Assembly (NCBI RefSeq): GCF_003952365.1
Contig: NZ_CP034443.1
Span: forward strand, 5,821,001-5,885,000
Length of the DNA stretch: 64,000 bases
Source of the DNA: Mesorhizobium sp. M9A.F.Ca.ET.002.03.1.2
GTDB taxonomy: Bacteria; Pseudomonadota; Alphaproteobacteria; Rhizobiales; Rhizobiaceae
Reading direction: 5' to 3'
The notes under the pieces are model-generated. The model ran no database searches and had not been told where the DNA came from. It was given only the letters and a program-made list of their open reading frames with translations. Position numbers and translations under genes: made by a program. Below are positions 1 through 64,000 of the stretch, piece by piece (the stretch's first letter is position 1; the number at the start of each line of letters is the position of its first letter).

Positions 1-2
1 TC

Positions 3-59
3 CTGGCGCGCTTCTTCCGCCGCTACGGCCACCGCCTCTGGGGACGGCAGGCTGCCTGA
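3..59 (+). CDS. C-terminal tail of an unidentified gene (5' end outside window)
   Basis: An open frame enters from the left edge and ends at TGA 57-59. It gives an 18-residue basic, aromatic tail ending GRQAA. The frame has no start inside the window and is too short to assign to a family. The other two forward frames do not end cleanly before the next gene, so this is the likeliest coding frame, but the call is weak. Confidence 0.3.
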   Translation: MARFFRRYGHRLWGRQAA

Positions 60-142
60 GCCGGAGGTCGCCGAGAACATCGGCCGCGAATAGCTGGATC
101 GCTCTTGCCGTCGCCAGGCCCGCGCCGTATGTCATCCCCTCG

Positions 143-601
143 ATGAACGAGATCGAATTCCGTCGCGCGCAAGCGCCCGACTTGCCGGCGATTGTGGCAA
201 TGCTTGCCGACGACCCGCTCGGCGCGCACCGCGAAGACGCGTCCACGCCGCTCGCGCCCTCCTACCTCGATGCCTTCAGGGCGATCGACGCCGATCCCAA
301 CCAGTTGCTGGCCGTGGCCGTCGAAGCCGGACGGGTGGTCGGAACCCTGCAGATCACCTTCCTCCCCGGCATTTCGAGGAAGGGCGCCTGGCGCGGCCAG
401 ATCGAAGGCGTTCGCGTCGCCCGGCAATGGCGGTCTCGCGGTGTCGGCAAACGGATGGTCGAATGGGCGATCGACGAGTGCCGTTCGCGCAATTTCAGCT
501 TTGTCCAGCTCACGACCGACAAGAGTCGGTCGCAGGCGCATGCTTTCTACGAGCGCCTCGGTTTCACCGCCAGCCATCTCGGCTACAAGATGGCATTGTA
601 G
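143..601 (+). CDS. GNAT-family N-acetyltransferase
   Basis: This 152-aa protein is a single GNAT domain, the usual length for the family. Members transfer the acetyl group of acetyl-CoA to an amine; the substrate here cannot be told. The middle has the strand-loop-helix expected for acetyl-CoA pyrophosphate binding, EGVRVARQWRSRGVGKRMVE, whose R-S-R-G-V-G part is the Q/R-x-x-G-x-G/A motif. The C-terminal QAHAFYERLGFTAS is the conserved motif B. The start ATG follows a short gap after an unknown gene. The next gene, a Y-family polymerase, lies about 120 bp downstream on the same strand, so they may be transcribed together, but no functional link is implied. Confidence 0.88.
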   Translation: MNEIEFRRAQAPDLPAIVAMLADDPLGAHREDASTPLAPSYLDAFRAIDADPNQLLAVAVEAGRVVGTLQITFLPGISRKGAWRGQIEGVRVARQWRSRGVGKRMVEWAIDECRSRNFSFVQLTTDKSRSQAHAFYERLGFTASHLGYKMAL

Positions 602-719
602 GCCGGGGCGCCTGTCATCTGCGCTCCTTGACAATCCGCCCACAATGTTCTCTTTATGTTCCGCACGAAACCACCTCAAGACAATGCGGCGTTCGTACCG
701 CCGCGGGCGAACGGGCCGG

Positions 720-1961
720 ATGGAAGCCAACATCCTCCACGCGGATCTGGACGCCTTCTATGCCTCGGTCGAACAGTTGCTCGACCCGGCGCTGCGCGGC
801 AAGCCGATCGCCGTCGGCGGCGGCGTCGTGCTGGCCGCTTCCTACGAGGCCAGGGCGTTCGGCGTGCGTGGCGGCATGCCGGGGCGGCGGGCGCGCGAAC
901 TCTGCCCCGGGCTGATCTTCGTCGGCGGCCACTTCAAGGACTACCAGCGGCTGGGCGACGCCGCCATTCAAGTGCTCGGCGATTTCACGCCGGTGGTCGA
1001 GCGGATTTCCATCGACGAGGCCTTTGCCGACGTCGCCGGCTGCACCCATCTGTTCGGCCAGCCGGCCGAGATCGCCACAGCCATCCGCAGCCGCGTGCGG
1101 GCCGAGCTCGGCCTGCCGATCTCGATCGGCGTGGCGCGCACCAAGCATCTGGCCAAGATCGCCTCGCAAGTGGCCAAGCCCGACGGGCTGGTGGTCGTCG
1201 ATCCGCGCCACGAACTGGAGTTCCTCCACGATCTGCCGGTCGAGCTGATGTGGGGCGTCGGCCCGGTCACTAGGCAGCGCCTGGCCGGCATCGGCGTCAG
1301 CACCATCGGCGAGCTGGCGAAAACCAACGGCGGGGCGCTGGAGCGCCTGCTCGGGCCGGCGGCGGGCGAAAAGCTCAACGCGCTGGCGTGGAACCGCGAT
1401 CCGCGCAAACTCGAGACGCAGCGCCGGGCGCGATCGGCCGGCGCGCAATCGGCGCTCGGCAGGAAACCGGCCGAAGAAAAGGTCTTCGTGCCCACCCTGC
1501 TGCATCTGGCCGACAGGGTTGCCACCAGGCTGCGGGCAAAATCGCGGCCCGGCCGCACGGTGACGGTCCGCGTCCGCTTTGCCGATTTGCGTTCGGTGAC
1601 GCGCTCGATCACGCTCGACCAGCCGATTTCGGCAACCGCCATGCTGGCCGAGATCGCCGAGGCGCTGGTGCGCAAGGTGCTTACCGATCATCCGCACGAA
1701 AGGACCATCTCGCTGCTGGCGATCGCCGTCTCGCATCTGGAGCAGCAGGCCTGCCTGCAGCTGGAGCTGCCGCTCGGCCTCGACGACGACAGGCGCCGCC
1801 CCGGTACCAGGAAGGGTGCGGCGCGCTGGACCGCAGACCGCGCCATCGACAAGATCCGCGACCGCTTCGGCTGGGAGGCGGTCGGCTATGCCTCGGTGGC
1901 GCTCGGCCTGTCACGATCGGTTCCCGACGCTTTTCGCGAGCTGGCCGAAAAGGAATTGTGA
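720..1961 (+). CDS. dinB: DNA polymerase IV (Y family, translesion synthesis)
   Basis: This 413-aa Y-family polymerase copies past damaged DNA bases. The N-terminal catalytic motif LHADLDAFYASVE carries the first metal-binding Asp, and SIDEAF supplies the second Asp-Glu pair. It is followed by the IGVARTKHLAKIAS segment, a helix-hairpin-helix thumb and the little-finger domain. QLELPL near residue 347 resembles the beta-clamp binding motif. The ATG at 720 was chosen because LHADLDAF normally sits within the first 15 residues. The frame is open upstream to an ATG at 642, which would add an arginine-rich leader. I see no clear LexA box upstream. Rhizobia often carry several dinB copies, so this may not be the only one. 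Confidence 0.92.
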   Translation: MEANILHADLDAFYASVEQLLDPALRGKPIAVGGGVVLAASYEARAFGVRGGMPGRRARELCPGLIFVGGHFKDYQRLGDAAIQVLGDFTPVVERISIDEAFADVAGCTHLFGQPAEIATAIRSRVRAELGLPISIGVARTKHLAKIASQVAKPDGLVVVDPRHELEFLHDLPVELMWGVGPVTRQRLAGIGVSTIGELAKTNGGALERLLGPAAGEKLNALAWNRDPRKLETQRRARSAGAQSALGRKPAEEKVFVPTLLHLADRVATRLRAKSRPGRTVTVRVRFADLRSVTRSITLDQPISATAMLAEIAEALVRKVLTDHPHERTISLLAIAVSHLEQQACLQLELPLGLDDDRRRPGTRKGAARWTADRAIDKIRDRFGWEAVGYASVALGLSRSVPDAFRELAEKEL

Positions 1962-2061
1962 GCCGCCATCAATTATAACATCCGCCGAAGAATGCAGCGG
2001 CGCAGAATGAAGGCGGTAGCGATCCTTCGCGCCCCCCTCTGTCCCGCCGGCTTCAGAGTCC

Positions 2062-2081
2062 TGCACCGTCGCGACGGTGCA
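2062..2081. promoter_or_regulatory. 20-bp perfect palindrome, candidate operator
   Basis: TGCACCGTCGCGACGGTGCA is a perfect 10+10 inverted repeat. It lies in the 263-bp space between dinB and the DHDPS-family gene, about 145 bp upstream of the latter. The flanks TCC and GGA extend the symmetry with one gap. Perfect symmetry with no loop suggests a homodimeric regulator site more than a terminator, and there is no T-tract. The cognate regulator is unknown. Confidence 0.45.
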
Positions 2082-2224
2082 CACAGGATCCCCAGGCCAG
2101 CGGCAACGGCAATCATCCGCGTCCGGTTGACGAACCGCATCCGCATGTGAATGATCCGCCGCGCCCGAGCCAGGCTGCTTCGACAGGCCGGCTGAATCAA
2201 CACCCTCGAACAAAAAGAACCGCA

Positions 2225-3124
2225 ATGACAGGCAACAGCAGGCTGCGCGGCGTGATCGCCGCCATTCCGACCCCGTTCACCAGGGAGCTCGAGCCCGATC
2301 TGGACCGCTTCGTCAGGCTGGCCGGCAGGCTTCTGGACGAAGGCTGCGACGCGCTCAATGTGTGCGGCACCACCGGCGAGGCGACGTCGATGAGCCTCGC
2401 CCAGCGCAAGGTCCTGATGTCCACCGCCGCCAAGGCCTTGCCGCGCGACCGCTTGATGGTCGGCACGGGGGCCGCGGCGGTCGCCGACGCCATCGAACTC
2501 ACGCGCCATGCCGGAGACCTGGGTTTCGCCGGCGCGCTGCTGCTGCCGCCTTTTTATTACAAGAACGTTCCCGATGACGGGGTGATCGCCTATTTCAGCG
2601 CCGTCGCGGAGATGACGGCGGCACAGGCGGTGCCGCTCTACCTCTATCATTTCCCGGCGCTGTCAGGCGTCCCCTTCCACCCCGCTTTGGTGGCGGCGTT
2701 GCGGGAGCGGATCGGCCCGCGTCTCCGCGGCCTCAAGGATTCGTCGGGGGACCTGGCCTATGCCCGGACGGTGGCCGCTGCGGTGCCGGACTTCGATGTC
2801 TTTCCGAGCGACGAGGGATCGCTGATTGAGGCGAGAGGCGGCACATTCGCCGGATGCATCTCCGCCACCGCCAACCTCTCGAGCAGGCTTTGCGCCGCGG
2901 CCTGGCGCGACGGCGATGCCGACGCGCTCGCCACCGCATCCGCGATCAGAAAACGCGTCGCTTCCGGCCCGCTGATCCCCGGCATCAAGGCGATGGTTGC
3001 CGCCATGACGGCCGACGCGGCCTATGCCGCGCCGCTGCCGCCGCTGACGGCGCTCTCCGCCGCCGAGAGCAAAAAGCTCGAGCATGATCTCGAGGCTATT
3101 CTCGGCAGACGCGTCGGCGTCTGA
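2225..3124 (+). CDS. Dihydrodipicolinate synthase family aldolase (class I)
   Basis: This 299-aa protein is a TIM-barrel Schiff-base aldolase of the DapA/NanA superfamily. CGTTGEATSM near residue 47 is the pyruvate-carboxylate loop, LYHFP supplies the catalytic Tyr at about 141, and RGLKDSSGD carries the Schiff-base Lys at about 171. These residues fit condensation or cleavage of pyruvate with an aldehyde. The true dapA is normally in a different context, so this is more likely one of the many sugar-acid or amino-acid catabolic paralogues in rhizobia. The ATG at 2225 gives the usual family length. An upstream in-frame ATG at 2147 would add a poorly conserved 26-aa leader. Confidence 0.88.
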   Translation: MTGNSRLRGVIAAIPTPFTRELEPDLDRFVRLAGRLLDEGCDALNVCGTTGEATSMSLAQRKVLMSTAAKALPRDRLMVGTGAAAVADAIELTRHAGDLGFAGALLLPPFYYKNVPDDGVIAYFSAVAEMTAAQAVPLYLYHFPALSGVPFHPALVAALRERIGPRLRGLKDSSGDLAYARTVAAAVPDFDVFPSDEGSLIEARGGTFAGCISATANLSSRLCAAAWRDGDADALATASAIRKRVASGPLIPGIKAMVAAMTADAAYAAPLPPLTALSAAESKKLEHDLEAILGRRVGV

Positions 3125-3131
3125 TGCGCTA

Positions 3132-3180
3132 ATGTCTGTCGCCCAAAAGTGCGCAGCGGTTTTGGGATAACGACATGCAT
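3132..3180. repeat. Rhizobial palindromic intergenic repeat (copy 1)
   Basis: An imperfect palindrome with a core of the type GCCCAAAAGTGCGCAGCGG followed by TTTTGGG, bordered by ATGTC and GACAT. Related copies occur at 27480-27527 and 54264-54311. It sits just downstream of a convergent gene end. Such dispersed short palindromes are common between genes in Mesorhizobium and Sinorhizobium. Confidence 0.7.
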
Positions 3181-3296
3181 AAAAACAAGAATTTAAAGCC
3201 CAGACCGGCGACATGCCGCGTCGGAAGTGCGCGTCCGACCGACTGAGACCGGCGCTCCTGGCCCCCGGCTGCTCGGATGCACTTTGACGGGAGCAC

Positions 3297-4181
3297 CTAT
3301 TGGGCCGTTTGCCAGTCGTGCTCCTTCACCGCCTTGGCAAAAGCCGAGACAACAGGGGAAGGCAAGCGGTCGGCCACTGAAACGAGCGACACCTCGCGTA
3401 TGATTTCAGGGTCGACGACGGGCCTGTGACAGACACCGGGATGGCTGGCCGAGTACTCTGCGATGAAGCAGACGCCCATGCCGGCGGCGATCATCGCCAG
3501 AATCCAATCCTCGCGCTCGCTGCGAAAGGCGCTGCGGATATCGAAGCCGATATTCCGGCAGAGCCCGTCTATGTGATCGCCATATTCGCAATTGATGCGC
3601 TCAAGATAGGCTTCGCCGCGGACATCCGTAAGATGAAGCGTATTGCGCGTCTCGAAAGGATGGCCGGTCGAGAAGGCGAGCCCGAAGCGCTCCCGGTAAA
3701 CAGGATCCGCCTTCAGGCCGTGGTCGAATGGTTCGGGTCTTGCCAGTAGGGCGACGTCAAGCTTGCCCTCGCTCAGAAGGTCGGTGAGATGGCTTGCCGC
3801 GCCCTCGATCACGGTCACTTCTATGCCTGGATAGCGCTCTCGAAATTCATTGAGGAAACCGATGAAGCGCAGCGGGCCTATGGTGCACATCACACCGAGC
3901 GTCAGCGACGCGGTTTCCAGGGAGAGGAAGCTCCTGGCTGTCTTCTTCGCAGTCTCCGAACGCTGGAATACTTCGTCCAGATGGGTCCGCATCAGACAGC
4001 CGAAATCGGTGAGCCGGACGCGGGTTTTCTCGCGGTGGAAAAGATAGCCGCCAAGTTCCGCCTCCAGCTTCTGTATGGCCCGCGTCAGCGCAGGCTGGCC
4101 GACGTGAACGAGGTCCGCCGCGCGATGAAAGTTGAGAGTCCGGCTGGCCGCCAGAAAATAGCGGATTTCGTGCATCTCCAT
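3297..4181 (-). CDS. LysR-family transcriptional regulator
   Basis: This 294-aa LysR-type regulator starts at MEMHEIRYF. The N-terminal winged helix-turn-helix spans roughly residues 1-60, with FHRAADLVHVGQPALTRAIQ as the recognition region, and the effector-binding periplasmic-protein-like domain follows from about 90. An in-frame start ten codons upstream is possible, but MEMHEIRYF is the usual N-terminus of this subfamily. The gene is divergent from the methyltransferase at 4365 with a 183-bp spacer, the classic arrangement for LysR control of a neighbour. Control of that gene is inferred and not shown. Confidence 0.92.
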   Translation of the reverse strand: MEMHEIRYFLAASRTLNFHRAADLVHVGQPALTRAIQKLEAELGGYLFHREKTRVRLTDFGCLMRTHLDEVFQRSETAKKTARSFLSLETASLTLGVMCTIGPLRFIGFLNEFRERYPGIEVTVIEGAASHLTDLLSEGKLDVALLARPEPFDHGLKADPVYRERFGLAFSTGHPFETRNTLHLTDVRGEAYLERINCEYGDHIDGLCRNIGFDIRSAFRSEREDWILAMIAAGMGVCFIAEYSASHPGVCHRPVVDPEIIREVSLVSVADRLPSPVVSAFAKAVKEHDWQTAQ

Positions 4182-4364
4182 GATACGCCCCCGCCGATGT
4201 CTTGCCTGCATCGCCGCGATGAAAACTCGGCATTATCCGCCGCCCTCACGCCCAAGTAAACTTCACCGGCCTTTATGGCAGCTTGGCCGCTGCCGGAGCC
4301 GATTCGAAACCAGGATCGGCGCCAGCGAATGCGGTTGGAGAGATCGAGCCCACAGGAGATTCCG

Positions 4365-5423
4365 ATGTCTGAAGCCAGTCAGGAAAAGTTGGACGCATTC
4401 TTGGGGAAAATGGTCGGTGATCTCGGTGCGATCGCTACGGGCGCGGGAGTCTTGCTGGGAGACAGGCTCGGCCTGTTCAAGGCATTGCGCGAAGGCGGCA
4501 AGATGACGGCCGCCGAACTTTCGACACGCACCGGCACCCAGGAACGCCTTGTAAGGGAATGGCTTTCCGGGCAGGCGGCCGCGGGCTACGTCGACTACGA
4601 TGAAGCCAACGACGCGTTTTATCTCAACGCCGAGCAAGAGCTGGTGTTCGCCGATGAAGATAGCCCGGCCTTCATGGCTGGCGCATTCGAGGTCCTATCC
4701 TCGCTGTGGCTCGATGAAGAAAAGGTGAGGCAGGCATTCCAGTCCGGCAAGGGCGTCGCATGGCACGATCATAGCGCGTGTCTGTTTCGCGGCACGGAAC
4801 GGTTCTTCCGTCCAGGCTATAATGCCAATCTGATCGACTCCTGGCTGCCGGCTCTGGAGGGCGTCGTCGAGAAGCTCGAACGCGGCGCGGAGGTCGCGGA
4901 TGTCGGATGCGGTCATGGCGCATCGACCGTGCTCATGGCGCGTGCTTTCCCCAATTCGCGCTTCGTCGGCTTCGACTATCACGCCCCTTCGATCGGGCGC
5001 GCCCGCAAGGTCGCCGAGGAAGCCGGCGTCGGCGCGAACACGCGCTTCGAGGTCGCAACCGCCAAGACCTATCCCGGCACCTATGACCTCGTCGCTTTCT
5101 TCGATTGCCTTCACGACATGGGCGACCCGGCGGGCGCCGCCACCCATGTCCACGGGTCGCTGAAGCCGGATGGCACGTGGATGATCGTCGAGCCATTCGC
5201 GCATGATCATCTGGCGGCGAACCTCAATCCCGTCGGACGCGTCTACTATGCCGCTTCCACGTTCGTGTGCACGCCCGCGTCCCTGTCGCAGGAAGTCGGG
5301 CTCGGGCTTGGCGCCCAGGCCGGCGAGGCGAGGCTGCGCAAGGTGGTGACCAGCGGCGGCTTCAAGCGATTCCGCCGCGCCGCGGAGACGCCGTTCAACA
5401 TGGTGCTGGAGGCCCGCCCCTAG
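4365..5423 (+). CDS. SAM-dependent methyltransferase with N-terminal winged-helix domain
   Basis: This 352-aa protein has an N-terminal winged-helix dimerisation-type domain (residues about 20-90, GLFKALREGGKMTAAELS) followed by a Rossmann methyltransferase domain. Motif I is VADVGCGHGAST around residues 177-188, and the acidic end of strand 2 (VGFDYHAPSI) should bind the SAM ribose. The architecture resembles O-methyltransferases and bacterial class-I methyltransferases of unknown substrate. ATG 4365 is preceded by CAGGAGA at good spacing, whereas an upstream in-frame start at 4275 has no site. It lies opposite the LysR regulator at 3297-4181. Confidence 0.9.
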   Translation: MSEASQEKLDAFLGKMVGDLGAIATGAGVLLGDRLGLFKALREGGKMTAAELSTRTGTQERLVREWLSGQAAAGYVDYDEANDAFYLNAEQELVFADEDSPAFMAGAFEVLSSLWLDEEKVRQAFQSGKGVAWHDHSACLFRGTERFFRPGYNANLIDSWLPALEGVVEKLERGAEVADVGCGHGASTVLMARAFPNSRFVGFDYHAPSIGRARKVAEEAGVGANTRFEVATAKTYPGTYDLVAFFDCLHDMGDPAGAATHVHGSLKPDGTWMIVEPFAHDHLAANLNPVGRVYYAASTFVCTPASLSQEVGLGLGAQAGEARLRKVVTSGGFKRFRRAAETPFNMVLEARP

Positions 5424-5424
5424 C

Positions 5425-5452
5425 GCATTTTGCAGCCAGGTGGAATCACTTG
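5425..5452. repeat. Short intergenic direct repeat (copy 1 of 2)
   Basis: The segment beginning GCATTTTGCAGCCA and ending TCACTTG immediately follows the methyltransferase stop. A near-identical segment follows the sulfite-oxidase-fold gene at 6699-6726. A shorter echo, GCACGTTGCAGCC, is at about 5502. The location just after stop codons fits a dispersed rhizobial intergenic element. Confidence 0.6.
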
Positions 5453-5542
5453 CCAGAACTTCCATTGTGTCGCCTATCCGTGATCAGGCTACGGCCTAAC
5501 GCACGTTGCAGCCTGTTCCGGATCAACTGGGAGGTAAACAAC

Positions 5543-6697
5543 ATGCATAGTTTTCAACGCAGAGAACTTCTTGTTCAAGGAGGCGCGGCTCTTGCCGCTA
5601 TGGCTGCTCTTTATACTTCGCGTCGGGCTTACGCTTTTCCAACACAGGCGGGCGAGGAAGTTGTTCCGTGGCTGGATCAGCCGACCGAAAATCCCAATCC
5701 GGTAGGTATCCAGAACCAGCTTGTCTGGGAGGATCTGGATAGCTGGATAACTCCAAACGACAAGTTCTTCAGCATCTCGCATTTCAACCGACCAACGATC
5801 GACGAGAAGACATGGTCCATGGAGATCGGAGGCCTGGTCAAGAAACCCTTGAAGCTAACGCTCGCCGACATAAGGGCACGACCGCGGCAGGAGGTCGTTT
5901 TCACAGTGGAATGCTCGGGCAACCACGGTTTTCCCTTCTTCACCGGCGGCATCGGCAATGCCCGCTGGGCAGGGACGCCGCTCGCCCCGATCCTCGAGGA
6001 AGCCGGCGTTCTGGAGAAGGGCATCGAGGTCGTCTTTTTCGGTACTGACACAGGCGAGGTGCCGATACGCGACGTCAAGATGCAGCAGAACTTCGCGCGT
6101 AGCATGTCGCTCGCCGACGCGATGAACCCCGACAATCTACTCTGCTATGAAATGAACGGAGCCGCCTTGCCGGCAGCCAATGGCTTCCCGGTGCGGCTCA
6201 TTGCTCCAGGCTGGTACGGGATCGCCAACGTCAAGTGGCTGAAGCGCATCGAGGTTCGCGACACCCGCTTCATGAGCCTTCTGATGGCCCGTGACTATGT
6301 CACCATCCGGGAGGAAGACCACAACGGCGAGACCGTGTGGACCGAGACCTCAGTCGGGCGAGCGCTGATAAAGTCCGCGCCTGCGAAGGTTACCCGGAAA
6401 GACTCAGATTACTCCATCATCGGAGCGGCCTGGGGGGCGCCGATCGACCGGGTCGAAGTGCAAATCGATCAAGGGCCTTGGGCTCCAGCGACCGTTGACC
6501 ACAGTGAGGAGGCCGAGCACGCCTGGAAGATCTGGTCCCTGGATTGGGCAAATCCCTCTCCTGGAGAACACACGGTGACCTCGCGCGCAGTCAGCACCAC
6601 GGAACAGATCCAACCAGCAATGGACGATCCCTTGATTGCCAGGAAACACACATATTGGGAAAGCAATGGCCAGGTGACGCGCCGCGTGCGTGTCTAG
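5543..6697 (+). CDS. Tat-exported sulfite oxidase-family molybdoenzyme catalytic subunit (SorA/SoxC-like)
   Basis: This 384-aa protein belongs to the sulfite oxidase fold. The first 31 residues form a twin-arginine signal peptide (FQRRELLVQGG followed by an Ala-rich stretch). VECSGNHGFPFF near residue 122 carries Cys124, the expected molybdenum ligand, and GFPVRLIAPGWYG and NVKWLKRIEV are the conserved cofactor-binding segments. A C-terminal Mo-co dimerisation domain covers about residues 270-384. The likely role is periplasmic oxidation of sulfite or a related sulfur compound. No cytochrome partner gene such as sorB is adjacent, so the electron acceptor is unknown. ATG 5543 has GGGAGG eight bases upstream. 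Confidence 0.88.
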   Translation: MHSFQRRELLVQGGAALAAMAALYTSRRAYAFPTQAGEEVVPWLDQPTENPNPVGIQNQLVWEDLDSWITPNDKFFSISHFNRPTIDEKTWSMEIGGLVKKPLKLTLADIRARPRQEVVFTVECSGNHGFPFFTGGIGNARWAGTPLAPILEEAGVLEKGIEVVFFGTDTGEVPIRDVKMQQNFARSMSLADAMNPDNLLCYEMNGAALPAANGFPVRLIAPGWYGIANVKWLKRIEVRDTRFMSLLMARDYVTIREEDHNGETVWTETSVGRALIKSAPAKVTRKDSDYSIIGAAWGAPIDRVEVQIDQGPWAPATVDHSEEAEHAWKIWSLDWANPSPGEHTVTSRAVSTTEQIQPAMDDPLIARKHTYWESNGQVTRRVRV

Positions 6698-6698
6698 A

Positions 6699-6726
6699 GC
6701 ATTTTGCAGCCAAATGGAATCATTTG
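6699..6726. repeat. Short intergenic direct repeat (copy 2 of 2)
   Basis: Second copy of the GCATTTTGCAGCCA element found at 5425-5452. The surrounding repeat-like sequence continues to about 6781, where it is interrupted by the IS481-type element, and may resume after 7836. Confidence 0.6.
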
Positions 6727-6776
6727 GCGTCCGCATAAACGCGGCGAGTTACCGGTCCCACGGAACCGGAACCGCT

Positions 6777-7748
6777 CTAAGTGTGGAGCCTCAACAGGTT
6801 GTCCTCGGACAATCCGAGGCGACTGATGGGTGTTTTGGATTTTAGGCTGCCATGCGGGCGGTGCCAATTGTATCGGTGCAGCCAGACGGGCAGCTCGGCA
6901 GCACGGCGATCTGAGGTCGTGTAGGCTCTTGCGTAGGCCCATTCTCTGAGCGCGGTCTGGATGAAGCGTTCGGCCTTGCCGTTGGTCTTGGGCGTGTAGG
7001 GCTTGGTTCGGATGTGTTTGAGGCCGAGGGCTTTGCAGGCGGCGCGGAAGGCGCGGCTTTTATAGCAGCCGCCGTTGTCGGTCATGACCCGTGAGGTGGT
7101 GACGCCAAGGCTGGCATAGTAGGCGATGGCGGCGTTGAGGAAGGCGACGGCGCTTTCCTTTTTCTCGTCGGGCAGGATCTGGCTAAAGGCGATGCGGGAG
7201 GCATCGTCAATGCAGACGTGGACGAACTCCCAGCCCGCGCCGCCTTTACGGGAAGTCCGGCCATTGCTTTGGCCGGTGCGATCGCCGGTGATGCGATGGC
7301 CGATGCGGTCGAAACGGCCGAGCTTCTTGATATCGATGTGGATCATGTCGCCCGGCTCGTCACGCTCATATCGACGCACCGGCTCTGCTGGCTCAAGGTC
7401 CTTCAGCCGCGACAGCCCGGCCCGCGCCAGCACCCTGCTCACCGTCGCCGGCGAGACGGCGACCACACTTGCAATGTGCTTGCCCGTGAGGCGCTGGCGC
7501 CGCAGCGCAACGATCCGATCGGCCACAGCCCGTTCGGTCGCATTCGGACTGCGCCTGGGTCGCGACGAGCGGTCGACCATGCCGGCACGGCCTTCGGCCT
7601 TGTAACGCTCGACCCATCGCTTCACGACCTTCGCCGTCACCGCGAATTTCAACGCTGCTTGGGCTTGGGAAAGGTCGCCTTCCATGACCGCAAGCGCCAT
7701 CTCCTCTCGACGAAGCGGCGTGAGACGGGCATTCTTATGAATGTTCAT
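6777..7748 (-). CDS. IS481-family transposase (DDE)
   Basis: This 323-aa transposase has an N-terminal helix-turn-helix region (SQAQAALKFAVTAKVVKRWVERY by position about 25-48), a second HTH (VSPATVSRVLARAG), and an integrase core. The DDE triad is visible in order: HIDIKKLG, VMTDNGG and GKAERFIQ, the last followed by the usual WHRPHGSL. ATG 7748 (MNIHKNARLT) was chosen as the family N-terminus; an upstream ATG in the same frame would begin at the element end. The stop codon TAG (6777-6779) lies outside the terminal repeat, inside the target duplication, so the host sequence supplies the end of the gene. Confidence 0.93.
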   Translation of the reverse strand: MNIHKNARLTPLRREEMALAVMEGDLSQAQAALKFAVTAKVVKRWVERYKAEGRAGMVDRSSRPRRSPNATERAVADRIVALRRQRLTGKHIASVVAVSPATVSRVLARAGLSRLKDLEPAEPVRRYERDEPGDMIHIDIKKLGRFDRIGHRITGDRTGQSNGRTSRKGGAGWEFVHVCIDDASRIAFSQILPDEKKESAVAFLNAAIAYYASLGVTTSRVMTDNGGCYKSRAFRAACKALGLKHIRTKPYTPKTNGKAERFIQTALREWAYARAYTTSDRRAAELPVWLHRYNWHRPHGSLKSKTPISRLGLSEDNLLRLHT

Positions 7749-7830
7749 TCGGGTCCTCCGACGAATCTGAAGTGTGGTAACTCCAGTCTCCTCGGTCGGG
7801 CCCGAATGGACAACCTTCTGGAAACTCACA
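6782..7830 (-). mobile_element. Intact IS481-family insertion sequence with 6-bp target duplication
   Basis: A 1049-bp element. The 23-bp imperfect terminal inverted repeats are 6782-6804 (starting TGTGGAGCC and ending AGGTTGTCC) and 7808-7830 (reverse complement starts TGTGAGTTT and also ends AGGTTGTCC). TCTAAG occurs immediately outside both ends (6776-6781 and 7831-7836), which fits a 6-bp target-site duplication. One transposase gene fills the element. The intact ends, intact gene and exact target duplication suggest a fairly recent insertion. Confidence 0.9.
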
Positions 7831-7848
7831 TCTAAGAACTTGCTGCTA

Positions 7849-8158
7849 TTCCCGTCCTCCCCTCACCCTTCCACCATGCTGATCTCGGCGTCGGGCAGGC
7901 ACCAGGGCGCGTAACGGAAGTCGCGGATCTGGACGACCCGCTCGTCCCGCCATTCGACCAGCATGAAGCCGCGCACGGCGCCGTCCGGCTCCTGCGGGTC
8001 GCGGGATGAGGATCGCCGGCCGGCCGTCGACGAAGCCCAGCGACAGAGCCCAGTCGCTGATGCGGTCGTAATTGCCGAAATAGGTCGACACCTCGGCCGC
8101 GCCGCGGTTGACCACCTCGAGCTGGATATCCTGGGCGATCAGCGCCCTGACCGCGTCG
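7849..8158 (-). pseudogene. Truncated copy of the sigma-factor 3' end (SnoaL-like part)
   Basis: This 310-bp stretch closely matches the 3' end of the intact sigma-factor gene (9944-10300). On the minus strand it reads STYFGNYDRISDWALSLGF, as in the intact protein, and later loses frame because one G is added in the run GCGGGATGAG. It lacks the sigma2 and sigma4 regions altogether and does not contain the minisatellite of the intact gene. It cannot encode a working sigma factor. It lies immediately beside the IS481 element, so a rearrangement is likely to have created it. Confidence 0.85.
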
Positions 8159-8577
8159 CTCGGTCCATCTGGGAATTTACCTGCGTGGCGGAAACCCCGC
8201 CAAGGGAGGCAGTGTCAGGACGCTTCTGTACGTCTCTGGAGCGCTGGTCACGCTTGCCCTCATCCTTGTGACTGGATGGGCAGCACTCAATTGACGCGTT
8301 GGCGGCACTTCTTCGCAAGGAGTGGATCTGACGTTATAAGCTGAGGTGCCACAACCTTGCGCGCGCAGACGCCCTCCCGCGCGGCGGGTTCGTTCTCCGA
8401 CCCAATGTCGGTCGTATAGGGTGTCATAAACACCGCCGAAATACGACCTACGTCCAAAACCCTCATCCGACTGCTTCGGCTGGCATCCAGACAGCCCGCT
8501 TCTGCACTCAGCTCCACCGACAGGGAAACCTTTGCGCCAGTTGTCTGTTGTAGCTCCAAGACAGAGGAGTAAGTTGA
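8159..8577. other. Gene-free interval of 419 bp
   Basis: No convincing gene. A short plus-strand open stretch ending at TGA 8292-8294 encodes a hydrophobic segment (LYVSGALVTLALILVTGWAA) but has no identifiable start or homologue. The only other features are low-complexity open frames in antisense. The final 20 bases contain the ribosome-binding site of the next gene. Confidence 0.5.
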
Positions 8578-8943
8578 ATGGCATCCGTCCGATACATCGT
8601 TGCGGACGTCAACGAGGCGGTCGCGTTCTATCGAGACAATCTCGATTTCAAGATCGACATGCACAATCCGGGCAAGTTCGCCGCGCTGTTGCGCGACGAC
8701 TTGACGCTGTATCTCAGCGCCCCAGGTGCGGGGAGCGGTGGTCAGGCGGGCGGCGATCCGAAGCCAGGCGGGTGGAACCGATTTATGATCGTTACGAACG
8801 AGGTCGATGTCCTCATTGAGCGGTTGCGCCGGGCTGATGCAAGATTCCGCGGCGAAATCAGCGACGGCGGTGCCGGTCGCGCCATCTTGCTTGAAGATCC
8901 ATCGGGCAACGTCATCGAGCTATTCGAGTTCAAGAAGGGCTGA
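8578..8943 (+). CDS. VOC (glyoxalase/bleomycin resistance) family protein
   Basis: This 121-aa protein is one vicinal-oxygen-chelate module. It has the opening beta strand and helix RYIVADVNEAVAFYRDNLDF and the closing AILLEDPSGNVIELFEF, whose Glu (in IELFEF) is the usual metal ligand. The reaction is unknown; VOC proteins include glyoxalases, dioxygenases, epimerases and drug-binding resistance proteins. AGAGGAG lies upstream of the ATG at good spacing. It stands alone and faces a possible terminator about 75 bp after its stop. Confidence 0.88.
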   Translation: MASVRYIVADVNEAVAFYRDNLDFKIDMHNPGKFAALLRDDLTLYLSAPGAGSGGQAGGDPKPGGWNRFMIVTNEVDVLIERLRRADARFRGEISDGGAGRAILLEDPSGNVIELFEFKKG

Positions 8944-9017
8944 GCCTGACGTAAAGCTGGTGGCGGCGGGCGGTTGGTTTGGCACGTCTGCTCATGGTCA
9001 TGTCGCGTTCCGCCACC

Positions 9018-9037
9018 GACGGCAGATTTCTGCCGTC
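9018..9037 (+). terminator. Stem-loop, candidate terminator
   Basis: GACGGCAG-ATTT-CTGCCGTC is a perfect 8-bp stem with a 4-base loop, followed by TTTG. It lies 75 bp downstream of the VOC gene and between two convergent genes. The T-tract is short, so termination efficiency is uncertain. Confidence 0.55.
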
Positions 9038-9204
9038 TTTGACCAAAGCGGACGAGCCTGAACCCACCCCGGCGACGTCGTTTATAGCCTCCAGTTTTGG
9101 GCCGACAGTGGAACGGCCGCTTCCTACATGGTAGCGCTGGAAAGCCGACCTTTGTATTCAGCGTAGTGGGCCGACTTCAGGGACGACGAACGGAGCGACG
9201 GCTC

Positions 9205-9645
9205 TTACTTCACCGTGATGGCAATACCGCTGAGATCGGCGTTGACTTGCAGGCCTACCTGCCTGCCTGTGAGTTCGAGTTGGGCGCCCTTGTCATTGGT
9301 CATGACGATCACCTGGGCCCCTTTGCCGAGCGCGCCGCCACCGCCCGCTGCACCGTACACCCCCGTCACATCTCGGGCGCGGCGTATGTGGCGCACGGTA
9401 CCTCGGAAATAGGTCTTAGAGGCCCCGAAGGCGAGGCCGCCCGAGATGCCGCCGACCGAGATGGGATAGCGGCGACCATGGAAGGTCAGCGTGCCCTCGC
9501 CTCCGGCGCCACCGATGAAGAAGGCCGCCTTGTAGACGGAGAAGCGGATCGTACCGCTGTCGGCATGCGCGGAGCCGGCAGAGCTGAACCCTACTGCAGC
9601 GATAACCACAGCCGCGACTGAACGAAATCTGGACGAAATCTTCAT
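9205..9645 (-). CDS. Exported protein of unknown function
   Basis: This 146-aa protein has a Sec-type signal peptide (MKISSRFRSVAAVVIAAVGF, then an Ala-rich cleavage region ending AHA). The mature part is glycine-rich and beta-like, with a repeated GG pattern (YPISVGGISGG, VYGAAGGGGALG) and a closing GRQVGLQVNADLSGIAI. I do not recognise the family with certainty; similar small exported proteins are common in rhizobia. ATG 9645 was chosen because it begins the signal peptide and has GAGGAG upstream; an upstream in-frame ATG at 9702 would place 19 polar residues before it. No neighbour suggests a function. Confidence 0.8.
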   Translation of the reverse strand: MKISSRFRSVAAVVIAAVGFSSAGSAHADSGTIRFSVYKAAFFIGGAGGEGTLTFHGRRYPISVGGISGGLAFGASKTYFRGTVRHIRRARDVTGVYGAAGGGGALGKGAQVIVMTNDKGAQLELTGRQVGLQVNADLSGIAITVK

Positions 9646-9957
9646 GATGCGAGTCTCCTCGAGATCGCCGCTTACCCAGCCAGGAGGGCACGTCAGCGTC
9701 ATGCCAAAGCCACAGCTGAACAGTCTCGCCCGTCATTTGTTCCAAGCACGCGGCCTGAATCCGGCTGCGAGAAGGCCGCCACGAAACGAGGCGGATGGCA
9801 AACATAGTCTCGATGGCAGGGCCGGTGGCAGCCAACGCTGGCTGACTCAGGATCGCCCGCACGAAGGCTACAGCCACGAAAGCGAAGGGATGCGCAAAGT
9901 GGCGCAACCCTGGCCACGTCGCCTTCGCGCCATCTCCGCGCTCTTCCCGTCCTCCCC

Positions 9958-10884
9958 TCACCCTTCCAAGGTGCTGATCTCGGCGTCGGCCAGGCACCAG
10001 GGCGCGTAACGGAAGTCGCGGATTTGGACGACCCGCTCGTCCCGCCACTCGACCAGCATGAAGCCGCGCACGGCGCCGTCCGGTGCCCCAGGCCCATCCG
10101 GTGCCCCAGGCCCATCCGGTGCCCCAGGGTCGCGGATGAGGATCGCCGGCCTGCCGTCGACGAAGCCCAGCGACAGCGCCCAATCGGTCGCGCGGTCGTA
10201 GTTGCCGAAATAGGTCGACACCTGCGCCTTGCCGCGCATGCGGGTGCGGTTGACGACTTCGAGCTGGATATCCTCGGCGATCAGCGCCCTCACCGCGTCG
10301 AAGTCGCGCGCGTTGAACAGATCGACATAGCGGCGCAGCCGCCGCTCGTCATCGGCGTCGAGCCTGGGGGCGGCGACCTGTTCGGGCTCTGACGCCAGCA
10401 ACCGCAGTTGCGCCCGGCCGCGATGCAGCGCCGCCTTGGTCGCGGCCAGCGTGGCGCCGGTCACCTCGCAGGCCTCGTGCAGGGAAAGGCCAAGCACGTC
10501 GACCAGGATCACGGCGCCGCGCTGCGCCACCGAAAGCTGCATGAAGCTGCGCAGGCTGGTGGCGGCGGCGAGCCGTGCATCGGCATTGCCGGAGGGATCC
10601 TCGATCGTGGTCATGTCGGCCTCGGTCATGCGCGACCGCTCCCGCTGGCGCCGGCGCAGATGATCCTGCGCCGCATTGTGGGCGACGCGAAACAGCCATT
10701 GTTCGGGCCGCTCGACCGCCGCGCTGCCATCGATCGCCTGCAGCGCCTTCAGCAGCGTCTCCTGCACGATGTCCTCGCCGTCGATCACCGAGCCGGCCAT
10801 GCGGGCGCAGTAGCGGTGCAGTTTGGGACGCAAACCGGAGAGCATCGCCTCCAGTGCGGGGCGGTCGAGTTTTTGTGGGGTCAT
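9958..10884 (-). CDS. ECF-like sigma-70 family factor with C-terminal SnoaL-like domain
   Basis: This 308-aa protein has sigma region 2 (residues about 12-80, GEDIVQETLLKALQAI and WLFRVAHNAAQDHLRRR) and region 4 (about 105-165, LSVAQRGAVILVDVLGLSLH and the recognition helix ATLAATKAALHRGRAQL). An NTF2/SnoaL-like extension runs from about 180 to the end. In ECF groups with such tails, the extension regulates activity in place of a classical anti-sigma factor. An in-frame 18-bp minisatellite adds GAPDGP repeats inside the tail. The gene probably forms an operon with the small protein upstream (10918-11223), 33 bp away. A truncated copy of its 3' end lies at 7849-8158. Confidence 0.88.
   Translation of the reverse strand: MTPQKLDRPALEAMLSGLRPKLHRYCARMAGSVIDGEDIVQETLLKALQAIDGSAAVERPEQWLFRVAHNAAQDHLRRRQRERSRMTEADMTTIEDPSGNADARLAAATSLRSFMQLSVAQRGAVILVDVLGLSLHEACEVTGATLAATKAALHRGRAQLRLLASEPEQVAAPRLDADDERRLRRYVDLFNARDFDAVRALIAEDIQLEVVNRTRMRGKAQVSTYFGNYDRATDWALSLGFVDGRPAILIRDPGAPDGPGAPDGPGAPDGAVRGFMLVEWRDERVVQIRDFRYAPWCLADAEISTLEG
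10082..10128 (-). repeat. 18-bp minisatellite inside the sigma factor gene
   Basis: GGTGCCCCAGGCCCATCC is repeated 2.6 times without mismatch. The unit is a multiple of three, so it encodes the six-residue repeat GPGAPD without changing frame. The truncated copy at 7849-8158 lacks the expansion, so copy number has changed between these relatives. Confidence 0.9.
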
Positions 10885-10917
10885 GACGTCCGTACTCTTG
10901 GCTGTGGCATAGTCGCT

Positions 10918-11223
10918 CTATCCGGCTTTGCCGTCCTCGAGGATACGGTAATTGCCGATGATCCTGACAGGCGATCGCTTGACCGGGGTCGAGCGCCGTT
11001 CCGCATGGTTTTGGGTGAACGCCTTGAACGCCGCAAGCTCGGTGAGCTCGGCACTTCCCTCGCCGACGACATGCACGAACTCGCCGTCGTCCAATTCGAG
11101 CACGAGATAGCGCGCCGTCCGCGGCGCCACCTCGCCGAGCGCTTCGAACACCTTCGCCACCAGCGCGCGGTTTGCCTCCAGTTCGGTGTCCTTCACGCTG
11201 TAGCGAATGAGAGTGTAGCCCAT
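10918..11223 (-). CDS. Small protein of unknown function in operon with sigma factor
   Basis: This 101-aa protein starts MGYTLIRYSVKDTELEANRA and ends with a basic segment and EDGKAG. The predicted alternation of strands and helices and the opening pattern resemble antibiotic-biosynthesis-monooxygenase-like (ferredoxin-fold) proteins, but no catalytic motif is visible and this is only a suggestion. The start at 11223 is preceded by GAGGAGACG. An upstream in-frame ATG at 11256 is less likely. The sigma-factor gene starts 33 bp after its stop on the same strand, so the two are probably co-transcribed. It could modulate or respond to the sigma factor, but nothing in the sequence proves this. Confidence 0.78.
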   Translation of the reverse strand: MGYTLIRYSVKDTELEANRALVAKVFEALGEVAPRTARYLVLELDDGEFVHVVGEGSAELTELAAFKAFTQNHAERRSTPVKRSPVRIIGNYRILEDGKAG

Positions 11224-11371
11224 CGTCCGTCTCCTCGAATGGTTGACCTGAACCAAAGACGTTTCGCGTTGCCAAAAAGATTCTCACATGCGGCGAATCT
11301 TTTTGGCCGCGCCCATCGTCTTTCACCTGTGGGCGGCCGCGCGGCAGCCATAAAGGAGAGGAGATCAGACC

Positions 11372-11737
11372 ATGCATATCCAGTTTGCCGAACTGCCGGT
11401 GTTCGACCAGGACCGCGCCAAGGCGTTCTACACCAGGCATTTCGCCTGCAAGGTCGCGGCCGACGAGAAGATGGGCCATAGCGCCTGGCGCTGGATCGAG
11501 CTGACATTTCCCGGCGCTGTCACCAACCTGCATTTCGTGAGGCGCACCGACGACACGCCAGGCGCGGAGCCGGTGCTGGTGCTGGTCGACGAGGATGTCG
11601 AGGCCACGATCGCTACTTTGAAGGCGGGCGGCGTCGAGATCATCACCGAACCGCAGGAGGCGCCCTGGCAGCCGGGCCGCACGGTAGCGGAATTTCGCGA
11701 CAGCGAGGGCAACCGCATGGTGATCGGCAGCCAATGA
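11372..11737 (+). CDS. VOC (glyoxalase) family protein
   Basis: This 121-aa VOC module opens with IQFAELPVFDQDRAKAFYT and closes with TVAEFRDSEGNRMVIGSQ, matching the family length. The final half is rich in conserved acidic residues that could bind a metal. Its substrate is unknown. The gene is divergent from the sigma-factor operon with a 148-bp spacer and has GGAGAGGAG upstream of the ATG, so it may be a target of that sigma factor. This is inference from position. Two broken fragments of a close relative of this gene occur at 20664-20818 and 23156-23314. Confidence 0.88.
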   Translation: MHIQFAELPVFDQDRAKAFYTRHFACKVAADEKMGHSAWRWIELTFPGAVTNLHFVRRTDDTPGAEPVLVLVDEDVEATIATLKAGGVEIITEPQEAPWQPGRTVAEFRDSEGNRMVIGSQ

Positions 11738-11838
11738 GCGGGTCCAGTTGCTGAGTGGGTCGGCAATTGTCGTTCTCTTGCGAGAGCAAGCAGATCATGC
11801 TGGAGAAGAACAACATCTCGAGCGGCCTGATCGGTAAA
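11738..11838. repeat. 101-bp segment downstream of VOC gene, duplicated at 20718-20818
   Basis: The sequence after the VOC stop, including CTTGCGAGAGCAAG (a 5-bp stem with GAGA loop), recurs almost unchanged after the VOC fragment at 20664. In both places it adjoins IS110-type transposase debris. It was therefore moved together with the 3' end of the VOC gene. I recognise no gene inside it. Confidence 0.75.
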
Positions 11839-11888
11839 TATGTCGAGACTTACGAGTTCGCCGACCGCGGCCCGCCGCAACTAACACG

Positions 11889-12070
11889 ACGGTCGCAATC
11901 GGCATCGATATTGGCAAGGAAGTCTTCCATCTCGTCGGCTTTGGCACTGACGGGTAAGATCGCGTTCGGCCGCAAGATCAAGCGGCTGGCCCTCGTCGAT
12001 ACCTTCAAAAAGCTTGCGCCGTGCGTTGTCGGCATGGAGGCCTGCCTCAGCGCCCATTTCGTCAGCCGTG
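11889..12070 (+). pseudogene. IS110-family transposase, N-terminal fragment, frameshifted
   Basis: The frame starting at 11889 reads TVAIGIDIGKEVFHLVGFGT and then meets TAA at 11955-11957. One frame over, the reading continues with KIAFGRKIKRLALVDTFKK, APCVVGMEACLSAHFVSR. Together they match the DEDD-type N-terminus of IS110 transposases (the IGIDIGK strand with the first catalytic Asp, and GMEAC). The fragment stops abruptly at about 12070, where unrelated coding sequence begins. The rest of the transposase is missing here. Confidence 0.82.
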
Positions 12071-12340
12071 CCCTTCGCCGACCTCGGTGGGCCCGCCACG
12101 ATCACCATTGGCGCCGACAACAATGGCGAGATTGCCTTCGGCGCTCTGCAAGCCGGCCTCAATGTTAATTACAGCCCATCGATGGTCTTCTTCACATGGG
12201 GCGGCTGTGACGAGATGGACGAAGTCAGCAGTGAATTGCTCGACGACGGCTCAATCGAAATCACTTTCGCCTACCACAACGGCGACGAGGCCATCCTCAA
12301 AGCCACGAAGCACTTCTTCAACAGCCTGCTAGAGTTATGG
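12071..12340 (+). pseudogene. Fragment of a small unknown protein fused to IS110 debris
   Basis: An open frame of about 90 codons reads DLGGPATITIGADNNGEIAF, ALQAGLNVNYSPSMVFFTWG, then a Glu/Asp-rich segment ending ITFAYHNGDEAILKA. The regular hydrophobic and acidic pattern looks like genuine protein. It has no start codon of its own at the left junction, and the open frame runs on past 12340 into the next gene region. I treat it as the stranded C-terminal part of a gene cut by the IS110 event. Its family is not recognised. Confidence 0.55.
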
Positions 12341-12410
12341 AGGGCTATTCCGCTCGGCACCTTGCTGATAGACTGTGTTTCGCTGGTTAGTTCGAACGCT
12401 GAGAACAACC

Positions 12411-14432
12411 ATGTTTCCGTCTTCAGGTCGACAGTGGTGCCTTTTCCTGTTGCTTCCATTGCTGGTGGCGACGCCGATCGCCAGCAATGCTCAGGAGAAT
12501 AGCGCCGGCTCGCCGACCGACCCCTTCCTCGGATTGGATCCGTCGTCGTTCGATCGAATATTCGGCGAGGCCCTTCGGCGCAAACCGCCGCCGCCCTCGC
12601 CCGCGACTTCACCGGAGATGCTGGCCAACAATGTCACCGAACTGCGTGTCTTCCTGACGCAGGAGCCCGGAGTGGTGGTGGGAGAGATCGCGACGACCGG
12701 CCCATCGACCCTCACGGAATTCCCGGTGGCGCTGGAGGATGGAGTCGTCACCTTTCGCGACGACGGCGCCGAGCCGGATCGAGAGAAAGGCGACGGTGTA
12801 TTCACCGCGCAGTTCAAGTTTGACGCCACTGGGGAGTTCGCGGCGCTGCGCGCCGACCTGGCGGCGACGATAGACGGTTTAGGCGAGCAACAGCAGAATA
12901 CCGGGTTGATACGGCGCGGGCCCCGCGACATCGTCACGACCGCCGCCGCAGCCAGCGATGCCGAGCTCAAGATGGTCGGCCCGCTTAACGAGGCACGCAA
13001 AGGGTTGGAGTGGGCACGGGGCCTGCGGGACAGCCAGGATCCGGACCCGCTGCGCGCGGCGCAAGGGCTGGAGATCAATATCGGCACAACACCGTTCCTG
13101 CGCCTGCCGGGGCCGCGGTTCCACGAGTTGCTGCCGCAGCGCTTCAGGGTCGAATACCTCTTCGATTTTCCGATCTTCCCGGGGTTTCCACCCCCGCTGC
13201 CCACCGCCATTGACCATGAGCGCTCACTGCTGATCACTGCAACGGATGTGGTCGAGGACAGCGCGCGCAGCTTCGATGCCTGCAGCGGGCTTGGGTCGCC
13301 GGGCGGCGCGTGGAGCTTCGGTCACCTGATGCGCGAGCTGGCCAATGGCACCGGCCTCACACCGGAGGAATTCACCCGGCACTGGCTATCGAGCTGGCAA
13401 ATTCCCCAGGAGGCCAACGGCTGGATCGTAACCGAGCCAGCGCGCGCCATGCGGCTGCAATCGCTTGTTATCGACAACTGGCGGGCCTTGTCGCCCGGCG
13501 GCGTTTTCAATGTCGACTATTTCCCGGCGCGACTTCTCGCCATCGTCAATCGGCCCGACCTTGCCGATCGCATCGGCTATGGAACCGCCGGTAGCGCCGG
13601 CGAGGGGCGCTTGGTGTTCGGGCTGGTCTACCACGATCCAGCCTCCAATAGCTGCAATCCGATGAACTTCACCGTCATCTTCGAATACGGCATCGCTGCC
13701 GGCTCGTGCATGGAGGTCAAGGCGTGGCACCGGCGCTGGAAGGATCTCGACCAGTTCACCGTCGGCAGTGCCGCTTACAATCAGGCGCTGGAATCCATCA
13801 CCCGCGCCGTCACCGATCACGGATCGAATCCCGGCCAGCTTCCCAACATGAGCTCACTCAGTCAGCTGAGGACCAACGAGACCGTGCTGAGTGTCCCCTG
13901 GCAGCTGCGCGAGTTCCGCCTGCAGCAGGACGGACTGCTCGATCTGGTCACGGTCAAGCAGACGCCTGACAATCAATTCAACAGCAGCGCGATCCTGCGG
14001 ACCTATCTCGGCATCAACGAGGCCGCCATCCTCGACGATCGGCATGTGGTTCCCGAGCGCTTTCCCACTATGTTCGATCGGTTCCTGGGCGCCGTGTCCA
14101 ACACGGATGTGAGTAGCTACTTCTGGTGGGTTCCCAATCCCAGCAGCACTCTCGCCGATCCGCTCGAGACGCGCCGCAAGTTTTCGCTCGCCACTTGCAA
14201 CGGGTGCCACAGCGGCGAGACCGCAACCCAGTTCACCCATATCGGCACACGCGACATGGCCACGCCCGCGCAGCTCTCGGGATTCCTGCTGGGCGAGGAC
14301 ATCACGGTACCGCAAGGCGGCGGCACACATCACTATGAGGATCTGACCGAGCGCGAGATCGCAATGTCCAACCTGCTCGGACGCTCGTGCCTCCTGCTCC
14401 TGGGCTTTCGACGGTTGCCCTTCGTTCACTGA
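12411..14432 (+). CDS. Large exported protein with choice-of-anchor-like domain and CXXCH motif
   Basis: This 673-aa protein has a signal peptide (hydrophobic CLFLLLPLLVATPIASNAQ). Residues about 110-150 contain VTFRDDGAEPDREKGDGVF, which resembles the immunoglobulin-like repeats of large bacterial surface proteins. Near the C-terminus is CNGCH (Cys596), the form of a covalent c-type haem site, although this is a single motif and no distal methionine can be assigned. The middle (AWSFGHLMRELANG, FPARLLAIVNRPDLADRIGY) is conserved-looking but not assigned. ATG 12411 gives the best signal peptide; an ATG at 12375 would add 12 residues. It precedes the YcaO island on the same strand as the small gene at 14699. 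A periplasmic or surface role is likely. Confidence 0.75.
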   Translation: MFPSSGRQWCLFLLLPLLVATPIASNAQENSAGSPTDPFLGLDPSSFDRIFGEALRRKPPPPSPATSPEMLANNVTELRVFLTQEPGVVVGEIATTGPSTLTEFPVALEDGVVTFRDDGAEPDREKGDGVFTAQFKFDATGEFAALRADLAATIDGLGEQQQNTGLIRRGPRDIVTTAAAASDAELKMVGPLNEARKGLEWARGLRDSQDPDPLRAAQGLEINIGTTPFLRLPGPRFHELLPQRFRVEYLFDFPIFPGFPPPLPTAIDHERSLLITATDVVEDSARSFDACSGLGSPGGAWSFGHLMRELANGTGLTPEEFTRHWLSSWQIPQEANGWIVTEPARAMRLQSLVIDNWRALSPGGVFNVDYFPARLLAIVNRPDLADRIGYGTAGSAGEGRLVFGLVYHDPASNSCNPMNFTVIFEYGIAAGSCMEVKAWHRRWKDLDQFTVGSAAYNQALESITRAVTDHGSNPGQLPNMSSLSQLRTNETVLSVPWQLREFRLQQDGLLDLVTVKQTPDNQFNSSAILRTYLGINEAAILDDRHVVPERFPTMFDRFLGAVSNTDVSSYFWWVPNPSSTLADPLETRRKFSLATCNGCHSGETATQFTHIGTRDMATPAQLSGFLLGEDITVPQGGGTHHYEDLTEREIAMSNLLGRSCLLLLGFRRLPFVH

Positions 14433-14698
14433 AGGCGTGCCCCCTTGCTGGTATTGTGCCTGGAATGATACTTTGATGGGCCACGCTGGATTGTCCTGCC
14501 GGGGCGCGGATCAACAATTGATCAGCAATTGCGTTTGTCACCGAGGGGTCGGACGCGCGCGGTGTACTATGCTTCTCCCGCGGCGGGTATGGCAGGGAAA
14601 TGCCCTTTGCCATGTTCGGACGAGAGTGAAAGCAACCGACGGCCAAGCCCGGCCCGAGCTTTAATCCTGCTTGAATTGTTTATTTGGGGAGAAGGGAA

Positions 14699-15160
14699 AT
14701 GGCCAAGCTCAAGATGTTCCAGGGTAACAATCCAGGTGGGAACATCCCAAACCAGCAAGGGTACAGGAATGTTGCGACCGGCGTGCTCAACAACCTCGCC
14801 GCTTTTCGGAACGCCTCCACCACGGACCGATCTGAATTGCTGAAGCAATATGCAACCCCCGCGCACAAGATTTTTCAGCAGACCAGAAGTCCAATACAAG
14901 ACGTTGAGATCAGCAAAAACAATTGTAAGATAAGCATCTATAATGACGAAAGGAAAAAGCCCGCGGTAAATTTCGGTAAGCACAAAATGGTGTTGCCGGA
15001 GATGCAGACAGGCGACCCTCCGCTGGACTCCAATTATCTCGCCCCATATGTGCAAGCGATCGTTGCCCTGTATGGTGCGACTGGGGGCGGTACGCCAGCC
15101 CAAGTAACGGCCGCGTGCGAGTTCCTGTTCGGGATCATGCTGCTCACGCGCTGCCGATAA
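14699..15160 (+). CDS. Small protein of unknown function, convergent with YcaO gene
   Basis: This 153-aa protein starts MAKLKMFQGNNPGGNIPNQQ and is preceded by GAGAAGGG. It is rich in Asn, Gln and Lys, and its DNA is clearly more AT-rich than the flanks (for example 14920-14990), which suggests acquisition from elsewhere. The C-terminus has two cysteines in AACEFLFGIMLLTRCR. I recognise no family. Its stop lies 6 bp from the stop of the convergent YcaO gene. It could be a substrate, partner or immunity-type protein for that enzyme, or unrelated. No leader-core organisation typical of a modified peptide is evident. Confidence 0.68.
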   Translation: MAKLKMFQGNNPGGNIPNQQGYRNVATGVLNNLAAFRNASTTDRSELLKQYATPAHKIFQQTRSPIQDVEISKNNCKISIYNDERKKPAVNFGKHKMVLPEMQTGDPPLDSNYLAPYVQAIVALYGATGGGTPAQVTAACEFLFGIMLLTRCR

Positions 15161-15166
15161 GAGTGG

Positions 15167-16396
15167 CTAAACCAGCAACGTCACCTGGTCCTCCGGGTTC
15201 GGGAGGACGGGGCTGAGGTCTGGGTGATCGGGTGCCAGCAGTCGCTTGCGGGCAAATCGCGGCTTGAAATGGCAAAGGTCGGGCGAGATCGCCCTGACTG
15301 CCGGCACGCCCACGACGTCGCGGGTCATGTCGGCAAACCATAACGCAACGTCCGCGCGGGCACAGGCCTCTAGAGGCGCACCGGGCCATAGCGCCTTGTT
15401 CTTTGTTGCTGGGGAATGCTTCACCGCGTGCGCCGCATCAAGCGGCGGCAATGCCATCGTCACCGCTTGTCGCCACGCCGCCCAGCTAGCGGTGGGACCC
15501 AGAGCGCGCACCGTGGCGAGGGAGAATTCCATCTGGACCATCTCGGTGAGAGCCGCCGCTCCCGCCTCGCGCATGTCAGGTCGCGCGGCGAATCCCAGCG
15601 CGACGTCGCTGCCGTCCGGCTCAGAGGACGCGGCGGCAGCCACGGGCACGCCGAGGTCGCTGGTGATGTCGAAGAGCCATGTGTCCCGCTCGCGCTCGCC
15701 GAGCCACGTAACCAGCCCGCTCGCGTCGTCGAGCAGCGCGAGATCGATCAGTGGCCTGCGCCTCCGGCCATACCACCAGCGCGTACTGGCATCGCTTTCG
15801 ATCAACTCCAATAACGCGGCGTGTCTGGCGCTCTCGATATCGGCACCGCAGGCGCAGCCATTGCTGTCGCCGATCGCCACCGCGCTCTCGTCGCCCGTTT
15901 CCTTGCGGCCGATAAAGGCGAAGTCGGCAGGAACATAGGCTGCTGGCCCGCCATATGCGTCCTCGACCGCGAGCCAGTCGATCGGCGTGGCCGGATCGCG
16001 GCGCGGCGGCCGCCAATCGAAGCTGCGATGCCGTTCGTTCCACGCAATGCGGTCGCCGAGTTGGGCAGCAGTAAAGCCGTTCAGCACCTCGGGCGAGAGC
16101 ACGGCGGGTCCGATCTCTTCGTCACGCGCGCTGACGAGTTGTTCGTCACCCCATGCCGAGCATGACACGAGTTCTGCGGCTTCGCGGAGTGCGCTTGTCC
16201 GGGCGCCCGTCGCGGTGAAGCCTCGCCCGCTTGCCATTCGCCCCGGCACTGGCCGCGCCGCGCGCGGGAAACCTGGTATCTTGAGCAGGGCGGCGCCCGG
16301 TATCGCGATCGCCAGGCGGACAGGGCCACGCTGCGGGAGCTCAACGGCGTTGAAAAGCTCCTCAAGCTTCCGCGCCGACCTGTCTTTCGCTGTCAT
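15167..16396 (-). CDS. YcaO-domain protein (ATP-dependent backbone modification enzyme family)
   Basis: This 409-aa protein is a stand-alone YcaO domain. Known members use ATP to activate peptide amide bonds, forming azolines, thioamides or amidines. Visible family segments are GRGFTATGARTSALREAAEL (S68, E72, E75), SNGCACGADIESARHAALLE and LIESDASTRWWYGR (N179, E197, E200), and the C-terminal TRDVVGVPAVRAISPD. Two arginines usual in the ATP-binding motifs are replaced (L76 after E75, S201 after E200). The C-terminus PVLPNPEDQ is only loosely like the PxPxP tail of azoline-forming members. ATG 16396 has GGGAGAG upstream. The gene is divergent from the cyclase regulator at 16490 with a 93-bp spacer. 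No E1-like or TfuA partner is adjacent. Confidence 0.85.
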   Translation of the reverse strand: MTAKDRSARKLEELFNAVELPQRGPVRLAIAIPGAALLKIPGFPRAARPVPGRMASGRGFTATGARTSALREAAELVSCSAWGDEQLVSARDEEIGPAVLSPEVLNGFTAAQLGDRIAWNERHRSFDWRPPRRDPATPIDWLAVEDAYGGPAAYVPADFAFIGRKETGDESAVAIGDSNGCACGADIESARHAALLELIESDASTRWWYGRRRRPLIDLALLDDASGLVTWLGERERDTWLFDITSDLGVPVAAAASSEPDGSDVALGFAARPDMREAGAAALTEMVQMEFSLATVRALGPTASWAAWRQAVTMALPPLDAAHAVKHSPATKNKALWPGAPLEACARADVALWFADMTRDVVGVPAVRAISPDLCHFKPRFARKRLLAPDHPDLSPVLPNPEDQVTLLV

Positions 16397-16489
16397 ATTC
16401 TCTCCCTTTGTCCCATCTGGTGCAATTACATCGACATAACCGGTCAACCGCGCCACAATACCTGGGGACCATGTCGTAAGCTGGCCACG

Positions 16490-18943
16490 ATGCAAATTGA
16501 AGCCGAATCGCCGGCGCTGAAGGCGATCCTGTTCGCGGACCTTGCCCAATACAGCCGCTTGACGGCCGCAGGTGAACTCGCAGCAATTGATCTTGTCACC
16601 CAGTGCTTTTCGCTGTTCAAGGACCACTGCCCGCAGCACCGCGGAGAATTCGTCAAGACGACGGGCGACGGTGTACTGGCCCTGTTCGATAGCGTTTCCG
16701 ACGCGCTCAACTACGCGGTCACGATGCAAGACAAGCTTGCGGCCCTAGCCGTGGAGCAGCCCGCTGCTGGCCGGTTTAGGGTTGGACTCCATATGGGCGA
16801 AATCCGCCGCCGTACAGGCGACGTCTATGGCCATGCTGTCAACCTCGCCGCCCGTGTGCAAACGCTAGCCACACCCGGCAGCATCTGCGTCACTGAGGAG
16901 GTCTACCGCGCGGCGCGCAGCACCACCGACTACGGGTTCCGCTTCGCTGGCCGCCACGCCCTCAAGAACATGCCTGAAACGATGTCGTTCTATCATGTGA
17001 TTCCGCATCACATGTCCCAGGACAAACCCGGCCCCTCGCAATTCTCGATCTCCGTTATGGGTGGGCTTGCTGTCCTTGATAGCGACGGCGAGCCCGTCGC
17101 CTTGCGGTCGCGCACGGCGCAGGCACTCATCGGGTACTTGGCGCTCTCGACAGGCTTCAGGGAATTGCGGGACAGGATTGCAACGCTTCTGTGGCCCGAG
17201 CGTACACCAGCCGAAGCGAGGAGCGCCCTGACCGGTGGTCTGCGCATTGCGGCCAAGGCTCTTTCCGGCGAGTCAAAGAATTCGGGACTGCGGCACGGCA
17301 ACCACGTGACCCTAGATCCCGCACGCGTGATCGTTGATATCAACCGAATCTTCACGGACCTCAGCGAAGGCAAGGTCGACGATACGCTGCTCGAGCGGTC
17401 GGATTGGACCGAGGCGATTCTCTATGGCTTCGAATCGGTCAGCAGCCTCTATGGTGCCTGGCTCCGCGTGACTCGCCACAACCGCCGGAACCGGGCAGAG
17501 GAAGCGCTGGAAAGCCTGCTGAGCCGTTTCGATGCGAGCGAGCCGGTCATCCGGCACGCGGCAAGCGCTTTGCTCATGCTCGAGCCATCCCATGAAGGCG
17601 CGGCACGTTGCCTGATGCGCCACCATGCGTTCAATCAGAATGTCGCTGCCGCGCGGCGCGTTTACAACAAACTCGCGAGCACCTTGCGCCAAGACTATCA
17701 GCTGGAACCCAGCGTCGAAACCACTGCGCTCGCCGCCAGTTTGGCGGACCCCACGCTCCCCCGCCAGCCCGAAAAGCCATTGCAAGGCCGTGCGCCGATC
17801 ATCGCGGTCTGCACTTTTGTGAGCGAGAGCGATGCCGTTGCCGCTTTCGCGTCCGGCTTCCGGTCCGAACTGATTATCAACCTTTCGAAATTCCGAGAGT
17901 TGACGATCCTTGATATGCAAGATGGCCGCGACGCCAGTGATGCTGACTATCAGCTCAAGGCCGATTGCCGTGGACTTGGCAACCAGTGCGCGCTCTTCGT
18001 TTCGCTCGAAGAGAGAATGGCGTCCCGAGTCGTGTGGAGCGAACCGTACAGGCTCACACTTGCAAACTGGCACGCTACGCAACGCCAATTGGTCGGTCGG
18101 CTTGCCTCAAACCTGGAGATCTATCTCTCCCAAGACCGCCTTGCGCGTGCGCTTCAGCGGCTGCCCGAAGACTTGGACGTCTATGACACGTGGCTGCGCG
18201 GCGAACACTTGCTCCTACGCTGGTCGGCAAAAGCAGAAGATGAAGCCGAGCGGCTGTTTGACCAGGCGATCATCGAGGATGCGACGTTCGCACCGGCACA
18301 CGCAAGCCTCGCAAGCGTTTATAATTCGCGACATTTCATAAGACCCGGCTGCCCGCGCGACGCGCAGACCCAACAGCGCGCGCTCGCTCTGGCGAGGCGT
18401 GCGGTCGAGCTCGACCCCCTCGACGCGCGCAACCACATGGTCGTGGCCTGGTCGACGGCGATGGTGCAACGCTTCGAGCAAGCCGAATTGCACTTCGAAT
18501 TGGCCGCCGAGCTTAATCCGAGCGATCCAAAGGTCATTGTATCGGCTGCGTTAGGGTTGGCTTTCATGGGCCGCATGGATCTGGCAACCAAACTGACCGC
18601 CCATGCTCTTGAGCTGACGCCGCTATTTCCAGACTATCAGTGGTCCCATCTGGCAACCACGCGCTTTCTCGCCGGTGACTATTTGGGCACGATCGAGGCC
18701 GCTGAGCGTTCGCAGAACGTGATCATCGATACGCCGGGATGGAAGGCGGCAGCGCTCGGCAAGCTCGGCCGCCTCGAGGAGCGGGAGGCAGCGCTGAAGG
18801 AGTTGCTGCGCGCGGCGGAAGCTGCCTGGGCCGGACCTGCCAACCCGTCGAGGCGGGACATCATCCAATGGTTTCTCGGCGCCTTTCCGATCCGCCGCAC
18901 AGAAGACCGACTTAAGGTGGCGGCTTCGTTGGGACGGTTTTAG
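16490..18943 (+). CDS. Class III adenylyl cyclase - BTAD/SARP-like - TPR regulator
   Basis: This 817-aa protein has three parts. Residues 10-165 form a class III nucleotide cyclase domain with both metal-binding aspartates (D17 in FADLAQYS, D60 in KTTGDG), the adenine-reading K56 and D111, and the transition-state pair N118 and R122 (VNLAARVQ), so it looks catalytically competent. Residues about 180-450 resemble the winged-helix plus BTAD module of SARP regulators (TAQALIGYLALS, LLWPERTPAEARSALTGGL). The C-terminal third has tetratricopeptide-like repeats (AEDEAERLFDQAIIEDATFA, ARRAVELDPLDARNHMV). It stands divergent to the intact YcaO gene, with a YcaO remnant directly after it, so it probably controls or works with that locus. 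Confidence 0.88.
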   Translation: MQIEAESPALKAILFADLAQYSRLTAAGELAAIDLVTQCFSLFKDHCPQHRGEFVKTTGDGVLALFDSVSDALNYAVTMQDKLAALAVEQPAAGRFRVGLHMGEIRRRTGDVYGHAVNLAARVQTLATPGSICVTEEVYRAARSTTDYGFRFAGRHALKNMPETMSFYHVIPHHMSQDKPGPSQFSISVMGGLAVLDSDGEPVALRSRTAQALIGYLALSTGFRELRDRIATLLWPERTPAEARSALTGGLRIAAKALSGESKNSGLRHGNHVTLDPARVIVDINRIFTDLSEGKVDDTLLERSDWTEAILYGFESVSSLYGAWLRVTRHNRRNRAEEALESLLSRFDASEPVIRHAASALLMLEPSHEGAARCLMRHHAFNQNVAAARRVYNKLASTLRQDYQLEPSVETTALAASLADPTLPRQPEKPLQGRAPIIAVCTFVSESDAVAAFASGFRSELIINLSKFRELTILDMQDGRDASDADYQLKADCRGLGNQCALFVSLEERMASRVVWSEPYRLTLANWHATQRQLVGRLASNLEIYLSQDRLARALQRLPEDLDVYDTWLRGEHLLLRWSAKAEDEAERLFDQAIIEDATFAPAHASLASVYNSRHFIRPGCPRDAQTQQRALALARRAVELDPLDARNHMVVAWSTAMVQRFEQAELHFELAAELNPSDPKVIVSAALGLAFMGRMDLATKLTAHALELTPLFPDYQWSHLATTRFLAGDYLGTIEAAERSQNVIIDTPGWKAAALGKLGRLEEREAALKELLRAAEAAWAGPANPSRRDIIQWFLGAFPIRRTEDRLKVAASLGRF

Positions 18944-19165
18944 GAGGCTAGTCGTCGCTCGGGAGATTGCTGGCCTGCGTTCCTCGCCGTCGACCTCACA
19001 CGGCAGGAGATCGGCGTTCCCGTCGTCCGCGTCGTCGTGCCCGGCATGCGGCCGGTGCGCCGCCGTCTGGCGGCCGGACGGCTGTTCGATGTCCCGGTCA
19101 GGCTGGGCTGGCGGGAGAAGCGGATGTCAGCTCGGGAAATGAATCCGGTCCCGATGACGGCGTAA
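18944..19165 (+). pseudogene. C-terminal remnant of a second YcaO-family gene
   Basis: Directly after the regulator stop, in the same frame, the sequence reads PAFLAVDLTRQEIGVPVVRV, VVPGMRPVRRRLAAGRLFDV, PVRLGWREKRMSAREMNPVP and ends at TAA 19163-19165. This matches the C-terminal end of YcaO proteins, where a D-L-T-R strand, a V-P-V-V-R-V strand and a G-R-L-x-D-V-P-V-R-L-G-W tail are typical. The N-terminal ATP-binding part is missing and there is no start codon. It differs in sequence from the intact YcaO at 15167-16396, so it comes from a second gene and is not a simple tandem copy. Confidence 0.78.
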
Positions 19166-19247
19166 AGGAGCAATCCCATTAAAAAAGCTCTCGCAAAATC
19201 GGCCCGGTTGGGAGAATATTAGCGCCCTCTAAATAGTGGAGAGAGAA

Positions 19248-20024
19248 ATGAAGAAAACCTGCGCGACAGGAGTTCTGATCTTGGCTCTGGCTTTCAGCGG
19301 TCCGGCGTGGGCCGATACAGTCAGGGTGGGATACACTCCGGAGGCCTACTCGCCCTTTTTCTCGCAGGATGCTTCAGGCAAATGGGGAGGATGGGAACTC
19401 GAAATCGTCGACGCGCTCTGCGTGGAGGCTAAGCTCGACTGCGTCCTGACGCCGACCGCATGGGACGGCATCATCCCAGCCCTCACGACCAAAAAGATCG
19501 ACATGATCGCGGCGTCCATGTCGATAACCGAAGAACGGATGAAGACGATCGATTTCTCCGACCGTTACTACAAGTCGCCGGCCGCGGTAGTCGCGGCCAG
19601 GGGATCAGAGATCAGCGCTACGCCGGAAGGCCTGAAGGGCAAGATTCTTGGAGTCCAGCTGTCCACTACCCATGAGGCTTATGCCCGAAAGCACTTCGCT
19701 TCGGCAGTGGCCGAGATCAAGGGTTATCAGACGCAGGACGAAGCGTTTCAGGACCTCGCGGCAGGAAGGGTCGACGCCGTGCAGGGTGAAGCTATCGCGG
19801 CGGAAGGCTTCTTGGCCTCAGACCAGGGAAAGGCCTGCTGCGAGGCGAAGGGCAACGTCGTTGACGACCCGGAGATACTCGGCCTCGGCGCCGGCTTCGG
19901 CTTCCGGCAGGACGACGACCCTCTCAGAGAGAAGATCAACGCCGCCATCAAGGGCATCAGGGCAAGCGGCAAGTACGACGAGATCTCGAAGAAATATTTC
20001 ACTTTCGACATCTATGGCGATTGA
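19248..20024 (+). CDS. ABC transporter substrate-binding protein, family 3 (polar amino acid type)
   Basis: This 258-aa protein has a signal peptide (MKKTCATGVLILALAFSGPA, cleavage after AWA) and the family-3 solute-binding fold. Typical segments are VRVGYTPEAYSPFF, WGGWELEIVDALC, WDGIIPALTTKKIDMIAASM with SITEERMKTIDFSDRYY, and the C-terminal INAAIKGIRASGKYDEISKK. It should capture an amino acid or opine in the periplasm. ATG 19248 has GGAGAGAG upstream; a GTG four codons earlier is an alternative. No permease or ATPase gene is next to it, so it is an orphan or serves a transporter elsewhere. Confidence 0.9.
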   Translation: MKKTCATGVLILALAFSGPAWADTVRVGYTPEAYSPFFSQDASGKWGGWELEIVDALCVEAKLDCVLTPTAWDGIIPALTTKKIDMIAASMSITEERMKTIDFSDRYYKSPAAVVAARGSEISATPEGLKGKILGVQLSTTHEAYARKHFASAVAEIKGYQTQDEAFQDLAAGRVDAVQGEAIAAEGFLASDQGKACCEAKGNVVDDPEILGLGAGFGFRQDDDPLREKINAAIKGIRASGKYDEISKKYFTFDIYGD

Positions 20025-20453
20025 CGAGGTGAGATCTGACTGCCGACTTCGACAAAGTTGCCCCGGTCGGAAGAACCGGAAATCGCCCGATCCGGACTTC
20101 GCAATTTGACAGCTCCACAGTCGGCATTGGGGGGCAAACACGGACACGATGCCACCGGAACCGAATGTCTTCTGTGGATGGCTCCCGCGATGCAAGGGGT
20201 GATTTGACGTTTTGACGATTGGGTCTGGTGCAGTCTTCTGTCCGGCCTATTGATGCAGTCGTTCATGGTGACCGCTGGCCTTGATGGTATCCGCGAGTCG
20301 GGTCCCACTCTGCTTTGCGGGCAATGACGCCCACGACATTCGCACGGGTTGTCCCGGCTCCCGGTCTGACCGGTTCGCCATCACATCTCATCGCCCTTGC
20401 AACTGGTGAACTTCCTGCTCCTTCGCGTCTCGCTTCATTGGCACCGAACCAGA
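20025..20453. other. Gene-free interval of 429 bp
   Basis: No supported gene. The sequence contains several short dyads but no conserved motif I can name. Its right end borders the IS110 transposase fragment, so part may be the non-coding end of that element. Confidence 0.45.
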
Positions 20454-20663
20454 TCAGGCTGCGGCGCTGATCGGCGCCCGATAGGTTCCCCCGCGCGTCA
20501 TGATGGCCCAGGCCACGCGTACCGTCCGGTTGGCGGCAGCCACCGTGACGAGGCGTGCTGGTTTGCGGGCCAGCATGGCAAACAGGCGCGGATCAACCGA
20601 TGCTGGCTGTATCCTCGCCCGTCGGACGAGCGAGGTCGTGCCGACCACCAGCAGCCGACGCAG
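20454..20663 (-). pseudogene. IS110-family transposase, C-terminal fragment
   Basis: On the minus strand the sequence reads YLRRLLVVGTTSLVRRARIQ, then AMLARKPARLVTVAAANRTV and RVAWAIMTRGGTYRAP before a stop. This is the characteristic end of IS110 transposases, where a L-A-R-K-P segment and an A-N-K/R-x-A-R-x-x-W-A helix precede the terminus. The N-terminal catalytic part is absent. At 20663 it is joined directly to a piece of a VOC gene running in the opposite direction. Confidence 0.82.
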
Positions 20664-20818
20664 GTAGCGGAATTTCGCGACAGCGAGGGCAACCGCATGG
20701 TGGTCGCCAGCCAATGAGCGGGGCCAGTTGCTGGGTGGGCCAGCAATTGTCGTTCTCTTGCGAGAGCAAGCAGATCATGCTGGAAAAGAACAATATCTCG
20801 ACCGGCCTGATCGGCAAA
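20664..20818 (+). pseudogene. 3' fragment of a VOC gene plus its downstream flank
   Basis: From 20664 to the stop at 20717 the sequence encodes VAEFRDSEGNRMVVASQ, nearly the last 17 residues of the VOC protein at 11372-11737. The next 101 bp also match the segment that follows that gene. The first 100 codons are missing. The junction with IS110 sequence at 20663 is abrupt. Confidence 0.85.
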
Positions 20819-20861
20819 GCGCACCTGACGCGTCGGCCCAGTCTGTCGGGCGATTGCGTGA

Positions 20862-21391
20862 TCAAGCAGGAACGTACGTCAACCTGATCGCGTCCTCGCC
20901 GATTAAGTCGCTGGCCACGAGGCGGAGCGGCGGCCGTGGGCCGGCAAAGAACGGCTTGCCGCGACCAAGCACGACGGGTGGAAGTAGAGCCGATACTCAT
21001 CGATAAGACCAAGGTCGGTCAGGCTTCGTGCCAGGTCTGGTCCGGAAACTGCAATCTCCCCATCGAGCCGAGCTTTCAGGCCACGTATCACCGCCTCGAC
21101 GTCATCCTCGACAAGTGTGGCGTTGGGGCCGACTGACTTCAACGAGCGCGACACGACCCACTTCGGTTGGCGCCGCCACGCCGCCGCGAACTCGTGTCGC
21201 TCCGCACTCCACTCAGGACGGTCTTCGTCCCAATAGCGCATGGCCTCGTACATGCGGCGGCCGTACACACTGCCGGTCAGGTCGCGCACGTGCTCTATCC
21301 AGTGACGAAAGAGCGCGGGATCTGGCGCAAATTCCTGGTGGTCGACATAGCCGTCCAGGGACTGGTTCATTCCGAAGACAATCTTTGCCAT
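20862..21391 (-). pseudogene. Dihydrofolate reductase/RibD C-terminal family protein, one-base frameshift
   Basis: The gene starts at ATG 21391 (MAKIVFGMNQSLDGYVDHQE) and shows the family features: SLDGYVD near the start, GRRMYEAMRYW, WVVSRSLKSVGPNATLV and EIAVSGPDLARSLTDLGLID. After YRLYFHP the frame breaks. Adding one base at about 20976 restores VVLGRGKPFFAGPRPPLRLV followed by ASDLIGEDAIRLTYVPA and a stop at 20862-20864. The full product would be about 177 aa and could bind NADPH. The lost base is a G in a short run (expected CCCGG, seen CCCG), so either a recent mutation or a sequencing error explains it. Confidence 0.85.
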
Positions 21392-21528
21392 GCTGCAAAT
21401 TTCCATCCCGAGTTGGTTCTTCACAATAGCTGGAACCGCTGTGACACGGAAAGGAGGTTGGGCGCAAACGGCGCGCCGCTTTGTCGGTGTGACGAATATT
21501 TCTCGTTTACCACCGTCCGCCGGCGGGG

Positions 21529-22221
21529 CTACTCGTAGCGGTCGTGGCGGCGCACCCAGTCCATTCCCTCGGCTTCGTTGCGCCCCTTCGGCATAAGGTC
21601 GAGCATGGCGTAGGTGCCCATCATCACTTCTACGCCGCGGCCGTAGGTGGAGTAGGTGCGGAAGACCTCGCCCGCGTCGTCCTTGAAGAACGCGCTGACG
21701 CCCGGCCATTCCTCGCCGGTTTCCCGCCATTCGCCGAAGTTGTAGTCGATGTGCCCGGTGGCCACCTCCTCGGGCGTGAAACTGACCCGGAAATCGTAGT
21801 TGAAGTCGTTGCCGAAGGACGACACCCATTTGAATTGCCAGCCCATACGTCTGCGATAGCGCTCGATCTCGGCAAGCGGCGCGCGCGAGACGGCGATCAT
21901 CGTGACGTCGTGATGCGCCAGATGCTTGTTCATGCCGTCGGTGTGATCGGCCATAAATGAGCAGCTCGGGCAGCCGTCCTTCCATCCCGGCGCGAACATG
22001 AAATGTTGTACCAGAAGTTGCGAACGGCCGTCGAAGAGATCGCCGAGCGTGCGAGGGCCATCCAACGTGTCGAACACGTATTCCTTGTCGATACGCACCC
22101 ATGGCAGGGCGAGCCGATCGCGTGCGACCTTGTCGCGAAGATGGGTGAGGTCCTTCTCCGCTTTCAGCAGGTTCCGGCGGGCGGTCAGCCAGTCATCGCG
22201 TGAAACAACAGCGTGTTGCAT
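21529..22221 (-). CDS. DUF899 thioredoxin-like family protein
   Basis: This 230-aa protein matches the DUF899 family, which adopts a thioredoxin-like fold. Diagnostic segments are WLTARRNLLKAEKDLTHLRD, LPWVRIDKEYVFD, FMFAPGWKDGCPSCSFMADH with a CPSC redox-type pair near residue 84-87, and VFRTYSTYGRGVE. The function of the family is not established; the CxxC suggests redox chemistry in the cytoplasm. The start overlaps the end of the upstream membrane protein gene (22193-22516) by 29 bp, so the two are translated from one message. Confidence 0.9.
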   Translation of the reverse strand: MQHAVVSRDDWLTARRNLLKAEKDLTHLRDKVARDRLALPWVRIDKEYVFDTLDGPRTLGDLFDGRSQLLVQHFMFAPGWKDGCPSCSFMADHTDGMNKHLAHHDVTMIAVSRAPLAEIERYRRRMGWQFKWVSSFGNDFNYDFRVSFTPEEVATGHIDYNFGEWRETGEEWPGVSAFFKDDAGEVFRTYSTYGRGVEVMMGTYAMLDLMPKGRNEAEGMDWVRRHDRYE

Positions 22222-22516
22222 TGTCAGTCTCCTTCGGTTGGGCGACGGAAATGTCGCGGTGCTGCGAACGGGCGGAAACGAGTTTCAGCCACGGCGATAC
22301 GTGAAAGAGGCTCATCAGCAGATACATCAGGGCCATGTCGTTGATCGGCATGAAAGCCGAGGCGGCAGAGCACATGGTCATGCCCGGCGAGCCGACGGCA
22401 GAGATCCAGGCCATCAGTGCGAAGGTCGGGGCGGCGGCGAGCCCGAGCCAGCCGGCAAAATCGACCGCCTGCCCGAGCAACGAAGCGGCTTTCTCTTTTG
22501 CTGCAAACATCATCAT
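22193..22516 (-). CDS. Small membrane protein of unknown function
   Basis: This 107-aa protein has two or three hydrophobic segments (AVDFAGWLGLAAAPTFALMA, FMPINDMALMYLLMSLFHV) and ends in a polar tail with CCFTR. The first of three consecutive ATGs (22516) was chosen because GGAGG lies seven bases upstream. It overlaps the DUF899 gene by 29 bp, so the pair forms a translationally coupled operon. I know of no assigned function; similar membrane proteins accompany DUF899 genes in other rhizobia only as far as I can recall. Confidence 0.8.
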   Translation of the reverse strand: MMMFAAKEKAASLLGQAVDFAGWLGLAAAPTFALMAWISAVGSPGMTMCSAASAFMPINDMALMYLLMSLFHVSPWLKLVSARSQHRDISVAQPKETDNATRCCFTR

Positions 22517-22868
22517 TTGCCGTCCTCCGGTCGAATTCGCCGTTTCCAACGGTTTCGATACGAAGACGCTATCTCGGGCGGATGGGGAGGTGAGAGTTAC
22601 AAGTGTGACGGGATATCAATGGAGGGCCGGAAACAGATTTGCAGCTTCTGTCTGCTGCCAAGCGAAGAGTGGACGTTCGCACCAGCCCACGCTGGCTGGT
22701 CGATATGGGCGCGCCTTGCGGACTCTGAACCATCAATCTTCATGAGCGTTGGGGTACTGCGCTGACGCTCGCCCCATCGGCCCGAATTGTCTTTCCGTCT
22801 TGTCGCGGCAACGTGGCACCGTCAGGAAAAAGAAACATCAAACAGGAAGATAGAGACCTGTCTTGATT
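22517..22868. other. Gene-free interval of 352 bp
   Basis: This is the upstream region of the membrane protein/DUF899 operon on one side and the edge of the rearranged cation-efflux fragment on the other. I see no gene and no clear operator. A motif of the type AGTGGACGTTCGC (about 22670) resembles short spacer sequences seen elsewhere in the window. Confidence 0.4.
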
Positions 22869-23155
22869 CTATTTATGCAGATCGGGCGCCTGGCGCTTGA
22901 CATGTTCATGGCGGTGGTCCGCATCCGCGCTCGCAAATCTGATATTGGCCGCCGCAAGCGCCGGCATGTGCTCGAACAGCTCGTCTTCCAGCGCCGTGGT
23001 GATCTTCTTCGCTTCGGAGACCGGCAGGCTTTCTTCGACGGCGATGGCGATGTCGGCGTGCAGCTTGTGACCGATCCACCCGCGCCTTGGCGTCGACGAG
23101 GCGCACGTCCGGCACTTGCGCGGCGGCATCAGGCTCTATGCCGTCGAGCATGCGG
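22869..23155 (-). pseudogene. C-terminal fragment of a DmeF-type cation efflux gene
   Basis: This is a broken copy of the end of the dmeF gene at 25529-26569. On the minus strand it reads WIGHKLHADIAIAVEESLPV, SEAKKITTALEDELFEHMPA and LAAANIRFASADAD, identical or nearly so to the intact protein. An extra C in CACCCGCG (about 23078) shifts the frame, and a segment near the DGIEP region is shortened. The His-rich tail is replaced by a short unrelated end. The transmembrane part is missing. Confidence 0.87.
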
Positions 23156-23314
23156 GTGCTGGTCGACGACGATGTCGAGGCAACGATCGCCGCTTTGAAG
23201 GCGGGCGGCGTCGAAATCATCAGCGAACCGCAGGAGGCGCCTTGGCAGCCTGGCCGCACGGTGGCGGAATTTCGCGACAGCGAGGGCAACCGCATGGTGA
23301 TCGGCAGCCAATGA
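23156..23314 (+). pseudogene. 3' fragment of a VOC gene fused to the dmeF fragment
   Basis: The sequence encodes VLVDDDVEATIAALKAGGVE, IISEPQEAPWQPGRTVAEFR and DSEGNRMVIGSQ, the last 50 or so residues of a protein almost identical to the VOC at 11372-11737, with the stop at 23312-23314. It begins at a shared GCGGGTGCTGG-like junction with the reversed dmeF fragment. The 5' half of the gene is absent, so it is not functional. Confidence 0.87.
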
Positions 23315-23553
23315 GCGGGTGCAGCCGGAGGGCGGGCATCTGAATTTTGACGCGCCACTTTGAACGGCTGGAGAGAGTGGGGAGCGGACATGCCCCTGCC
23401 AATTGCATATCGAACCCTGACGAGCATTGCGCTAGAACATCGTGCCACGCTACGTCATGATCTCCCTCCAAACGCCCTAAGCGAGGTCACATTGATGCAT
23501 GGCGCGCCGGGTTCATCAGACCCGCATCACGGCGGGAGAACGAGTTCGGCATC

Positions 23554-24756
23554 ATGCCTGCGAATGGGATTGCCCCTGCGACCTATCTCTTCGCGGCGCG
23601 CGCGCTGCGCGACTTCGGCGACGGCTTCGTGGCCGTGCTGTTGCCGGTCTACCTCCTCGCGCTGGGATTCTCGCCGCTGCAAGTCGGCATCATCGCTACG
23701 GCATCGCTGCTCGGCTCCGCACTCCTGACGATCGCCGTCGGGTTTCTCGGCGCACGTCACGACCTGCGCCAGCTGCTGCTCGCTGCTGCCAGCCTGATGG
23801 CCGCCACAGGCGTCGCCATGTCCGTGGTCCACGATTACGCCCTGCTGCTGGTGGTCGCATTCGCCGGGACCGTGAATCCTTCGGCTGGGAGCGTGAGCGT
23901 CTTCGTGCCGCTTGAGCATGCGGCGCTCACCCGCGCGATGGCAGATGCCGAGCGGACAAAGATGTTCGCGCGCTACAGCCTGATCGGGGCGCTCGCAAGC
24001 GCCGTCGGAGCCCTCGCGGCAGCTGTGCCGGACATCACCGCTCCAGTGGGCCTCGACAGGCTGACCGCGATTAAGATGATGTTCGTCCTTTATGCGCTTG
24101 CCGGCGTCGCCGGTGGGCTTCTCTATGCCCGGATCCCCCGGCGGCGCGCCGCACCTGGGCCTGTCGAGGAGTCCGCGCTCGGCCCCTCACGGGCCATCGT
24201 CTTCAAGCTTGCGGCCCTGTTCAGCCTTGATGCGTTTGCAGGAGGATTCGTGGTCCAGTCGCTCCTGGCGCTCTGGCTGTTCGAGCGCTTCGATCTGTCG
24301 CTTTCGGCTGCTGGCGTGTTCTTCTTCTGGTCAGGCGTGCTGTCGGCACTCTCCTTCCCCGTCGCCGCCTGGCTGTCGCGGAAGGTCGGACTCATCAACA
24401 CTATGGTCTTCACGCACATCCCGTCCAGCATCGCGTTGATGCTAGCGGCGTTCGCGCCCACCTTGCCTCTCGCTCTCTCCTTGCTGCTGATCCGCGCTGC
24501 GCTCTCCCAGATGGACGTGCCGACGCGCTCGTCCTACGTGATGGCCGTCGTAACGGAGGCGGAGCGGGCGGCGGCCGCGAGTTTCACGTCGGTGCCGCGC
24601 AGCCTTGCCGCGGCCGCGAGCCCGGCCCTGGCGGGAGTCCTGTTTGCTGCCTCCTATCGGGCCTGGCCCCTTGTCGTCTGCGGAGCACTGAAGATCGTCT
24701 ACGATCTCCTCCTGCTGATGCAGTTCCGGCACTTGAAGCCGCCGGAGGAACGCTGA
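23554..24756 (+). CDS. Major facilitator superfamily transporter
   Basis: This 400-aa protein has about 12 hydrophobic segments and the MFS motif A variant GFLGARHDLRQLLLAAA between helices 2 and 3. A central polar loop (RIPRRRAAPGPVEESALGPS) separates the two halves. The second half has the conserved FFFWSGVLSALSFPVAAWLS. Its relatives are proton-driven exporters of drugs or small metabolites; the substrate is unknown. ATG 23554 has GGGAG 14 bases upstream, a weak spacing. It is convergent with the nickel efflux operon, with only 22 bp between the stops. Confidence 0.9.
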   Translation: MPANGIAPATYLFAARALRDFGDGFVAVLLPVYLLALGFSPLQVGIIATASLLGSALLTIAVGFLGARHDLRQLLLAAASLMAATGVAMSVVHDYALLLVVAFAGTVNPSAGSVSVFVPLEHAALTRAMADAERTKMFARYSLIGALASAVGALAAAVPDITAPVGLDRLTAIKMMFVLYALAGVAGGLLYARIPRRRAAPGPVEESALGPSRAIVFKLAALFSLDAFAGGFVVQSLLALWLFERFDLSLSAAGVFFFWSGVLSALSFPVAAWLSRKVGLINTMVFTHIPSSIALMLAAFAPTLPLALSLLLIRAALSQMDVPTRSSYVMAVVTEAERAAAASFTSVPRSLAAAASPALAGVLFAASYRAWPLVVCGALKIVYDLLLLMQFRHLKPPEER

Positions 24757-24778
24757 CCCGAACCCTCTATTCGCACGA

Positions 24779-25489
24779 TCAGGAGACGACCACGATCTGC
24801 CAGACGGCAACACCGGCAAGCGCCAGCCCGGCGGCGCCTTCGAGGGTTCGGGAAATGGTTTCGAGCGGCTTGCCGGCGAAGAAATCAACCAGACGTTCCC
24901 GAAACAGGATCGACAACACCGCGACGCAGGACAGCGTCAGCGCCACGCCGACCATCATGGTGATCGCGAACAGAATGCCGGCGCCGGGAATGCCTCTGGA
25001 CATCGCGAAGGTCATCGCGAACAGCGTCAGCGGGCACGGGATCAGACCTGCCATCACGCCGACTGCCTCGCCCTCATGCTTGTGGTGACGGCCGTGGCTC
25101 AAAGCACGCCAGAGCATCCAGACACCGATCAGGCCGAGCAGCCCACGGCTGATATCCTCCAAAAGCGGAGCGCGGCCGACGCTGCCTAACGCTATGGAGA
25201 CCAGCGGCAGCGAGAGAACCGCAATCAGAACGGCAATCATCACATGCGTGAAGGACAGCGTGATCGATACGAGAAGGCCGCGCGGAACCCTTGCATCCGA
25301 ACCCGCAAGATATGTCGCCAGCACAGCCTTGCTGTGGCCGGGCGTCAGCGCATGCGCAGCGCCGAAGACAACGCCCATCGGCAGGAAGGCCATGAACGCC
25401 AGCCAGTCGCCCCCCATTGAGAGCAGTTTGATCTGCTCGCCGAGCGTCAGGTAGATCGTGCGCTGGAATTCGACAAGAATTTGGAACAT
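24779..25489 (-). CDS. Nickel/cobalt efflux permease, NicO/RcnA family
   Basis: This 236-aa membrane protein has about six transmembrane segments and the family motif AHALTPGHSKAVLATYLAG near residue 45, whose His and Asp-like positions handle metal. A His-rich loop (SHGRHHKHEGEA) lies in the middle and GLIPCPLTLFAM is the second signature. It should export Ni or Co across the inner membrane. It follows dmeF by 39 bp on the same strand, so it is probably the third gene of the dmeR operon, which gives the operon two efflux pumps of different families. Confidence 0.88.
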   Translation of the reverse strand: MFQILVEFQRTIYLTLGEQIKLLSMGGDWLAFMAFLPMGVVFGAAHALTPGHSKAVLATYLAGSDARVPRGLLVSITLSFTHVMIAVLIAVLSLPLVSIALGSVGRAPLLEDISRGLLGLIGVWMLWRALSHGRHHKHEGEAVGVMAGLIPCPLTLFAMTFAMSRGIPGAGILFAITMMVGVALTLSCVAVLSILFRERLVDFFAGKPLETISRTLEGAAGLALAGVAVWQIVVVS

Positions 25490-25528
25490 CAGCCGACGGT
25501 AACAGAAATGAGCCGCTCTGGGCGACCG

Positions 25529-26569
25529 TTAGTGGCTGTCGTGTTCGCCGTGAGCATGTTCATTGTGAGCATGTTCATGGCGACGATCCGCATCCGCGCT
25601 CGCAAACCTGATATTGGCCGCCGCAAGCGCCGGCATGTGCTCGAACAGCTCGTCTTCCAGCGCCGTGGTGATCTTCTTCGCTTCGGAGATCGGCAGGCTT
25701 TCTTCGACGGCGATGGCAATATCGGCGTGCAGCTTGTGACCGATCCACCGCGCCTTGGCGTCGACGAGGCGCACGCCCGGCACATGCGCGGCGGCATGGC
25801 GGATTTCGCCGATGACGCCAGGCTCGATACCGTCGAGCATGCGGGTCAGCACCGAACGCGCCGACTGCCAGACGATGCCGAAGATCGCCAGCGTGATGAG
25901 CAGGCCGACAACCGGGTCGGCCAGCGCAAAACCGAGCCAGACGCCGAGCGCCCCGATGACCACGGCCAGGCTGGTCAGGCCGTCGGTGCGGGCGTGGTAG
26001 CCGTCGGCAATGAGTGCGGCGCTGTTGATTTCCCGGCCGACGCGGATGCGGAACACGGCGACGGCCTCATTGCCGAGAAAGCCGACAATGCCTGCCGCCG
26101 TCAACCAGCCAAGATGCGTCACCACGCGTGGATTTATCAGACGCTCGATGGCCTGATAACCGGCGACGATGGCGCTGAACAGGATGATCACGACGATGAT
26201 GATCCCGGCAAGGTCCTCGACCCGGCCAAGGCCGTAGGTGAATGTCGGCGACGGCTTGCGGCGGGCCAGCATGAACGCGATCCACAGCGGAATGGCGGTG
26301 GTGGCGTCACCGATGTTGTGAATCGTGTCGGCCAGCAGCGCCACGCTGCCCGACAGCACCACGACGACCATCTGCATCGCCGCCGTGATGGCCAGGATGA
26401 CGAACGACCATTTTATCGCCCAGATGCCCCGGTCGGTCGTCGCTATGGTCGCATCGATGACCCCGTGGGTATGGCCATGCCCCCCGTTGCCGTGGTCGTG
26501 ACCGTGTACGGCATGATCGCGCGCCCCGAACCCGAGCCAGTCGAGAATGCGCGCGCCGAGAGCGCTCAC
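25529..26569 (-). CDS. dmeF: Cation diffusion facilitator, Ni/Co efflux (DmeF type)
   Basis: This 346-aa CDF transporter exports divalent metals in exchange for protons. The metal sites are visible in TM2 (LLADTIHNIGDA) and TM5 (ALIADGYHARTDGLTSL). Histidine-rich stretches occur at both ends (HDHGNGGHGHTHG and HEHAHNEHAHGEHDSH), as in DmeF proteins. The gene starts with GTG at 26569, whose GTGA overlaps the stop of the regulator gene, so the two are translationally coupled. It is followed by a NicO-type pump. The paired regulator points to Ni/Co and against Zn. A broken copy of its 3' end is at 22869-23155. Confidence 0.92.
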   Translation of the reverse strand: MSALGARILDWLGFGARDHAVHGHDHGNGGHGHTHGVIDATIATTDRGIWAIKWSFVILAITAAMQMVVVVLSGSVALLADTIHNIGDATTAIPLWIAFMLARRKPSPTFTYGLGRVEDLAGIIIVVIILFSAIVAGYQAIERLINPRVVTHLGWLTAAGIVGFLGNEAVAVFRIRVGREINSAALIADGYHARTDGLTSLAVVIGALGVWLGFALADPVVGLLITLAIFGIVWQSARSVLTRMLDGIEPGVIGEIRHAAAHVPGVRLVDAKARWIGHKLHADIAIAVEESLPISEAKKITTALEDELFEHMPALAAANIRFASADADRRHEHAHNEHAHGEHDSH

Positions 26570-26829
26570 AGGTATTTCGCCAGCTGCTTGAGTTCCGCCA
26601 GCGAGTTGCCGCCCGTTTCCGCGGTGTCCGTCAGGCAGTGCTCGATATGATCGTGGATCAGTTCGCGCTTCGCGCTGCTGATGGCGCTTTCCACGGCATG
26701 GAGTTGCTGCGCCAGATCAACGCAGGGACGATGCGCCTCGAACATGGACAGCACCGCCGCAAGGTGACCCTGCGCGCGCTTCAGACGCTTCACGATAGCG
26801 GGATGCGAATGGTGGATGCCTTCGGACAT
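26566..26829 (-). CDS. dmeR: Metal-responsive repressor, RcnR/CsoR family (DmeR)
   Basis: This 87-aa all-helical repressor has the FrmR/CsoR/RcnR fold (AIVKRLKRAQGHLAAVLSMF). Likely metal ligands are C36, H61 and H64/C65, matching the Cys-His-His pattern of Ni/Co sensors. Metal binding should release DNA and turn on dmeF and nicO. ATG 26829 has AAGAAG upstream; a start at 26880 would add residues spanning the operator and is rejected. The gene is first in the dmeR-dmeF-nicO operon and overlaps dmeF by 4 bp. Confidence 0.92.
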   Translation of the reverse strand: MSEGIHHSHPAIVKRLKRAQGHLAAVLSMFEAHRPCVDLAQQLHAVESAISSAKRELIHDHIEHCLTDTAETGGNSLAELKQLAKYL

Positions 26830-26838
26830 GCTTCTTTC

Positions 26839-26859
26839 GTATCCTCCCCCCGGGGATAC
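26839..26859 (-). promoter_or_regulatory. DmeR/RcnR-type operator upstream of dmeR
   Basis: GTATCC-TCCCCCCGG-GGATAC is an inverted repeat of 6-bp arms around a C/G tract. It lies ten bases before the start of dmeR, overlapping the expected promoter/leader. RcnR and DmeR proteins recognise G-tracts flanked by AT-containing inverted repeats, so autoregulation by DmeR is likely. The match is by eye. Confidence 0.75.
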
Positions 26860-27130
26860 AGTCAATGCTTTTGGACTCACTCTGCTGCTGCTGCGTGTCC
26901 CACAGCGCCGAGAAAACCGTCAGCCCGCCCTGCGATCCGCTACCCTCCTACGGATAGCTTGCCGGCCGCCGGCCGCGTCGTATTATTTCGTGACCGTGTT
27001 GCGCTGGAACCTTCCTTCGCATCACGCGTTCGGGGCGCTGTATTCGCAATGCCTCATATTTAGGCAACATGGGCGGCGAGCGAATACCGGTGAGGAGCAA
27101 TAAGCATGGGTTGGGGAGGAGCATGTTATC

Positions 27131-27352
27131 ATGTCGAACCGTGAAATTGGAACGTCCCATACGCTCAGCCTGCGCGTCGCTGATCTCAAGGCAAAGATGC
27201 GAAGCACAGGGATTACCGAGCACGAGATGAAAACTTTTCAGAAGGTTGCTGCCATCATGGGAGGAAGTGAAGGCTCTCTACGGCTGTATGCCGACGACCT
27301 GATTGCAGCGTCTTTCGTTGTCGAGGCGCTGGACGACCACGCACCGAATTGA
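27131..27352 (+). CDS. Small protein of unknown function
   Basis: This 73-aa protein begins MSNREIGTSHTLSLRVADLK and has an acidic C-terminus (EALDDHAPN). TGGGGAGGAG lies eleven bases upstream of the ATG, which supports it as a real gene. It is predicted to be mostly helical (KMKTFQKVAAIMGGSEGSLR region) with no signal peptide or metal motif. No family is recognised. It stands alone between the metal-efflux operon and repeat-rich sequence. Confidence 0.65.
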   Translation: MSNREIGTSHTLSLRVADLKAKMRSTGITEHEMKTFQKVAAIMGGSEGSLRLYADDLIAASFVVEALDDHAPN

Positions 27353-27479
27353 CGGTCGTAAACCTACTGGCGATCAGCCAGGCACCACGTCGAGGGCCAG
27401 GGAAATGGCGCCCAAGACGGGCGACCACTTCCCTGACGCTGCAAGTGCGCCTGACGCTCGGCCACCTTCCGCAATATTA

Positions 27480-27634
27480 ATGCATGTCGCCCAAAAGTGA
27501 CCTCGGTTTTGGGACAACGGCACGCATAAAAACAAAGATCTAAAGCGCGTCGCATGAATCCGTTTCGACGCGACGCGCTTTAGGCAATCGAGGTGCTCTC
27601 CGACGCCCCCTGTCCGGGAGGACAGAGGGGGCGC
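27480..27634. repeat. Cluster of palindromic intergenic repeats (gene-free 27353-27749)
   Basis: The 397-bp gap holds three repeats and no gene. 27480-27527 is a second copy of the element at 3132. 27541-27552 and 27571-27582 form a 12-bp perfect inverted repeat (TAAAGCGCGTCG and CGACGCGCTTTA) around an 18-base loop. 27604-27634 is a GC-rich hairpin (CCCCCTGTCC against GGACAGAGGGGG) of the kind seen at 39372-39527. Confidence 0.7.
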
Positions 27635-27749
27635 TGACCCGCAATGCCGGCATTAAATTCTCTTTTGTCTCAATACGATGCAAGCCAGAAGTGAATCTGT
27701 TTGAGAGGCGCGCCGTCTCAAGTCACAATGGCGGCACAGCGGCAAGCCC

Positions 27750-28991
27750 TCATTTTCCCCAGCCGGGAAAACGCCCCGGGCGCAGCCATTGCTGCGCCGG
27801 GTTGCCGTCGCCCGAAAGCACGGCCTCCACCAGCCAACGCGCCGTGGCCGGTGCTGCATGCATGCCGATCGAGCCCATGCCGCCATGCACGAACAGCCCC
27901 TCGACGGCGGTCCTGCCGGCGACCGGAAGACCATCGGAGAGCATCGGCCGGTTGCCGGGATAGACGTTGCTAACCCGCGGCGAGCCGAGGCCAGGCAGCA
28001 TGCGCAGCGTGCGGCTAGCGATCCGGCTCGCCATATCCGTGTTGCGGACGAGATCGCGGAAGGCCGGCTGGACCGATGCGCCGAGCCGCGCATCGCCGCC
28101 GCGCATCGGATTGAGACAGATGGCCTCGACGGCCGGCTGGTCGTCCCGCTGGTCGGCGACGTCGGCAAGGCCGGCGAGGCTCATCCGTTTTCCCAGCTCT
28201 TCCTGGTCCGGCCATGTCAGTTCCTCGACGATCCATGGCAGGTCGAAGTCGAGCTTGCCGAGCTGGATCAGCCAGCCGCGGCCGGCGGTGAACGGCAGGC
28301 CGGGAAGCGGCCCGTCGCCGACGGTCCGCCGCAGCAGGTCCGACATCCATAGCCCGTTGGCGATGAAGACGAGATCGGCTGATATGATCCCCTGATCGGT
28401 CAGCACGCCCTGGACCTTGCCGCCCTTCGAGAAAATTTGGGCGACGCGAAGCCCTGTCTTGATCACGGCACCCGCCTCGCGGGCGGCGTGGGCGAAGGCA
28501 TGCGTCGCCCCCATCGGCTCCAGCGTCCAGGCGCGGCCGACGTGATAGCCGCCCGCCACCTTGAAGCCGATGCGCGGATGATCCCGCGCGAGCTCCGCGC
28601 CGGTGATCCTTTCCATGGCGATGCCGGCGGCGCGGTAGCGATCGGCGACAGTGCCGGCCGCCTCGAAGCTGGCCTCGTCCTCCGAGATGAGGAGGTGGCC
28701 GATCTTGCCGAACTCGAACGGCACCGGTCCTTGCGAAAGCGCCTCATAGATTGCCGCGCAGCCATCGAGCATCTCGACCACTTGCGTCTGCGGGCCGCTG
28801 AGCAAGGTGCCAGTGTTGCGTCCTGAAGATTCGGCGGCGATCATCGCCTGTTCGAGAACGAGCGTTGTGACGCCCCTCGACGCCAGCTCGTAAGCCAGCG
28901 TGCAGCCGGCGATGCCGGCGCCGATGACGACTGCGTCGACCGGTCTGTTGTTGGAGCCCGATTGTTCTGCACGGCCCGATGCGAGTGACAT
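27750..28991 (-). CDS. FAD-dependent amine/amino acid oxidoreductase (DAO family)
   Basis: This 413-aa protein has the FAD-binding dinucleotide fold at the N-terminus (VDAVVIGAGIAGCTLAYELA, GxGxxG) and the DAO family C-terminal FAD segment (GLFVHGGMGSIGMHAAPAT). The region EPMGATHAFAHAAREAGAVI is typical of glycine oxidase and D-amino acid dehydrogenase relatives. It probably oxidises an amine, amino acid or opine; the substrate is unknown. ATG 28991 has GAGGGA upstream. It faces the GntR regulator at 29123 across a 131-bp spacer with a GntR-type palindrome, so it is probably repressed by that regulator until its substrate appears. Confidence 0.88.
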   Translation of the reverse strand: MSLASGRAEQSGSNNRPVDAVVIGAGIAGCTLAYELASRGVTTLVLEQAMIAAESSGRNTGTLLSGPQTQVVEMLDGCAAIYEALSQGPVPFEFGKIGHLLISEDEASFEAAGTVADRYRAAGIAMERITGAELARDHPRIGFKVAGGYHVGRAWTLEPMGATHAFAHAAREAGAVIKTGLRVAQIFSKGGKVQGVLTDQGIISADLVFIANGLWMSDLLRRTVGDGPLPGLPFTAGRGWLIQLGKLDFDLPWIVEELTWPDQEELGKRMSLAGLADVADQRDDQPAVEAICLNPMRGGDARLGASVQPAFRDLVRNTDMASRIASRTLRMLPGLGSPRVSNVYPGNRPMLSDGLPVAGRTAVEGLFVHGGMGSIGMHAAPATARWLVEAVLSGDGNPAQQWLRPGRFPGWGK

Positions 28992-29023
28992 GAATTCCCT
29001 CTGCGGATACCCGCTTTCGGATA

Positions 29024-29035
29024 CTCGTATACGAG
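29024..29035. promoter_or_regulatory. GntR/FCD-type operator
   Basis: CTCGTATACGAG is a perfect 12-bp palindrome. Its core TCGTATACGA fits the yGT-N2-3-ACr pattern bound by FCD-subfamily GntR regulators. It lies between the divergent oxidoreductase and gntR genes, 33 bp before the oxidoreductase start, where it could cover a promoter. Confidence 0.7.
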
Positions 29036-29122
29036 AATACAGATATCCACGCAAGCGGCTTTCTGTTAGGCAAGGTTCAAGTGATAGGGAGAATCGATTT
29101 GCGTGGACTTGGCGAAGGCTTG

Positions 29123-29767
29123 ATGCAAAAACCGCAGACCGTGGCGGAACAGGTGGCGAATGTGCTGCGCGAATCGATCGCCGACGGCAGCCTGGCGGCG
29201 GGCACGCCGCTGCGTCAGGACGACCTTGCCGAGCGCTTCGGCTTCAGCCGCATGCCGGTCCGCGACGCCCTTCGCCAGCTCGAAGCCGAGGGCATCGTTT
29301 CGATCCATCCAACCAAGGGCGCGCATGTCGCCAGGATGGACGCCGCCGAGATCCGGGAGATTTTTGCGGTCCGCGCATTGCTCGAAAGCGAAGCGCTGCG
29401 GCTCTCGGTCCCGAATCTCGCCAAGGAGAAGCTCGACGAGGCCGGCCACGTGCTCAAGCAGATCGACGCCGAACCGAATGTCGGCCGCTGGGGAACGCTG
29501 AACCGCGCCTTTCACCTGGCCCTTTACAGCGCCTGCGGCAACGCCCGATTGCTCGGCCTGATCGAAGCCCATCACAACGCGGCCGACCGCTACGTTCGCG
29601 TTCTTCTGTCCAACCTCAACTATCGCGGCCGCTCGCAGGAGGAGCACTGGGATCTATTGAATACATGCCGCCACCGCGATACCGAGGCGGCCGTTCGCCT
29701 GCTGAGAAGGCACCTCGGCGAAGGCATGGAAACGCTCGCCCAGGCCGGGCTGGCGGGGAAGTCCTGA
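29123..29767 (+). CDS. GntR-family regulator, FCD subfamily
   Basis: This 214-aa regulator has an N-terminal winged helix (residues about 8-70, LRQDDLAERFGFSRMPVRDA) and a C-terminal FCD ligand-binding domain (NRAFHLALYSACGNARLLGL, HHNAADRYVRV) whose His/Asp residues usually bind a metal and a carboxylate ligand. ATG 29123 was chosen over a GTG at 29081 that would add 14 residues. It is divergent from the FAD oxidoreductase and very likely regulates it and itself through the palindrome at 29024. Confidence 0.88.
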   Translation: MQKPQTVAEQVANVLRESIADGSLAAGTPLRQDDLAERFGFSRMPVRDALRQLEAEGIVSIHPTKGAHVARMDAAEIREIFAVRALLESEALRLSVPNLAKEKLDEAGHVLKQIDAEPNVGRWGTLNRAFHLALYSACGNARLLGLIEAHHNAADRYVRVLLSNLNYRGRSQEEHWDLLNTCRHRDTEAAVRLLRRHLGEGMETLAQAGLAGKS

Positions 29768-29791
29768 CCTTTGCCGGAACGATCGCGCAAA

Positions 29792-30565
29792 ATGGTGACG
29801 CCACGGCCGAGCGCCGGCCGGCAACGCCCATCCTTCAACACCGCGATCAGTCCGCCGGGTGTCAGCCTTTGCCGTGCGCTGTCGAAGCTCGGCCTGTGCT
29901 CGCGCAAACAGGCGGAGGTCTTGGTCGCCGAAGGGCGCGTCCGGGTCGCCGGCAAGGTCGTGCGCAACGGCTCGATGCGCGTCGATCCCGGCCGCGACCG
30001 CATCGAGGTCGACGGCAGCCGCGTCGTCGCCGAGCGCAAGGTCTATCTGATGATCAACAAGCCGCGCGGACTGGTCACCACCCGCGATGATCCGCAGGAC
30101 CGCGGCACCGTCTATGACTGCCTGGCCGGGCTCGACCTGCCCTTCGTGTCGCCGGTCGGCCGCCTCGACAAGGCCAGCGAGGGCCTGCTCCTGATGACCA
30201 ACGACACGCGCTTCGCACAGCGCCTGCTCGACCCCGCCTCGCACGTCGCCAAGATCTATCACGTGCAGATCGGCGCCCTGCCCGACGAGGCCCTGCTGGC
30301 GCGGTTGCGCGCCGGCGTGACGGCCGATGGCGAGCTTTTGACGGCGCGGTCGATCGAAATCCTGCGCAGCGGCACCAGCACCACATGGCTGGAAATCACC
30401 CTCGACGAGGGCCGCAACCGCCATATCCGCCGCCTGCTCGGCGCGCATGACGTGGAAGTGCTTCGCCTCGTGCGGGTGGCGATCGGCCCCTTGCGGCTCG
30501 GCGACCTTGCCAAGGGCAAGGCACGCCACCTCTCGGCCGACGAGCTGGTGCAGTTTGCGGCCTGA
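29792..30565 (+). CDS. RsuA/RluB/RluF-family rRNA pseudouridine synthase
   Basis: This 257-aa enzyme converts a specific uridine of rRNA to pseudouridine. It has an S4 RNA-binding domain (residues about 27-75, CRALSKLGLCSRKQAEVLVA) and the catalytic GRLDKASEGLLL with its nucleophilic Asp, followed by the KIYHVQI and GRNRHIRRLL segments. ATG 29792 was chosen; a TTG seven codons upstream is possible. The start is 24 bp after the gntR stop, so it may be co-transcribed, but there is no functional link. Confidence 0.92.
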   Translation: MVTPRPSAGRQRPSFNTAISPPGVSLCRALSKLGLCSRKQAEVLVAEGRVRVAGKVVRNGSMRVDPGRDRIEVDGSRVVAERKVYLMINKPRGLVTTRDDPQDRGTVYDCLAGLDLPFVSPVGRLDKASEGLLLMTNDTRFAQRLLDPASHVAKIYHVQIGALPDEALLARLRAGVTADGELLTARSIEILRSGTSTTWLEITLDEGRNRHIRRLLGAHDVEVLRLVRVAIGPLRLGDLAKGKARHLSADELVQFAA

Positions 30566-30582
30566 GTGAAAACGCATCGCTC

Positions 30583-30614
30583 TCCCTTCTCCCAAGAAGG
30601 AAGGGGAGAAGGGA
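30583..30614. terminator. Stem-loop between convergent genes
   Basis: TCCCTTCTCCC and GGGAGAAGGGA form an 11-bp stem with a 10-base loop, between the convergent pseudouridine synthase and Na/phosphate symporter genes. There is no T-tract. It may stop transcription from both sides or be another dispersed repeat. Confidence 0.5.
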
Positions 30615-30645
30615 AGGAGCGGCGCCGACTCGGCAACTCGGGCCG

Positions 30646-32376
30646 TTACTCGGCCGGGACCGGGCTGAGACCGGGATCGCCCATCGACTGCGGTTTGGTC
30701 TCCTTGCGGGCCGAGGCACGGGCGAGCACGCTTTGCCGGTTGACCGATTTGCGCTCGGCATCGATGCGTTGGATCAGGATTTCCGCGCGCTCGATGGACC
30801 CGAGCAGGGCCAGGATCGTGCCGCGTTCGGCGGCGCCCGCATTCGGTCCGAGCGCCAGCGTGCGGGCGCGCAGTTCCTCGACCTCCGGGAGATTGACATG
30901 GCCGGCCGGCATCTGCGGGTCGGAGATGCCGTAAGTCGGCAAGATCTCCCGCAGCGAGACATCGAGCTTGCTCAACGCGACGTCGACGATGGCCTGCGCC
31001 GGACTGCTGAACTTCTCGCGCCGCACGCGGCGCGCCACTTGATGCATCGATTCCGTCAGCGCAGCCGTGAAATCCGCCTCCTCGATCAGGCTGGCGATCA
31101 GATCGAGCTGGTCGTAGGGCAGATCCTCCTTCATCAGATCAGCGGTGTAGGCACGGATATCGCGGCTGAGGATGTCGGTTGCGAGATAGTGCTCGCCCGG
31201 ATCCGACGGCGCCTTCTTGGACGAGCGTGCGATGTCGAGGAACATGGCGCCGGCCTGGAGGTGGCGGGCCGTCTCCTGCTGAACGGCGGGAACGGCCCTG
31301 GCAAAATCGCCGGCCAGCTTGCGGTCGAGGAATCTCGGCGTCGAGAAATCCTCCGCGTCCTCGTCATCCGTATGCCCGACACGCGACAGAACCCGCTCGA
31401 ACACACCGATGAACGGGAATAGCAACAATGTGTTGAAGATGTTGAAGAAGGTCGAATAGACGCCGACCGCGACCGGCACCAGGGGAAAGGTCTCCTTGCC
31501 GTCGACGATCACCGGAACGGCGGGGTCGCCGCCGAAGAACTGCATGACCCACGCCAGGATCTCGATGGAGACGAAGAACAGCGGGATGGTGATGCACACG
31601 CCGATGATGTTGAACGAGATGTGCGCGTAAGCGGTCCGCTTGGCATTCTTCGAAAGATTGAGCGAAGCCATCCACGAGGTGATCGTGGTGCCGAGATCGG
31701 CGCCGAGCGAGAAGGCGACCGCCGTTGTCCAGTCGAGAATGCCGGCGGCGCCAAGTCCCATGACAATGCCGATCGTCGCCGAGGACGAATGGATCATGGC
31801 GGTCACACCGGCGGCGATGAACACGCATTTGAGAAGGTTTAGGTAGGAATCGGCCGTCAGCGTTTGCAGCAGGGCCATGACTTCGGGCAGATTGCGAAGC
31901 GGGCGCAGGCCGCCGGTCATCAGGTTCAGGCCATAGAAAATCAGCGCGAAGCCCATGCAGGTGAGCGCTATGTTCTTGACCTTTTCGCTTTTGGCGAAGC
32001 AGTAGACCAGCGAGAACACGCCGGCCAGGATCAATCCGAGCGGACCGAGCGGCAGAGCGATCAGGCCGTTGCCGAGCGTGGTGCCGATATTGGCGCCCAT
32101 GATCACGCTGATCGCCGGTCGCAAGGCGATCACGCCGGCATTGACCAGGCCGACGACCATGACGCTCATCGCCGTCGACGACTGGATGACGCCGGTGATC
32201 AGCGTTCCCGCCAGCACGCCCTTGATCGGCGTTCCCGCGGCCTTGGCGAGAAAGGCGCGCATCCGGTTGACCGAAAGCGCCTGGATGCCGTTTGCCATGA
32301 AATCCAGGCCGAGCATGAAGATGCCCAACCCGCCGATCACCGGCACGAGGATGTCCTTGAAGATATCTATGTCCAT
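30646..32376 (-). CDS. Na+/phosphate cotransporter family protein with PhoU-like tail
   Basis: This 576-aa protein has an N-terminal membrane domain with the two NPT repeats (GVIQSSTAMSVMVVGLVNAG with QSSTA, and MIHSSSATIGIVMGLGAAG) and further helices to about residue 340. A soluble C-terminal part resembles PhoU-like helices (ARAVPAVQQETARHLQAGAM). It should take up phosphate with sodium, or export phosphate. ATG 32376 (MDIDIFK) was chosen as the family start. It follows pstS by 76 bp on the same strand, so phosphate handling is the shared theme. Confidence 0.88.
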   Translation of the reverse strand: MDIDIFKDILVPVIGGLGIFMLGLDFMANGIQALSVNRMRAFLAKAAGTPIKGVLAGTLITGVIQSSTAMSVMVVGLVNAGVIALRPAISVIMGANIGTTLGNGLIALPLGPLGLILAGVFSLVYCFAKSEKVKNIALTCMGFALIFYGLNLMTGGLRPLRNLPEVMALLQTLTADSYLNLLKCVFIAAGVTAMIHSSSATIGIVMGLGAAGILDWTTAVAFSLGADLGTTITSWMASLNLSKNAKRTAYAHISFNIIGVCITIPLFFVSIEILAWVMQFFGGDPAVPVIVDGKETFPLVPVAVGVYSTFFNIFNTLLLFPFIGVFERVLSRVGHTDDEDAEDFSTPRFLDRKLAGDFARAVPAVQQETARHLQAGAMFLDIARSSKKAPSDPGEHYLATDILSRDIRAYTADLMKEDLPYDQLDLIASLIEEADFTAALTESMHQVARRVRREKFSSPAQAIVDVALSKLDVSLREILPTYGISDPQMPAGHVNLPEVEELRARTLALGPNAGAAERGTILALLGSIERAEILIQRIDAERKSVNRQSVLARASARKETKPQSMGDPGLSPVPAE

Positions 32377-32452
32377 GTCACGCAGTCCCCAACAAGCCGC
32401 CACCGCGGCGCGATATGACGTTCGGTTCAGTTGCTGCGCGAAGCAGCCCGGC

Positions 32453-33547
32453 TCAGTTTCCGACGGACCCCTGCCTTGCCCAGTACTGTTCGATCTGGTC
32501 GACGAGCGCCTTTGGCAGCGGCACATAGCCGAGCGCGGCGGCGTCGCCCGCGCCCTGTGCGAAAGCGAGCCGGAAAAGGTCGTGCACGCGACGATAGCGA
32601 TGTTCCGAGCGTCCCGAGACCTGAACGACCGCGAACACCGCCGTGCTGATCGGATAGGCGGCATCTCCGTCCCGGTCGGTCAGCGAGGCGAAGAAATCGG
32701 TCGTTTGCGCCCAGTCGATGGACGTTGCGGCAGCCTGAACGCCCTCCGGCTCCGGCTTGACGAACTTGCCGGATTTGTTCTGGATCAGGGCGTAGGAAAG
32801 GTTTGCGCGCTGGGCCTGGCCGGATTCGGCATAGGCGATCGCGCCTTTCGTGTCGTGCACGGCTCGAATGAGGTTCAGTGTGCCTTCCGCGTCAGTGCCG
32901 AGCGGCCACGAGATCAGCGTATCGGCGCCGTATTTGGCCTTCCACTCCTCGCTGGCCGCCGACAGATACTGCGTGAAGACAAAGGTCGAGCCGGAGCCAT
33001 CCTTGCGGTGAAGGACGCTGATCCTGAGATCGGGGAGCGTCAGATCCGGATTCACCGCCTTGATCGCGGGATCGGACCATGACTGGATCTTGCCCAGATA
33101 GATGTCGGCGAGAAGCGGCCCCGTCAGGCGAAGACTGCCCGGGCCAATGCCGTCGAGATTGATGACGACGGCGATGGCGCCCATCACGATCGGAAACTGC
33201 TGGCGGCCGGCTTTCCTGAGTTCGTCGGTGTTGATCGGCGCATCCGTCGCGGCAAAGTCCATGTCCGGCTGATCGAGACGCAGGACGCCGGCGAGCGAGC
33301 CGACGATTTCATAGTCAACCTTCCAATCGGGCGAAACATAGTCGCCGCCATCGGCGCGTGCGTTCTCGTAGGCCGCTGCCCATTTGCCGATGATCGGGGC
33401 GGCCAGTGTCGATCCGGCGCCGCGAATGGGCTCGGCCTGCGCAGCGGCCCCGATCACCAGGGCAACAGCAAGCGTGATGGCGCCGCCCGATCCCGTTATC
33501 TTCGCCCATGCACCCCGCAGTGAAGCAAAGCCGGCTGAAAGCATCAT
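32453..33547 (-). CDS. pstS: Phosphate ABC transporter substrate-binding protein (PstS family)
   Basis: This 364-aa protein has a signal peptide (residues 1-38, ITLAVALVIGAAAQA) and the PstS fold. Phosphate-contact segments are RGAGSTLAAPIIGKWA, MDFAATDAPIN, and HRKDGSGSTFVFTQYLS with the typical R-x-D-x-S-G-S/T. The later GAIAYAESGQA is also conserved. ATG 33547 has GGGGG upstream. No pstC, pstA or pstB gene is adjacent; the neighbour on the same strand is a Na/phosphate symporter. It could be a scavenging or sensory partner. I found no convincing Pho box upstream. Confidence 0.9.
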   Translation of the reverse strand: MMLSAGFASLRGAWAKITGSGGAITLAVALVIGAAAQAEPIRGAGSTLAAPIIGKWAAAYENARADGGDYVSPDWKVDYEIVGSLAGVLRLDQPDMDFAATDAPINTDELRKAGRQQFPIVMGAIAVVINLDGIGPGSLRLTGPLLADIYLGKIQSWSDPAIKAVNPDLTLPDLRISVLHRKDGSGSTFVFTQYLSAASEEWKAKYGADTLISWPLGTDAEGTLNLIRAVHDTKGAIAYAESGQAQRANLSYALIQNKSGKFVKPEPEGVQAAATSIDWAQTTDFFASLTDRDGDAAYPISTAVFAVVQVSGRSEHRYRRVHDLFRLAFAQGAGDAAALGYVPLPKALVDQIEQYWARQGSVGN

Positions 33548-33908
33548 GACGATCCCCCACTATACTGCGCAAACAGGTAGCTACTTTTCAGCCTTGGCAG
33601 ATATCAACAGTCATCCGTCCGGCGAACGAACGCCGGCCGAGAAACAACATCGCTGATCGTATGAACTTTGGTTAACGATTGGATGACAAGATCTTGTGGG
33701 GGCGACTCTTTGTATTCGAATCTTTCCAACCGCCGCACTTACCCTGGAGAATCGTTTGGCAAGCCCGCGCTTCGTGCGTGATCGGCGCGTTGCAGCCCGG
33801 CGATCTTGCCAAGGCAAGGCACACCATCCCAGCGCCGATGAATGGTCAGCGTTTCAGGCCTGAGCAGCCAGCCGCCTCTACGCAGCCCCTGCGAAGTCCA
33901 CGACAATC
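33548..33908. other. Gene-free interval of 361 bp
   Basis: This is the upstream region of pstS and the downstream region of the oxygenase gene. CCGGCG-AACGAA-CGCCGG (about 33620) is a 6-bp hairpin. TTGTCAT-like halves occur near 33680 on the minus strand but no complete Pho box is visible. No gene is supported. Confidence 0.4.
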
Positions 33909-34652
33909 TTACTTCGCGTCGTGGAAGATGATGCCGACGGTGTGGCGCATGCCGGAGCGAAGCCGACTGACGCCGTGCCTGAGATTGACCCGGTAATTGC
34001 CCCTTGCGCCCTGGACCGGGCGATTGTGGACCGCGAAAGCAACCGCGTCGCCAAGGCCGAGCGGCACCACCTCGGCGCGGCTCTGCATACGCGGACGCTG
34101 CTCGGTCAGCACGAACTCGCCGCCGGTGAAATCCTTATCCGGTTCGGACAGCAGGATCGCCACCTGCAGCGGGAAGGCAAGATCGCCGTAGAGATCCTGA
34201 TGCAGGCAGTTGAAGTCGCCGGGACCATATTGCAGCAGCAGCGGCGTCGGCCGCGTCTGGCCCTGGTCGTGGCATTGCTTGAGGAACGCCGCGTGTTCGT
34301 CCGGGTAGCGCTGGGCAAGCCCCAAGCGCTCGTTCCAGTCGTTGGCGACCGCGGCGAGGCGCGGATAGAGCGCGGTACGCAGGCCGCCGATCAGCTCCGG
34401 CAAGGGATAGCTGAAGTAACGATACTCGCCCTTGCCGAAGCCGTGCCGCGCCATATGGACATGGCTGCGGAAATGGCTTTCGTCCGGATAGAGCGTCGCG
34501 ATCTGCCTGCACTCCTGCGGCGTCAGCAGCTTTTCCATCACCGCGCAGCCATAGCCGCTCATCTCCCCGGCCAACGCCTGCCAATCATATCCGGCGACGC
34601 GCGCCCGTGCCGATCGGACCGCTGCTTTCGAACCTATCGAATGGATGGTCAT
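33909..34652 (-). CDS. Fe(II)/2-oxoglutarate oxygenase, PF09859 (Oxygenase-NA) family
   Basis: This 247-aa protein carries the 2-oxoglutarate oxygenase iron site: H151 and D153 in CLHQDLYGD, and H226 in NLRHGVSRLR, whose arginine can bind 2-oxoglutarate. Other strongly conserved parts are MARHGFGKGEYRYFSYPLP and TEQRPRMQSRAEVVPL. The family is described as oxygenases acting on damaged nucleic acid; the actual substrate is not proven here. ATG 34652 was chosen because GGAGG sits seven bases upstream. It is divergent from nfeD with about 180 bp between. Confidence 0.87.
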   Translation of the reverse strand: MTIHSIGSKAAVRSARARVAGYDWQALAGEMSGYGCAVMEKLLTPQECRQIATLYPDESHFRSHVHMARHGFGKGEYRYFSYPLPELIGGLRTALYPRLAAVANDWNERLGLAQRYPDEHAAFLKQCHDQGQTRPTPLLLQYGPGDFNCLHQDLYGDLAFPLQVAILLSEPDKDFTGGEFVLTEQRPRMQSRAEVVPLGLGDAVAFAVHNRPVQGARGNYRVNLRHGVSRLRSGMRHTVGIIFHDAK

Positions 34653-34832
34653 GGCTTTGCCTCCTCCGGCTTCGCGGGCTCCTGCCATAAGATGGGTGAG
34701 AAACGGGTGCAAACCACCCGTTTCCTGCCAATCGGGTTGCGAAGCTGCCGATCTCGCCATTGCGCCGCTGCGCGCGACGCATCATGGATTTCGGCAAAAT
34801 CGAGCCCATATCCCTAGTATGGAGCTTTGAGC

Positions 34833-36248
34833 GTGAAACTCGCGCATGCAGCCCTGCTTGCGGCGGCTTTCGTGGCCGTCATGGTCGTTTGCCCTTCTTT
34901 CCTAGCCGGAGAAGCGAGCGGCCAGGACAGGATTGCGCTGCGCGTCGAGATAGACGGCGCCATCGGTCCGGCGAGCGCCAGGCAGTTCAATGAAGCGCTG
35001 GCGGTCGCCACGGAGCGAAACGCCGAGGTTCTCATCCTGCAGATGAACACGCCCGGCGGGTTGGCCACCTCGATGCGCGAGATGATCGCCGACATCCTCG
35101 CCTCGCCGGTGCCCGTCATCGGCCATGTCGCGCCCGCCGGCGGGCATGCGGCAAGCGCCGGAACCTACATCCTCTACGCGACCCATGTGGCGGCGATGGC
35201 GCCCGGCACCAATCTGGGTGCGGCAACGCCCGTCGAGCTTGGCGGACCGCTGCCATCCTTTCCCGGCGACGGCGACGACAAGAACGACGGCACAGGCTCA
35301 GAGGCGGGCAAGGACGAGAAGAACGCCACCGGACCGCCGCCGGGCGATGCGATGACGGCCAAGGCGACGAACGACGCGGTTGCCTTGATCCGCAGCCTGG
35401 CTGAACTGCGCGGGCGCAATGCCGATTGGGGTGAAAAGGCCGTGCGCGAGGCGGCCAGCCTGTCGGCCAATGCGGCGCTGCGGGAGCATGTCGTCGATTT
35501 CGTCGCCCGCGACACGACCGAACTGCTTCGGCTGGCCGACGGCCGGACGGTGGAAGTGGCCGGCAGGAAAGAGGTGTTGGCGACGAAAGGGCTGCCGGTC
35601 GAAACGCTGGAGCCCGGCTGGCTCATCCGGCTTCTCGCCGTCATCACGGATCCCAACATCGCCGTCATCCTGATGCTGATCGGCGTCTATGGTCTCGTCT
35701 TCGAGTTCACGAGCCCGGGCGCGGTCGCGCCCGGTGTGATCGGCACGATCTGCCTCTTGCTCGGGCTCTATGCGCTCAATTTCCTGCCGATCAACTATGC
35801 CGGCCTTGCCTTGATGCTGCTTGGCATCATCTTCCTGGTCGTCGAGGCCTTCAACCCCACCGTGGTCCTTGGGCTGGGAGGCGTGACTGCGTTTCTGCTG
35901 GGCGCTGCCATGCTGCTCAAGACCGAGGGGCCCGGCTTCGAGATGTCATGGACCGTCATGGGCATCGCCGCCGCCCTGACGCTTGGCCTGGCGCTCCTGA
36001 CCGGCAGCTATCTCTGGGCCGCGCGCAGGAACGCTCCGCGTGTTGGCGCACAGGCCATGCAGGGGTTGCCGGCCAAGGTCCTCGACTGGGAGGGCAGCGA
36101 GGGCCACGTGCTTGCCCGGGGCGAGCGCTGGCGGGCAAAAGCCGACGAACCGCTTGCATTGGGCGACAGCGTCGAGGTGACCGATGTCAGGGATCTCGTG
36201 CTGACGATACGGCGCCGCGATGCGCGAAGCAAAGGAGCAAGGCAATGA
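34833..36248 (+). CDS. nfeD: NfeD-family membrane protein with ClpP/SppA-like domain
   Basis: This 471-aa protein has a signal/anchor segment, a periplasmic serine-protease-like domain ([20 protein letters not shown] and [20 protein letters not shown]; the second contains the nucleophile-region Ser), a charged linker, four or five transmembrane helices (residues about 270-400) and a C-terminal OB-like NfeD domain. Partner proteins are slipins of the SPFH family, one of which overlaps the end of this gene. GTG 34833 has GGAG eight bases upstream; a TTG at 34827 is the alternative. It is named for nodulation efficiency in rhizobia. Confidence 0.85.
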
Positions 36249-37006
36249 TCACCGCGTATGTGGCCTATCTGGTACTCGCGCTTGTCGTGCTCATGTTCCT
36301 TGCCGCGGCCATTCGCATCCTGCGGGAATATCAGCGTGGCGTCGTCTTCACGCTCGGCCGCTTCACCGGGGTCAAGGGGCCTGGCCTGATCATCCTCATC
36401 CCCTTCGTGCAGCAGATGGTGAAGGTCGATCTGCGGGTGGTGGTCCAGGACGTGCCGCCGCAGGACGTGATCTCGCGTGACAACGTCTCGGTGAAGGTCA
36501 ACGCGGTGCTGTATTTTCGCATCGTCGATGCCGAGCGGGCGGTCATCCAGGTCGAGGACTTCATGGCCGCGACCAACCAGCTGGCACAGACCACGTTGCG
36601 CTCGGTGCTCGGCAAGCATGAGCTCGATGAAATGCTGGCCGAACGTGACAGGCTCAACAGCGACATCCAGGAGATCCTCGATCAGCGAACCGATGCCTGG
36701 GGCATCAAGGTCTCCGATGTCGAGATCAAGCATGTCGACCTCAACGAGAACATGATCCGCGCCATCGCCAAGCAGGCCGAGGCCGAACGGCTGCGGCGCG
36801 CGAAGGTGATCAACGCCGACGGCGAACAGCAGGCGGCGGCAAAACTCGTCGAGGCCGGCAAGATGCTGGCCGAGGAACCGCAGGCCATGCAGCTGCGCTA
36901 CTTCGAGGCTCTCCATGACATCGCCGGTGAGCGCTCGTCGACAGTCGTGTTCCCGCTGCCGGTGGATCTGCTCAGCCAGTTCCTGAAACAGCAGGCTGGG
37001 AAGTGA
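36245..37006 (+). CDS. Slipin (SPFH/stomatin-family membrane protein)
   Basis: This 253-aa slipin has an N-terminal hydrophobic anchor ([19 protein letters not shown]) and the SPFH/PHB domain (residues about 30-200, [40 protein letters not shown]). The C-terminal coiled coil [20 protein letters not shown] is typical for oligomerisation. Its ATG overlaps the nfeD stop (ATGA), so the two are translated together and should form a membrane complex. The role may be membrane domain organisation or quality control. Confidence 0.9.
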
Positions 37007-37017
37007 GGGCGCCCTTT

Positions 37018-37072
37018 GCGATTGGCGAAAGCAGAGACGACATCCCCCCTCATCCCCGCCTTCGCTAATCGC
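37018..37072. terminator. Imperfect inverted repeat after slipin gene
   Basis: GCGATTGGCGAA (37018-37029) and TTCGCTAATCGC (37061-37072) are complementary except one position and are separated by 31 bases. The pair lies between convergent slipin and LysR genes and may act as a bidirectional terminator or be a repeat. There is no T-tract. Confidence 0.4.
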
Positions 37073-37110
37073 CAATGTGCAGGGGAGTGCCATCGGCAGC
37101 TTTCCACCCC

Positions 37111-38040
37111 TCAGCTACGCCACGGCGGGACGGGTGCAAAGCGTTTGCCGATCCAGTCGGCGAAGGCGCGTGTCTTGGCCGCTTGCCCCTTGGCCGAAGG
37201 TGTAACGACATAGACAGCGCCCTCGTCGGCAAGCGTCCAATCTTCGAGCACTGGCACCAGTCGGCCGTCGGCGAGTTCGCGTCCGACCAGCCAATCCGTG
37301 CTCATCATCAGTCCGACGCCCTGCACGGCGGCTTCGACCAGCACCTCGGCATCGTCGGTGACCAGCGGCCCCGAGACGTCGATATGGACGCGTCTGCCCG
37401 TGCCGTCGGTCATCTCCCAGGTCGGAAAGGTCTGGAAGCCCGAGAAGCCGAGGCAGCTATGCTCCAGAAGTGCCTCCGGCGTAGACGGCGTGCCCCGGCG
37501 GGCGAGGTAGGACGGCGCGGCGCACAGCAGCCGCCGCCGTGTCGCGATCTTGCGCGCCACCAGCCGCGAGTCCTCCAGCGCGCCGAGACGGATGGCGACA
37601 TCGAAATTCTCGGCGACGAGATCGACGAAGCGATTGGAGAACTCGGCTTCGATGTGGACGTCTGGAAATTCAGCGAGAAATTGCGGCAGCAGCGGGCCGA
37701 TCCACATGCGCCCAAACGAGCCGGGCAGAGCCAGCCGCAGCACCCCGCGCGGCCTGCCGCCTGAATGCGCCGATGCGGCAGCCTCGGCTTCGTCGATCGC
37801 GGCAAGGATGGCGCGGACGCGGATGAGAAAGTCCGATCCCGCCTCGGTCAGCGACACGCTGCGCGTTGTCCGGTGCAGCAGCCGCACGCCCAGCCGCTCC
37901 TCTAACGAGGCAAGACGACGCGACAGGATTGTCGCGTCGCGGCCGATGCGAGCCGCCGCCTTGGTGAAGGAACGTGCGTCGGCGATCGCCGCGAAGGCGG
38001 CCATTTCGGCCAGTGCCGCCGGTTCGTTCAATTGCTGCAT
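37111..38040 (-). CDS. LysR-family transcriptional regulator
   Basis: This 309-aa regulator has a winged helix-turn-helix in residues about 8-65 (SFTKAAARIGRDATILSRRL) and a substrate-binding-like effector domain from about 95. The subfamily resembles the CrgA/AaeR group (GVLRLALPGSFGRMWIGPLL). It starts at ATG 38040 and is divergent from the quinone oxidoreductase gene at 38152 with a 111-bp gap, which suggests it regulates that gene. No operator can be named with confidence. Confidence 0.92.
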   Translation of the reverse strand: MQQLNEPAALAEMAAFAAIADARSFTKAAARIGRDATILSRRLASLEERLGVRLLHRTTRSVSLTEAGSDFLIRVRAILAAIDEAEAAASAHSGGRPRGVLRLALPGSFGRMWIGPLLPQFLAEFPDVHIEAEFSNRFVDLVAENFDVAIRLGALEDSRLVARKIATRRRLLCAAPSYLARRGTPSTPEALLEHSCLGFSGFQTFPTWEMTDGTGRRVHIDVSGPLVTDDAEVLVEAAVQGVGLMMSTDWLVGRELADGRLVPVLEDWTLADEGAVYVVTPSAKGQAAKTRAFADWIGKRFAPVPPWRS

Positions 38041-38151
38041 AAGACGCAGGTCTCAAATGCGGAAATCAAGGATTATGCACCAATAGCGCAGCAGCTAGTT
38101 TCGCTCAATCCCATCTTGGCCCGTCAATCGGCCCAGCAACCGGAGTGAGAC

Positions 38152-39162
38152 ATGAAAGCCATTGAACTGACTGCCCCCAGACTGGACGCCTTTCGCGCGG
38201 CCACCGTTGCCACACCTGAACCGCAGCGCGGCGAAGTGCTGATCCGCCTGCGCGCGGCAAGCCTGAATTTCGTCGACGTGGCGGTGGCGAGCGGCAACTA
38301 CCCAGGTCCGAGCTTTCCGCTCATACCGGTCGTCGACGGCGCCGGTGAGATCGTCGGCATAGGCGAGGGTGTGTCGAGGCTTGCAGTCAATGACCGCGTC
38401 ATGGCTCATGCAAAGCCGCACTGGATCGGCGGCCGCCCGCGGCCGTACGAGACCAGCGAGATGCGCGGCGTGACGCTGCCCGGATCACTCGCCGAATATG
38501 TGGCACTGCCGGCCAACGCCGTCGTACCGATGCCGGCGCACCTGTCCTTCGAGGCGGCGGCGACGCTGCCCATCGCCGGGACCACCGCGTGGAATGCGAT
38601 CCGCGCCGCCGATGCCGGGCCCGGGTCGGTCGTCGTCCTGCTCGGCACCGGCGGTGTCTCGATATTGACCCTGCAGCTGGCCAAGGCAGCCGGCGCCACC
38701 GTCATCATCACCTCGTCGTCGGACGAAAAGCTGGCGCGCGCCAAGGCCTTGGGCGCCGACCACCTGATCAACTACAGCATGACGCCTGACTGGGATGCCA
38801 AGGTGCTCGAGCTGACCAATGGCCTCGGCGCCGACCTTATCGTAGAGACCGGCGGTTCGGCCACTTTCGCCCGCTCCATCAATGCCGCGGCACCGGGCGG
38901 CACGGTGTTCGTCATCGGCTTCGTCACCGGCGCAGAGGCCACCGCAAACCTGTTTCCGATCATCATCAAGGCGCTCAAACTGGTGGGCAACAACACCGGT
39001 TCGGTGTCCGATCTGCGCGATGCCGCGCGCGCCATCGGCACCAGCCGTATCGATCCGGTCATCGACACGGTCTACAGCGAGGAGCAAGCGACCGAAGCCT
39101 ACACGCATATGGCAGCCGGGGGCCGGCATTTCGGCAAGCTTGCGCTTACGTTGACATGGTGA
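38152..39162 (+). CDS. Zinc-independent alcohol dehydrogenase/quinone oxidoreductase (MDR family)
   Basis: This 336-aa medium-chain reductase has the GroES-like N-terminal domain and the NAD(P)-binding Rossmann fold (VVVLLGTGGVSILTLQLAKA, GGSATFARSINAAAPGGTVF). The catalytic-zinc residues of true alcohol dehydrogenases are not evident, so reduction of quinones or enones with NADPH is more likely. GGAGTGAG lies six bases upstream of the ATG. It is divergent from a LysR regulator and probably induced through it. Confidence 0.9.
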   Translation: MKAIELTAPRLDAFRAATVATPEPQRGEVLIRLRAASLNFVDVAVASGNYPGPSFPLIPVVDGAGEIVGIGEGVSRLAVNDRVMAHAKPHWIGGRPRPYETSEMRGVTLPGSLAEYVALPANAVVPMPAHLSFEAAATLPIAGTTAWNAIRAADAGPGSVVVLLGTGGVSILTLQLAKAAGATVIITSSSDEKLARAKALGADHLINYSMTPDWDAKVLELTNGLGADLIVETGGSATFARSINAAAPGGTVFVIGFVTGAEATANLFPIIIKALKLVGNNTGSVSDLRDAARAIGTSRIDPVIDTVYSEEQATEAYTHMAAGGRHFGKLALTLTW

Positions 39163-39371
39163 GCCTGGAAAAGGCGGAGCGCGGTTTCATTCCAGCTCGG
39201 TTCCTCTCCCCCGCTTCGCGGTGGAGAAGTGAGTTAGCTATTTCGTATAGTCAGGCCCAAAACGTGTCGGCAGGCCGTCAGCGAGTTTCAACCAGAGCAT
39301 GGCCTTGGCGCCATCCGATTGTCGCTTCGCTTTTATGAGTCCGCAGCTTCGCTCCTCAGGCTGGCGGGACA

Positions 39372-39527
39372 GCACCCCCTCTGTCCTGCCGGACATCTCC
39401 CCCTCAAGGGGGGAGATTATCGCTCAACCGCTTTCGCCAACCACAAGCGATGGAGAGCTGGCGGAGCGCCGAAGCTGCCAATCTCCCCCCTTGAGGGGGA
39501 GATGTCCGGCAGGACAGAGGGGGGTGC
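39372..39527. repeat. Large 47-bp inverted repeat with 61-base loop
   Basis: Arms 39372-39418 and 39480-39527 are near-perfect reverse complements (one to two C/G-run length differences) and share the core CTGTCCTGCCGGACATCTCC. The loop contains GCGGAGCGCCGAAGC. It lies between a convergent gene pair and looks like a rhizobial intergenic mosaic-type element. Related shorter pieces occur at 27604-27634 and 43444-43468. RNA from this region would fold into a long hairpin. Confidence 0.85.
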
Positions 39528-39553
39528 TTCGCACGACCCTCCCCCTTTAGCAG

Positions 39554-41875
39554 CTAGATCAGCTTCTCCAGCGTGATCGGCAGGTCCCTTACCCTTTTTC
39601 CGGTGGCGTGGAACACCGCATTGGCAATTGCCGGCGCCACGCCGACGATGCCCAACTCTCCCACCCCCTTGCCGCCGAGCACGGAGGAATGCAGGTCGGG
39701 GATGCCGACCGAGATCACCTCGATGTCGGGAATGTCGGCATTGGTCGCGATGAGATAGTCGGCCAGGTTGTTGTTGACGATGCGGCCGTGGCGGCGGTCG
39801 ACGATGCCTTCCTCCAGCAGCGCCTGGCCGATGCCCATGATGATGCCGCCCTTCCACTGGCTTTCGGCGAGCTTGGGATTGTAGAGCCGGCCCGAATCCA
39901 GCGCCGACACCACGCGCGACACGCGAACCGTGCCAAAGTCCTCGTCGACGCGCACCTCGATGAAATGCGCGCACCAGCTGTGGCGGGAATAGTCGCCCTC
40001 GGTATGGGATAGTGCCGTCGCGATGGTCGTGTAGTTCTTGTAGCGATCCTCGACTGTGGAGTTGGCCGGCATGGTGTCGCCCATCGCCTCGATCCGGTCG
40101 CGCCCGACGCTGCCGAGCAGTTCGGCGATGGAGACCTCCGGACCGTCGCCGCGCGGTGGCCTTATGCGGCCGTTGGCGACGACCAGCGTGTTGGCTTGCA
40201 GCGCATGGAACGGCGAATTTGGATCGCTGATCGCCAGCCCGACCAGCTGGTCGAGCGCCGCACTTGCCGCCTTGTGCACGGCGCCGGTCATCACGCCGGC
40301 CAGCCGTGACCCGCCGGTGACGCCGGCGCGGGGATAGCGGGAGTCACCCAGCTTCACCACGACGTTTTCAGCCGGCACGCCCACCACTTCGCCGGCGGTC
40401 TGCGCCAGGATCGTATAGGTGCCCTGCCCCATGTCGATCGACGAGCTTTCGACCTCGACCGAGCCGTCGGCGAGAATGCGCACGACAGCTTCGCCATAGG
40501 CGCGCCGCACCGGATAGGTGCCGGCGGCAACGCCCCAGCCGATCAGCTGGTTGCCATCGCGCATCGCGCGCGGCTGAAGGCTGCGCTTCGACCAGCCGAA
40601 GGCCTCGGCGCCGGCCGCGAAGGCCTCGCGCAGCTGTCGTGTCGACCACGGCTTTCTCACCTCCGGATCCTGTTCGGCGTAGTTCCTGAGCCGGATTTCC
40701 AGCGGATCGATGCCGACCTCGTAGGCGAGTTCGTCGATCGCGCTTTCGATGCCAAAGGCGCTCGGGTTCTCGCCGGGCGCTCGCAACGCCCCCGGCACCA
40801 CCGTATTCACCCGCACGACATTTTGCCGCGACGAGAAATTCGGCGTCGCATACATGATCGAGGTGACCGAGCCGAGCGGCTCGACCCACATGCCGTCGAC
40901 CGAGGTCTCGTTGACGCCGCGGTGCACGATCGACTGGATCCGTCCCTCGGCGTCGGCGCCGAGCGCCACCGTCTGGCGCGTCGCCGCCCGTCCGCCATAG
41001 GCGGTGAAGGTCTGCGGCCTCGTGACCGCGAGCTTCACCGGTCGGCCGAGCATCTTCGCGGCCATCGCCGCCACCGCGCCGTAGCCGTACGCGAACGCCT
41101 TGGAGCCGAAACCGCCGCCGATATAGGGCGAGACCAGGCGCACATTCTCGAACGGCACGCCGAACCATTCGGCATAGGTCCGCGCCATGCCGTCGAGCCA
41201 TTGGCTGGGCTCCCACACCGTCAGCCGGTCGCCTTGCCAGCGTGCGATCAGGCCATGCGGTTCCATCGGCGCCTGGTATTCACGCGGCGTGTTGTAGGCG
41301 GCGCAAATCCTGACCGGGGCGGCGGCGAAAGCCGCTTGCGCATCGCCCCACTCCTTGGTCATCGTGTCGATCGCAATGCCGTCGCCGGCCTTGGCGTCGC
41401 TAAGGTCGACGATGGCCGGCGTCTCGTCATAGGCGACCTTGACCAGTGCCGCGGCCGCGACGGCCTGCTCGAAACTCTCGGCAACCACCGCCGCGACGTG
41501 CTGGCCGCTGAAGGTGATGTCGCGCGCCAGCGGGCAATAGGGAACATCCGGCGGCGGCGTGCCCAGCCAGTCCGTCGCGGTGTTGAGGCGCAACACGTTG
41601 TCCGGCGTCAGCACCAGCAACACGCCGGGTGCTGCCTCGGCGGCGGCCGTGTCGATCGAACGCACCCGGCCGGCGGCGATCGTACTCTCGACGAGAACGG
41701 CGTGGCTCAGCCCGTCGAGCTGCTGCTCGACAGCGTATTTTGCAGCACCGGTGATCTTGGCCGGCCCGTCGACGCGCGACAGCCGCCCGCCCACCGCCTC
41801 CGCCAGGACAGCGCCGTCGGAAGCGTCGCCCCTTTTCGAATCGCCATGTCGGGTTCTGATCTCGTGAACGGTCAT
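39554..41875 (-). CDS. Molybdenum hydroxylase large subunit (PaoC/YagR-like)
   Basis: This 773-aa subunit belongs to the xanthine oxidase family and holds the molybdopterin cofactor. It has SRVDGPAKITGAAKYAVEQQ near the N-terminus, YIGGGFGSKAFAYGYGAVAA, QPRAMRDGNQLIGWGVAAGT, the SSIDMGQGTYTILAQTAGEV segment and the C-terminal KGVGELGIVGVAPAIANAVF, whose Glu is the catalytic base position. Together with the next two genes it forms a complete aldehyde-oxidising enzyme. ATG 41875 (MTVHEIRTRHGD) overlaps the stop of the FAD subunit by 4 bp; the longer upstream frame is the antisense-like low-complexity extension. Presence of the typical GVGELG suggests an active enzyme. Confidence 0.9.
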   Translation of the reverse strand: MTVHEIRTRHGDSKRGDASDGAVLAEAVGGRLSRVDGPAKITGAAKYAVEQQLDGLSHAVLVESTIAAGRVRSIDTAAAEAAPGVLLVLTPDNVLRLNTATDWLGTPPPDVPYCPLARDITFSGQHVAAVVAESFEQAVAAAALVKVAYDETPAIVDLSDAKAGDGIAIDTMTKEWGDAQAAFAAAPVRICAAYNTPREYQAPMEPHGLIARWQGDRLTVWEPSQWLDGMARTYAEWFGVPFENVRLVSPYIGGGFGSKAFAYGYGAVAAMAAKMLGRPVKLAVTRPQTFTAYGGRAATRQTVALGADAEGRIQSIVHRGVNETSVDGMWVEPLGSVTSIMYATPNFSSRQNVVRVNTVVPGALRAPGENPSAFGIESAIDELAYEVGIDPLEIRLRNYAEQDPEVRKPWSTRQLREAFAAGAEAFGWSKRSLQPRAMRDGNQLIGWGVAAGTYPVRRAYGEAVVRILADGSVEVESSSIDMGQGTYTILAQTAGEVVGVPAENVVVKLGDSRYPRAGVTGGSRLAGVMTGAVHKAASAALDQLVGLAISDPNSPFHALQANTLVVANGRIRPPRGDGPEVSIAELLGSVGRDRIEAMGDTMPANSTVEDRYKNYTTIATALSHTEGDYSRHSWCAHFIEVRVDEDFGTVRVSRVVSALDSGRLYNPKLAESQWKGGIIMGIGQALLEEGIVDRRHGRIVNNNLADYLIATNADIPDIEVISVGIPDLHSSVLGGKGVGELGIVGVAPAIANAVFHATGKRVRDLPITLEKLI

Positions 41876-42855
41876 GCCGTCTCTCCCATTTTGAGGATGG
41901 CGCGGGCGACGACGCGCGGCGCCAGTTCGATCTTGTAGTGGTTGGCGCCGTGGTCGACGGCGCTCTCGACGGCGAGCAGGCTGGCGTGCCTGACCGTGTC
42001 CGGCTCCAGCACCTTGCCCTTCAGCGCCTCTTCCACGGCGCGTGCGCGCCACGGCTTGGTGGCGACGCCGCCAAGCGCCACGCGCAGGTCGCGGATCGTC
42101 CTTGCGTCGTCCTCGAACTCGATGCCGACAGCGGCACTTGCGGCGGCGAACTCATAGGACTGTCGGTCGCGGACTTTCAGATAGGTCGAACGCCGGGCTG
42201 CTTCGGAGCCCGGAATGCTGATCGCGGTGATCACCTCGCCCGGCTCGATCGCATGCTCGCGCTCAGGCGTGGCGCCCGGCAGGAGAAAAAAATCGTCGAC
42301 CGCGACCTGACGGTCACCGAGATGGACCACCGCATCGAAGGCGACCAGCGCCGTCGCCAGATCGCCCGGATAGGTGGCGATGCAGCTATCGCTGGTGCCC
42401 AGCACCGCATGGCCGCGGGTGACACCGCCGATCGCCGAGCAGCCGCTGCCGGGCGAGCGCTTGTTGCAGGCGGGGAAATTCGCCGGATCGCGGAAATACG
42501 GGCAGCGCGTGCGCTGCATCAGATTGCCGCCGATGGTCGCCATGTTGCGGAGCTGCGCCGAGGCCGCTTGCCACAGCGCTTCCGAGACGGCGGGGAACCG
42601 TCTTTTTATCTCGGCATGGTCGGCGATGCTGCTCATCCTTGCCAGCGCGCCGATCGTGGCGCCCCGGTCGTCGACCGTGATTGCGTCCAGTCCCTCGAAG
42701 TGGGTGATGTCGACTACCGTGTCGGGTTCGGCGACGCCGCATTTGGCGAGATCGATGAGTGTCGTGCCGCCGGCGAGCAGCATGGCGCCCGGCAGCGCCG
42801 CCGCCTGGCGTGCCGCATCGATGGAATTGGCGCGCAGATACGAAAAGTCCCTCAT
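41872..42855 (-). CDS. Molybdenum hydroxylase FAD subunit with extra 4Fe-4S loop (PaoB/YagS-like)
   Basis: This 327-aa subunit binds FAD in its CO-dehydrogenase-flavoprotein fold (ALPGAMLLAGGTTLIDLAKC, QLRNMATIGGNLMQRTRCPY). It contains the cysteine-rich loop CPYFRDPANFPACNKRSPG followed by SGCSA, which in the PaoABC aldehyde oxidase carries an additional 4Fe-4S cluster. That loop points to the periplasmic aldehyde oxidoreductase subgroup over xanthine dehydrogenase. ATG 42855 overlaps the stop of the upstream subunit by 4 bp; it has GGAGG upstream. Confidence 0.9.
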   Translation of the reverse strand: MRDFSYLRANSIDAARQAAALPGAMLLAGGTTLIDLAKCGVAEPDTVVDITHFEGLDAITVDDRGATIGALARMSSIADHAEIKRRFPAVSEALWQAASAQLRNMATIGGNLMQRTRCPYFRDPANFPACNKRSPGSGCSAIGGVTRGHAVLGTSDSCIATYPGDLATALVAFDAVVHLGDRQVAVDDFFLLPGATPEREHAIEPGEVITAISIPGSEAARRSTYLKVRDRQSYEFAAASAAVGIEFEDDARTIRDLRVALGGVATKPWRARAVEEALKGKVLEPDTVRHASLLAVESAVDHGANHYKIELAPRVVARAILKMGETA

Positions 42856-43331
42856 GACGCAACCTCCGTAGCTGCCTGGCGCACGGCGGCAACGATGTGC
42901 GGATAGGCGCCGCAGCGGCAGAGATTGCCGGCCATGTATTCGCGGATCTCGTCGTCCGTGCCGGCATGGCCCTCGCGGATGCAGGCGACGGCCGACATGA
43001 TCTGGCCCGGCGTGCAATAACCGCACTGGAAGGCATCCTGTTCGAGGAAAGCGGCCTGCACCGCGTGCAGCGTGCCGTCGCCCTCGGCAAGCCCTTCGAT
43101 GGTGGTGATCGACCGGCCGGCGGCCTGGGCGGCGAGCGTCAGGCAGGCCAGCACGCGCTGGCCGTCGACATGCACGGTGCAGGCGCCGCATTGACCCTGA
43201 TCACAACCCTTCTTGGTGCCGGTCAGGCCGAGATGGTCGCGCAAGGCGTCGAGCAGCGTGACACGCGGCTCGACCTGCAGTTCATGGCGATGTCCGTTGA
43301 TGGTGAGATGGATGGGGGTTTTGCTTGTCAT
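42852..43331 (-). CDS. Molybdenum hydroxylase 2Fe-2S subunit (PaoA/YagT-like)
   Basis: This 159-aa subunit carries two 2Fe-2S clusters. The plant-ferredoxin cluster is KKGCDQGQCGACTVHVDGQ plus a later Cys in VLACLTL, and the helical-domain cluster is QCGYCTPGQ and LCRCGAYPH. It is the first gene of the three-gene operon. PaoA proteins of Escherichia coli have a Tat signal, which is absent here (MTSKTPIHLTINGH), so this enzyme is probably cytoplasmic or its export depends on another route. Confidence 0.92.
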   Translation of the reverse strand: MTSKTPIHLTINGHRHELQVEPRVTLLDALRDHLGLTGTKKGCDQGQCGACTVHVDGQRVLACLTLAAQAAGRSITTIEGLAEGDGTLHAVQAAFLEQDAFQCGYCTPGQIMSAVACIREGHAGTDDEIREYMAGNLCRCGAYPHIVAAVRQAATEVAS

Positions 43332-44027
43332 AGCGTCTGGCTCCAGTTGCTTGACGCGGAGGGGGAATGATCTGATACCCGGCCGGCGAGCGGCAAGGTC
43401 ACCAGATGGCTAGGTCTGAAAGGGCGAAAGCGGGGTGACGGCCGATCTCTCCCGCAAGGGGGGAGATTGGCAGTTCCGCCGACACCGCCACTCTCCAGCG
43501 GACAGGGAAAGTCTTGGCCTGCAGGCTCTCAACGCGTGACATACCGGTTCCCCTGATTATATGATAAAGGTGCTCCACTAAAACGGAGGTGCCTCCGTTT
43601 ATTACGTGGGGGCTGACCAGGCGCGGTTCAAGCCCTGTATTCGCAGTGGGAGAAAAAATTGGCTTCGCAGCCGCCCCGCCGCGCTTTGAGACGAACCCGC
43701 AAAGCCGCTGCGCGCGCATCGTTAAACGGAAGCGACAACGCCTAAATCGGCTGCACGTTCGACACCAGAACGTCGGCGGAGCCGAATTCGTTCGGCAATT
43801 CACTGTGGCTGGAAATTCTCGTCCGCTACCGGTTTGAAACCATCTGACCTTCCGCGGCCTCAAGAACCAGCGCCAGAATAGCGGTTCCGCCCGCCTGAAC
43901 AAAAGCTAACGGAAAAATTAGACATTGATGGCACTGTGACCAGTCTGCGCACTGTAACCAGTCTGTCCGAAAATGGAGCTCAGGCAATGGCTGGATACAG
44001 GCCTATCGAGAAGGAAAGGATTGCTGC
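43332..44027. other. Gene-free interval of 696 bp with repeats
   Basis: No convincing gene. 43444-43468 is a stem-loop of the ATCTCTCCC/GGGGGAGAT type also seen in the 39372-39527 element. 43581-43600 (AAACGGAGG-TG-CCTCCGTTT) is a 9-bp perfect inverted repeat that could be an operator or a terminator. An open frame on the minus strand across 43399-43902 has no start signal and no recognisable protein. Confidence 0.5.
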
Positions 44028-44558
44028 ATGTCATCCTTGCTCAACACAGGACTTTTGCCGCTTAGGCGCAGTCTGATCATGCTGGCAGTTTTGGCGCTTG
44101 GCATTCTGCCGGCGAGGGCGTTGGAGCCCGCTGATCTCCCGGAGCCGCCAGACACGGTGGCCTTCAATGTTCAGAGGGACGGCAAGTCAATTCCAGTCAC
44201 GTTGCGACAGCTGGAAAAGCTCGGTCTCTACAGGGTCACCACCCCAAGTCCATTTGAAAAGGGGCAGCTTACATTTGAAGGCGTTCTGTTCCGCGATATG
44301 CTCAAGCTCTTTGGACTGGAAGACAAGGATTCCGTGACTCTGCGGGCGGTGGACGACTACGTGCAGATAATTCCACAGGAAGATTGGACGGAAGGTCCTC
44401 TCCTGCTTGCCACCCGCCAGGACGGAAAGTTGCTGACCCGGCGCACGCAGGGTCCGACCCGGCTGGTCTATCCGCTCAATGACCATCCTGCCTTCGATAC
44501 GCCAATCCGCAAACCACGATGGGTCTGGCTGATCAAGACGCTCGAGCCCGGCGACTAA
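44028..44558 (+). CDS. Periplasmic molybdopterin-oxidoreductase-fold protein without metal cysteine
   Basis: This 176-aa protein has a signal peptide (LRRSLIMLAVLALGILPARA) and a mature domain related to the sulfite-oxidase Mo-cofactor domain (VTLRQLEKLGLYRVTTPSPF, FEGVLFRDMLKLFGLEDKDS, DDYVQIIPQEDW, ending PRWVWLIKTLEPGD). The whole protein contains no cysteine, so the ligand that holds molybdenum in true enzymes is missing. It is therefore more likely a binding or sensing protein. The next gene, a membrane GGDEF-EAL protein, starts 12 bp after the stop, so the two are co-transcribed and probably work together. Confidence 0.83.
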   Translation: MSSLLNTGLLPLRRSLIMLAVLALGILPARALEPADLPEPPDTVAFNVQRDGKSIPVTLRQLEKLGLYRVTTPSPFEKGQLTFEGVLFRDMLKLFGLEDKDSVTLRAVDDYVQIIPQEDWTEGPLLLATRQDGKLLTRRTQGPTRLVYPLNDHPAFDTPIRKPRWVWLIKTLEPGD

Positions 44559-44570
44559 TCGAGATCCGGC

Positions 44571-46553
44571 GTGGCTCGCATGGTACGGTTTGGACCGAAA
44601 GGCTGGCGCGTTCCGCTCACCTACGGGACCGCGATTGCGGCTGCGGTAGCCTGCTCGGCCGTCTTGATCATCGTATTGTTTCTCAGCCTCAGCAAGATTG
44701 AATCGTCGCTGCCCCGGTTCGGCTTCTTCGCCATCCGCGAATTCCACATTGCCATACGCGATGTAACCCACCTCCGGGACATGACTTCGCTCGCCCAGGC
44801 CGCCCCCGGGTCCGCGGACAGCCTCGCGCAGTTATCGACGGCCAACGACCTGGTCTACATTCGTTTCAAGCGGATCGACGGCACCGGGACAACGAGCGAA
44901 ATTCCCGCCTATGCAGGCATCGTGCCGCGTGTCGTCGACGCGGTGACACGGCTTGATGCCATGATTGCGGCCGGGCTGCCTCTCGACGAAAAGAGCCTGA
45001 AGGAAATGGGGTTGGAACTCGAGCATCTCGTCGAGAGGATGAATGACGAATATTATAAATATGGAGATGAGGTCAACGTAGATCTCTATTCGACAGAAAA
45101 AAGCCTGAATAGATTCAACTACCAGATCGCATTCGTCCTGGCGGTCTTGTCGCTGCTGGCGATCGGAACTGCCGTATTGCTCATCGGTCGTCGGGAAACG
45201 ATAAAGAAACTGGAATTTCTGGCCTGGCGCGACGCGACGACGGAATTGAAGAATCGTGCCTGGATGTCAGCCAACAGGGACTTGATGCTGGACCGGGCAC
45301 GGCTGGCCGGCAAGCAGCTCCGGCTTTTCCTGATAGATCTGGATCATTTCAAGAGCGTGAACGATACGTTCGGTCATCACATCGGTGATCTGCTGCTGAA
45401 AGCCGTGGCCGAAGTCCTGCAATCGGTCGAACGGCCGGGCGAAGTGGTCGCTGTCCGTTTGGGCGGAGACGAGTTTGCCATCATGGCGATCGGGGACCGG
45501 CACGCCGCAGCGGATGCTCTCGGAGATCGGCTTCGGGAGCGATTGAACCGGTTTGCCGAACTCGAAGGCCATCACGTGCGCATGGGAGCCAGTATCGGCA
45601 TGGCATGTTTTCCCGAGCATGGTTCGGATATTTCCACCCTGTTGCGCAACGCAGACAGCGCTCTTTATGCCGCCAAAGCGGAAGGACGCTCTGGCTTCGT
45701 CACGTTTTCGCCTGCGATCCTCAGTCGGTTCGACATGCAGCTTGGCGAGGAAGCCGGCATCAAGCGGGCACTCAACTGCGACGAGTTCTTCCTGGTTTGG
45801 CAACCGCAATTCGAGCTGGCGACCGGCCGCATGACCGGCGCCGAGGCGCTTGTGCGTTGGCGCGACCCCGCTGCGGCAGCGATTCGTTTGCCGGTGTCGT
45901 TCATTCCAACTGCCGAACGAAGCGACCTGATACTGGAAATCGACAAGGTTGTGTTGAGCAAGGCGTGCCTGCAGGCAGCTCGATGGGTGCCTTTTTCCGC
46001 CGATGATTTCGTTTGCTCGGTCAATCTTTCGGGCAAAAGCCTTCAAAACGATGCATACTTCGCCCACCTCCTTCTGGTGTTGCGACAGACCGGACTGCCG
46101 CCGTCACGCCTGCAACTGGAAATAACGGAAGGGGTATTTATCCAGAACAGCCGAAACGCCTTGAACGCCCTGGCGGAAATTCGAAATATCGGGGTCGGCC
46201 TGGCACTCGACGATTTCGGATCCGGCTATTCAAGTTTCGGCTACCTTGCCGATTTCAATCTGGATCAATTGAAGATCGACCGATCGTTCTTGAGCGGTCT
46301 GGAATCGTCGAAGAAGAAGCAGAACATCGTTCGAGGCATTATCGCGCTGGCCAATTCCCTCGGTTTGACCGTTGTGGCGGAGGGCGTGGAAAACGAAACG
46401 CAGCTTGATTTTCTGATCGCCGAGCGATGTCACAGCGCTCAAGGGTTTTTCATGTCACAGCCCATCGAAGAAAATCTGCTGACGGACCATCTGATCGCCA
46501 GGCAAGGCCGGATGAAGGATACGGACAGGTTCAAGCTGAGCCTTTCTGCCTAG
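44571..46553 (+). CDS. Membrane diguanylate cyclase/phosphodiesterase (GGDEF-EAL)
   Basis: This 660-aa protein has a transmembrane helix near residues 20-42, a periplasmic sensor region of about 145 residues, a second helix near 186-205, a GGDEF domain (GGDEF at 298-302) and an EAL domain (EAL at 425-427). Catalytic EAL-domain residues are present: NLSGKSL, ITEG, LDDFGSGYSS, KIDRSF and AEGVE, so c-di-GMP hydrolysis is expected. GGDEF is intact, so synthesis is also possible. The RxxD inhibitory site before GGDEF is not canonical. The GTG at 44571 is a candidate start; an ATG at 44580 is the alternative. The periplasmic partner upstream probably supplies the signal. Confidence 0.9.
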   Translation: MARMVRFGPKGWRVPLTYGTAIAAAVACSAVLIIVLFLSLSKIESSLPRFGFFAIREFHIAIRDVTHLRDMTSLAQAAPGSADSLAQLSTANDLVYIRFKRIDGTGTTSEIPAYAGIVPRVVDAVTRLDAMIAAGLPLDEKSLKEMGLELEHLVERMNDEYYKYGDEVNVDLYSTEKSLNRFNYQIAFVLAVLSLLAIGTAVLLIGRRETIKKLEFLAWRDATTELKNRAWMSANRDLMLDRARLAGKQLRLFLIDLDHFKSVNDTFGHHIGDLLLKAVAEVLQSVERPGEVVAVRLGGDEFAIMAIGDRHAAADALGDRLRERLNRFAELEGHHVRMGASIGMACFPEHGSDISTLLRNADSALYAAKAEGRSGFVTFSPAILSRFDMQLGEEAGIKRALNCDEFFLVWQPQFELATGRMTGAEALVRWRDPAAAAIRLPVSFIPTAERSDLILEIDKVVLSKACLQAARWVPFSADDFVCSVNLSGKSLQNDAYFAHLLLVLRQTGLPPSRLQLEITEGVFIQNSRNALNALAEIRNIGVGLALDDFGSGYSSFGYLADFNLDQLKIDRSFLSGLESSKKKQNIVRGIIALANSLGLTVVAEGVENETQLDFLIAERCHSAQGFFMSQPIEENLLTDHLIARQGRMKDTDRFKLSLSA

Positions 46554-46721
46554 CCGGTGTCCGGCCATGGCATTTTGCCGATCTGCATTGGCAGCCGGTC
46601 GCGGCCGGGGGCAGGCTTGCGGGCCCGAAGCACATGACATACTCGATCCCGTGACTATATTAACGGGGCCTGCCGGATCCTCCCTGCCCGGTTCAAGCCC
46701 GGACCGATATTGGAGAGAAGA

Positions 46722-47354
46722 TTGACCTCGCCGCCGCCCGCCATGCTTGGAGACAAGGCCGAAGCCGCAGCGACAAAACCGCTGCGCGCCGATGCCCAGC
46801 GCAACCGCGACGCGCTGGTCGAGGTAGCGGCGGCGGCGTTTGCGGCGCATGGCGTCGATGCCTCGCTGGAGGAGATCGCGCGCCAGGCCGGCGTCGGCAT
46901 CGGTACGCTCTACCGGCATTTTCCAACGCGCGAGCATCTGGTCGAGGTGGTCTACCGGCGCGAAGTGGAAAGCCTGTGCCACGCCGCAGACGAGCTCGCC
47001 CTGCATCATCCGCCCGACGTCGCGCTCGAACAATGGATGCAGCGCTTCGTCGACTACATCGCCACCAAGCGCGGCCTGGCGACAAGCCTGCGTATCCTGC
47101 TCAACACCAATTCCACGCTGTTCTCGGACATGTCCGGCAGGGTGTCGCTAGCCTTGCGGCGGCTGGTCGACGCGGCGGTGGCCGACGGCTCGATCCGCGG
47201 CGACGTCGACGCCTCCGATGTGCTGCACGCGCTGGGCGGCATCTATTCGGCGCCCGACACCGAGGACTGGCGCGACCGCTCGCGCCGGCTGGTCTCGCTC
47301 TTGATGGACGGGCTGCGGTTTGGGGCTGCGAAATCGGCGAAGGGTGGCGAGTGA
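46722..47354 (+). CDS. TetR-family transcriptional regulator
   Basis: This 210-aa regulator has the TetR helix-turn-helix in residues about 22-70 (DALVEVAAAAFAAHGVDASL, EEIARQAGVGIGTLYRHFPT) and an all-helical ligand domain behind it. The TTG at 46722 follows GGAGAGAAG at close spacing; ATG 46743 and TTG 46710 are alternatives. The gene stands alone, followed by more than 500 bp without genes, so its target is unknown. The ligand-binding residues cannot be predicted by eye. Confidence 0.88.
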   Translation: MTSPPPAMLGDKAEAAATKPLRADAQRNRDALVEVAAAAFAAHGVDASLEEIARQAGVGIGTLYRHFPTREHLVEVVYRREVESLCHAADELALHHPPDVALEQWMQRFVDYIATKRGLATSLRILLNTNSTLFSDMSGRVSLALRRLVDAAVADGSIRGDVDASDVLHALGGIYSAPDTEDWRDRSRRLVSLLMDGLRFGAAKSAKGGE

Positions 47355-47881
47355 AGGCTGGGCCGCCGAAAGCGCGGCGCTAGAACGTAGTCCGCTTTTC
47401 GCCATTTCTTGATATTCCCGGCGCTTCCAAAGCTGACCTTCGCGCAAGGGCTCAGGTCGACATGCCCTTCCTTCTGGGCAGCGCTACGACGATCCGTGAC
47501 CAATGCGGTCTTTCAGTTGCGAGCGTCGCTAATCAGCTGTATTTGCGTTGCTTTTTCGCACCACGCGTCAAGGTCTCTCTGCTTCTCCCACGTTAAGGCA
47601 AATACTGCGCGCCGCTGCTGGGATCGACGCCCGCGAGGTGCTCGGCTGTGGCAACTTCGGTTGCCGCTCGCTGCCCTGAACGGACGTTCGCGTTCGCCAC
47701 GAGCAAGTCGCGATCAACGATGCAGCCCTACACGGTTGCTTACCGTGGGGTTACAACTGAATACGCAAATCAGTTTCCGCTAGAAATCAAATCTTCAGGA
47801 TAACTTGGCATCCTTGCCCATCGCCGACGACCGGATCACTCGGATGGATGTTCAGGAGAAAGCAGTTTAAGGGCCAATCGA
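47355..47881. other. Gene-free interval of 527 bp
   Basis: I see no gene, no tRNA and no strong palindrome. The stretch around 47680 (GGACGTTCGCGTTCGCC) resembles short spacers seen at 22670 and 54665. The composition is lower in GC than the coding DNA around it, as expected for an intergenic region. Confidence 0.4.
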
Positions 47882-49138
47882 TTGTCAGATCGGATGCACC
47901 TCGAAGTGCAGGATGACCCTGCCATAACTGCAGAAGTTGACCGACTTCTGGCGCGCCGCACGCGCGATATCCGCCTCAAAGGCCAGATCAAACGCCTGTT
48001 TCGAGCACGTGTCTGGTCGCAAACGGCAAAAATCATCCGCGCCTGGATGATCTGGGTGGCTTTCTTGGATGTGCTGACGCTGGCGCTCAACATGTTGATG
48101 CTTCCAAGGGCGATCGCGCTGTCCATGCTCCTGCCTGGCGCCATCATTCCGCCCGTCGTTCTGGTCGTCGTCTTGGTCTGGCGAAAGCCGCAGGCGCCTT
48201 GGCTCCAAGGGGCTTCGCTGATCGCGGGAATGTTTCTCATCTTGTTGTCGGTTGCATTGGTCGGCGTAAGCGCTGGTGGCGAGTTCTACGAACGGCACTT
48301 GAACGTCATGCTGTTCGTGGCCATCACGGCCATCATCATCTTTGGCATCCCGCTGGCCTGGACGGTGACTATTGCCGCCGTGGCGCTCGGTCTCTATCTC
48401 GGTTTTCAGCTGCAGAACCCGGGCATCGAATTTGGGAGCGCCGTGGCTGCGACGTTGTTTTTTGCCAGCGGTATCTTCGCAACGGTCGCGGCGCGGCGCA
48501 TCATGACAATTCTCGCTCAGAAGACTTTCCTATTTGAGCTTCGCGACCGGCGCAGAGTCGCCGAACTGGCGGAAGCGAACGATCGGCTGGAGCTCCTGGC
48601 GAGTACCGATCCGCTCACCGGCATCGCCAACCGGCGCTGGATGACGGAAACGCTCGACCACCTATGGGGCGGTGGCAGAAAATGCCCCGACGGTGCCGCT
48701 ATGCTGATGTGCGACATTGACCACTTCAAGAAGCTGAACGATCACCTCGGCCATGCAGAGGGCGATCGCTGTCTGGTCGAGGTCGCCAGCATTATCCGGG
48801 AAAACGTGAGGCGCGATTGCGATCACGTGGCCCGCTACGGCGGCGAAGAATTCCTCGTGCTCCTGCCCAGGGTGGACGAGGAAGAAGCCATCTCTGTGGC
48901 TGAGCGAATTCGTGAGAGCGTTGAGGCCGCCGCTCTTCCCAACCCTGCATCTCGCGTGTCGCGCCGCGTCACCCTCAGCATTGGAGTTGCGGTCCAGGCG
49001 GCTGACGAGGCCATCTCACCGGAGCAGTTACAGCGTCAGGCGGATGCGGCACTCTATCTTGCCAAGCAAACCGGCCGCAACCGAGTGATACTCCACAGAT
49101 CGGAGTCCGGGCGCAAACATATTCAGTCGACACGGTGA
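47882..49138 (+). CDS. Membrane diguanylate cyclase (GGDEF)
   Basis: This 418-aa protein has a hydrophobic N-terminal half with about five or six transmembrane helices (residues about 58-200) and a C-terminal GGDEF-type domain. The signature is RYGGEEFLVLLP, a GGEEF variant that is usually active, preceded by STDPLTGIANRRW and CDIDHFKKLNDHLGHAEGD. No EAL or HD-GYP domain is present, so it should only make c-di-GMP. Start is TTG 47882 with AAGGG upstream or ATG 47894. The neighbouring gene is unrelated. Confidence 0.88.
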   Translation: MSDRMHLEVQDDPAITAEVDRLLARRTRDIRLKGQIKRLFRARVWSQTAKIIRAWMIWVAFLDVLTLALNMLMLPRAIALSMLLPGAIIPPVVLVVVLVWRKPQAPWLQGASLIAGMFLILLSVALVGVSAGGEFYERHLNVMLFVAITAIIIFGIPLAWTVTIAAVALGLYLGFQLQNPGIEFGSAVAATLFFASGIFATVAARRIMTILAQKTFLFELRDRRRVAELAEANDRLELLASTDPLTGIANRRWMTETLDHLWGGGRKCPDGAAMLMCDIDHFKKLNDHLGHAEGDRCLVEVASIIRENVRRDCDHVARYGGEEFLVLLPRVDEEEAISVAERIRESVEAAALPNPASRVSRRVTLSIGVAVQAADEAISPEQLQRQADAALYLAKQTGRNRVILHRSESGRKHIQSTR

Positions 49139-49400
49139 TGCCGTCGAGCAGGCTCGCGACGCGATAGTAGAATAGTCGCCCTCGCCGCGCCGTCCTTGAA
49201 TGGCTGAGGAACGCGGACCGGCTCGGCAATGCGGGCGCATTCGAAGCCATCATCGACACGCTGGCTTCGATGAGCGCGTCGGCGGATCTGCCAGACATCA
49301 CGTCGCGCATTTCCGGGTTTGACGCGCCTACGAAAACATAGGTGTTGAAGCGGAATGGTATTAATCTGCGCGATCAGGGCTTCAGGGGCGCGGCAAAAGA

Positions 49401-50335
49401 ATGGATTTCAGCTCGGGCCATGGCTATTTCCTCATCGGCGGCCTCATCCTGGTCGGTGCCGGGCTTCTGATCCTTTCGCTGATCGTCAATGCTCGAGTGG
49501 CACACAGCGTACGCCAGGACATGCGCCATCGCGAAAAGCTGCTGGAATATTATCGCAATATCTTTTCCCAGCTCGGCGTGATCCTGATCGGGATTGGCGT
49601 TTCCCTGTTCATCTTCTTTTTCAGCAGAATTATCAGGACCAGCGCAAACGCGAAACCGAGCTCCAGCAGGTTCTCGCCAAACTGGCGGCACGCATTGCTC
49701 GCGGCGCCGCCGTCGTCGAATACCTCGGCGAATTCGATGCGCTGCTGGATGATGGCGGGCCCTACATCAGTCCGGAACTCGGTGGGACGAACGCCGCGAT
49801 CAGCGCACACGGGGCGGAACTCGGCAAGCAGGTCGCCAGTATCCTTTTGGTTGAGCGCGACGTTGAGGTCCAAGCGTTCGAGATCCTGAATTTATCGCGC
49901 GATTTCGAAGCATCGTTCGTCGTCAATGAACTCAATCCCATGCTGTGGTTCAACATCGTCCGGGATGAGAGCGAGATCAAATATGCCACCACTCAGCTCG
50001 CCCTCGATTACAAGGACTTGCAGGATGCGATCGGCGGAGAGTCAATCGAAATTGCGATCGCAAATCCTGAAAAGGAACGAAAGATCAAGCAGGAGGTGCT
50101 CGACATCTTTTATGATGCTGATCTCTTGCGCCAGCGCAGCAGGAGACTTCTCGGCCGTGCGTGCTGGCTTTTCAGCGAGGGGCGCAGCTTCGTCAACCTT
50201 GGACCGGTCAACGAGATCGAAGCCGACGCCAGGTCGCACCAGGAATGGATCGATCGGTCGAAACCCTTCCTGACGCAGTTGGCGTCGGGAAGCGGCGACT
50301 GCTTCAAATTGCTCCAGTTCAGTCCGGCGTCCTGA
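49401..50335 (+). pseudogene. Membrane protein of unknown function, one-base frameshift
   Basis: The N-terminal part (MDFSSGHGYFLIGGLILVGA, two hydrophobic helices with LGVILIGIGVSLFIFFF) runs in one frame until about 49622. Then the sequence continues one frame over as QQNYQDQRKRETELQQVLAK and a soluble domain of about 230 residues to the stop at 50333-50335. Adding one C in the run CTTTTTCAGCAG joins them into a protein of about 310 aa. The join falls exactly where helix two ends, as expected. No family is recognised. Confidence 0.78.
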
Positions 50336-50665
50336 ATTGAGTAACGAGCCGGAAAGGCTCGCCGCCCCGGCGCTCCAGGGCTCAGAGCTAGCCAACTGGC
50401 TACCGACGATGGCCGATATGTTGCCGTTTGTCTCGTCGTTTGGAACGAGAAAGTGCCTCTAAAGCGGTGTCGTGTGATTTCCCGCTCGGGCTGCCCGTTT
50501 CGTAGTCGCGACACTCATAGATTTGATGCGATATAGTCCGCACGGTAGATTTGGGACTCGATCTTGCGGCGCCTGGCCCAATCGCCGCGAATGCGGAAGA
50601 GGATAGCCATCCCGATCCGAGGCCTTATAACAGGCCGACAGGATTTCGATGTTCAAGGGGAGACG
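50336..50665. other. Gene-free interval of 330 bp
   Basis: No gene is supported. The stretch at 50505-50545 (GTCGCGACACTCATAGATTTG) could contain a promoter for the downstream molybdenum hydroxylase operon, but I cannot define -35 and -10 elements. The last bases before 50666 contain the ribosome-binding site GGGGAG. Confidence 0.4.
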
Positions 50666-51526
50666 ATGCGCTACATACGTCCGCTTTCAATGGAAGATGC
50701 CGTTGGCCAGTTGGCCGGATCAGGCGGCACGGCCGCCATTCTCGCCGGAGGCAGCGACCTCCTGGTGAGAATGAAAGGCGGCTTTATCGAACCCGACCTG
50801 ATTGTCGACATCAAGACGATCGAGGGCTTGAGTGAAATCCGCGAAACGGCGGACGGCTTCAGCATCGGTGCTGCGGTCCCCTGCGCCGTATTGGGAGAGA
50901 ACGCGGCCCTGAACAAGGCATGGCCAGGCGTCGTCGAGGCGGCGAAGCTGATCGGCTCGAAGCAGGTGCAGGGACGCTGCACCATAACAGGCAATCTCTG
51001 CAACGCCTCGCCGGCGGCCGACAGCGTGCCGGCGCTGGTAGCCGCAGGCGCCAGGGCGGTGGTCGTCGGTCCGGGAGGCAGGCGCACGGTTCCCGTGGAG
51101 GCCGTGCCGACCGGGCCTGGCAAGACGTCGCTCGCCAAGGGCGAGATCATCGAGGCGATCCTGCTCGACAGGCGCGCGCCGCGCTCCGGCGATGCCTATC
51201 TGCGTTTCATTCCACGCACGGAGATGGACATCGCCGTGGTCAGCGCCGGGGTGAACCTGACGCTCGATGAGCAAGGTGTCGTCAAATCGGCCCGCGTGGC
51301 GCTGGGCGCCGTGGCCGCGACGGTGCTGCTGGTGGAAGAGGCCGCCGAGGCCCTGATCGGCAGGAAGCTGGACGAAGCAGCACTTGAGCGGCTCGCCAAG
51401 GTCTGCTCGGGGGCCTGCCGCCCCATCGACGACAAACGCGGCACCGTCGAATTCAGAAGAAAAGTTGCGGGTGTGCTGGCCAGGCGGGCAGCCACGACCG
51501 CCTATGCACGTGCAGGAGGCAAATGA
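50666..51526 (+). CDS. Molybdenum hydroxylase FAD subunit (CoxM-like)
   Basis: This 286-aa subunit has the FAD-binding motifs of the CO-dehydrogenase flavoprotein family (AILAGGSDLLVRMKGGFIEP, TITGNLCNASPAADSVPALV). It passes electrons from the iron-sulfur subunit to a carrier. It lacks the cysteine loop found in the FAD subunit of the other operon (41872-42855), so the two enzymes belong to different subgroups. ATG 50666 has GGGGAG upstream; longer frames upstream are not conserved-looking. Its stop overlaps the next start (ATGA). Confidence 0.9.
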   Translation: MRYIRPLSMEDAVGQLAGSGGTAAILAGGSDLLVRMKGGFIEPDLIVDIKTIEGLSEIRETADGFSIGAAVPCAVLGENAALNKAWPGVVEAAKLIGSKQVQGRCTITGNLCNASPAADSVPALVAAGARAVVVGPGGRRTVPVEAVPTGPGKTSLAKGEIIEAILLDRRAPRSGDAYLRFIPRTEMDIAVVSAGVNLTLDEQGVVKSARVALGAVAATVLLVEEAAEALIGRKLDEAALERLAKVCSGACRPIDDKRGTVEFRRKVAGVLARRAATTAYARAGGK

Positions 51527-52002
51527 TGGCTGGTGTAGCAGTCTCAACGACAATCAACGGCGACAATTTCGAGTATCTTTGCCAACCGGACGAGACGCTG
51601 CTCGACGTGCTGCGCGACCGCCTCGGGCTGACAGGCGCCAAGGAAGGCTGCGGCACCGGCGACTGCGGCGCCTGCAGCATCATCCTCGACGACCGGCTGG
51701 TGTGCTCGTGCCTGGTGCTTGGCGCGGAGGCCGAAGGCCGGCGCATCGAGACCATCGAGGGCATGGCGCATGGCGACAGGCTGCATCCGCTGCAGCAGAA
51801 GTTCCTCGAGCACGCAGCGCTTCAATGCGGCGTTTGCACGCCGGGCTTCCTGATCGCGGCGAAGGACCTCTTGGCCAAGAACCCCGACCCGACCGAGGAG
51901 GAAATCCGCTTCGGCCTCGCCGGGAACCTCTGCCGCTGCACCGGCTACGACAAGATCGTGCGCGCCGTCCAGGACGCGGCAAACGTGATGAAGGGAGCCT
52001 GA
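51523..52002 (+). CDS. Molybdenum hydroxylase 2Fe-2S subunit (CoxS-like)
   Basis: This 159-aa subunit carries two 2Fe-2S clusters: CGTGDCGACSIILDDRLVCS for the ferredoxin-type cluster and CGVCTPGF with NLCRCTGYDKI for the helical one. It lies between the FAD and Mo subunit genes, overlapping the first by 4 bp (ATGA) and separated from the second by 2 bp. The protein has no export signal, so the enzyme is cytoplasmic or membrane-associated on the inside. Confidence 0.93.
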   Translation: MMAGVAVSTTINGDNFEYLCQPDETLLDVLRDRLGLTGAKEGCGTGDCGACSIILDDRLVCSCLVLGAEAEGRRIETIEGMAHGDRLHPLQQKFLEHAALQCGVCTPGFLIAAKDLLAKNPDPTEEEIRFGLAGNLCRCTGYDKIVRAVQDAANVMKGA

Positions 52003-52004
52003 CG

Positions 52005-54263
52005 ATGAATTTCGATCCACGTTTCGCGGGGCGCAATTTCACCTCGGTCGGCACCCGCCCCATCCGTCCCGACGGCGTCGACAAGGTGACGGGCCGCGCC
52101 CGCTACGGCGCGGACTTCAACATGGCCGGCCAGCTGGTCGGGCGTGTTCTGCGCAGCCCGCACGCCCACGCGACGATCAGGAAGATCGACACCTCGAAGG
52201 CGCAGAAGCTCCCCGGCGTGAAGGCGGTGATCACCGCCGCCGACCTGCCCGACCTCACCGATGGCGATGCCGCCATGTACGACATCCTCGACAACTGCAT
52301 GGCGCGCAAGAAGGCGCTCTATGACGGCCATGCGGTGGCCGCGGTCGCCGCGGTCGATGCCCGCACCGCCAGGCAGGCGCTGAAGCTGATCGAGGTCGAC
52401 TATGAGGTGCTGCCGCATGTGACCGATGTCGACGAGGCGATGAAGCACTCGGCGCCCGTGCTCAACGACGCCATCTTCACCGAAGGCCTCGAGGAAAAGC
52501 CCGCCAAGCCGTCCAACGTCACCAAGCGCAGCCAGTACGGCCATGGCGATGTCCATCAGGGTTTTGGGCAGGCCGATTACGTCGTCGAGCGCACCTTCAA
52601 GACCGAGCAGACGCACCAGGGCTATATCGAGCCGCATGCCTGCGTGGCGAATGTCAGCTCCGACGGCACCGCCGAACTTTGGGTCTGCACGCAGGGCCAT
52701 TTCGTCTACCGCCAGCACTGCGCCCAACTGCTTGGCATGGAAGCTTCCAGGCTGCGCGTCACCTCGTCGGAGATCGGCGGCGGTTTCGGCGGCAAGACCC
52801 ATGTTTGGGCCGAGCCGGTGGCGCTGGCGCTATCGCGCAAGGCCGGCCGGCCGGTCAAGCTGGTGATGACGCGCGACGAGGTGTTCCGCGCCTCGGGGCC
52901 GACCAGTGCCACCTCGATCGACGTCAAGATCGGCGCCCGCAAGGACGGCACGATCACCGCGGCCGAGGCGACGCTGCGCTATTCCTGCGGCCCCTATGCC
53001 GGCATGTGGGCCGAGCTCGGCGCCATGACCGCGTTTGCCTGCTACAGACTGGAGAACGTCAAGACGGTCGGCTACGAAGTGCTGGTCAACCGGCCGAAGA
53101 CGGCGGCCTATCGCGCGCCCTCGGCGCCGATGGCGGCGTTCGCTGTGGAAAGCGCCGTCGACGAGCTGGCCAAGGAGATCGGCATGGATCCGGTCGAGTT
53201 CCGCATCAGGAACGCCGCCCGGGAAGGCACCAGGTCGTCCTACGGCCCGGTGTATGGCCCGATCGGCATCGGCCCGACGCTGGAGGCGGCGAAGAACCAT
53301 CCGCACATGAAGGCGCCGCTGGGCAAGAACCAGGGCCGTGGCATGGCTTGCGGCTTCTGGTTCAACTTCGGCGGCCAGACCTGTACCGACCTCAACATTG
53401 GCATGGACGGCTCGGTGTCGCTTGCCGTCGGTACGGTCGATGTGGGTGGTTCCCGCGCGTCGCTGTCGCTGGTGGCGGCGGAGGAACTCGGCATCGCCTA
53501 TGAGCATGTCAAGGCGGTGGTCGCCGACACCTCCAGCCTCGGCTACAACGACATGACGGACGGCAGCCGCGGTACCTTCTCGTCCTCGATGGCAACGATC
53601 TCGGCCGCCCGCAACGCTATTCTGATCCTGCGCGAACGCGCCGCGCAGACGTGGGATATCCCGGTCGACGACGTGGTCTGGGAAAAGGGCCACGCCATCG
53701 CCAAAGGCGAGAAGTACGGCAACCTCGCTGCGCTGTCCCTAAGGGAGATCGCGGCCGCATCAGGAAAAACGGGCGGGCCGATCGCCGGCCACAGCGAGCT
53801 CGTCGCCGACGGCGCCGGCGTCTCCTTCGCCACCCATATCTGCGATATCGAGGTCGATCCGGAGACCGGCGCCACCAGGGTCCTGCGCTACACGGTCGTG
53901 CAAGATGCGGGCAAGGCGGTGCACCCGACCTATGTCGAGGGGCAGTACCAGGGGGGTGCCGCGCAAGGCATCGGCTGGGCGCTCAACGAGGAGTACATCT
54001 ACGGCAAGGACGGGCGGCTGCAGAACCCCGGCTTCCTCGACTACCGCATCCCGGTCTGCTCGGACCTGCCGATGATCGACACGCAGATCCTCGAGATCCC
54101 CAATCCCAACCATCCTTACGGGGTGCGTGGCGTCGGCGAGACCTCGATCGTGCCGCCGCTGGCGGCGATCGCCAACGCGGTGTCGAACGCCGCGGGCGTG
54201 CGCATGACGCATATCCCGATGTCGCCGCCGCGGATTCTCGCGGCGATCGAGGCTGAACGCTAG
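52005..54263 (+). CDS. Molybdenum hydroxylase large subunit (xanthine oxidase family)
   Basis: This 752-aa subunit carries the Mo-pterin centre. Family segments include DGVDKVTGRARYGADFNMAG, EIGGGFGGKTHVWAEPVALA, TAAYRAPSAPMAAFAVESAV and, near the end, GVRGVGETSIVPPLAAIANA with the catalytic Glu. CO dehydrogenase has an AYRCSFR loop, but here it is AYRAPSA, so CO is not the substrate. Related enzymes oxidise N-heterocycles, aldehydes or aromatic CoA esters. ATG 52005 has AAGGGAG upstream, two bases after the previous stop. A MoaD/ThiS-like gene follows. Confidence 0.9.
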   Translation: MNFDPRFAGRNFTSVGTRPIRPDGVDKVTGRARYGADFNMAGQLVGRVLRSPHAHATIRKIDTSKAQKLPGVKAVITAADLPDLTDGDAAMYDILDNCMARKKALYDGHAVAAVAAVDARTARQALKLIEVDYEVLPHVTDVDEAMKHSAPVLNDAIFTEGLEEKPAKPSNVTKRSQYGHGDVHQGFGQADYVVERTFKTEQTHQGYIEPHACVANVSSDGTAELWVCTQGHFVYRQHCAQLLGMEASRLRVTSSEIGGGFGGKTHVWAEPVALALSRKAGRPVKLVMTRDEVFRASGPTSATSIDVKIGARKDGTITAAEATLRYSCGPYAGMWAELGAMTAFACYRLENVKTVGYEVLVNRPKTAAYRAPSAPMAAFAVESAVDELAKEIGMDPVEFRIRNAAREGTRSSYGPVYGPIGIGPTLEAAKNHPHMKAPLGKNQGRGMACGFWFNFGGQTCTDLNIGMDGSVSLAVGTVDVGGSRASLSLVAAEELGIAYEHVKAVVADTSSLGYNDMTDGSRGTFSSSMATISAARNAILILRERAAQTWDIPVDDVVWEKGHAIAKGEKYGNLAALSLREIAAASGKTGGPIAGHSELVADGAGVSFATHICDIEVDPETGATRVLRYTVVQDAGKAVHPTYVEGQYQGGAAQGIGWALNEEYIYGKDGRLQNPGFLDYRIPVCSDLPMIDTQILEIPNPNHPYGVRGVGETSIVPPLAAIANAVSNAAGVRMTHIPMSPPRILAAIEAER

Positions 54264-54311
54264 AGCATGATGCCGAAAAGTGCGCAGCGGTTTTCGGACA
54301 AACATCATGCT
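54264..54311. repeat. Rhizobial palindromic intergenic repeat (copy 3)
   Basis: Begins AGCATGATG and ends CATCATGCT, with CCGAAAA and TTTTCGG inside and a GCGCAGCGG loop. It directly follows the molybdenum hydroxylase stop. Related to the copies at 3132-3180 and 27480-27527 and the best-formed of the three. Confidence 0.8.
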
Positions 54312-54331
54312 CCAATAAGGGCCTGGCGCTG

Positions 54332-54577
54332 ATGGTCGAAGTAACGCTCTGGGGATCGCTTGGCGCGCTCGCCGGAGGCAAGAGCAAGGTCGAGATCGAG
54401 GCCAAGGACATAAGGGAGCTGTTCAGGAAACTGGCTGAGCAGTATCCCGGCCTCGAGCCCTTGATCGAGAAGGGCATTGCCGTCGCTATCGACGGGACGA
54501 TTTATCGGGATACCTGGTCGAAGGAATTGCCGGAAGGGGCGGAGATTTTTCTGCTGCCGCGGTTGGCGGGGGGGTGA
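54332..54577 (+). CDS. MoaD/ThiS-family sulfur-carrier-like protein
   Basis: This 81-aa protein has the ubiquitin-like beta-grasp fold and the C-terminal Gly-Gly end (LPRLAGG) needed for thiocarboxylate formation. The core VEVTLWGSLGALAGGKSKVE and FLLPRLAGG fit the MoaD/ThiS superfamily. MoaD carries sulfur for molybdopterin synthesis. Its position just after a molybdenum hydroxylase operon, separated only by a repeat, makes a role in the maturation or sulfuration of that enzyme attractive. It could equally be a general MoaD copy. No other moa gene is near. Confidence 0.8.
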   Translation: MVEVTLWGSLGALAGGKSKVEIEAKDIRELFRKLAEQYPGLEPLIEKGIAVAIDGTIYRDTWSKELPEGAEIFLLPRLAGG

Positions 54578-54872
54578 GTGGGGGCGAAGACGCGCGGTAT
54601 ATAGACTGGCAGCTTTGCGCCCAAAATCGGTCATTCGAATGCGCCGTTGGAGATCTTAAAAGCGGACGTTTGTTCTGGCCTTGGGGGGAAGTCCGGAAAG
54701 GGTGGAAAGCGGACATTGCGCCTACGGCAACGCCGACCTGCATAGCAGACGTTTTGCCGTGGCGCCGTTCGCAAAAAGGATGGCGTTTCAGGAAACGTTG
54801 TGCGCAGCTTTCAGTTCAGTCGGTATTACCCTTCGGCGGTCAACGTCGTCAGCCGTTTAAGCGGAGAACATC

Positions 54873-56042
54873 ATGATTTCACCCTACATAATAAACATTC
54901 CTGACGAACGGCTCGCCACGATCAGAGCCAAGGTCGAGGCTTATGACTGGAGCCAGCTGCCGGATGCGGGAGGCTGGTCGGCGGGGGTCGGGGTTGATGA
55001 CCTCAAGCGACTCGCCGGTTATTGGCGGGACAGCTACGACTGGCGTGCGGTCGAACGGCGCCTTAACGCGCTGCCCAACTTCACGGCCGACGTGGAAGGC
55101 GAGCACCTCCACTTCGTTCATGTGAAGGGTGACGGCTCCAAGCCGCCCGTACTGCTTCTCCACGGCTGGCCGGGCTCGTATCTCGAGTTCGAGCGGCTGT
55201 TGCAGCCGCTCGCAGCGGACGGGCACGATGTTGTCGTCCCCTCGCTTCCTGGCTTCGCGTTCTCCAACCCGATCACGCGCCCGATCGGCCCGCGGCGGGC
55301 TGCTGCGCTCGTGCATGGGCTGATGATACAACTGTTCGGCGACGCGCGGTATTTCGTTCAAGGGGGCGATTGGGGCCACGGCATCGCGGCCTGGGCAGCG
55401 CATGATCGACCGGACGCTCTGCTCGGCATCCATATTAACATGATGACCGTGCGTGCGGAGGATGCCGCTCCGACGACCGACGAGGAGAAGTCCTTCGCCG
55501 CCAAGCGGGCCGCGATTGCCGATTGGGAGAGGGCCTACTTTCACGAGCAGGAAACCCGTCCGCAGACGCTTGGCGTCGCGATGGCCGACAGCCCGGTCGG
55601 AGCGGCGGGCTGGATACTCGAAAAGTTCGGCAAGTGGGCCGATCTTCCGACAACCGCCGATGGCGCCCCGGACATATGGAGCAAGTTTTCCGAGGAGGAA
55701 CTCCTCACCAACATCATGCTCTACATCGCGCCGGCATCGTTCGTGACTGCAACCTGGATCTACTACGGCAGCCGGATTGAGGGGTCGCTGATGCTTCCGG
55801 CCGGCACCCGCATCCAGGTGCCGACCGGCGTTGCGGCCTTTCCTGATCCGGTGTTCTTGCCGCCGCCGCGCTCGTTCGCGGAGAAAACCTACAACATCGT
55901 GCATTGGACCGACATGCCGCGAGGCGGGCATTTCGCCGCGCTGGAAGAGCCGGAACTGATGCTGGCCGACCTGCGAGCCTTTATCGCGACGGTGTCGGGA
56001 GCGCGCTTTGGCTGCTTTCGGGACCATGGATTGACTGCCTAA
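54873..56042 (+). CDS. Epoxide hydrolase (alpha/beta hydrolase, EHN type)
   Basis: This 389-aa protein has an N-terminal epoxide-hydrolase domain (residues 5-110, VDDLKRLAGYWRDSYDWRAV) and an alpha/beta-hydrolase core. The oxyanion-hole HGWPG is at 97-101 and the nucleophile Asp166 sits in VQGGDWGHG. The catalytic His is in PRGGHFAALEEP near residue 362. It should open an epoxide with water, detoxifying or using epoxides. The preceding 295 bp hold no gene. The gene is convergent with the dioxygenase-like gene at 56202. Confidence 0.9.
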   Translation: MISPYIINIPDERLATIRAKVEAYDWSQLPDAGGWSAGVGVDDLKRLAGYWRDSYDWRAVERRLNALPNFTADVEGEHLHFVHVKGDGSKPPVLLLHGWPGSYLEFERLLQPLAADGHDVVVPSLPGFAFSNPITRPIGPRRAAALVHGLMIQLFGDARYFVQGGDWGHGIAAWAAHDRPDALLGIHINMMTVRAEDAAPTTDEEKSFAAKRAAIADWERAYFHEQETRPQTLGVAMADSPVGAAGWILEKFGKWADLPTTADGAPDIWSKFSEEELLTNIMLYIAPASFVTATWIYYGSRIEGSLMLPAGTRIQVPTGVAAFPDPVFLPPPRSFAEKTYNIVHWTDMPRGGHFAALEEPELMLADLRAFIATVSGARFGCFRDHGLTA

Positions 56043-56201
56043 ACGTCTCCAATTGGGCGCTTCCTGCCATTCGGAAGTGCCCGCCGCGCACGGCAGTTAT
56101 CCAATCGCCAAGACCCGAAAGCTGACTGTCCGCTCACGGCCAAGGGCAGACAGTTGTCTTCGGCCAAGTCGGGCCGCCACCAGCAATAATTCGTCCTGCT
56201 C

Positions 56202-56621
56202 CTACGCCCCCAGCGTCGGCTCGGTATTCACCTCCAGCGCCTCCTCCGCCTCGTCCTCCTCGCCAAGCACCTCGCCCTTCACGCCCAGCGGCCGGCCTAT
56301 CCAGATCGGGTCGACCAGATGGTCGCGCTTGGGATTGGTCGTGTTGGGGTGGATGAGGATGCTCAGGCCGCCGTGGTTCAGCATCAGCCATGGAACCAGC
56401 GAAGCGAAAATCGCGGTGGCGAAGGAGACCTGGTACATGGCCTGTTCGTGCGGGCCGACCGGCTCGTCGCGCCAATTGCCCAGGCGCACGCGGAAACGCT
56501 CGCCGATGCGCAGGCGCAGCCATTCGGCATGCTGCCGCTCGGCCTGCCCATCGTAGTAGATGTGCGCGTGATAGCTGGCAATTTCCGAAAGCGATCTTGG
56601 ACTGGCGGCGTCTTCGTTCAT
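56202..56621 (-). CDS. DOPA 4,5-dioxygenase-family protein
   Basis: This 139-aa protein matches the DOPA 4,5-dioxygenase-like family (ASYHAHIYYDGQAERQHAEW near the start, and LMLNHGGLSILIHPNTTNPK further on). The conserved histidines (HAHIYY, HPNTTN) are the likely metal ligands. In plants the family opens the ring of DOPA; the bacterial substrate is unknown. ATG 56621 has AAGGAGAG upstream. It is alone in its orientation. Confidence 0.82.
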   Translation of the reverse strand: MNEDAASPRSLSEIASYHAHIYYDGQAERQHAEWLRLRIGERFRVRLGNWRDEPVGPHEQAMYQVSFATAIFASLVPWLMLNHGGLSILIHPNTTNPKRDHLVDPIWIGRPLGVKGEVLGEEDEAEEALEVNTEPTLGA

Positions 56622-56701
56622 CTTGATGCTCTCCTTCGATGATTACCGGCAGAACCCGAAGCATGAAAGGTCGACCTTGTCGATTGATGCCGCGTCTTGC
56701 A

Positions 56702-56906
56702 GCAGGGCAATCGCATATGGCGCTCCCCCACTCCGTCTCGGCTTCGCCGAGCCACCTCTCCCCCACAAAGTGGGGGAGAGGAAACGCCAGTCGCCATGGT
56801 CGCGGCCTTGAAAGGCTTGGGTTTCCTCTCCTCCATGTCATGGGGGAGAGGTGGCCGCGCAGCGGCCGGAGTGGGGGGCAGGCGCTGCCATATGCGATTG
56901 CCCTGC
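56702..56906. repeat. Composite intergenic inverted repeat
   Basis: GCAGGGCAATCGCATATGGC at 56702-56721 is exactly complementary to 56887-56906, enclosing about 165 bp. Inside are nested hairpins (CCTCTCCCCCAC with GTGGGGGAGAGG, and CTCGGCTTCGCCGAG). It lies in the 326-bp gap between two minus-strand genes (56622-56947) and resembles rhizobial intergenic mosaic elements. No gene is present. Confidence 0.8.
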
Positions 56907-56947
56907 GTCTTGCGGGGGATGACCGGGACAATCGTCTCACTACCACC

Positions 56948-58525
56948 CTAATCACCCACCCGCCGCAGCGTGCCGAGATGATTGTCGTCGAGAAACTCTA
57001 TGGTCATGGCCGACGCCTTGCCGTTGGGCCCGAGCACAAAGCTTACGCCAGACGGTGCCTCCGGCGTCTCGGCGTCCGGATAGGTCAGGAACATGTCGCG
57101 GTCGAAATGCTCCAGTAAATAGGACCGGGCGCCGCCCGGCCCGACCTTGAGCACAAGGCCGTCGCCCTCACCCGACACAACCGCATCGCCGATGAAGTCG
57201 TTGAAGTAGCGGCCTTTATAGGCGCTGGCCGGCCCGGCTGGGCTTGGCGGAGACGGCGGCGCGGCATAGGTGGCCTTGGCCGCAGCGACCGCCGGGCCGA
57301 ACAGGCTCGCATAGGTATGATCCCATGCCTTGATCCAATCCTTCTCGACCTTTCCGTCAAAGGCCATATCGGCGAAGCTGTCGGATAGACCCTCCGGCAC
57401 GCCTGTCGAAAAGGCGTTGGCGACGATGACGATGCCGAGCTTCTCCTCCGGAAAAAGCGTCACCAGGGTACGGGCGCCGACGCTGAACGCGCCGGCATGG
57501 CCCCAGCTCAGACCGTGCCGGCCGAACTCGATATTCCAGCCGAGGCCATAGAAGGACTCGCCGCCTGAGACGGGGTTCTTGCCGCGAGCCATCAGGGGAA
57601 CATGCGTCTCAGCCAGCGCGTCGGCGTTAATGAGTGTCTCGCCGGCATAGACACCATTGCCGAGCACCAGGCGTACCCATTGCGAAAGATCGCGCGCGGT
57701 GGAGCTGACGCCGCCCGCGGGCGCCTGCGCATCAGGATCGCGCTTTACCTTCGCGGCCCAGACGCCGTCGATCTTGACGTGTAGTGCGGCGCGATTGGCG
57801 TGCTTGATGAAGTCCGCATGACGCGAGCTGGTCGAGGCCATTCCAAGCGGACGGTAGAGCTTCTCCTCGGCGACCTCCTCCCAGGGCTTGCCCGTCGGCT
57901 TCGCGGCCGCGACGGCACCCTCGGTCAGTCCGAAATTGCTGTAGGAGTAGCCGGCACGAAAGCTCGACGACGGCGACACGAACCGCAGGCGACGCAGGAT
58001 TTCCGCGCGGTCGTAGCCAATGTCCTCGAGGTCGTCTCCGGCCGTGCCGGGAAGTCCGCTGCGGTGCGAAAACAGGTCGCGGACCGTGAGTTCGCTGGTA
58101 GGATAGGGCTCGGCTAGCCGGAAGGCCGGATCGAGGTCGGCGATCTTCGAATCCCAGGAAACGATGCTCTTGCTGACCAGCGCCGCCACTATCGTTGCTG
58201 AGACCGGCTTAGAGAGGGAGGCGATCTGGAACACCGTATCAGCGTCGACGGCCTCCGGCTTTCCGGCCGCGCGATGTCCGAATCCCTTGAGGAAGATCAC
58301 CTCGTCGCCATGCACGACCCCGATGGCGAGACCGGGTACGCCACCGTCCGCGACGACGCCTTCGGCGAGCAGCTCGAGTTTCGACAGGGCCGCAGTGATC
58401 CGGTCGGGCGTGATGGTGTCGGCCGACGCCGCCTTCGGCGAAAGCACCATGACGCCGATGAAGGCCCACATCCCCCAACGGCGGAAATTCCGACCCAGCC
58501 CCACGCTCGAGTTCCTCCCCTGCAA
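56948..58525 (-). CDS. Beta-lactamase-fold serine hydrolase (class C / esterase type), exported
   Basis: This 525-aa protein has a signal peptide (MWAFIGVMVLSPKAASA) and a serine hydrolase domain of the class C beta-lactamase/DD-peptidase/esterase superfamily. The SxxK motif is SLSKP (Ser103, Lys106), followed by the Y-x-N motif in YSYSNFG, and WGHAGAF is the third element. The C-terminal part (YKGRYFNDFIGDAVVSGEGD) is a separate beta domain seen in such proteins. The substrate may be an ester or peptide. It need not give antibiotic resistance. Confidence 0.87.
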   Translation of the reverse strand: MQGRNSSVGLGRNFRRWGMWAFIGVMVLSPKAASADTITPDRITAALSKLELLAEGVVADGGVPGLAIGVVHGDEVIFLKGFGHRAAGKPEAVDADTVFQIASLSKPVSATIVAALVSKSIVSWDSKIADLDPAFRLAEPYPTSELTVRDLFSHRSGLPGTAGDDLEDIGYDRAEILRRLRFVSPSSSFRAGYSYSNFGLTEGAVAAAKPTGKPWEEVAEEKLYRPLGMASTSSRHADFIKHANRAALHVKIDGVWAAKVKRDPDAQAPAGGVSSTARDLSQWVRLVLGNGVYAGETLINADALAETHVPLMARGKNPVSGGESFYGLGWNIEFGRHGLSWGHAGAFSVGARTLVTLFPEEKLGIVIVANAFSTGVPEGLSDSFADMAFDGKVEKDWIKAWDHTYASLFGPAVAAAKATYAAPPSPPSPAGPASAYKGRYFNDFIGDAVVSGEGDGLVLKVGPGGARSYLLEHFDRDMFLTYPDAETPEAPSGVSFVLGPNGKASAMTIEFLDDNHLGTLRRVGD

Positions 58526-58631
58526 GCACTGGTCATACTACAGGCCGGCGCAGGGAAGGCCAGCCCTCGCCTGCGCGATAGCGCGATGCCCGCTATGCCA
58601 CCCCAAGCGGCCATCCCTGGGAGCCAGCCGG

Positions 58632-59390
58632 TCAGCGGTATCGAACCGACCATCGCTCAGCGGCGACGACCACCATGAACAACCCGATCGACAACAGCGA
58701 TGAGAGCACGATCGCGGCGTAGAGCCGGTCGGACTGATAGTTGAAGGTCGCCTGAATGATCAGCGCGCCGAGACCTTTGTCGGAACCGATCCATTCGCCG
58801 ACGATCGCGCCGATCACCGCGGTCGCCGAGGCGATCCGCAGCGAAGCGAAAAGCATCGGCAGCGCGCGCGGCAGACGCAGCCGCCAGAACACCTCCCAAC
58901 GCGTCGCCGACAGCACGCGGAAGAGCTCGTGCTCGCTGGCGCTCGCCGATTCCAGGCCCCGGATCATGTTGATGAGCGTTGGGAAGAAACAGATCACCGC
59001 CGCGATCACGATCTTGGGCAGCATGCCGAGGCCGAAGATGAGGATGATGATCGGGGCCAGCGCAAGAACCGGGATCGTGTTGAAGAACAGCACGACCGGA
59101 AAATAGGCGGCCTGAAGCGTACGGCTGTGCACGAAGGCGACCGCCAGCAGCACCGCGGCGAGGTTCCCGAGCATGAAGCCGCAGAGCGCCTCGATAGCCG
59201 TCGGCCAGAGGTTCGACAGGAGAAGCGATCCGTTCCTGGCAAACACCGCCGCTATCGCGGTCGGGGTCGGAACGATGTAAGCGGGCACGCCCGCGAGCGG
59301 CAGCAGGACCTGCCATGCGAGAATGAGCGAGCCGGCGCCGAGGATCGGCAGCAAAGTCTGTGCGGACGGCGATAGCGGAGCCCGGTTCAC
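58632..59390 (-). CDS. ABC transporter permease (NitT/TauT family)
   Basis: This 252-aa inner-membrane protein has about six transmembrane segments and the permease EAA-like loop (MIRGLESASASEHELFRVLS). GTG 59390 was chosen because GTGA overlaps the ATPase stop, a usual coupling in such operons; the longer upstream frame is an Arg-rich shadow of the ATPase gene. It is the last gene of the gntR-VOC-SBP-ATPase-permease operon. Confidence 0.88.
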   Translation of the reverse strand: MNRAPLSPSAQTLLPILGAGSLILAWQVLLPLAGVPAYIVPTPTAIAAVFARNGSLLLSNLWPTAIEALCGFMLGNLAAVLLAVAFVHSRTLQAAYFPVVLFFNTIPVLALAPIIILIFGLGMLPKIVIAAVICFFPTLINMIRGLESASASEHELFRVLSATRWEVFWRLRLPRALPMLFASLRIASATAVIGAIVGEWIGSDKGLGALIIQATFNYQSDRLYAAIVLSSLLSIGLFMVVVAAERWSVRYR

Positions 59391-60163
59391 GAGGCCGCTC
59401 CAAGAGCGGAGCGCATCCTGGCCATGGCCGCGACGATCGCCGGATCTTCGCGCGAGCATCTGTTGTCCGGCCCCTTCAGCGGACGCAGGTCGTGGTCGGC
59501 GACGATCCGTCCCGGATGGGCCGCAAGCACGATCACGCGCTGCCCGAGATAGACGGCCTCGGCAATGGAATGCGTGACGAAGAGCACGGTCGTTCCGGTC
59601 CGCCGCCAAAGGTTCAGCAGCTCGTCGTTGAGGCGATCGCGGGTGATCTCGTCAAGCGCGCCAAAAGGCTCGTCCATCAGGAGCAGACGTGGCTCGCCGA
59701 GCAGCGCCCGGGCGATCGCCAGCCTTTGGCGTTGTCCGCCGGAAAGCTGATGCGGCAGCCGATCGCCGAGCGCCGACAGGCCGACGAGTTCGAGCAGCTC
59801 GTCGGCCCGGTCGTCAATCATGCGCGACAGGCTGCGGCGGCCTACCTGGATCGGCAGCCGCACATTCTCGCGCGCCGTGCGCCACGGCAGCAGCGTCGAG
59901 TCCTGGAAGACGAAGCCCACGCCGCGGCCGGAGCGCACCGCCGACGGCGTTTCGCCCATCACGCGTATCGTGCCCGCGAGTGGCGCCAGCAGGTCGGCGA
60001 CAACCCGCAGAAACGTCGACTTTCCGCACCCCGAGGGCCCGAGGATCGACAGGAACGTCCCGGCCTCGACTGTCAGTTCGAGACCGGAGATCACCGTCAC
60101 TGGCGCGGGCCGGCCGGGATAGCCGACGTCGAGCCTGGAGGTTTCGATGGCCGGCGCGGCCAT
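59387..60163 (-). CDS. ABC transporter ATP-binding protein (NitT/TauT family)
   Basis: This 258-aa ATPase has Walker A GPSGCGKST, the signature LSGGQRQRLAIARAL and Walker B LLLMDEPFGALD, with the H-loop in THSIAEAV. It energises uptake of the ligand bound by the upstream solute-binding protein. The start overlaps the upstream stop by one base and its own stop overlaps the permease start. This arrangement fits transporters for taurine, sulfonates, nitrate or thiamine precursors. Confidence 0.93.
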   Translation of the reverse strand: MAAPAIETSRLDVGYPGRPAPVTVISGLELTVEAGTFLSILGPSGCGKSTFLRVVADLLAPLAGTIRVMGETPSAVRSGRGVGFVFQDSTLLPWRTARENVRLPIQVGRRSLSRMIDDRADELLELVGLSALGDRLPHQLSGGQRQRLAIARALLGEPRLLLMDEPFGALDEITRDRLNDELLNLWRRTGTTVLFVTHSIAEAVYLGQRVIVLAAHPGRIVADHDLRPLKGPDNRCSREDPAIVAAMARMRSALGAAS

Positions 60164-61209
60164 CAGGAGGCGGGCGCGCCGAGCTTCGGCCGTTCAGCCG
60201 CACTGAGTTCGAGAATCTCAGTCGTATGGACGTCCTCGGCTTTCGGCCTGCCGTTCGGATACTGGCCGATCTGGTCGAGCAGCGCGATCTGGCTCTCGAT
60301 CGAGGCAGGATCGAACGTGCCCCATCCGTCCTTTTTCGTGTTGTCGTCGAACGACAGTTTCAGCACCAGGGGGATCGTCTTCTTTTCCCAGCCTGCGTCG
60401 ATCTCGGGATAGGCCGCGACGAGCGTGTCGACCGCCTGCTCGGGATTGGCGTGGACCCAGCCCCATCCCTTGGCGACCGCGCCGATGAATTTCGCCAGGG
60501 TCCCGGAATCGGATTCGATGGCGCTGTCGGTCGCGAAGTAGACGTCGGCATAGGACGCCAGGCCCAGCTCCGACAGCAGAAGATCGATGCGATCGTCGCC
60601 GACGACGCTGAGCGCCTGCGTGTTGGTGATCCAGCCGCCGATCGCATCCACGTCGCCACGAACGAGCGGGGCCTTGTCGAACCCGACATTGACGATGGTG
60701 ACCTCGGAAGGATCGATCTTGTTCTTCGCCAGCATCGCGTCGATGGCGAAGCGCGCGGTCGGCTGCGTGCCGATCCGCATCCCCTTCAGATCCGCCACCG
60801 ACCGGATCGGCTTCGCCGGTTTCGACGTCAGCGCATAGGGTCCGGTGCGATAGCCGCAGGCGATGATCTTTACCGGAACGCCGCTCGCCCGCGCGGCATA
60901 GAGCTGAGGCGATTCGGAGAATTGGCCGAGCTGTGCGGCACCGGACACCACTGGCGGCACGGTGGCGGCGTTCGGTCCGCCGGGGCTGAACTCGACTTCG
61001 AGCCCGGCTTCCTTGAAGTAGCCATTGGCGACGGCTGCCACGTCGCCGATCTGGCCGTTCGACATCAGCCAGTCATACTGGACGACGAGCTTGGCAGCAG
61101 CCAAGGCGCTGGCGCCAAACAGCTGAAGTCCCGGCCCGAAAGCCGCCAGGCTGGCGGCGCCGGCCTTCAGGATCGATCGGCGATTCCACTGCGATGTGTT
61201 CCCACTCAT
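60163..61209 (-). CDS. Tat-exported ABC substrate-binding protein (NMT1/THI5-like)
   Basis: This 348-aa protein has a twin-arginine signal (NRRSILKAGAASLAAFGP) and the NMT1/THI5-like solute-binding fold (VQYDWLMSNGQIGDVAAVAN, YFKEAGLEVEFSPGGPN, SVADLKGMRIGTQPTARFAI). Relatives bind pyrimidine, sulfonate or aromatic compounds. ATG 61209 starts the Tat signal. It belongs to the operon with a VOC and GntR gene upstream and the ATPase and permease downstream. Confidence 0.88.
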   Translation of the reverse strand: MSGNTSQWNRRSILKAGAASLAAFGPGLQLFGASALAAAKLVVQYDWLMSNGQIGDVAAVANGYFKEAGLEVEFSPGGPNAATVPPVVSGAAQLGQFSESPQLYAARASGVPVKIIACGYRTGPYALTSKPAKPIRSVADLKGMRIGTQPTARFAIDAMLAKNKIDPSEVTIVNVGFDKAPLVRGDVDAIGGWITNTQALSVVGDDRIDLLLSELGLASYADVYFATDSAIESDSGTLAKFIGAVAKGWGWVHANPEQAVDTLVAAYPEIDAGWEKKTIPLVLKLSFDDNTKKDGWGTFDPASIESQIALLDQIGQYPNGRPKAEDVHTTEILELSAAERPKLGAPAS

Positions 61210-61271
61210 CTTGTTGCTCCGTTGTTGGACTGTTTGCATGCGGCGCGGCCCTTCTTGCGAGGCCGTCGCGA

Positions 61272-61715
61272 TCACTCTTGCGTGTCGTGATAGTCGCCCG
61301 GCCCCGCGCCGGTCCAGGCGTAGAGCTCCCACAGCGTTCCGTCCGGGTCGTGGAAGTAGGCGCAGCGCGCGTTCCAGACATAGTCGCCGGGCGGCCCGAC
61401 GAACGGCACTCCCTTGCCCGACAATTCGGCGTAGAGCCGGTCGACCTCGCCAGCACTTTCGAGTTCCATGGCGACGCATGCCTTGTGCGCCTGCTTCGGT
61501 GAGCGGACATTCGAGACGCCGCAGTGGCGATTGATGTGATCCAGTTCCCATGCCGCGAGCGTCACGCGCTCGGAATGAAAATCGACAAAGCCCTCGGCGC
61601 GGCGTCTGATCCGGTAGCCGAGCTTCCCTGTATAGAAGTCGATGGTGCGGTCGATATCCTCCACAAGGAGGCAGATATCGGTGATTGCCTTGGTCTGCCC
61701 GAGCGACATGGTCAT
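61272..61715 (-). CDS. VOC-family (extradiol dioxygenase/glyoxalase-like) protein
   Basis: This 147-aa protein has the VOC module start ITDICLLVEDIDRTIDFYTG and the closing CAYFHDPDGTLWELYAW, whose Glu is a metal ligand. Being inside an uptake operon suggests it processes the imported compound, perhaps by isomerisation or ring cleavage. ATG 61715 overlaps the stop of the gntR gene by 4 bp; a second ATG at 61709 also fits. Its own stop is 62 bp from the binding-protein start. Confidence 0.85.
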   Translation of the reverse strand: MTMSLGQTKAITDICLLVEDIDRTIDFYTGKLGYRIRRRAEGFVDFHSERVTLAAWELDHINRHCGVSNVRSPKQAHKACVAMELESAGEVDRLYAELSGKGVPFVGPPGDYVWNARCAYFHDPDGTLWELYAWTGAGPGDYHDTQE

Positions 61716-62443
61716 TTGCCTCGTTGGATCTTCGCGGTGAGTTCGACGCCGACGCGCAAAGCGGCGCCATCGATGTGCCTGCGCATCGCCTCGCCGGCTG
61801 CCTGCGGGTCATGCGCGGCGAGCGCGTCGTAAATTAGTACGTGCTCGGCGACGTTGACCTCGACCAGGTCGTGGAGCGGGTTCGTGAGGCGGGCATAGTG
61901 GATCGACTGGCGAATCTGCTCGCAGACGAACGAAATGAAGGTGTGGATGTAGCTGTTGCCCGTGGCCCGGGCGATCGCCCGATGGAAAAGGAGATCGGCC
62001 TCGATGCTGCCATCCTCCCAGCGCTCCTCGCCGCCCATGCGGTCCAGCGCGGCCTTGATCGCGGCAAGATCGTCGGATGTGCAGCGGGTCGCGGCCAGCG
62101 TGGCGGATTCGGTCTCCAGGATGCTGCGCAGCTCGAAGAGCTGCTCCATGTTGCGCTGGTCTTTCAGCGCTTCGCGATCGATCCGGATGGCCGTCCGCTG
62201 TTCCGGCGCCATGACGAATGCGCCCACGCCCTGACGCGCCTCAACCATGCCATCGGCGCGAAGCTGCGCGATCGCTTCCCTGACAACATTGCGGCTGACG
62301 CCGAATTTGTCGGCGAGCTGGCTTTCGGTGGGAAGCCGGGCTCCCGGGATGATGTCGCCGCCCTCGATCTCGCGGCTCAGATACGAGGCGACGCGATGCG
62401 GAAGCGCCTCCACGCTGCCGATGATGGACGAACGCTGCTTCAT
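61712..62443 (-). CDS. GntR-family regulator, FadR/FCD subfamily
   Basis: This 243-aa regulator has an N-terminal winged helix (LPTESQLADKFGVSRNVVRE) and an FCD ligand domain (LFHRAIARATGNSYIHTFIS). It is the first gene of the transport operon and probably controls it in response to the transported compound. ATG 62443 is the natural family start. Upstream sequence has only a broken FAD-oxidase gene, so the operator was not identified. Confidence 0.9.
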   Translation of the reverse strand: MKQRSSIIGSVEALPHRVASYLSREIEGGDIIPGARLPTESQLADKFGVSRNVVREAIAQLRADGMVEARQGVGAFVMAPEQRTAIRIDREALKDQRNMEQLFELRSILETESATLAATRCTSDDLAAIKAALDRMGGEERWEDGSIEADLLFHRAIARATGNSYIHTFISFVCEQIRQSIHYARLTNPLHDLVEVNVAEHVLIYDALAAHDPQAAGEAMRRHIDGAALRVGVELTAKIQRGK

Positions 62444-62452
62444 GCGGCTCCC

Positions 62453-62538
62453 CTACAAATCGCCCCGATCAGGCACGAGACACGCGGGATTGAACAGGCC
62501 TGCCGGATCGTAGGCCGCCTTGATCGCCATATGAATCT
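62453..62538 (-). pseudogene. C-terminal remnant of an FAD-linked oxidase
   Basis: On the minus strand the frame ending at TAG 62453-62455 reads IHMAIKAAYDPAGLFNPACL then VPDRGDL. This is the usual ending of glycolate oxidase/D-lactate dehydrogenase-type FAD-linked oxidases (helix followed by D-P-x-G-L-x-N-P). The frame closes upstream at about 62538 and the rest of the gene is not visible. It lies just before the gntR gene, so the operon may once have included this oxidase. Confidence 0.7.
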
Positions 62539-62850
62539 ACCGCTCGCGCCGCGACGGACGGGCCCCCGTCGCCCGCGCGGCCATAGGCCGGCGATGTCCA
62601 GCACGGCCATTCGCGCACGACGCATGCACGGGCTCGATCAATCAGCTTCGGCACCTCGCGGAAGCTTTGCGTTGAAAAGATGGGCTGCTATCCGTGATCA
62701 TGGAGTCCGATCATACGGTCATCCTACAACCTCGGCAAGTCTCCAATTCACCAGCCTGGCGGCCGCCAGCAGCCCTGGCTCGATGACGTCTATCGCGACG
62801 ACGAGATTGTTGAGGACACTCCACACGGCGGCCCGTTCCCGTCACGCGCC
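62539..62850. other. Gene-free interval of 312 bp
   Basis: Degenerate sequence next to the oxidase remnant. Arg-rich open frames occur on both strands but no start, domain or start-site is supported. It may be decayed coding DNA of the same lost oxidase. Confidence 0.4.
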
Positions 62851-63216
62851 TCAGCCTTGAACGAGCGCCGTATCCGTCAGCTGTTGCGCATCGTCGAACT
62901 TGATCTCCAAGGTGTAGTAATCAAGGCTGAGGTCGTGTGCGCCCAGCTTGTAGGCAATTCGATCCTTTGTCTCCCGGTCGGGCGTCCCCAGGAGATCGGC
63001 GACCTCGTTACGCGCCATGCCTTTTGGAAGACGCCTCATGAGATCCTCGGCCATGTCGTACCTGGCAGCCGAATCCAAGGTATGGCCGCGCTCGGCCTTC
63101 CAGCGTTCGCTGGAGAAGCGCTGCGCCATCTCCACTTGGTAGACCCGTCCCGCGATCAGGGCGATGCCAATCGCAACGCAGACCGCCCCAAGCTTCAGGG
63201 CATCTCTTCTGGTCAT
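62851..63216 (-). CDS. Small membrane-anchored protein with BamE/SmpA-like motif
   Basis: This 121-aa protein has an N-terminal hydrophobic anchor (LKLGAVCVAIGIALIAGRVY) and a segment LPKGMARNEVADLLGTPDRE that resembles the SmpA/BamE-type motif (a G-M-x-x-x-E-V-x-x-L-L-G-x-P). Such folds occur in small outer-membrane or inner-membrane lipoproteins. There is no lipobox cysteine, so it should be membrane-anchored. ATG 63216 has GAGGAG upstream. Its partner is unknown. Confidence 0.75.
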   Translation of the reverse strand: MTRRDALKLGAVCVAIGIALIAGRVYQVEMAQRFSSERWKAERGHTLDSAARYDMAEDLMRRLPKGMARNEVADLLGTPDRETKDRIAYKLGAHDLSLDYYTLEIKFDDAQQLTDTALVQG

Positions 63217-63263
63217 CGTCTTGGCTCCTCACAGCGCAGGCCGCCGCCCAAGGTTTCGAGACT

Positions 63264-63634
63264 CTAGCGGTCCGGGAGCTCGGCCCACAGCTTCTTTGCG
63301 AAGCCTCGTTCGTCGAGATCCCACGTGGAGTCGACGACTTCCGCTCGTCCGTTTCGACATTTGTATGAATAGACCGCATCATGCCCATGGCGTAGGCCGG
63401 AACGCCGTTCTCACCCGGATTCTCTCGACAGAACGCGTCCGCTCCAGGGTTGTCACGGGCTGCGTTCATTTTCACGCAGGGCAGGTTCGCGCCGACGGCA
63501 CAGACAAGAACCTTGCCGTTCATGCAGCGGAAGACGGCCTGGGTTTCCAATTCATCGTCGGCAGGGACACTCTTGGCGCCACGGCGGACTTCCGCCCGAC
63601 TCGCTTTACCGGCCGCCAGGACTAGATAAGACAT
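63264..63634 (-). pseudogene. Small exported protein, one-base frameshift
   Basis: The first part (start ATG 63634) reads KVLVCAVGANLPCVKMNAAR and DNPGADAFCRENPGENGVPA, with the paired cysteines seen in small exported rhizobial proteins. After YAMG the frame breaks. Inserting one G in the run at 63383-63385 (minus strand) restores HDAVYSYKCRNGRAEVVDST then WDLDERGFAKKLWAELPDR and a stop at 63264-63266. The predicted N-terminus is less hydrophobic than a normal signal peptide, so there may be a second defect. Function is unknown. Confidence 0.72.
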
Positions 63635-63671
63635 GCGCTGGGCGGGAACCCCGTTGCAGAAGGACGTGAAT

Positions 63672-64000
63672 ATGCCTGAACAGATACCATTGAACGACGG
63701 CTCCGCCATTCCCCGGCTCGGCCTTGGCGTGTGGCAAGTCGATCCGGCCATTACGGCCCAGGTCGTGAGTTGGGGGATCCAGACCGGCTACAGATTGATC
63801 GACACCGCCGAAGGCTACCAGAACGAGGAAGGCGTCGGGCAGGCGATCCGCACGGCTGGCGTGGCGCGAAGCGAATTGTTCATCACCTCGAAACTGCGCA
63901 ACGGCGCCCATCAGCGTGACGCCGCGCTTCGGGCTTTCGACGAGACGATGAACAAGCTCGGGATCGAACAGATCGACCTGTTTCTGATCCACTGGCCAGT
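63672..64000 (+). CDS. Aldo/keto reductase, N-terminal part (truncated by window end)
   Basis: From ATG 63672 the frame is open to the end of the window (109 codons). It begins PLNDGSAIPRLGLGVWQVDP and continues with LIDTAEGYQNEEGVGQAIRT (catalytic Asp and Tyr), FITSKLRNGAHQRDA (catalytic Lys) and EQIDLFLIHWP (His). These are the catalytic residues of the 2,5-diketo-D-gluconate-type reductases, which reduce carbonyls with NADPH. AAGGA lies a few bases before the ATG. The C-terminal cofactor-specificity loop is outside the window. Confidence 0.92.
   Translation, partial: MPEQIPLNDGSAIPRLGLGVWQVDPAITAQVVSWGIQTGYRLIDTAEGYQNEEGVGQAIRTAGVARSELFITSKLRNGAHQRDAALRAFDETMNKLGIEQIDLFLIHWP

What the first reader, a model, noticed from the sequence alone, without database searches (positions are those of the whole stretch)
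14699..19165. YcaO island built around an adenylyl cyclase-BTAD-TPR regulator
Seen: an intact YcaO gene (15167-16396) is divergent from an 817-aa protein that joins a class III cyclase, a SARP/BTAD-like module and TPR-like repeats; an AT-richer unknown gene is convergent with YcaO six bp away; a second YcaO remnant follows the regulator. Known: YcaO enzymes modify peptide backbones with ATP and usually need an E1-like, ocin-ThiF or TfuA partner. Inferred: a cAMP-linked regulator controlling a peptide- or protein-modifying enzyme would be an unusual combination. No partner protein or clear precursor peptide is present, so the locus may be decayed, or YcaO may act on the unknown 153-aa protein.
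Basis: partly seen in the sequence, partly recalled or inferred. Interest (0 to 1): 0.72.

Follow-up and report, generated by a model that had tools for sequence, protein, structure and literature searches.

The report
YcaO island with terminal-cysteine protein
A mobile gene island in a soil bacterium carries a peptide-modifying enzyme, a probable signal-sensing regulator and a small protein with a conserved cysteine next to its end; the same set recurs in many related bacteria, which suggests that the enzyme chemically alters that cysteine.

Summary
All the genes described are present, and the pairing is not chance. The closest YcaO relatives in the genus lie divergent to a cyclase-BTAD-TPR regulator in 5 of 5 cases; a regulator of this family lies within 6.5 kb of 71 of 93 related YcaO genes. 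The 153-aa gene belongs to the system. Of 62 tree loci with YcaO and regulator, 57 carry a small protein with a Cys at or near its end: penultimate in 39, third from the end in 2, eighth in 16. In 279 order genomes, profiles find 22 such proteins; 21 have an open YcaO within 5.9 kb, the 22nd only a fragment. Where YcaO is 95% identical but the cassette is swapped, the last 12 residues agree in 11, the rest only 36%. I infer that YcaO modifies that Cys, probably to a thiazoline, without an E1-like or TfuA partner. The block lies on a recently moved island. Ten literature searches listed no paper describing it. The chemistry is unproven.

The parts
14699..15160 (+). 153-aa small protein, proposed YcaO substrate; no signal peptide by eye
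   Evidence: RBS-like GGAGAAGGG before ATG
15122..15157 (+). last 12 residues FLFGIMLLTRCR: hydrophobic-Gly-x6-Cys-x-COOH motif with penultimate Cys152
   Evidence: (R151 and C152 invariant in 16 rows)
15167..16396 (-). YcaO, 409 aa, single domain, open
   Evidence: PF02624 7.2e-54; profile hits LynD, TruD, MusD
16490..18943 (+). 817-aa regulator: class III cyclase (about 16523-16993), SARP/BTAD-like module, TPR-like repeats
12411..14432 (+). about 673-aa protein with one CNGCH (haem-c-like) motif and a signal-peptide-like start; occupies the slot that a haem peroxidase fills in many relatives
   Evidence: start and secretion inferred by eye
18965..19165 (+). C-terminal remnant of a second, different YcaO
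   Evidence: E=2.2e-13; 53% to L060 YcaO
19248..20024 (+). amino-acid-type solute-binding protein, passenger of the block, not part of the system
   Evidence: PF00497 1.3e-34
12329..20170 (.). block shared at 99.2% over 7,845 bp with another species of the genus (G166)
11668..11838 (.). left direct repeat: 3' end of a glyoxalase gene plus downstream DNA
   Evidence: 91.8% to 20651-20818
20651..20818 (.). right direct repeat

Best explanation
The island encodes a compact protein-modification system. Step 1 (inferred): a cyclase/BTAD/TPR regulator senses a signal and controls the divergent or nearby genes. Step 2 (shown): a small protein is encoded together with a partner, often a haem peroxidase, here a CNGCH protein. 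Step 3 (strongly indicated by association, not shown): the stand-alone YcaO recognises the small protein through its C-terminal helix, motif hydrophobic-Gly-x6-Cys near the C-terminus. Step 4 (inferred): YcaO uses ATP to activate the amide just before that Cys (Arg151-Cys152 here) and closes one thiazoline (-18 Da). Step 5 (speculative): the haem partner oxidises or uses this group. The leader-like fold is perhaps kept, because only one to seven residues follow the Cys.
For: (a) The closest YcaO relatives (53% or more) and the full-length regulator occur in the same 5 of 146 genus genomes, adjacent and divergent in all 5. (b) 23 of 23 loci first read (the window plus 22 fetched from the places listed; not every listed place was fetched) hold one small gene ending Cys-Arg/Lys, against 1 of their other 374 called genes (L059 is a near-copy of the window). 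(c) In 93 YcaO loci Cys is penultimate in 56 of 390 small genes within 6 kb of YcaO and 0 of 115 further away; 3 of the 56 look like chance. Rows are related, so the Fisher p of 2.8e-7 is only a guide. (d) All 16 Roseibium-type loci have an NHLP-like protein with Cys eighth from the end. (e) Profiles A3 and A2 find 20 and 2 of 279 order genomes; an open YcaO lies within 5.9 kb in 19 and 2, a fragment in the last. (f) Loci fetched by YcaO alone: 8 of 9 with both YcaO and the regulator carry such a protein, including a Rhodobacteraceae plasmid ending FTRCR. (g) Cassette swap: L078 and L005 share 95% YcaO but have different partners; their small proteins agree 11/12 in the tail and 36% elsewhere. 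(h) Small genes of one Mesorhizobium group have dN/dS 0.08-0.15. (i) Among solved structures the YcaO profile is nearest azoline-forming LynD/TruD/MusD (their chemistry is recalled). (j) A folded NHLP leader is a known YcaO substrate type (PMC12455567, abstract and section 4 part 1 read).
Against: No chemistry is shown. Penultimate Cys is not very rare: 18 of 796 larger or profile-hit genes in the loci also have it. The window's small protein has no NHLP match; its profile aligns only weakly with NHLP-like relatives (P=0.016) and not with the other large group; AF2/Foldseek found no known fold. The best NHLP score (1.6e-6) belongs to the Roseibium paralogue without the terminal Cys; the Cys-bearing ones scanned score at best 4.7e-4. 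The small genes of the S8 subgroup are less constrained than their YcaO (dN/dS 0.17-0.50 against 0.17-0.25). Known azoline YcaOs use an E1-like/RRE partner and none is present, so recognition is unexplained. Five of 62 regulator loci (L101, L105, L107, L119, L125) and held-out L200 showed no such protein. Distance of Cys from the end varies between subgroups.
Confidence: 0.62

Rival explanations
1. The small protein is an accessory, chaperone or immunity subunit of the co-encoded haem protein, and its terminal Cys ligates or crosslinks haem. YcaO modifies something else.
For: Among small genes that fit the tail pattern in loci with a peroxidase, 41 of 44 have it directly upstream on the same strand, gaps -43 to 118 bp (two of the three exceptions are second tandem copies); here the partner carries a haem-c-like CNGCH motif.
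Against: The C-terminal motif is also present in loci where no peroxidase was labelled: L060/61, L062/63, L066/67, the S8/DUF1501 loci and the Roseibium NHLP loci. YcaO, not the peroxidase, is the constant companion.
Confidence: 0.15
2. A conventional RiPP: the C-terminal stretch is cut off and released as a small modified peptide, with the N-terminal fold as a removable leader.
For: NHLP-like small proteins in relatives. The window protein, L078 and L058 have Gly-Gly about 20 residues from the end. S8 proteases accompany one subgroup.
Against: Gly-Gly is in that place in 3 of 17 aligned rows only and no Cys/Ser/Thr-rich core is seen in the window protein. No dedicated exporter was tested for; a family that looks like ABC-transporter ATPases (identity inferred) lies near 14 loci and ABC_tran in 4 of 89 scanned neighbours, which may be generic.
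Confidence: 0.25
3. YcaO thioamidates or makes an amidine at the tail instead of an azoline.
For: Stand-alone YcaOs of the thioamide type exist (recalled; PMC5589413 seen in a search listing); archaeal MJ1094 YcaO is also hit, at E=1.8e-25.
Against: A conserved Cys fits azoline chemistry best; azoline enzymes are the nearest solved relatives; no TfuA in the whole genome G000.
Confidence: 0.15
4. A decayed island with unrelated neighbours, as the reader suggested as one option.
For: A second YcaO remnant follows the regulator; in one relative, G446, only a YcaO fragment lies beside the small gene.
Against: The four genes are open in the window and in G166 and the set recurs across several orders.
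Confidence: 0.04

Closest known systems
NHLP-type TOMM/proteusin systems (PMC2887384, search passages seen; MprC/MprE in PMC12455567, abstract and section 4 part 1 read)
   Same: YcaO domain next to an unusually long, folded leader-like small protein; some relatives of the small protein match the NHLP model weakly
   Different: YcaO here is a single domain with no E1-like partner; Gly-Gly site not conserved; no core rich in heterocyclisable residues in the window protein; a Cys at the very end; BTAD/TPR regulator and often a haem partner
   Same: cyclase-type regulator; beside it an NHLP-related peptide (identified by model in L164 only)
   Different: SagB-like dehydrogenase (identified in L164 only) and no YcaO labelled by my profile in the five stretches read; window regulator scores 43.7 bits against a cut-off of 400
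TfuA-associated thioamidating YcaO
   Same: YcaO without E1-like protein
   Different: no TfuA in genomes G000 or G122; in G036, G026 and G166 TfuA is on other contigs than the cluster
Bottromycin-type stand-alone YcaO (recalled; PMC4603692 passages seen)
   Same: YcaO acting without a C protein
   Different: its substrate is a short peptide (recalled), here a 153-aa protein

Membership tests
YcaO superfamily | PF02624 over cut-off and ATP-site Glu residues | tested here: met
   183.7 bits against 25.7; E72, E75, E197, E200 invariant in 11 rows (their role is recalled)
TOMM / azol(in)e RiPP (E1-dependent) | E1-like C protein or ocin-ThiF partner | tested here: not met
   TIGR03882 in 0 of 5 genomes
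TOMM / azol(in)e RiPP (E1-dependent) | azoline formed | not testable with these tools
   needs mass spectrometry
TOMM / azol(in)e RiPP (E1-dependent) | precursor with Cys/Ser/Thr-rich core | tested here: not met
   one Cys and one Thr in the last 12 residues of the window protein, read by eye
NHLP precursor family | TIGR03793 over cut-off | tested here: not met
   window protein: no hit. Relatives below cut-off: L062 4.7e-4, L149 0.0056, Cys-less second small gene of L118 1.6e-6
NHLP precursor family | Gly-Gly cleavage motif | tested here: inconclusive
   GG present in the window row but in 3 of 17 rows only
NHLP precursor family | nitrile-hydratase-like fold | tested here: inconclusive
   AF2 pLDDT 72 and 86, no PDB match
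NHLP precursor family | linked export/cleavage proteins | not tested
   no dedicated model was searched; Pfam scan of 89 neighbours showed only its 25 commonest families
TfuA-dependent thioamidation | TfuA partner | tested here: not met
   PF07812 absent from G000
TIGR04509-04511 system | TIGR04510 cyclase over cut-off and TIGR04509 peptide | tested here: not met
   43.7 of 400 bits; small protein no hit
Class III nucleotidyl cyclase | Pfam match and two metal Asp, Lys/Asp specificity and Asn/Arg transition-state residues | tested here: met
   PF00211 8.4e-15. The window has all six residues (roles recalled); of 28 rows in the alignment Asn, Arg and the second Asp are invariant, Lys differs in 2, the specificity Asp is Glu in 4, the first Asp is missing in 1
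SARP/BTAD regulators | BTAD over cut-off | tested here: inconclusive
   21.6 bits against 22.1

The most novel reading that the evidence does not exclude
A new class of YcaO system in which the final product is the whole folded small protein carrying a single heterocycle at its near-terminal Cys, in effect a protein-bound thiazol(in)e that works with a co-encoded haem enzyme and is switched on by a cyclase/BTAD regulator. Partner plus small-protein cassettes are exchanged on mobile islands while YcaO and regulator stay constant.
Probability: 0.3. Interest if true: 0.88.

Novelty: new variant of a known kind. Interest (0 to 1): 0.72.

Why it matters
YcaO enzymes without an E1-like partner are a known puzzle: a 2015 survey calls the substrates of such YcaOs unknown (PMC4603692, passages seen). 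This gives a testable substrate, a predicted target residue and a simple motif for a sizeable group of them in Alphaproteobacteria, and suggests that a YcaO can work on the end of a folded protein without an E1-like or TfuA partner. It also gives a context for genes that a RefSeq record still calls hypothetical (Mesorhizobium huakuii plasmid).

Tried and rejected

Profile comparison A2 against A3 found no homology, A2 against A4 only a short weak one, A3 against A4 a better one (P=1.9e-4, probability 48%). So I do not claim that all small proteins are one family; the tail motif could be convergent.

I first required the ending Cys-Arg/Lys (24 of 1,094 called genes in the 80 loci), found it too narrow and widened it to Cys near the end. 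That widening was made after seeing data; the held-out loci were fetched afterwards.

TIGR04510 looked like a direct match at first; no YcaO was labelled in the stretches read from its own genomes, so it is a cousin system only.

The small protein has no match in the plasmid collection. Literature: ten searches; no listed title or start of abstract describes this set. Three papers were opened (PMC12455567, PMC4603692, PMC2887384). Only open-licence PMC papers are searchable.

Gene calls in comparison loci come from my own script. They were poor in L149, L183, L193 and L199 (YcaO not labelled); L183 was re-read from raw ORFs and the L199 YcaO rests.
Full report
WHAT IS THERE. The window lies in a 6.4-Mb single-contig genome. 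Its genus is Mesorhizobium by inference: a same-genus genome, G036, has a contig of 578,098 bp like the named Mesorhizobium record behind L078. The genes of the finding are open and placed as described. Just upstream, about 12411-14432 encodes a protein with one CNGCH motif and a signal-peptide-like start. A search of 146 genus genomes finds this protein in 3 (G000, G166, G036), and in all three it lies in this cluster. A remnant of another YcaO subgroup follows the regulator.

A MOBILE BLOCK. Window 12329-20170 is 99.2% identical over 7,845 bp to a contig of another species of the genus, G166. Direct repeats at 11668-11838 and 20651-20818 (91.8%) lie at the 3' end of a glyoxalase gene and bracket the block. 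This fits recent acquisition of an island at that gene end (inference). No integrase was searched for; two genes just beyond the block in G166 look like recombinases by eye.

THE PAIR RECURS. The closest YcaO relatives (53% or more) occur in G000, G166, G122, G036 and G026. The full-length cyclase-BTAD-TPR regulator occurs in the same five, always adjacent and divergent. More distant YcaOs in the genus sit beside BTAD/TPR regulators without that cyclase match. A scan of named genomes gave the best 80 of 151 confirmed loci, 59 of them Alphaproteobacteria by title. Over 93 YcaO loci (some redundant), a regulator label lies within 6.5 kb in 71, with cyclase in 26, and a haem peroxidase in 34. In a neighbour clustering that knew no labels, the two commonest families were these same two (72 and 34 loci, single linkage).

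THE SMALL PROTEIN BELONGS. In the first 23 loci read, every one had one small gene ending in Cys-Arg or Cys-Lys. More widely the constant feature is a Cys at or near the end in the frame hydrophobic-Gly/Ala-x6-Cys: of 56 small proteins with penultimate Cys near YcaO, position -7 is Gly in 33 and Ala in 15; four of the 56 do not fit the pattern and three of those look like chance. In the window's own group of 16, Arg151 and Cys152 are invariant while identity to the window ranges from 13 to 55%. The 56 hold one to four Cys in all, 29 of them only one; the window protein has three. Of 62 tree loci with the regulator label, 39 have a penultimate Cys. Of the other 23, 16 are Roseibium-type loci, and all 16 have an NHLP-like protein with Cys eighth from the end, plus a second NHLP-like gene without it. 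Two have Cys third from the end (L097, L142), and five showed none (L101, L105, L107, L119, L125); several of these five are from other phyla and their regulator label may be wrong.

CO-OCCURRENCE AND HELD-OUT CHECK. In 279 genomes of the order, profile A3 found 20 genomes and A2 found 2. A YcaO match in an open frame lies on the same contig within 5.9 kb in 19 and 2; the remaining one, G446, has only a YcaO fragment 2.2 kb away. G000 itself is one of the 2, and some of the unnamed 20 may be the species from which A3 was built, so this is not a fully independent sample. Eleven further loci were fetched by YcaO alone (in one search, among 19), plus plasmid hits. Nine had both YcaO and a labelled regulator, and 8 of these 9 have the small protein (L182, L183, L189, L191, L195, L196, L198, L199; not L200). 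L182 closely resembles loci already seen. L193 repeats the contig of L149 and was not counted. L185, L190, L194 and L197 have no labelled regulator; L190 has an NHLP-like neighbour without a terminal Cys, and L185 a distant 71-aa ORF with GCLRPGNGRT at its end, neither counted. L184 and L186 are annotated as ordinary TOMM clusters.

THE TAIL FOLLOWS THE ENZYME. L078 and L005 have 95% identical YcaO but different cassettes, CNGCH against peroxidase. Their small proteins agree in 11 of the last 12 residues and in 36% of the rest. The window and L078 agree 12 of 12 and 51%. Small genes of one Mesorhizobium group have dN/dS 0.08-0.15 against 0.21-0.30 for YcaO (pairs with finite dS); the L064 group is lower still (0.01-0.04), but the S8 subgroup is higher (0.17-0.50, YcaO 0.17-0.25). 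This is roughly what a substrate whose tail must fit one enzyme should look like, though the body of the protein is not equally constrained everywhere.

MECHANISM. Shown: gene order, association, conservation. Inferred: YcaO acts on the amide before the near-terminal Cys. The YcaO profile is nearest to LynD, TruD and MusD (3.5e-76 to 1.1e-69), well ahead of MJ1094 (1.8e-25), so azoline is the preferred reaction. Genome G000 has no TfuA match, and TIGR03882 E1-like proteins are absent from 5 of 5 genomes. How the small protein is bound without an RRE is open; the C-terminal helix predicted over residues 133-150 (medium confidence) is a candidate. The haem peroxidase lies directly upstream of 41 of 44 pattern-fitting small genes in loci that have one, so an oxidation step is possible but speculative. 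The window cyclase keeps the expected catalytic residues (roles recalled), so a cAMP link is plausible; relatives without the cyclase show it is not essential.

COMPARISON. NHLP-type RiPP systems are the nearest kind. PMC2887384 (search passages seen) describes them by a Gly-Gly site, C-terminal regions rich in heterocyclisable residues and linked transport/cleavage models. Here Gly-Gly is in 3 of 17 rows and the window protein has no such core. PMC12455567 (abstract and section 4 part 1 read) shows that a YcaO with an RRE uses a folded NHLP leader. The TIGR04509-04511 system pairs a related cyclase with an NHLP-related peptide and a SagB-like enzyme; no YcaO was labelled in the five loci read.

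VERDICT. A real, recurring and probably functional system of a known broad kind (YcaO protein or peptide modification) with an unusual build. None of the ten searches listed under Tried and rejected listed a paper that describes it; most listed papers were not opened, and that library holds only open-licence papers.

Noticed in passing
window 11372-23324: Three partial copies of a glyoxalase 3' end (11574-11838, 20651-20818, 23151-23324) frame the block, as expected for repeated island insertion at one gene end.
   Followed up: partly
window 22898-23129 and 25566-25797: A 95% identical 232-bp repeat; the first copy appears to be a fragment of the gene at 25529-26569.
   Followed up: no
L139 and L148 (Bradyrhizobium): Two small proteins of this type in tandem, both ending NCG, beside one peroxidase.
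   Followed up: no
16 Roseibium-type loci such as L113, L118, L126, L147: Two NHLP-like small genes in each of the 16 loci, one with and one without the near-terminal Cys: possibly substrate and helper.
   Followed up: partly
L163-L167 (unnamed, TIGR04510 genomes): A cyclase regulator with, in L164, an NHLP-related peptide (TIGR04509) and a SagB-like dehydrogenase (TIGR04511) but no labelled YcaO: the source of any azoline there is unknown.
   Followed up: partly
L074-L077, L106, L120, L122, L123: In these Mesorhizobium loci the partner slot holds a subtilase and a DUF1501 protein instead of a peroxidase.
   Followed up: partly
L192 (G446): Peroxidase, small protein and regulator kept but only a YcaO fragment nearby: a natural loss-of-enzyme case.
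   Followed up: no
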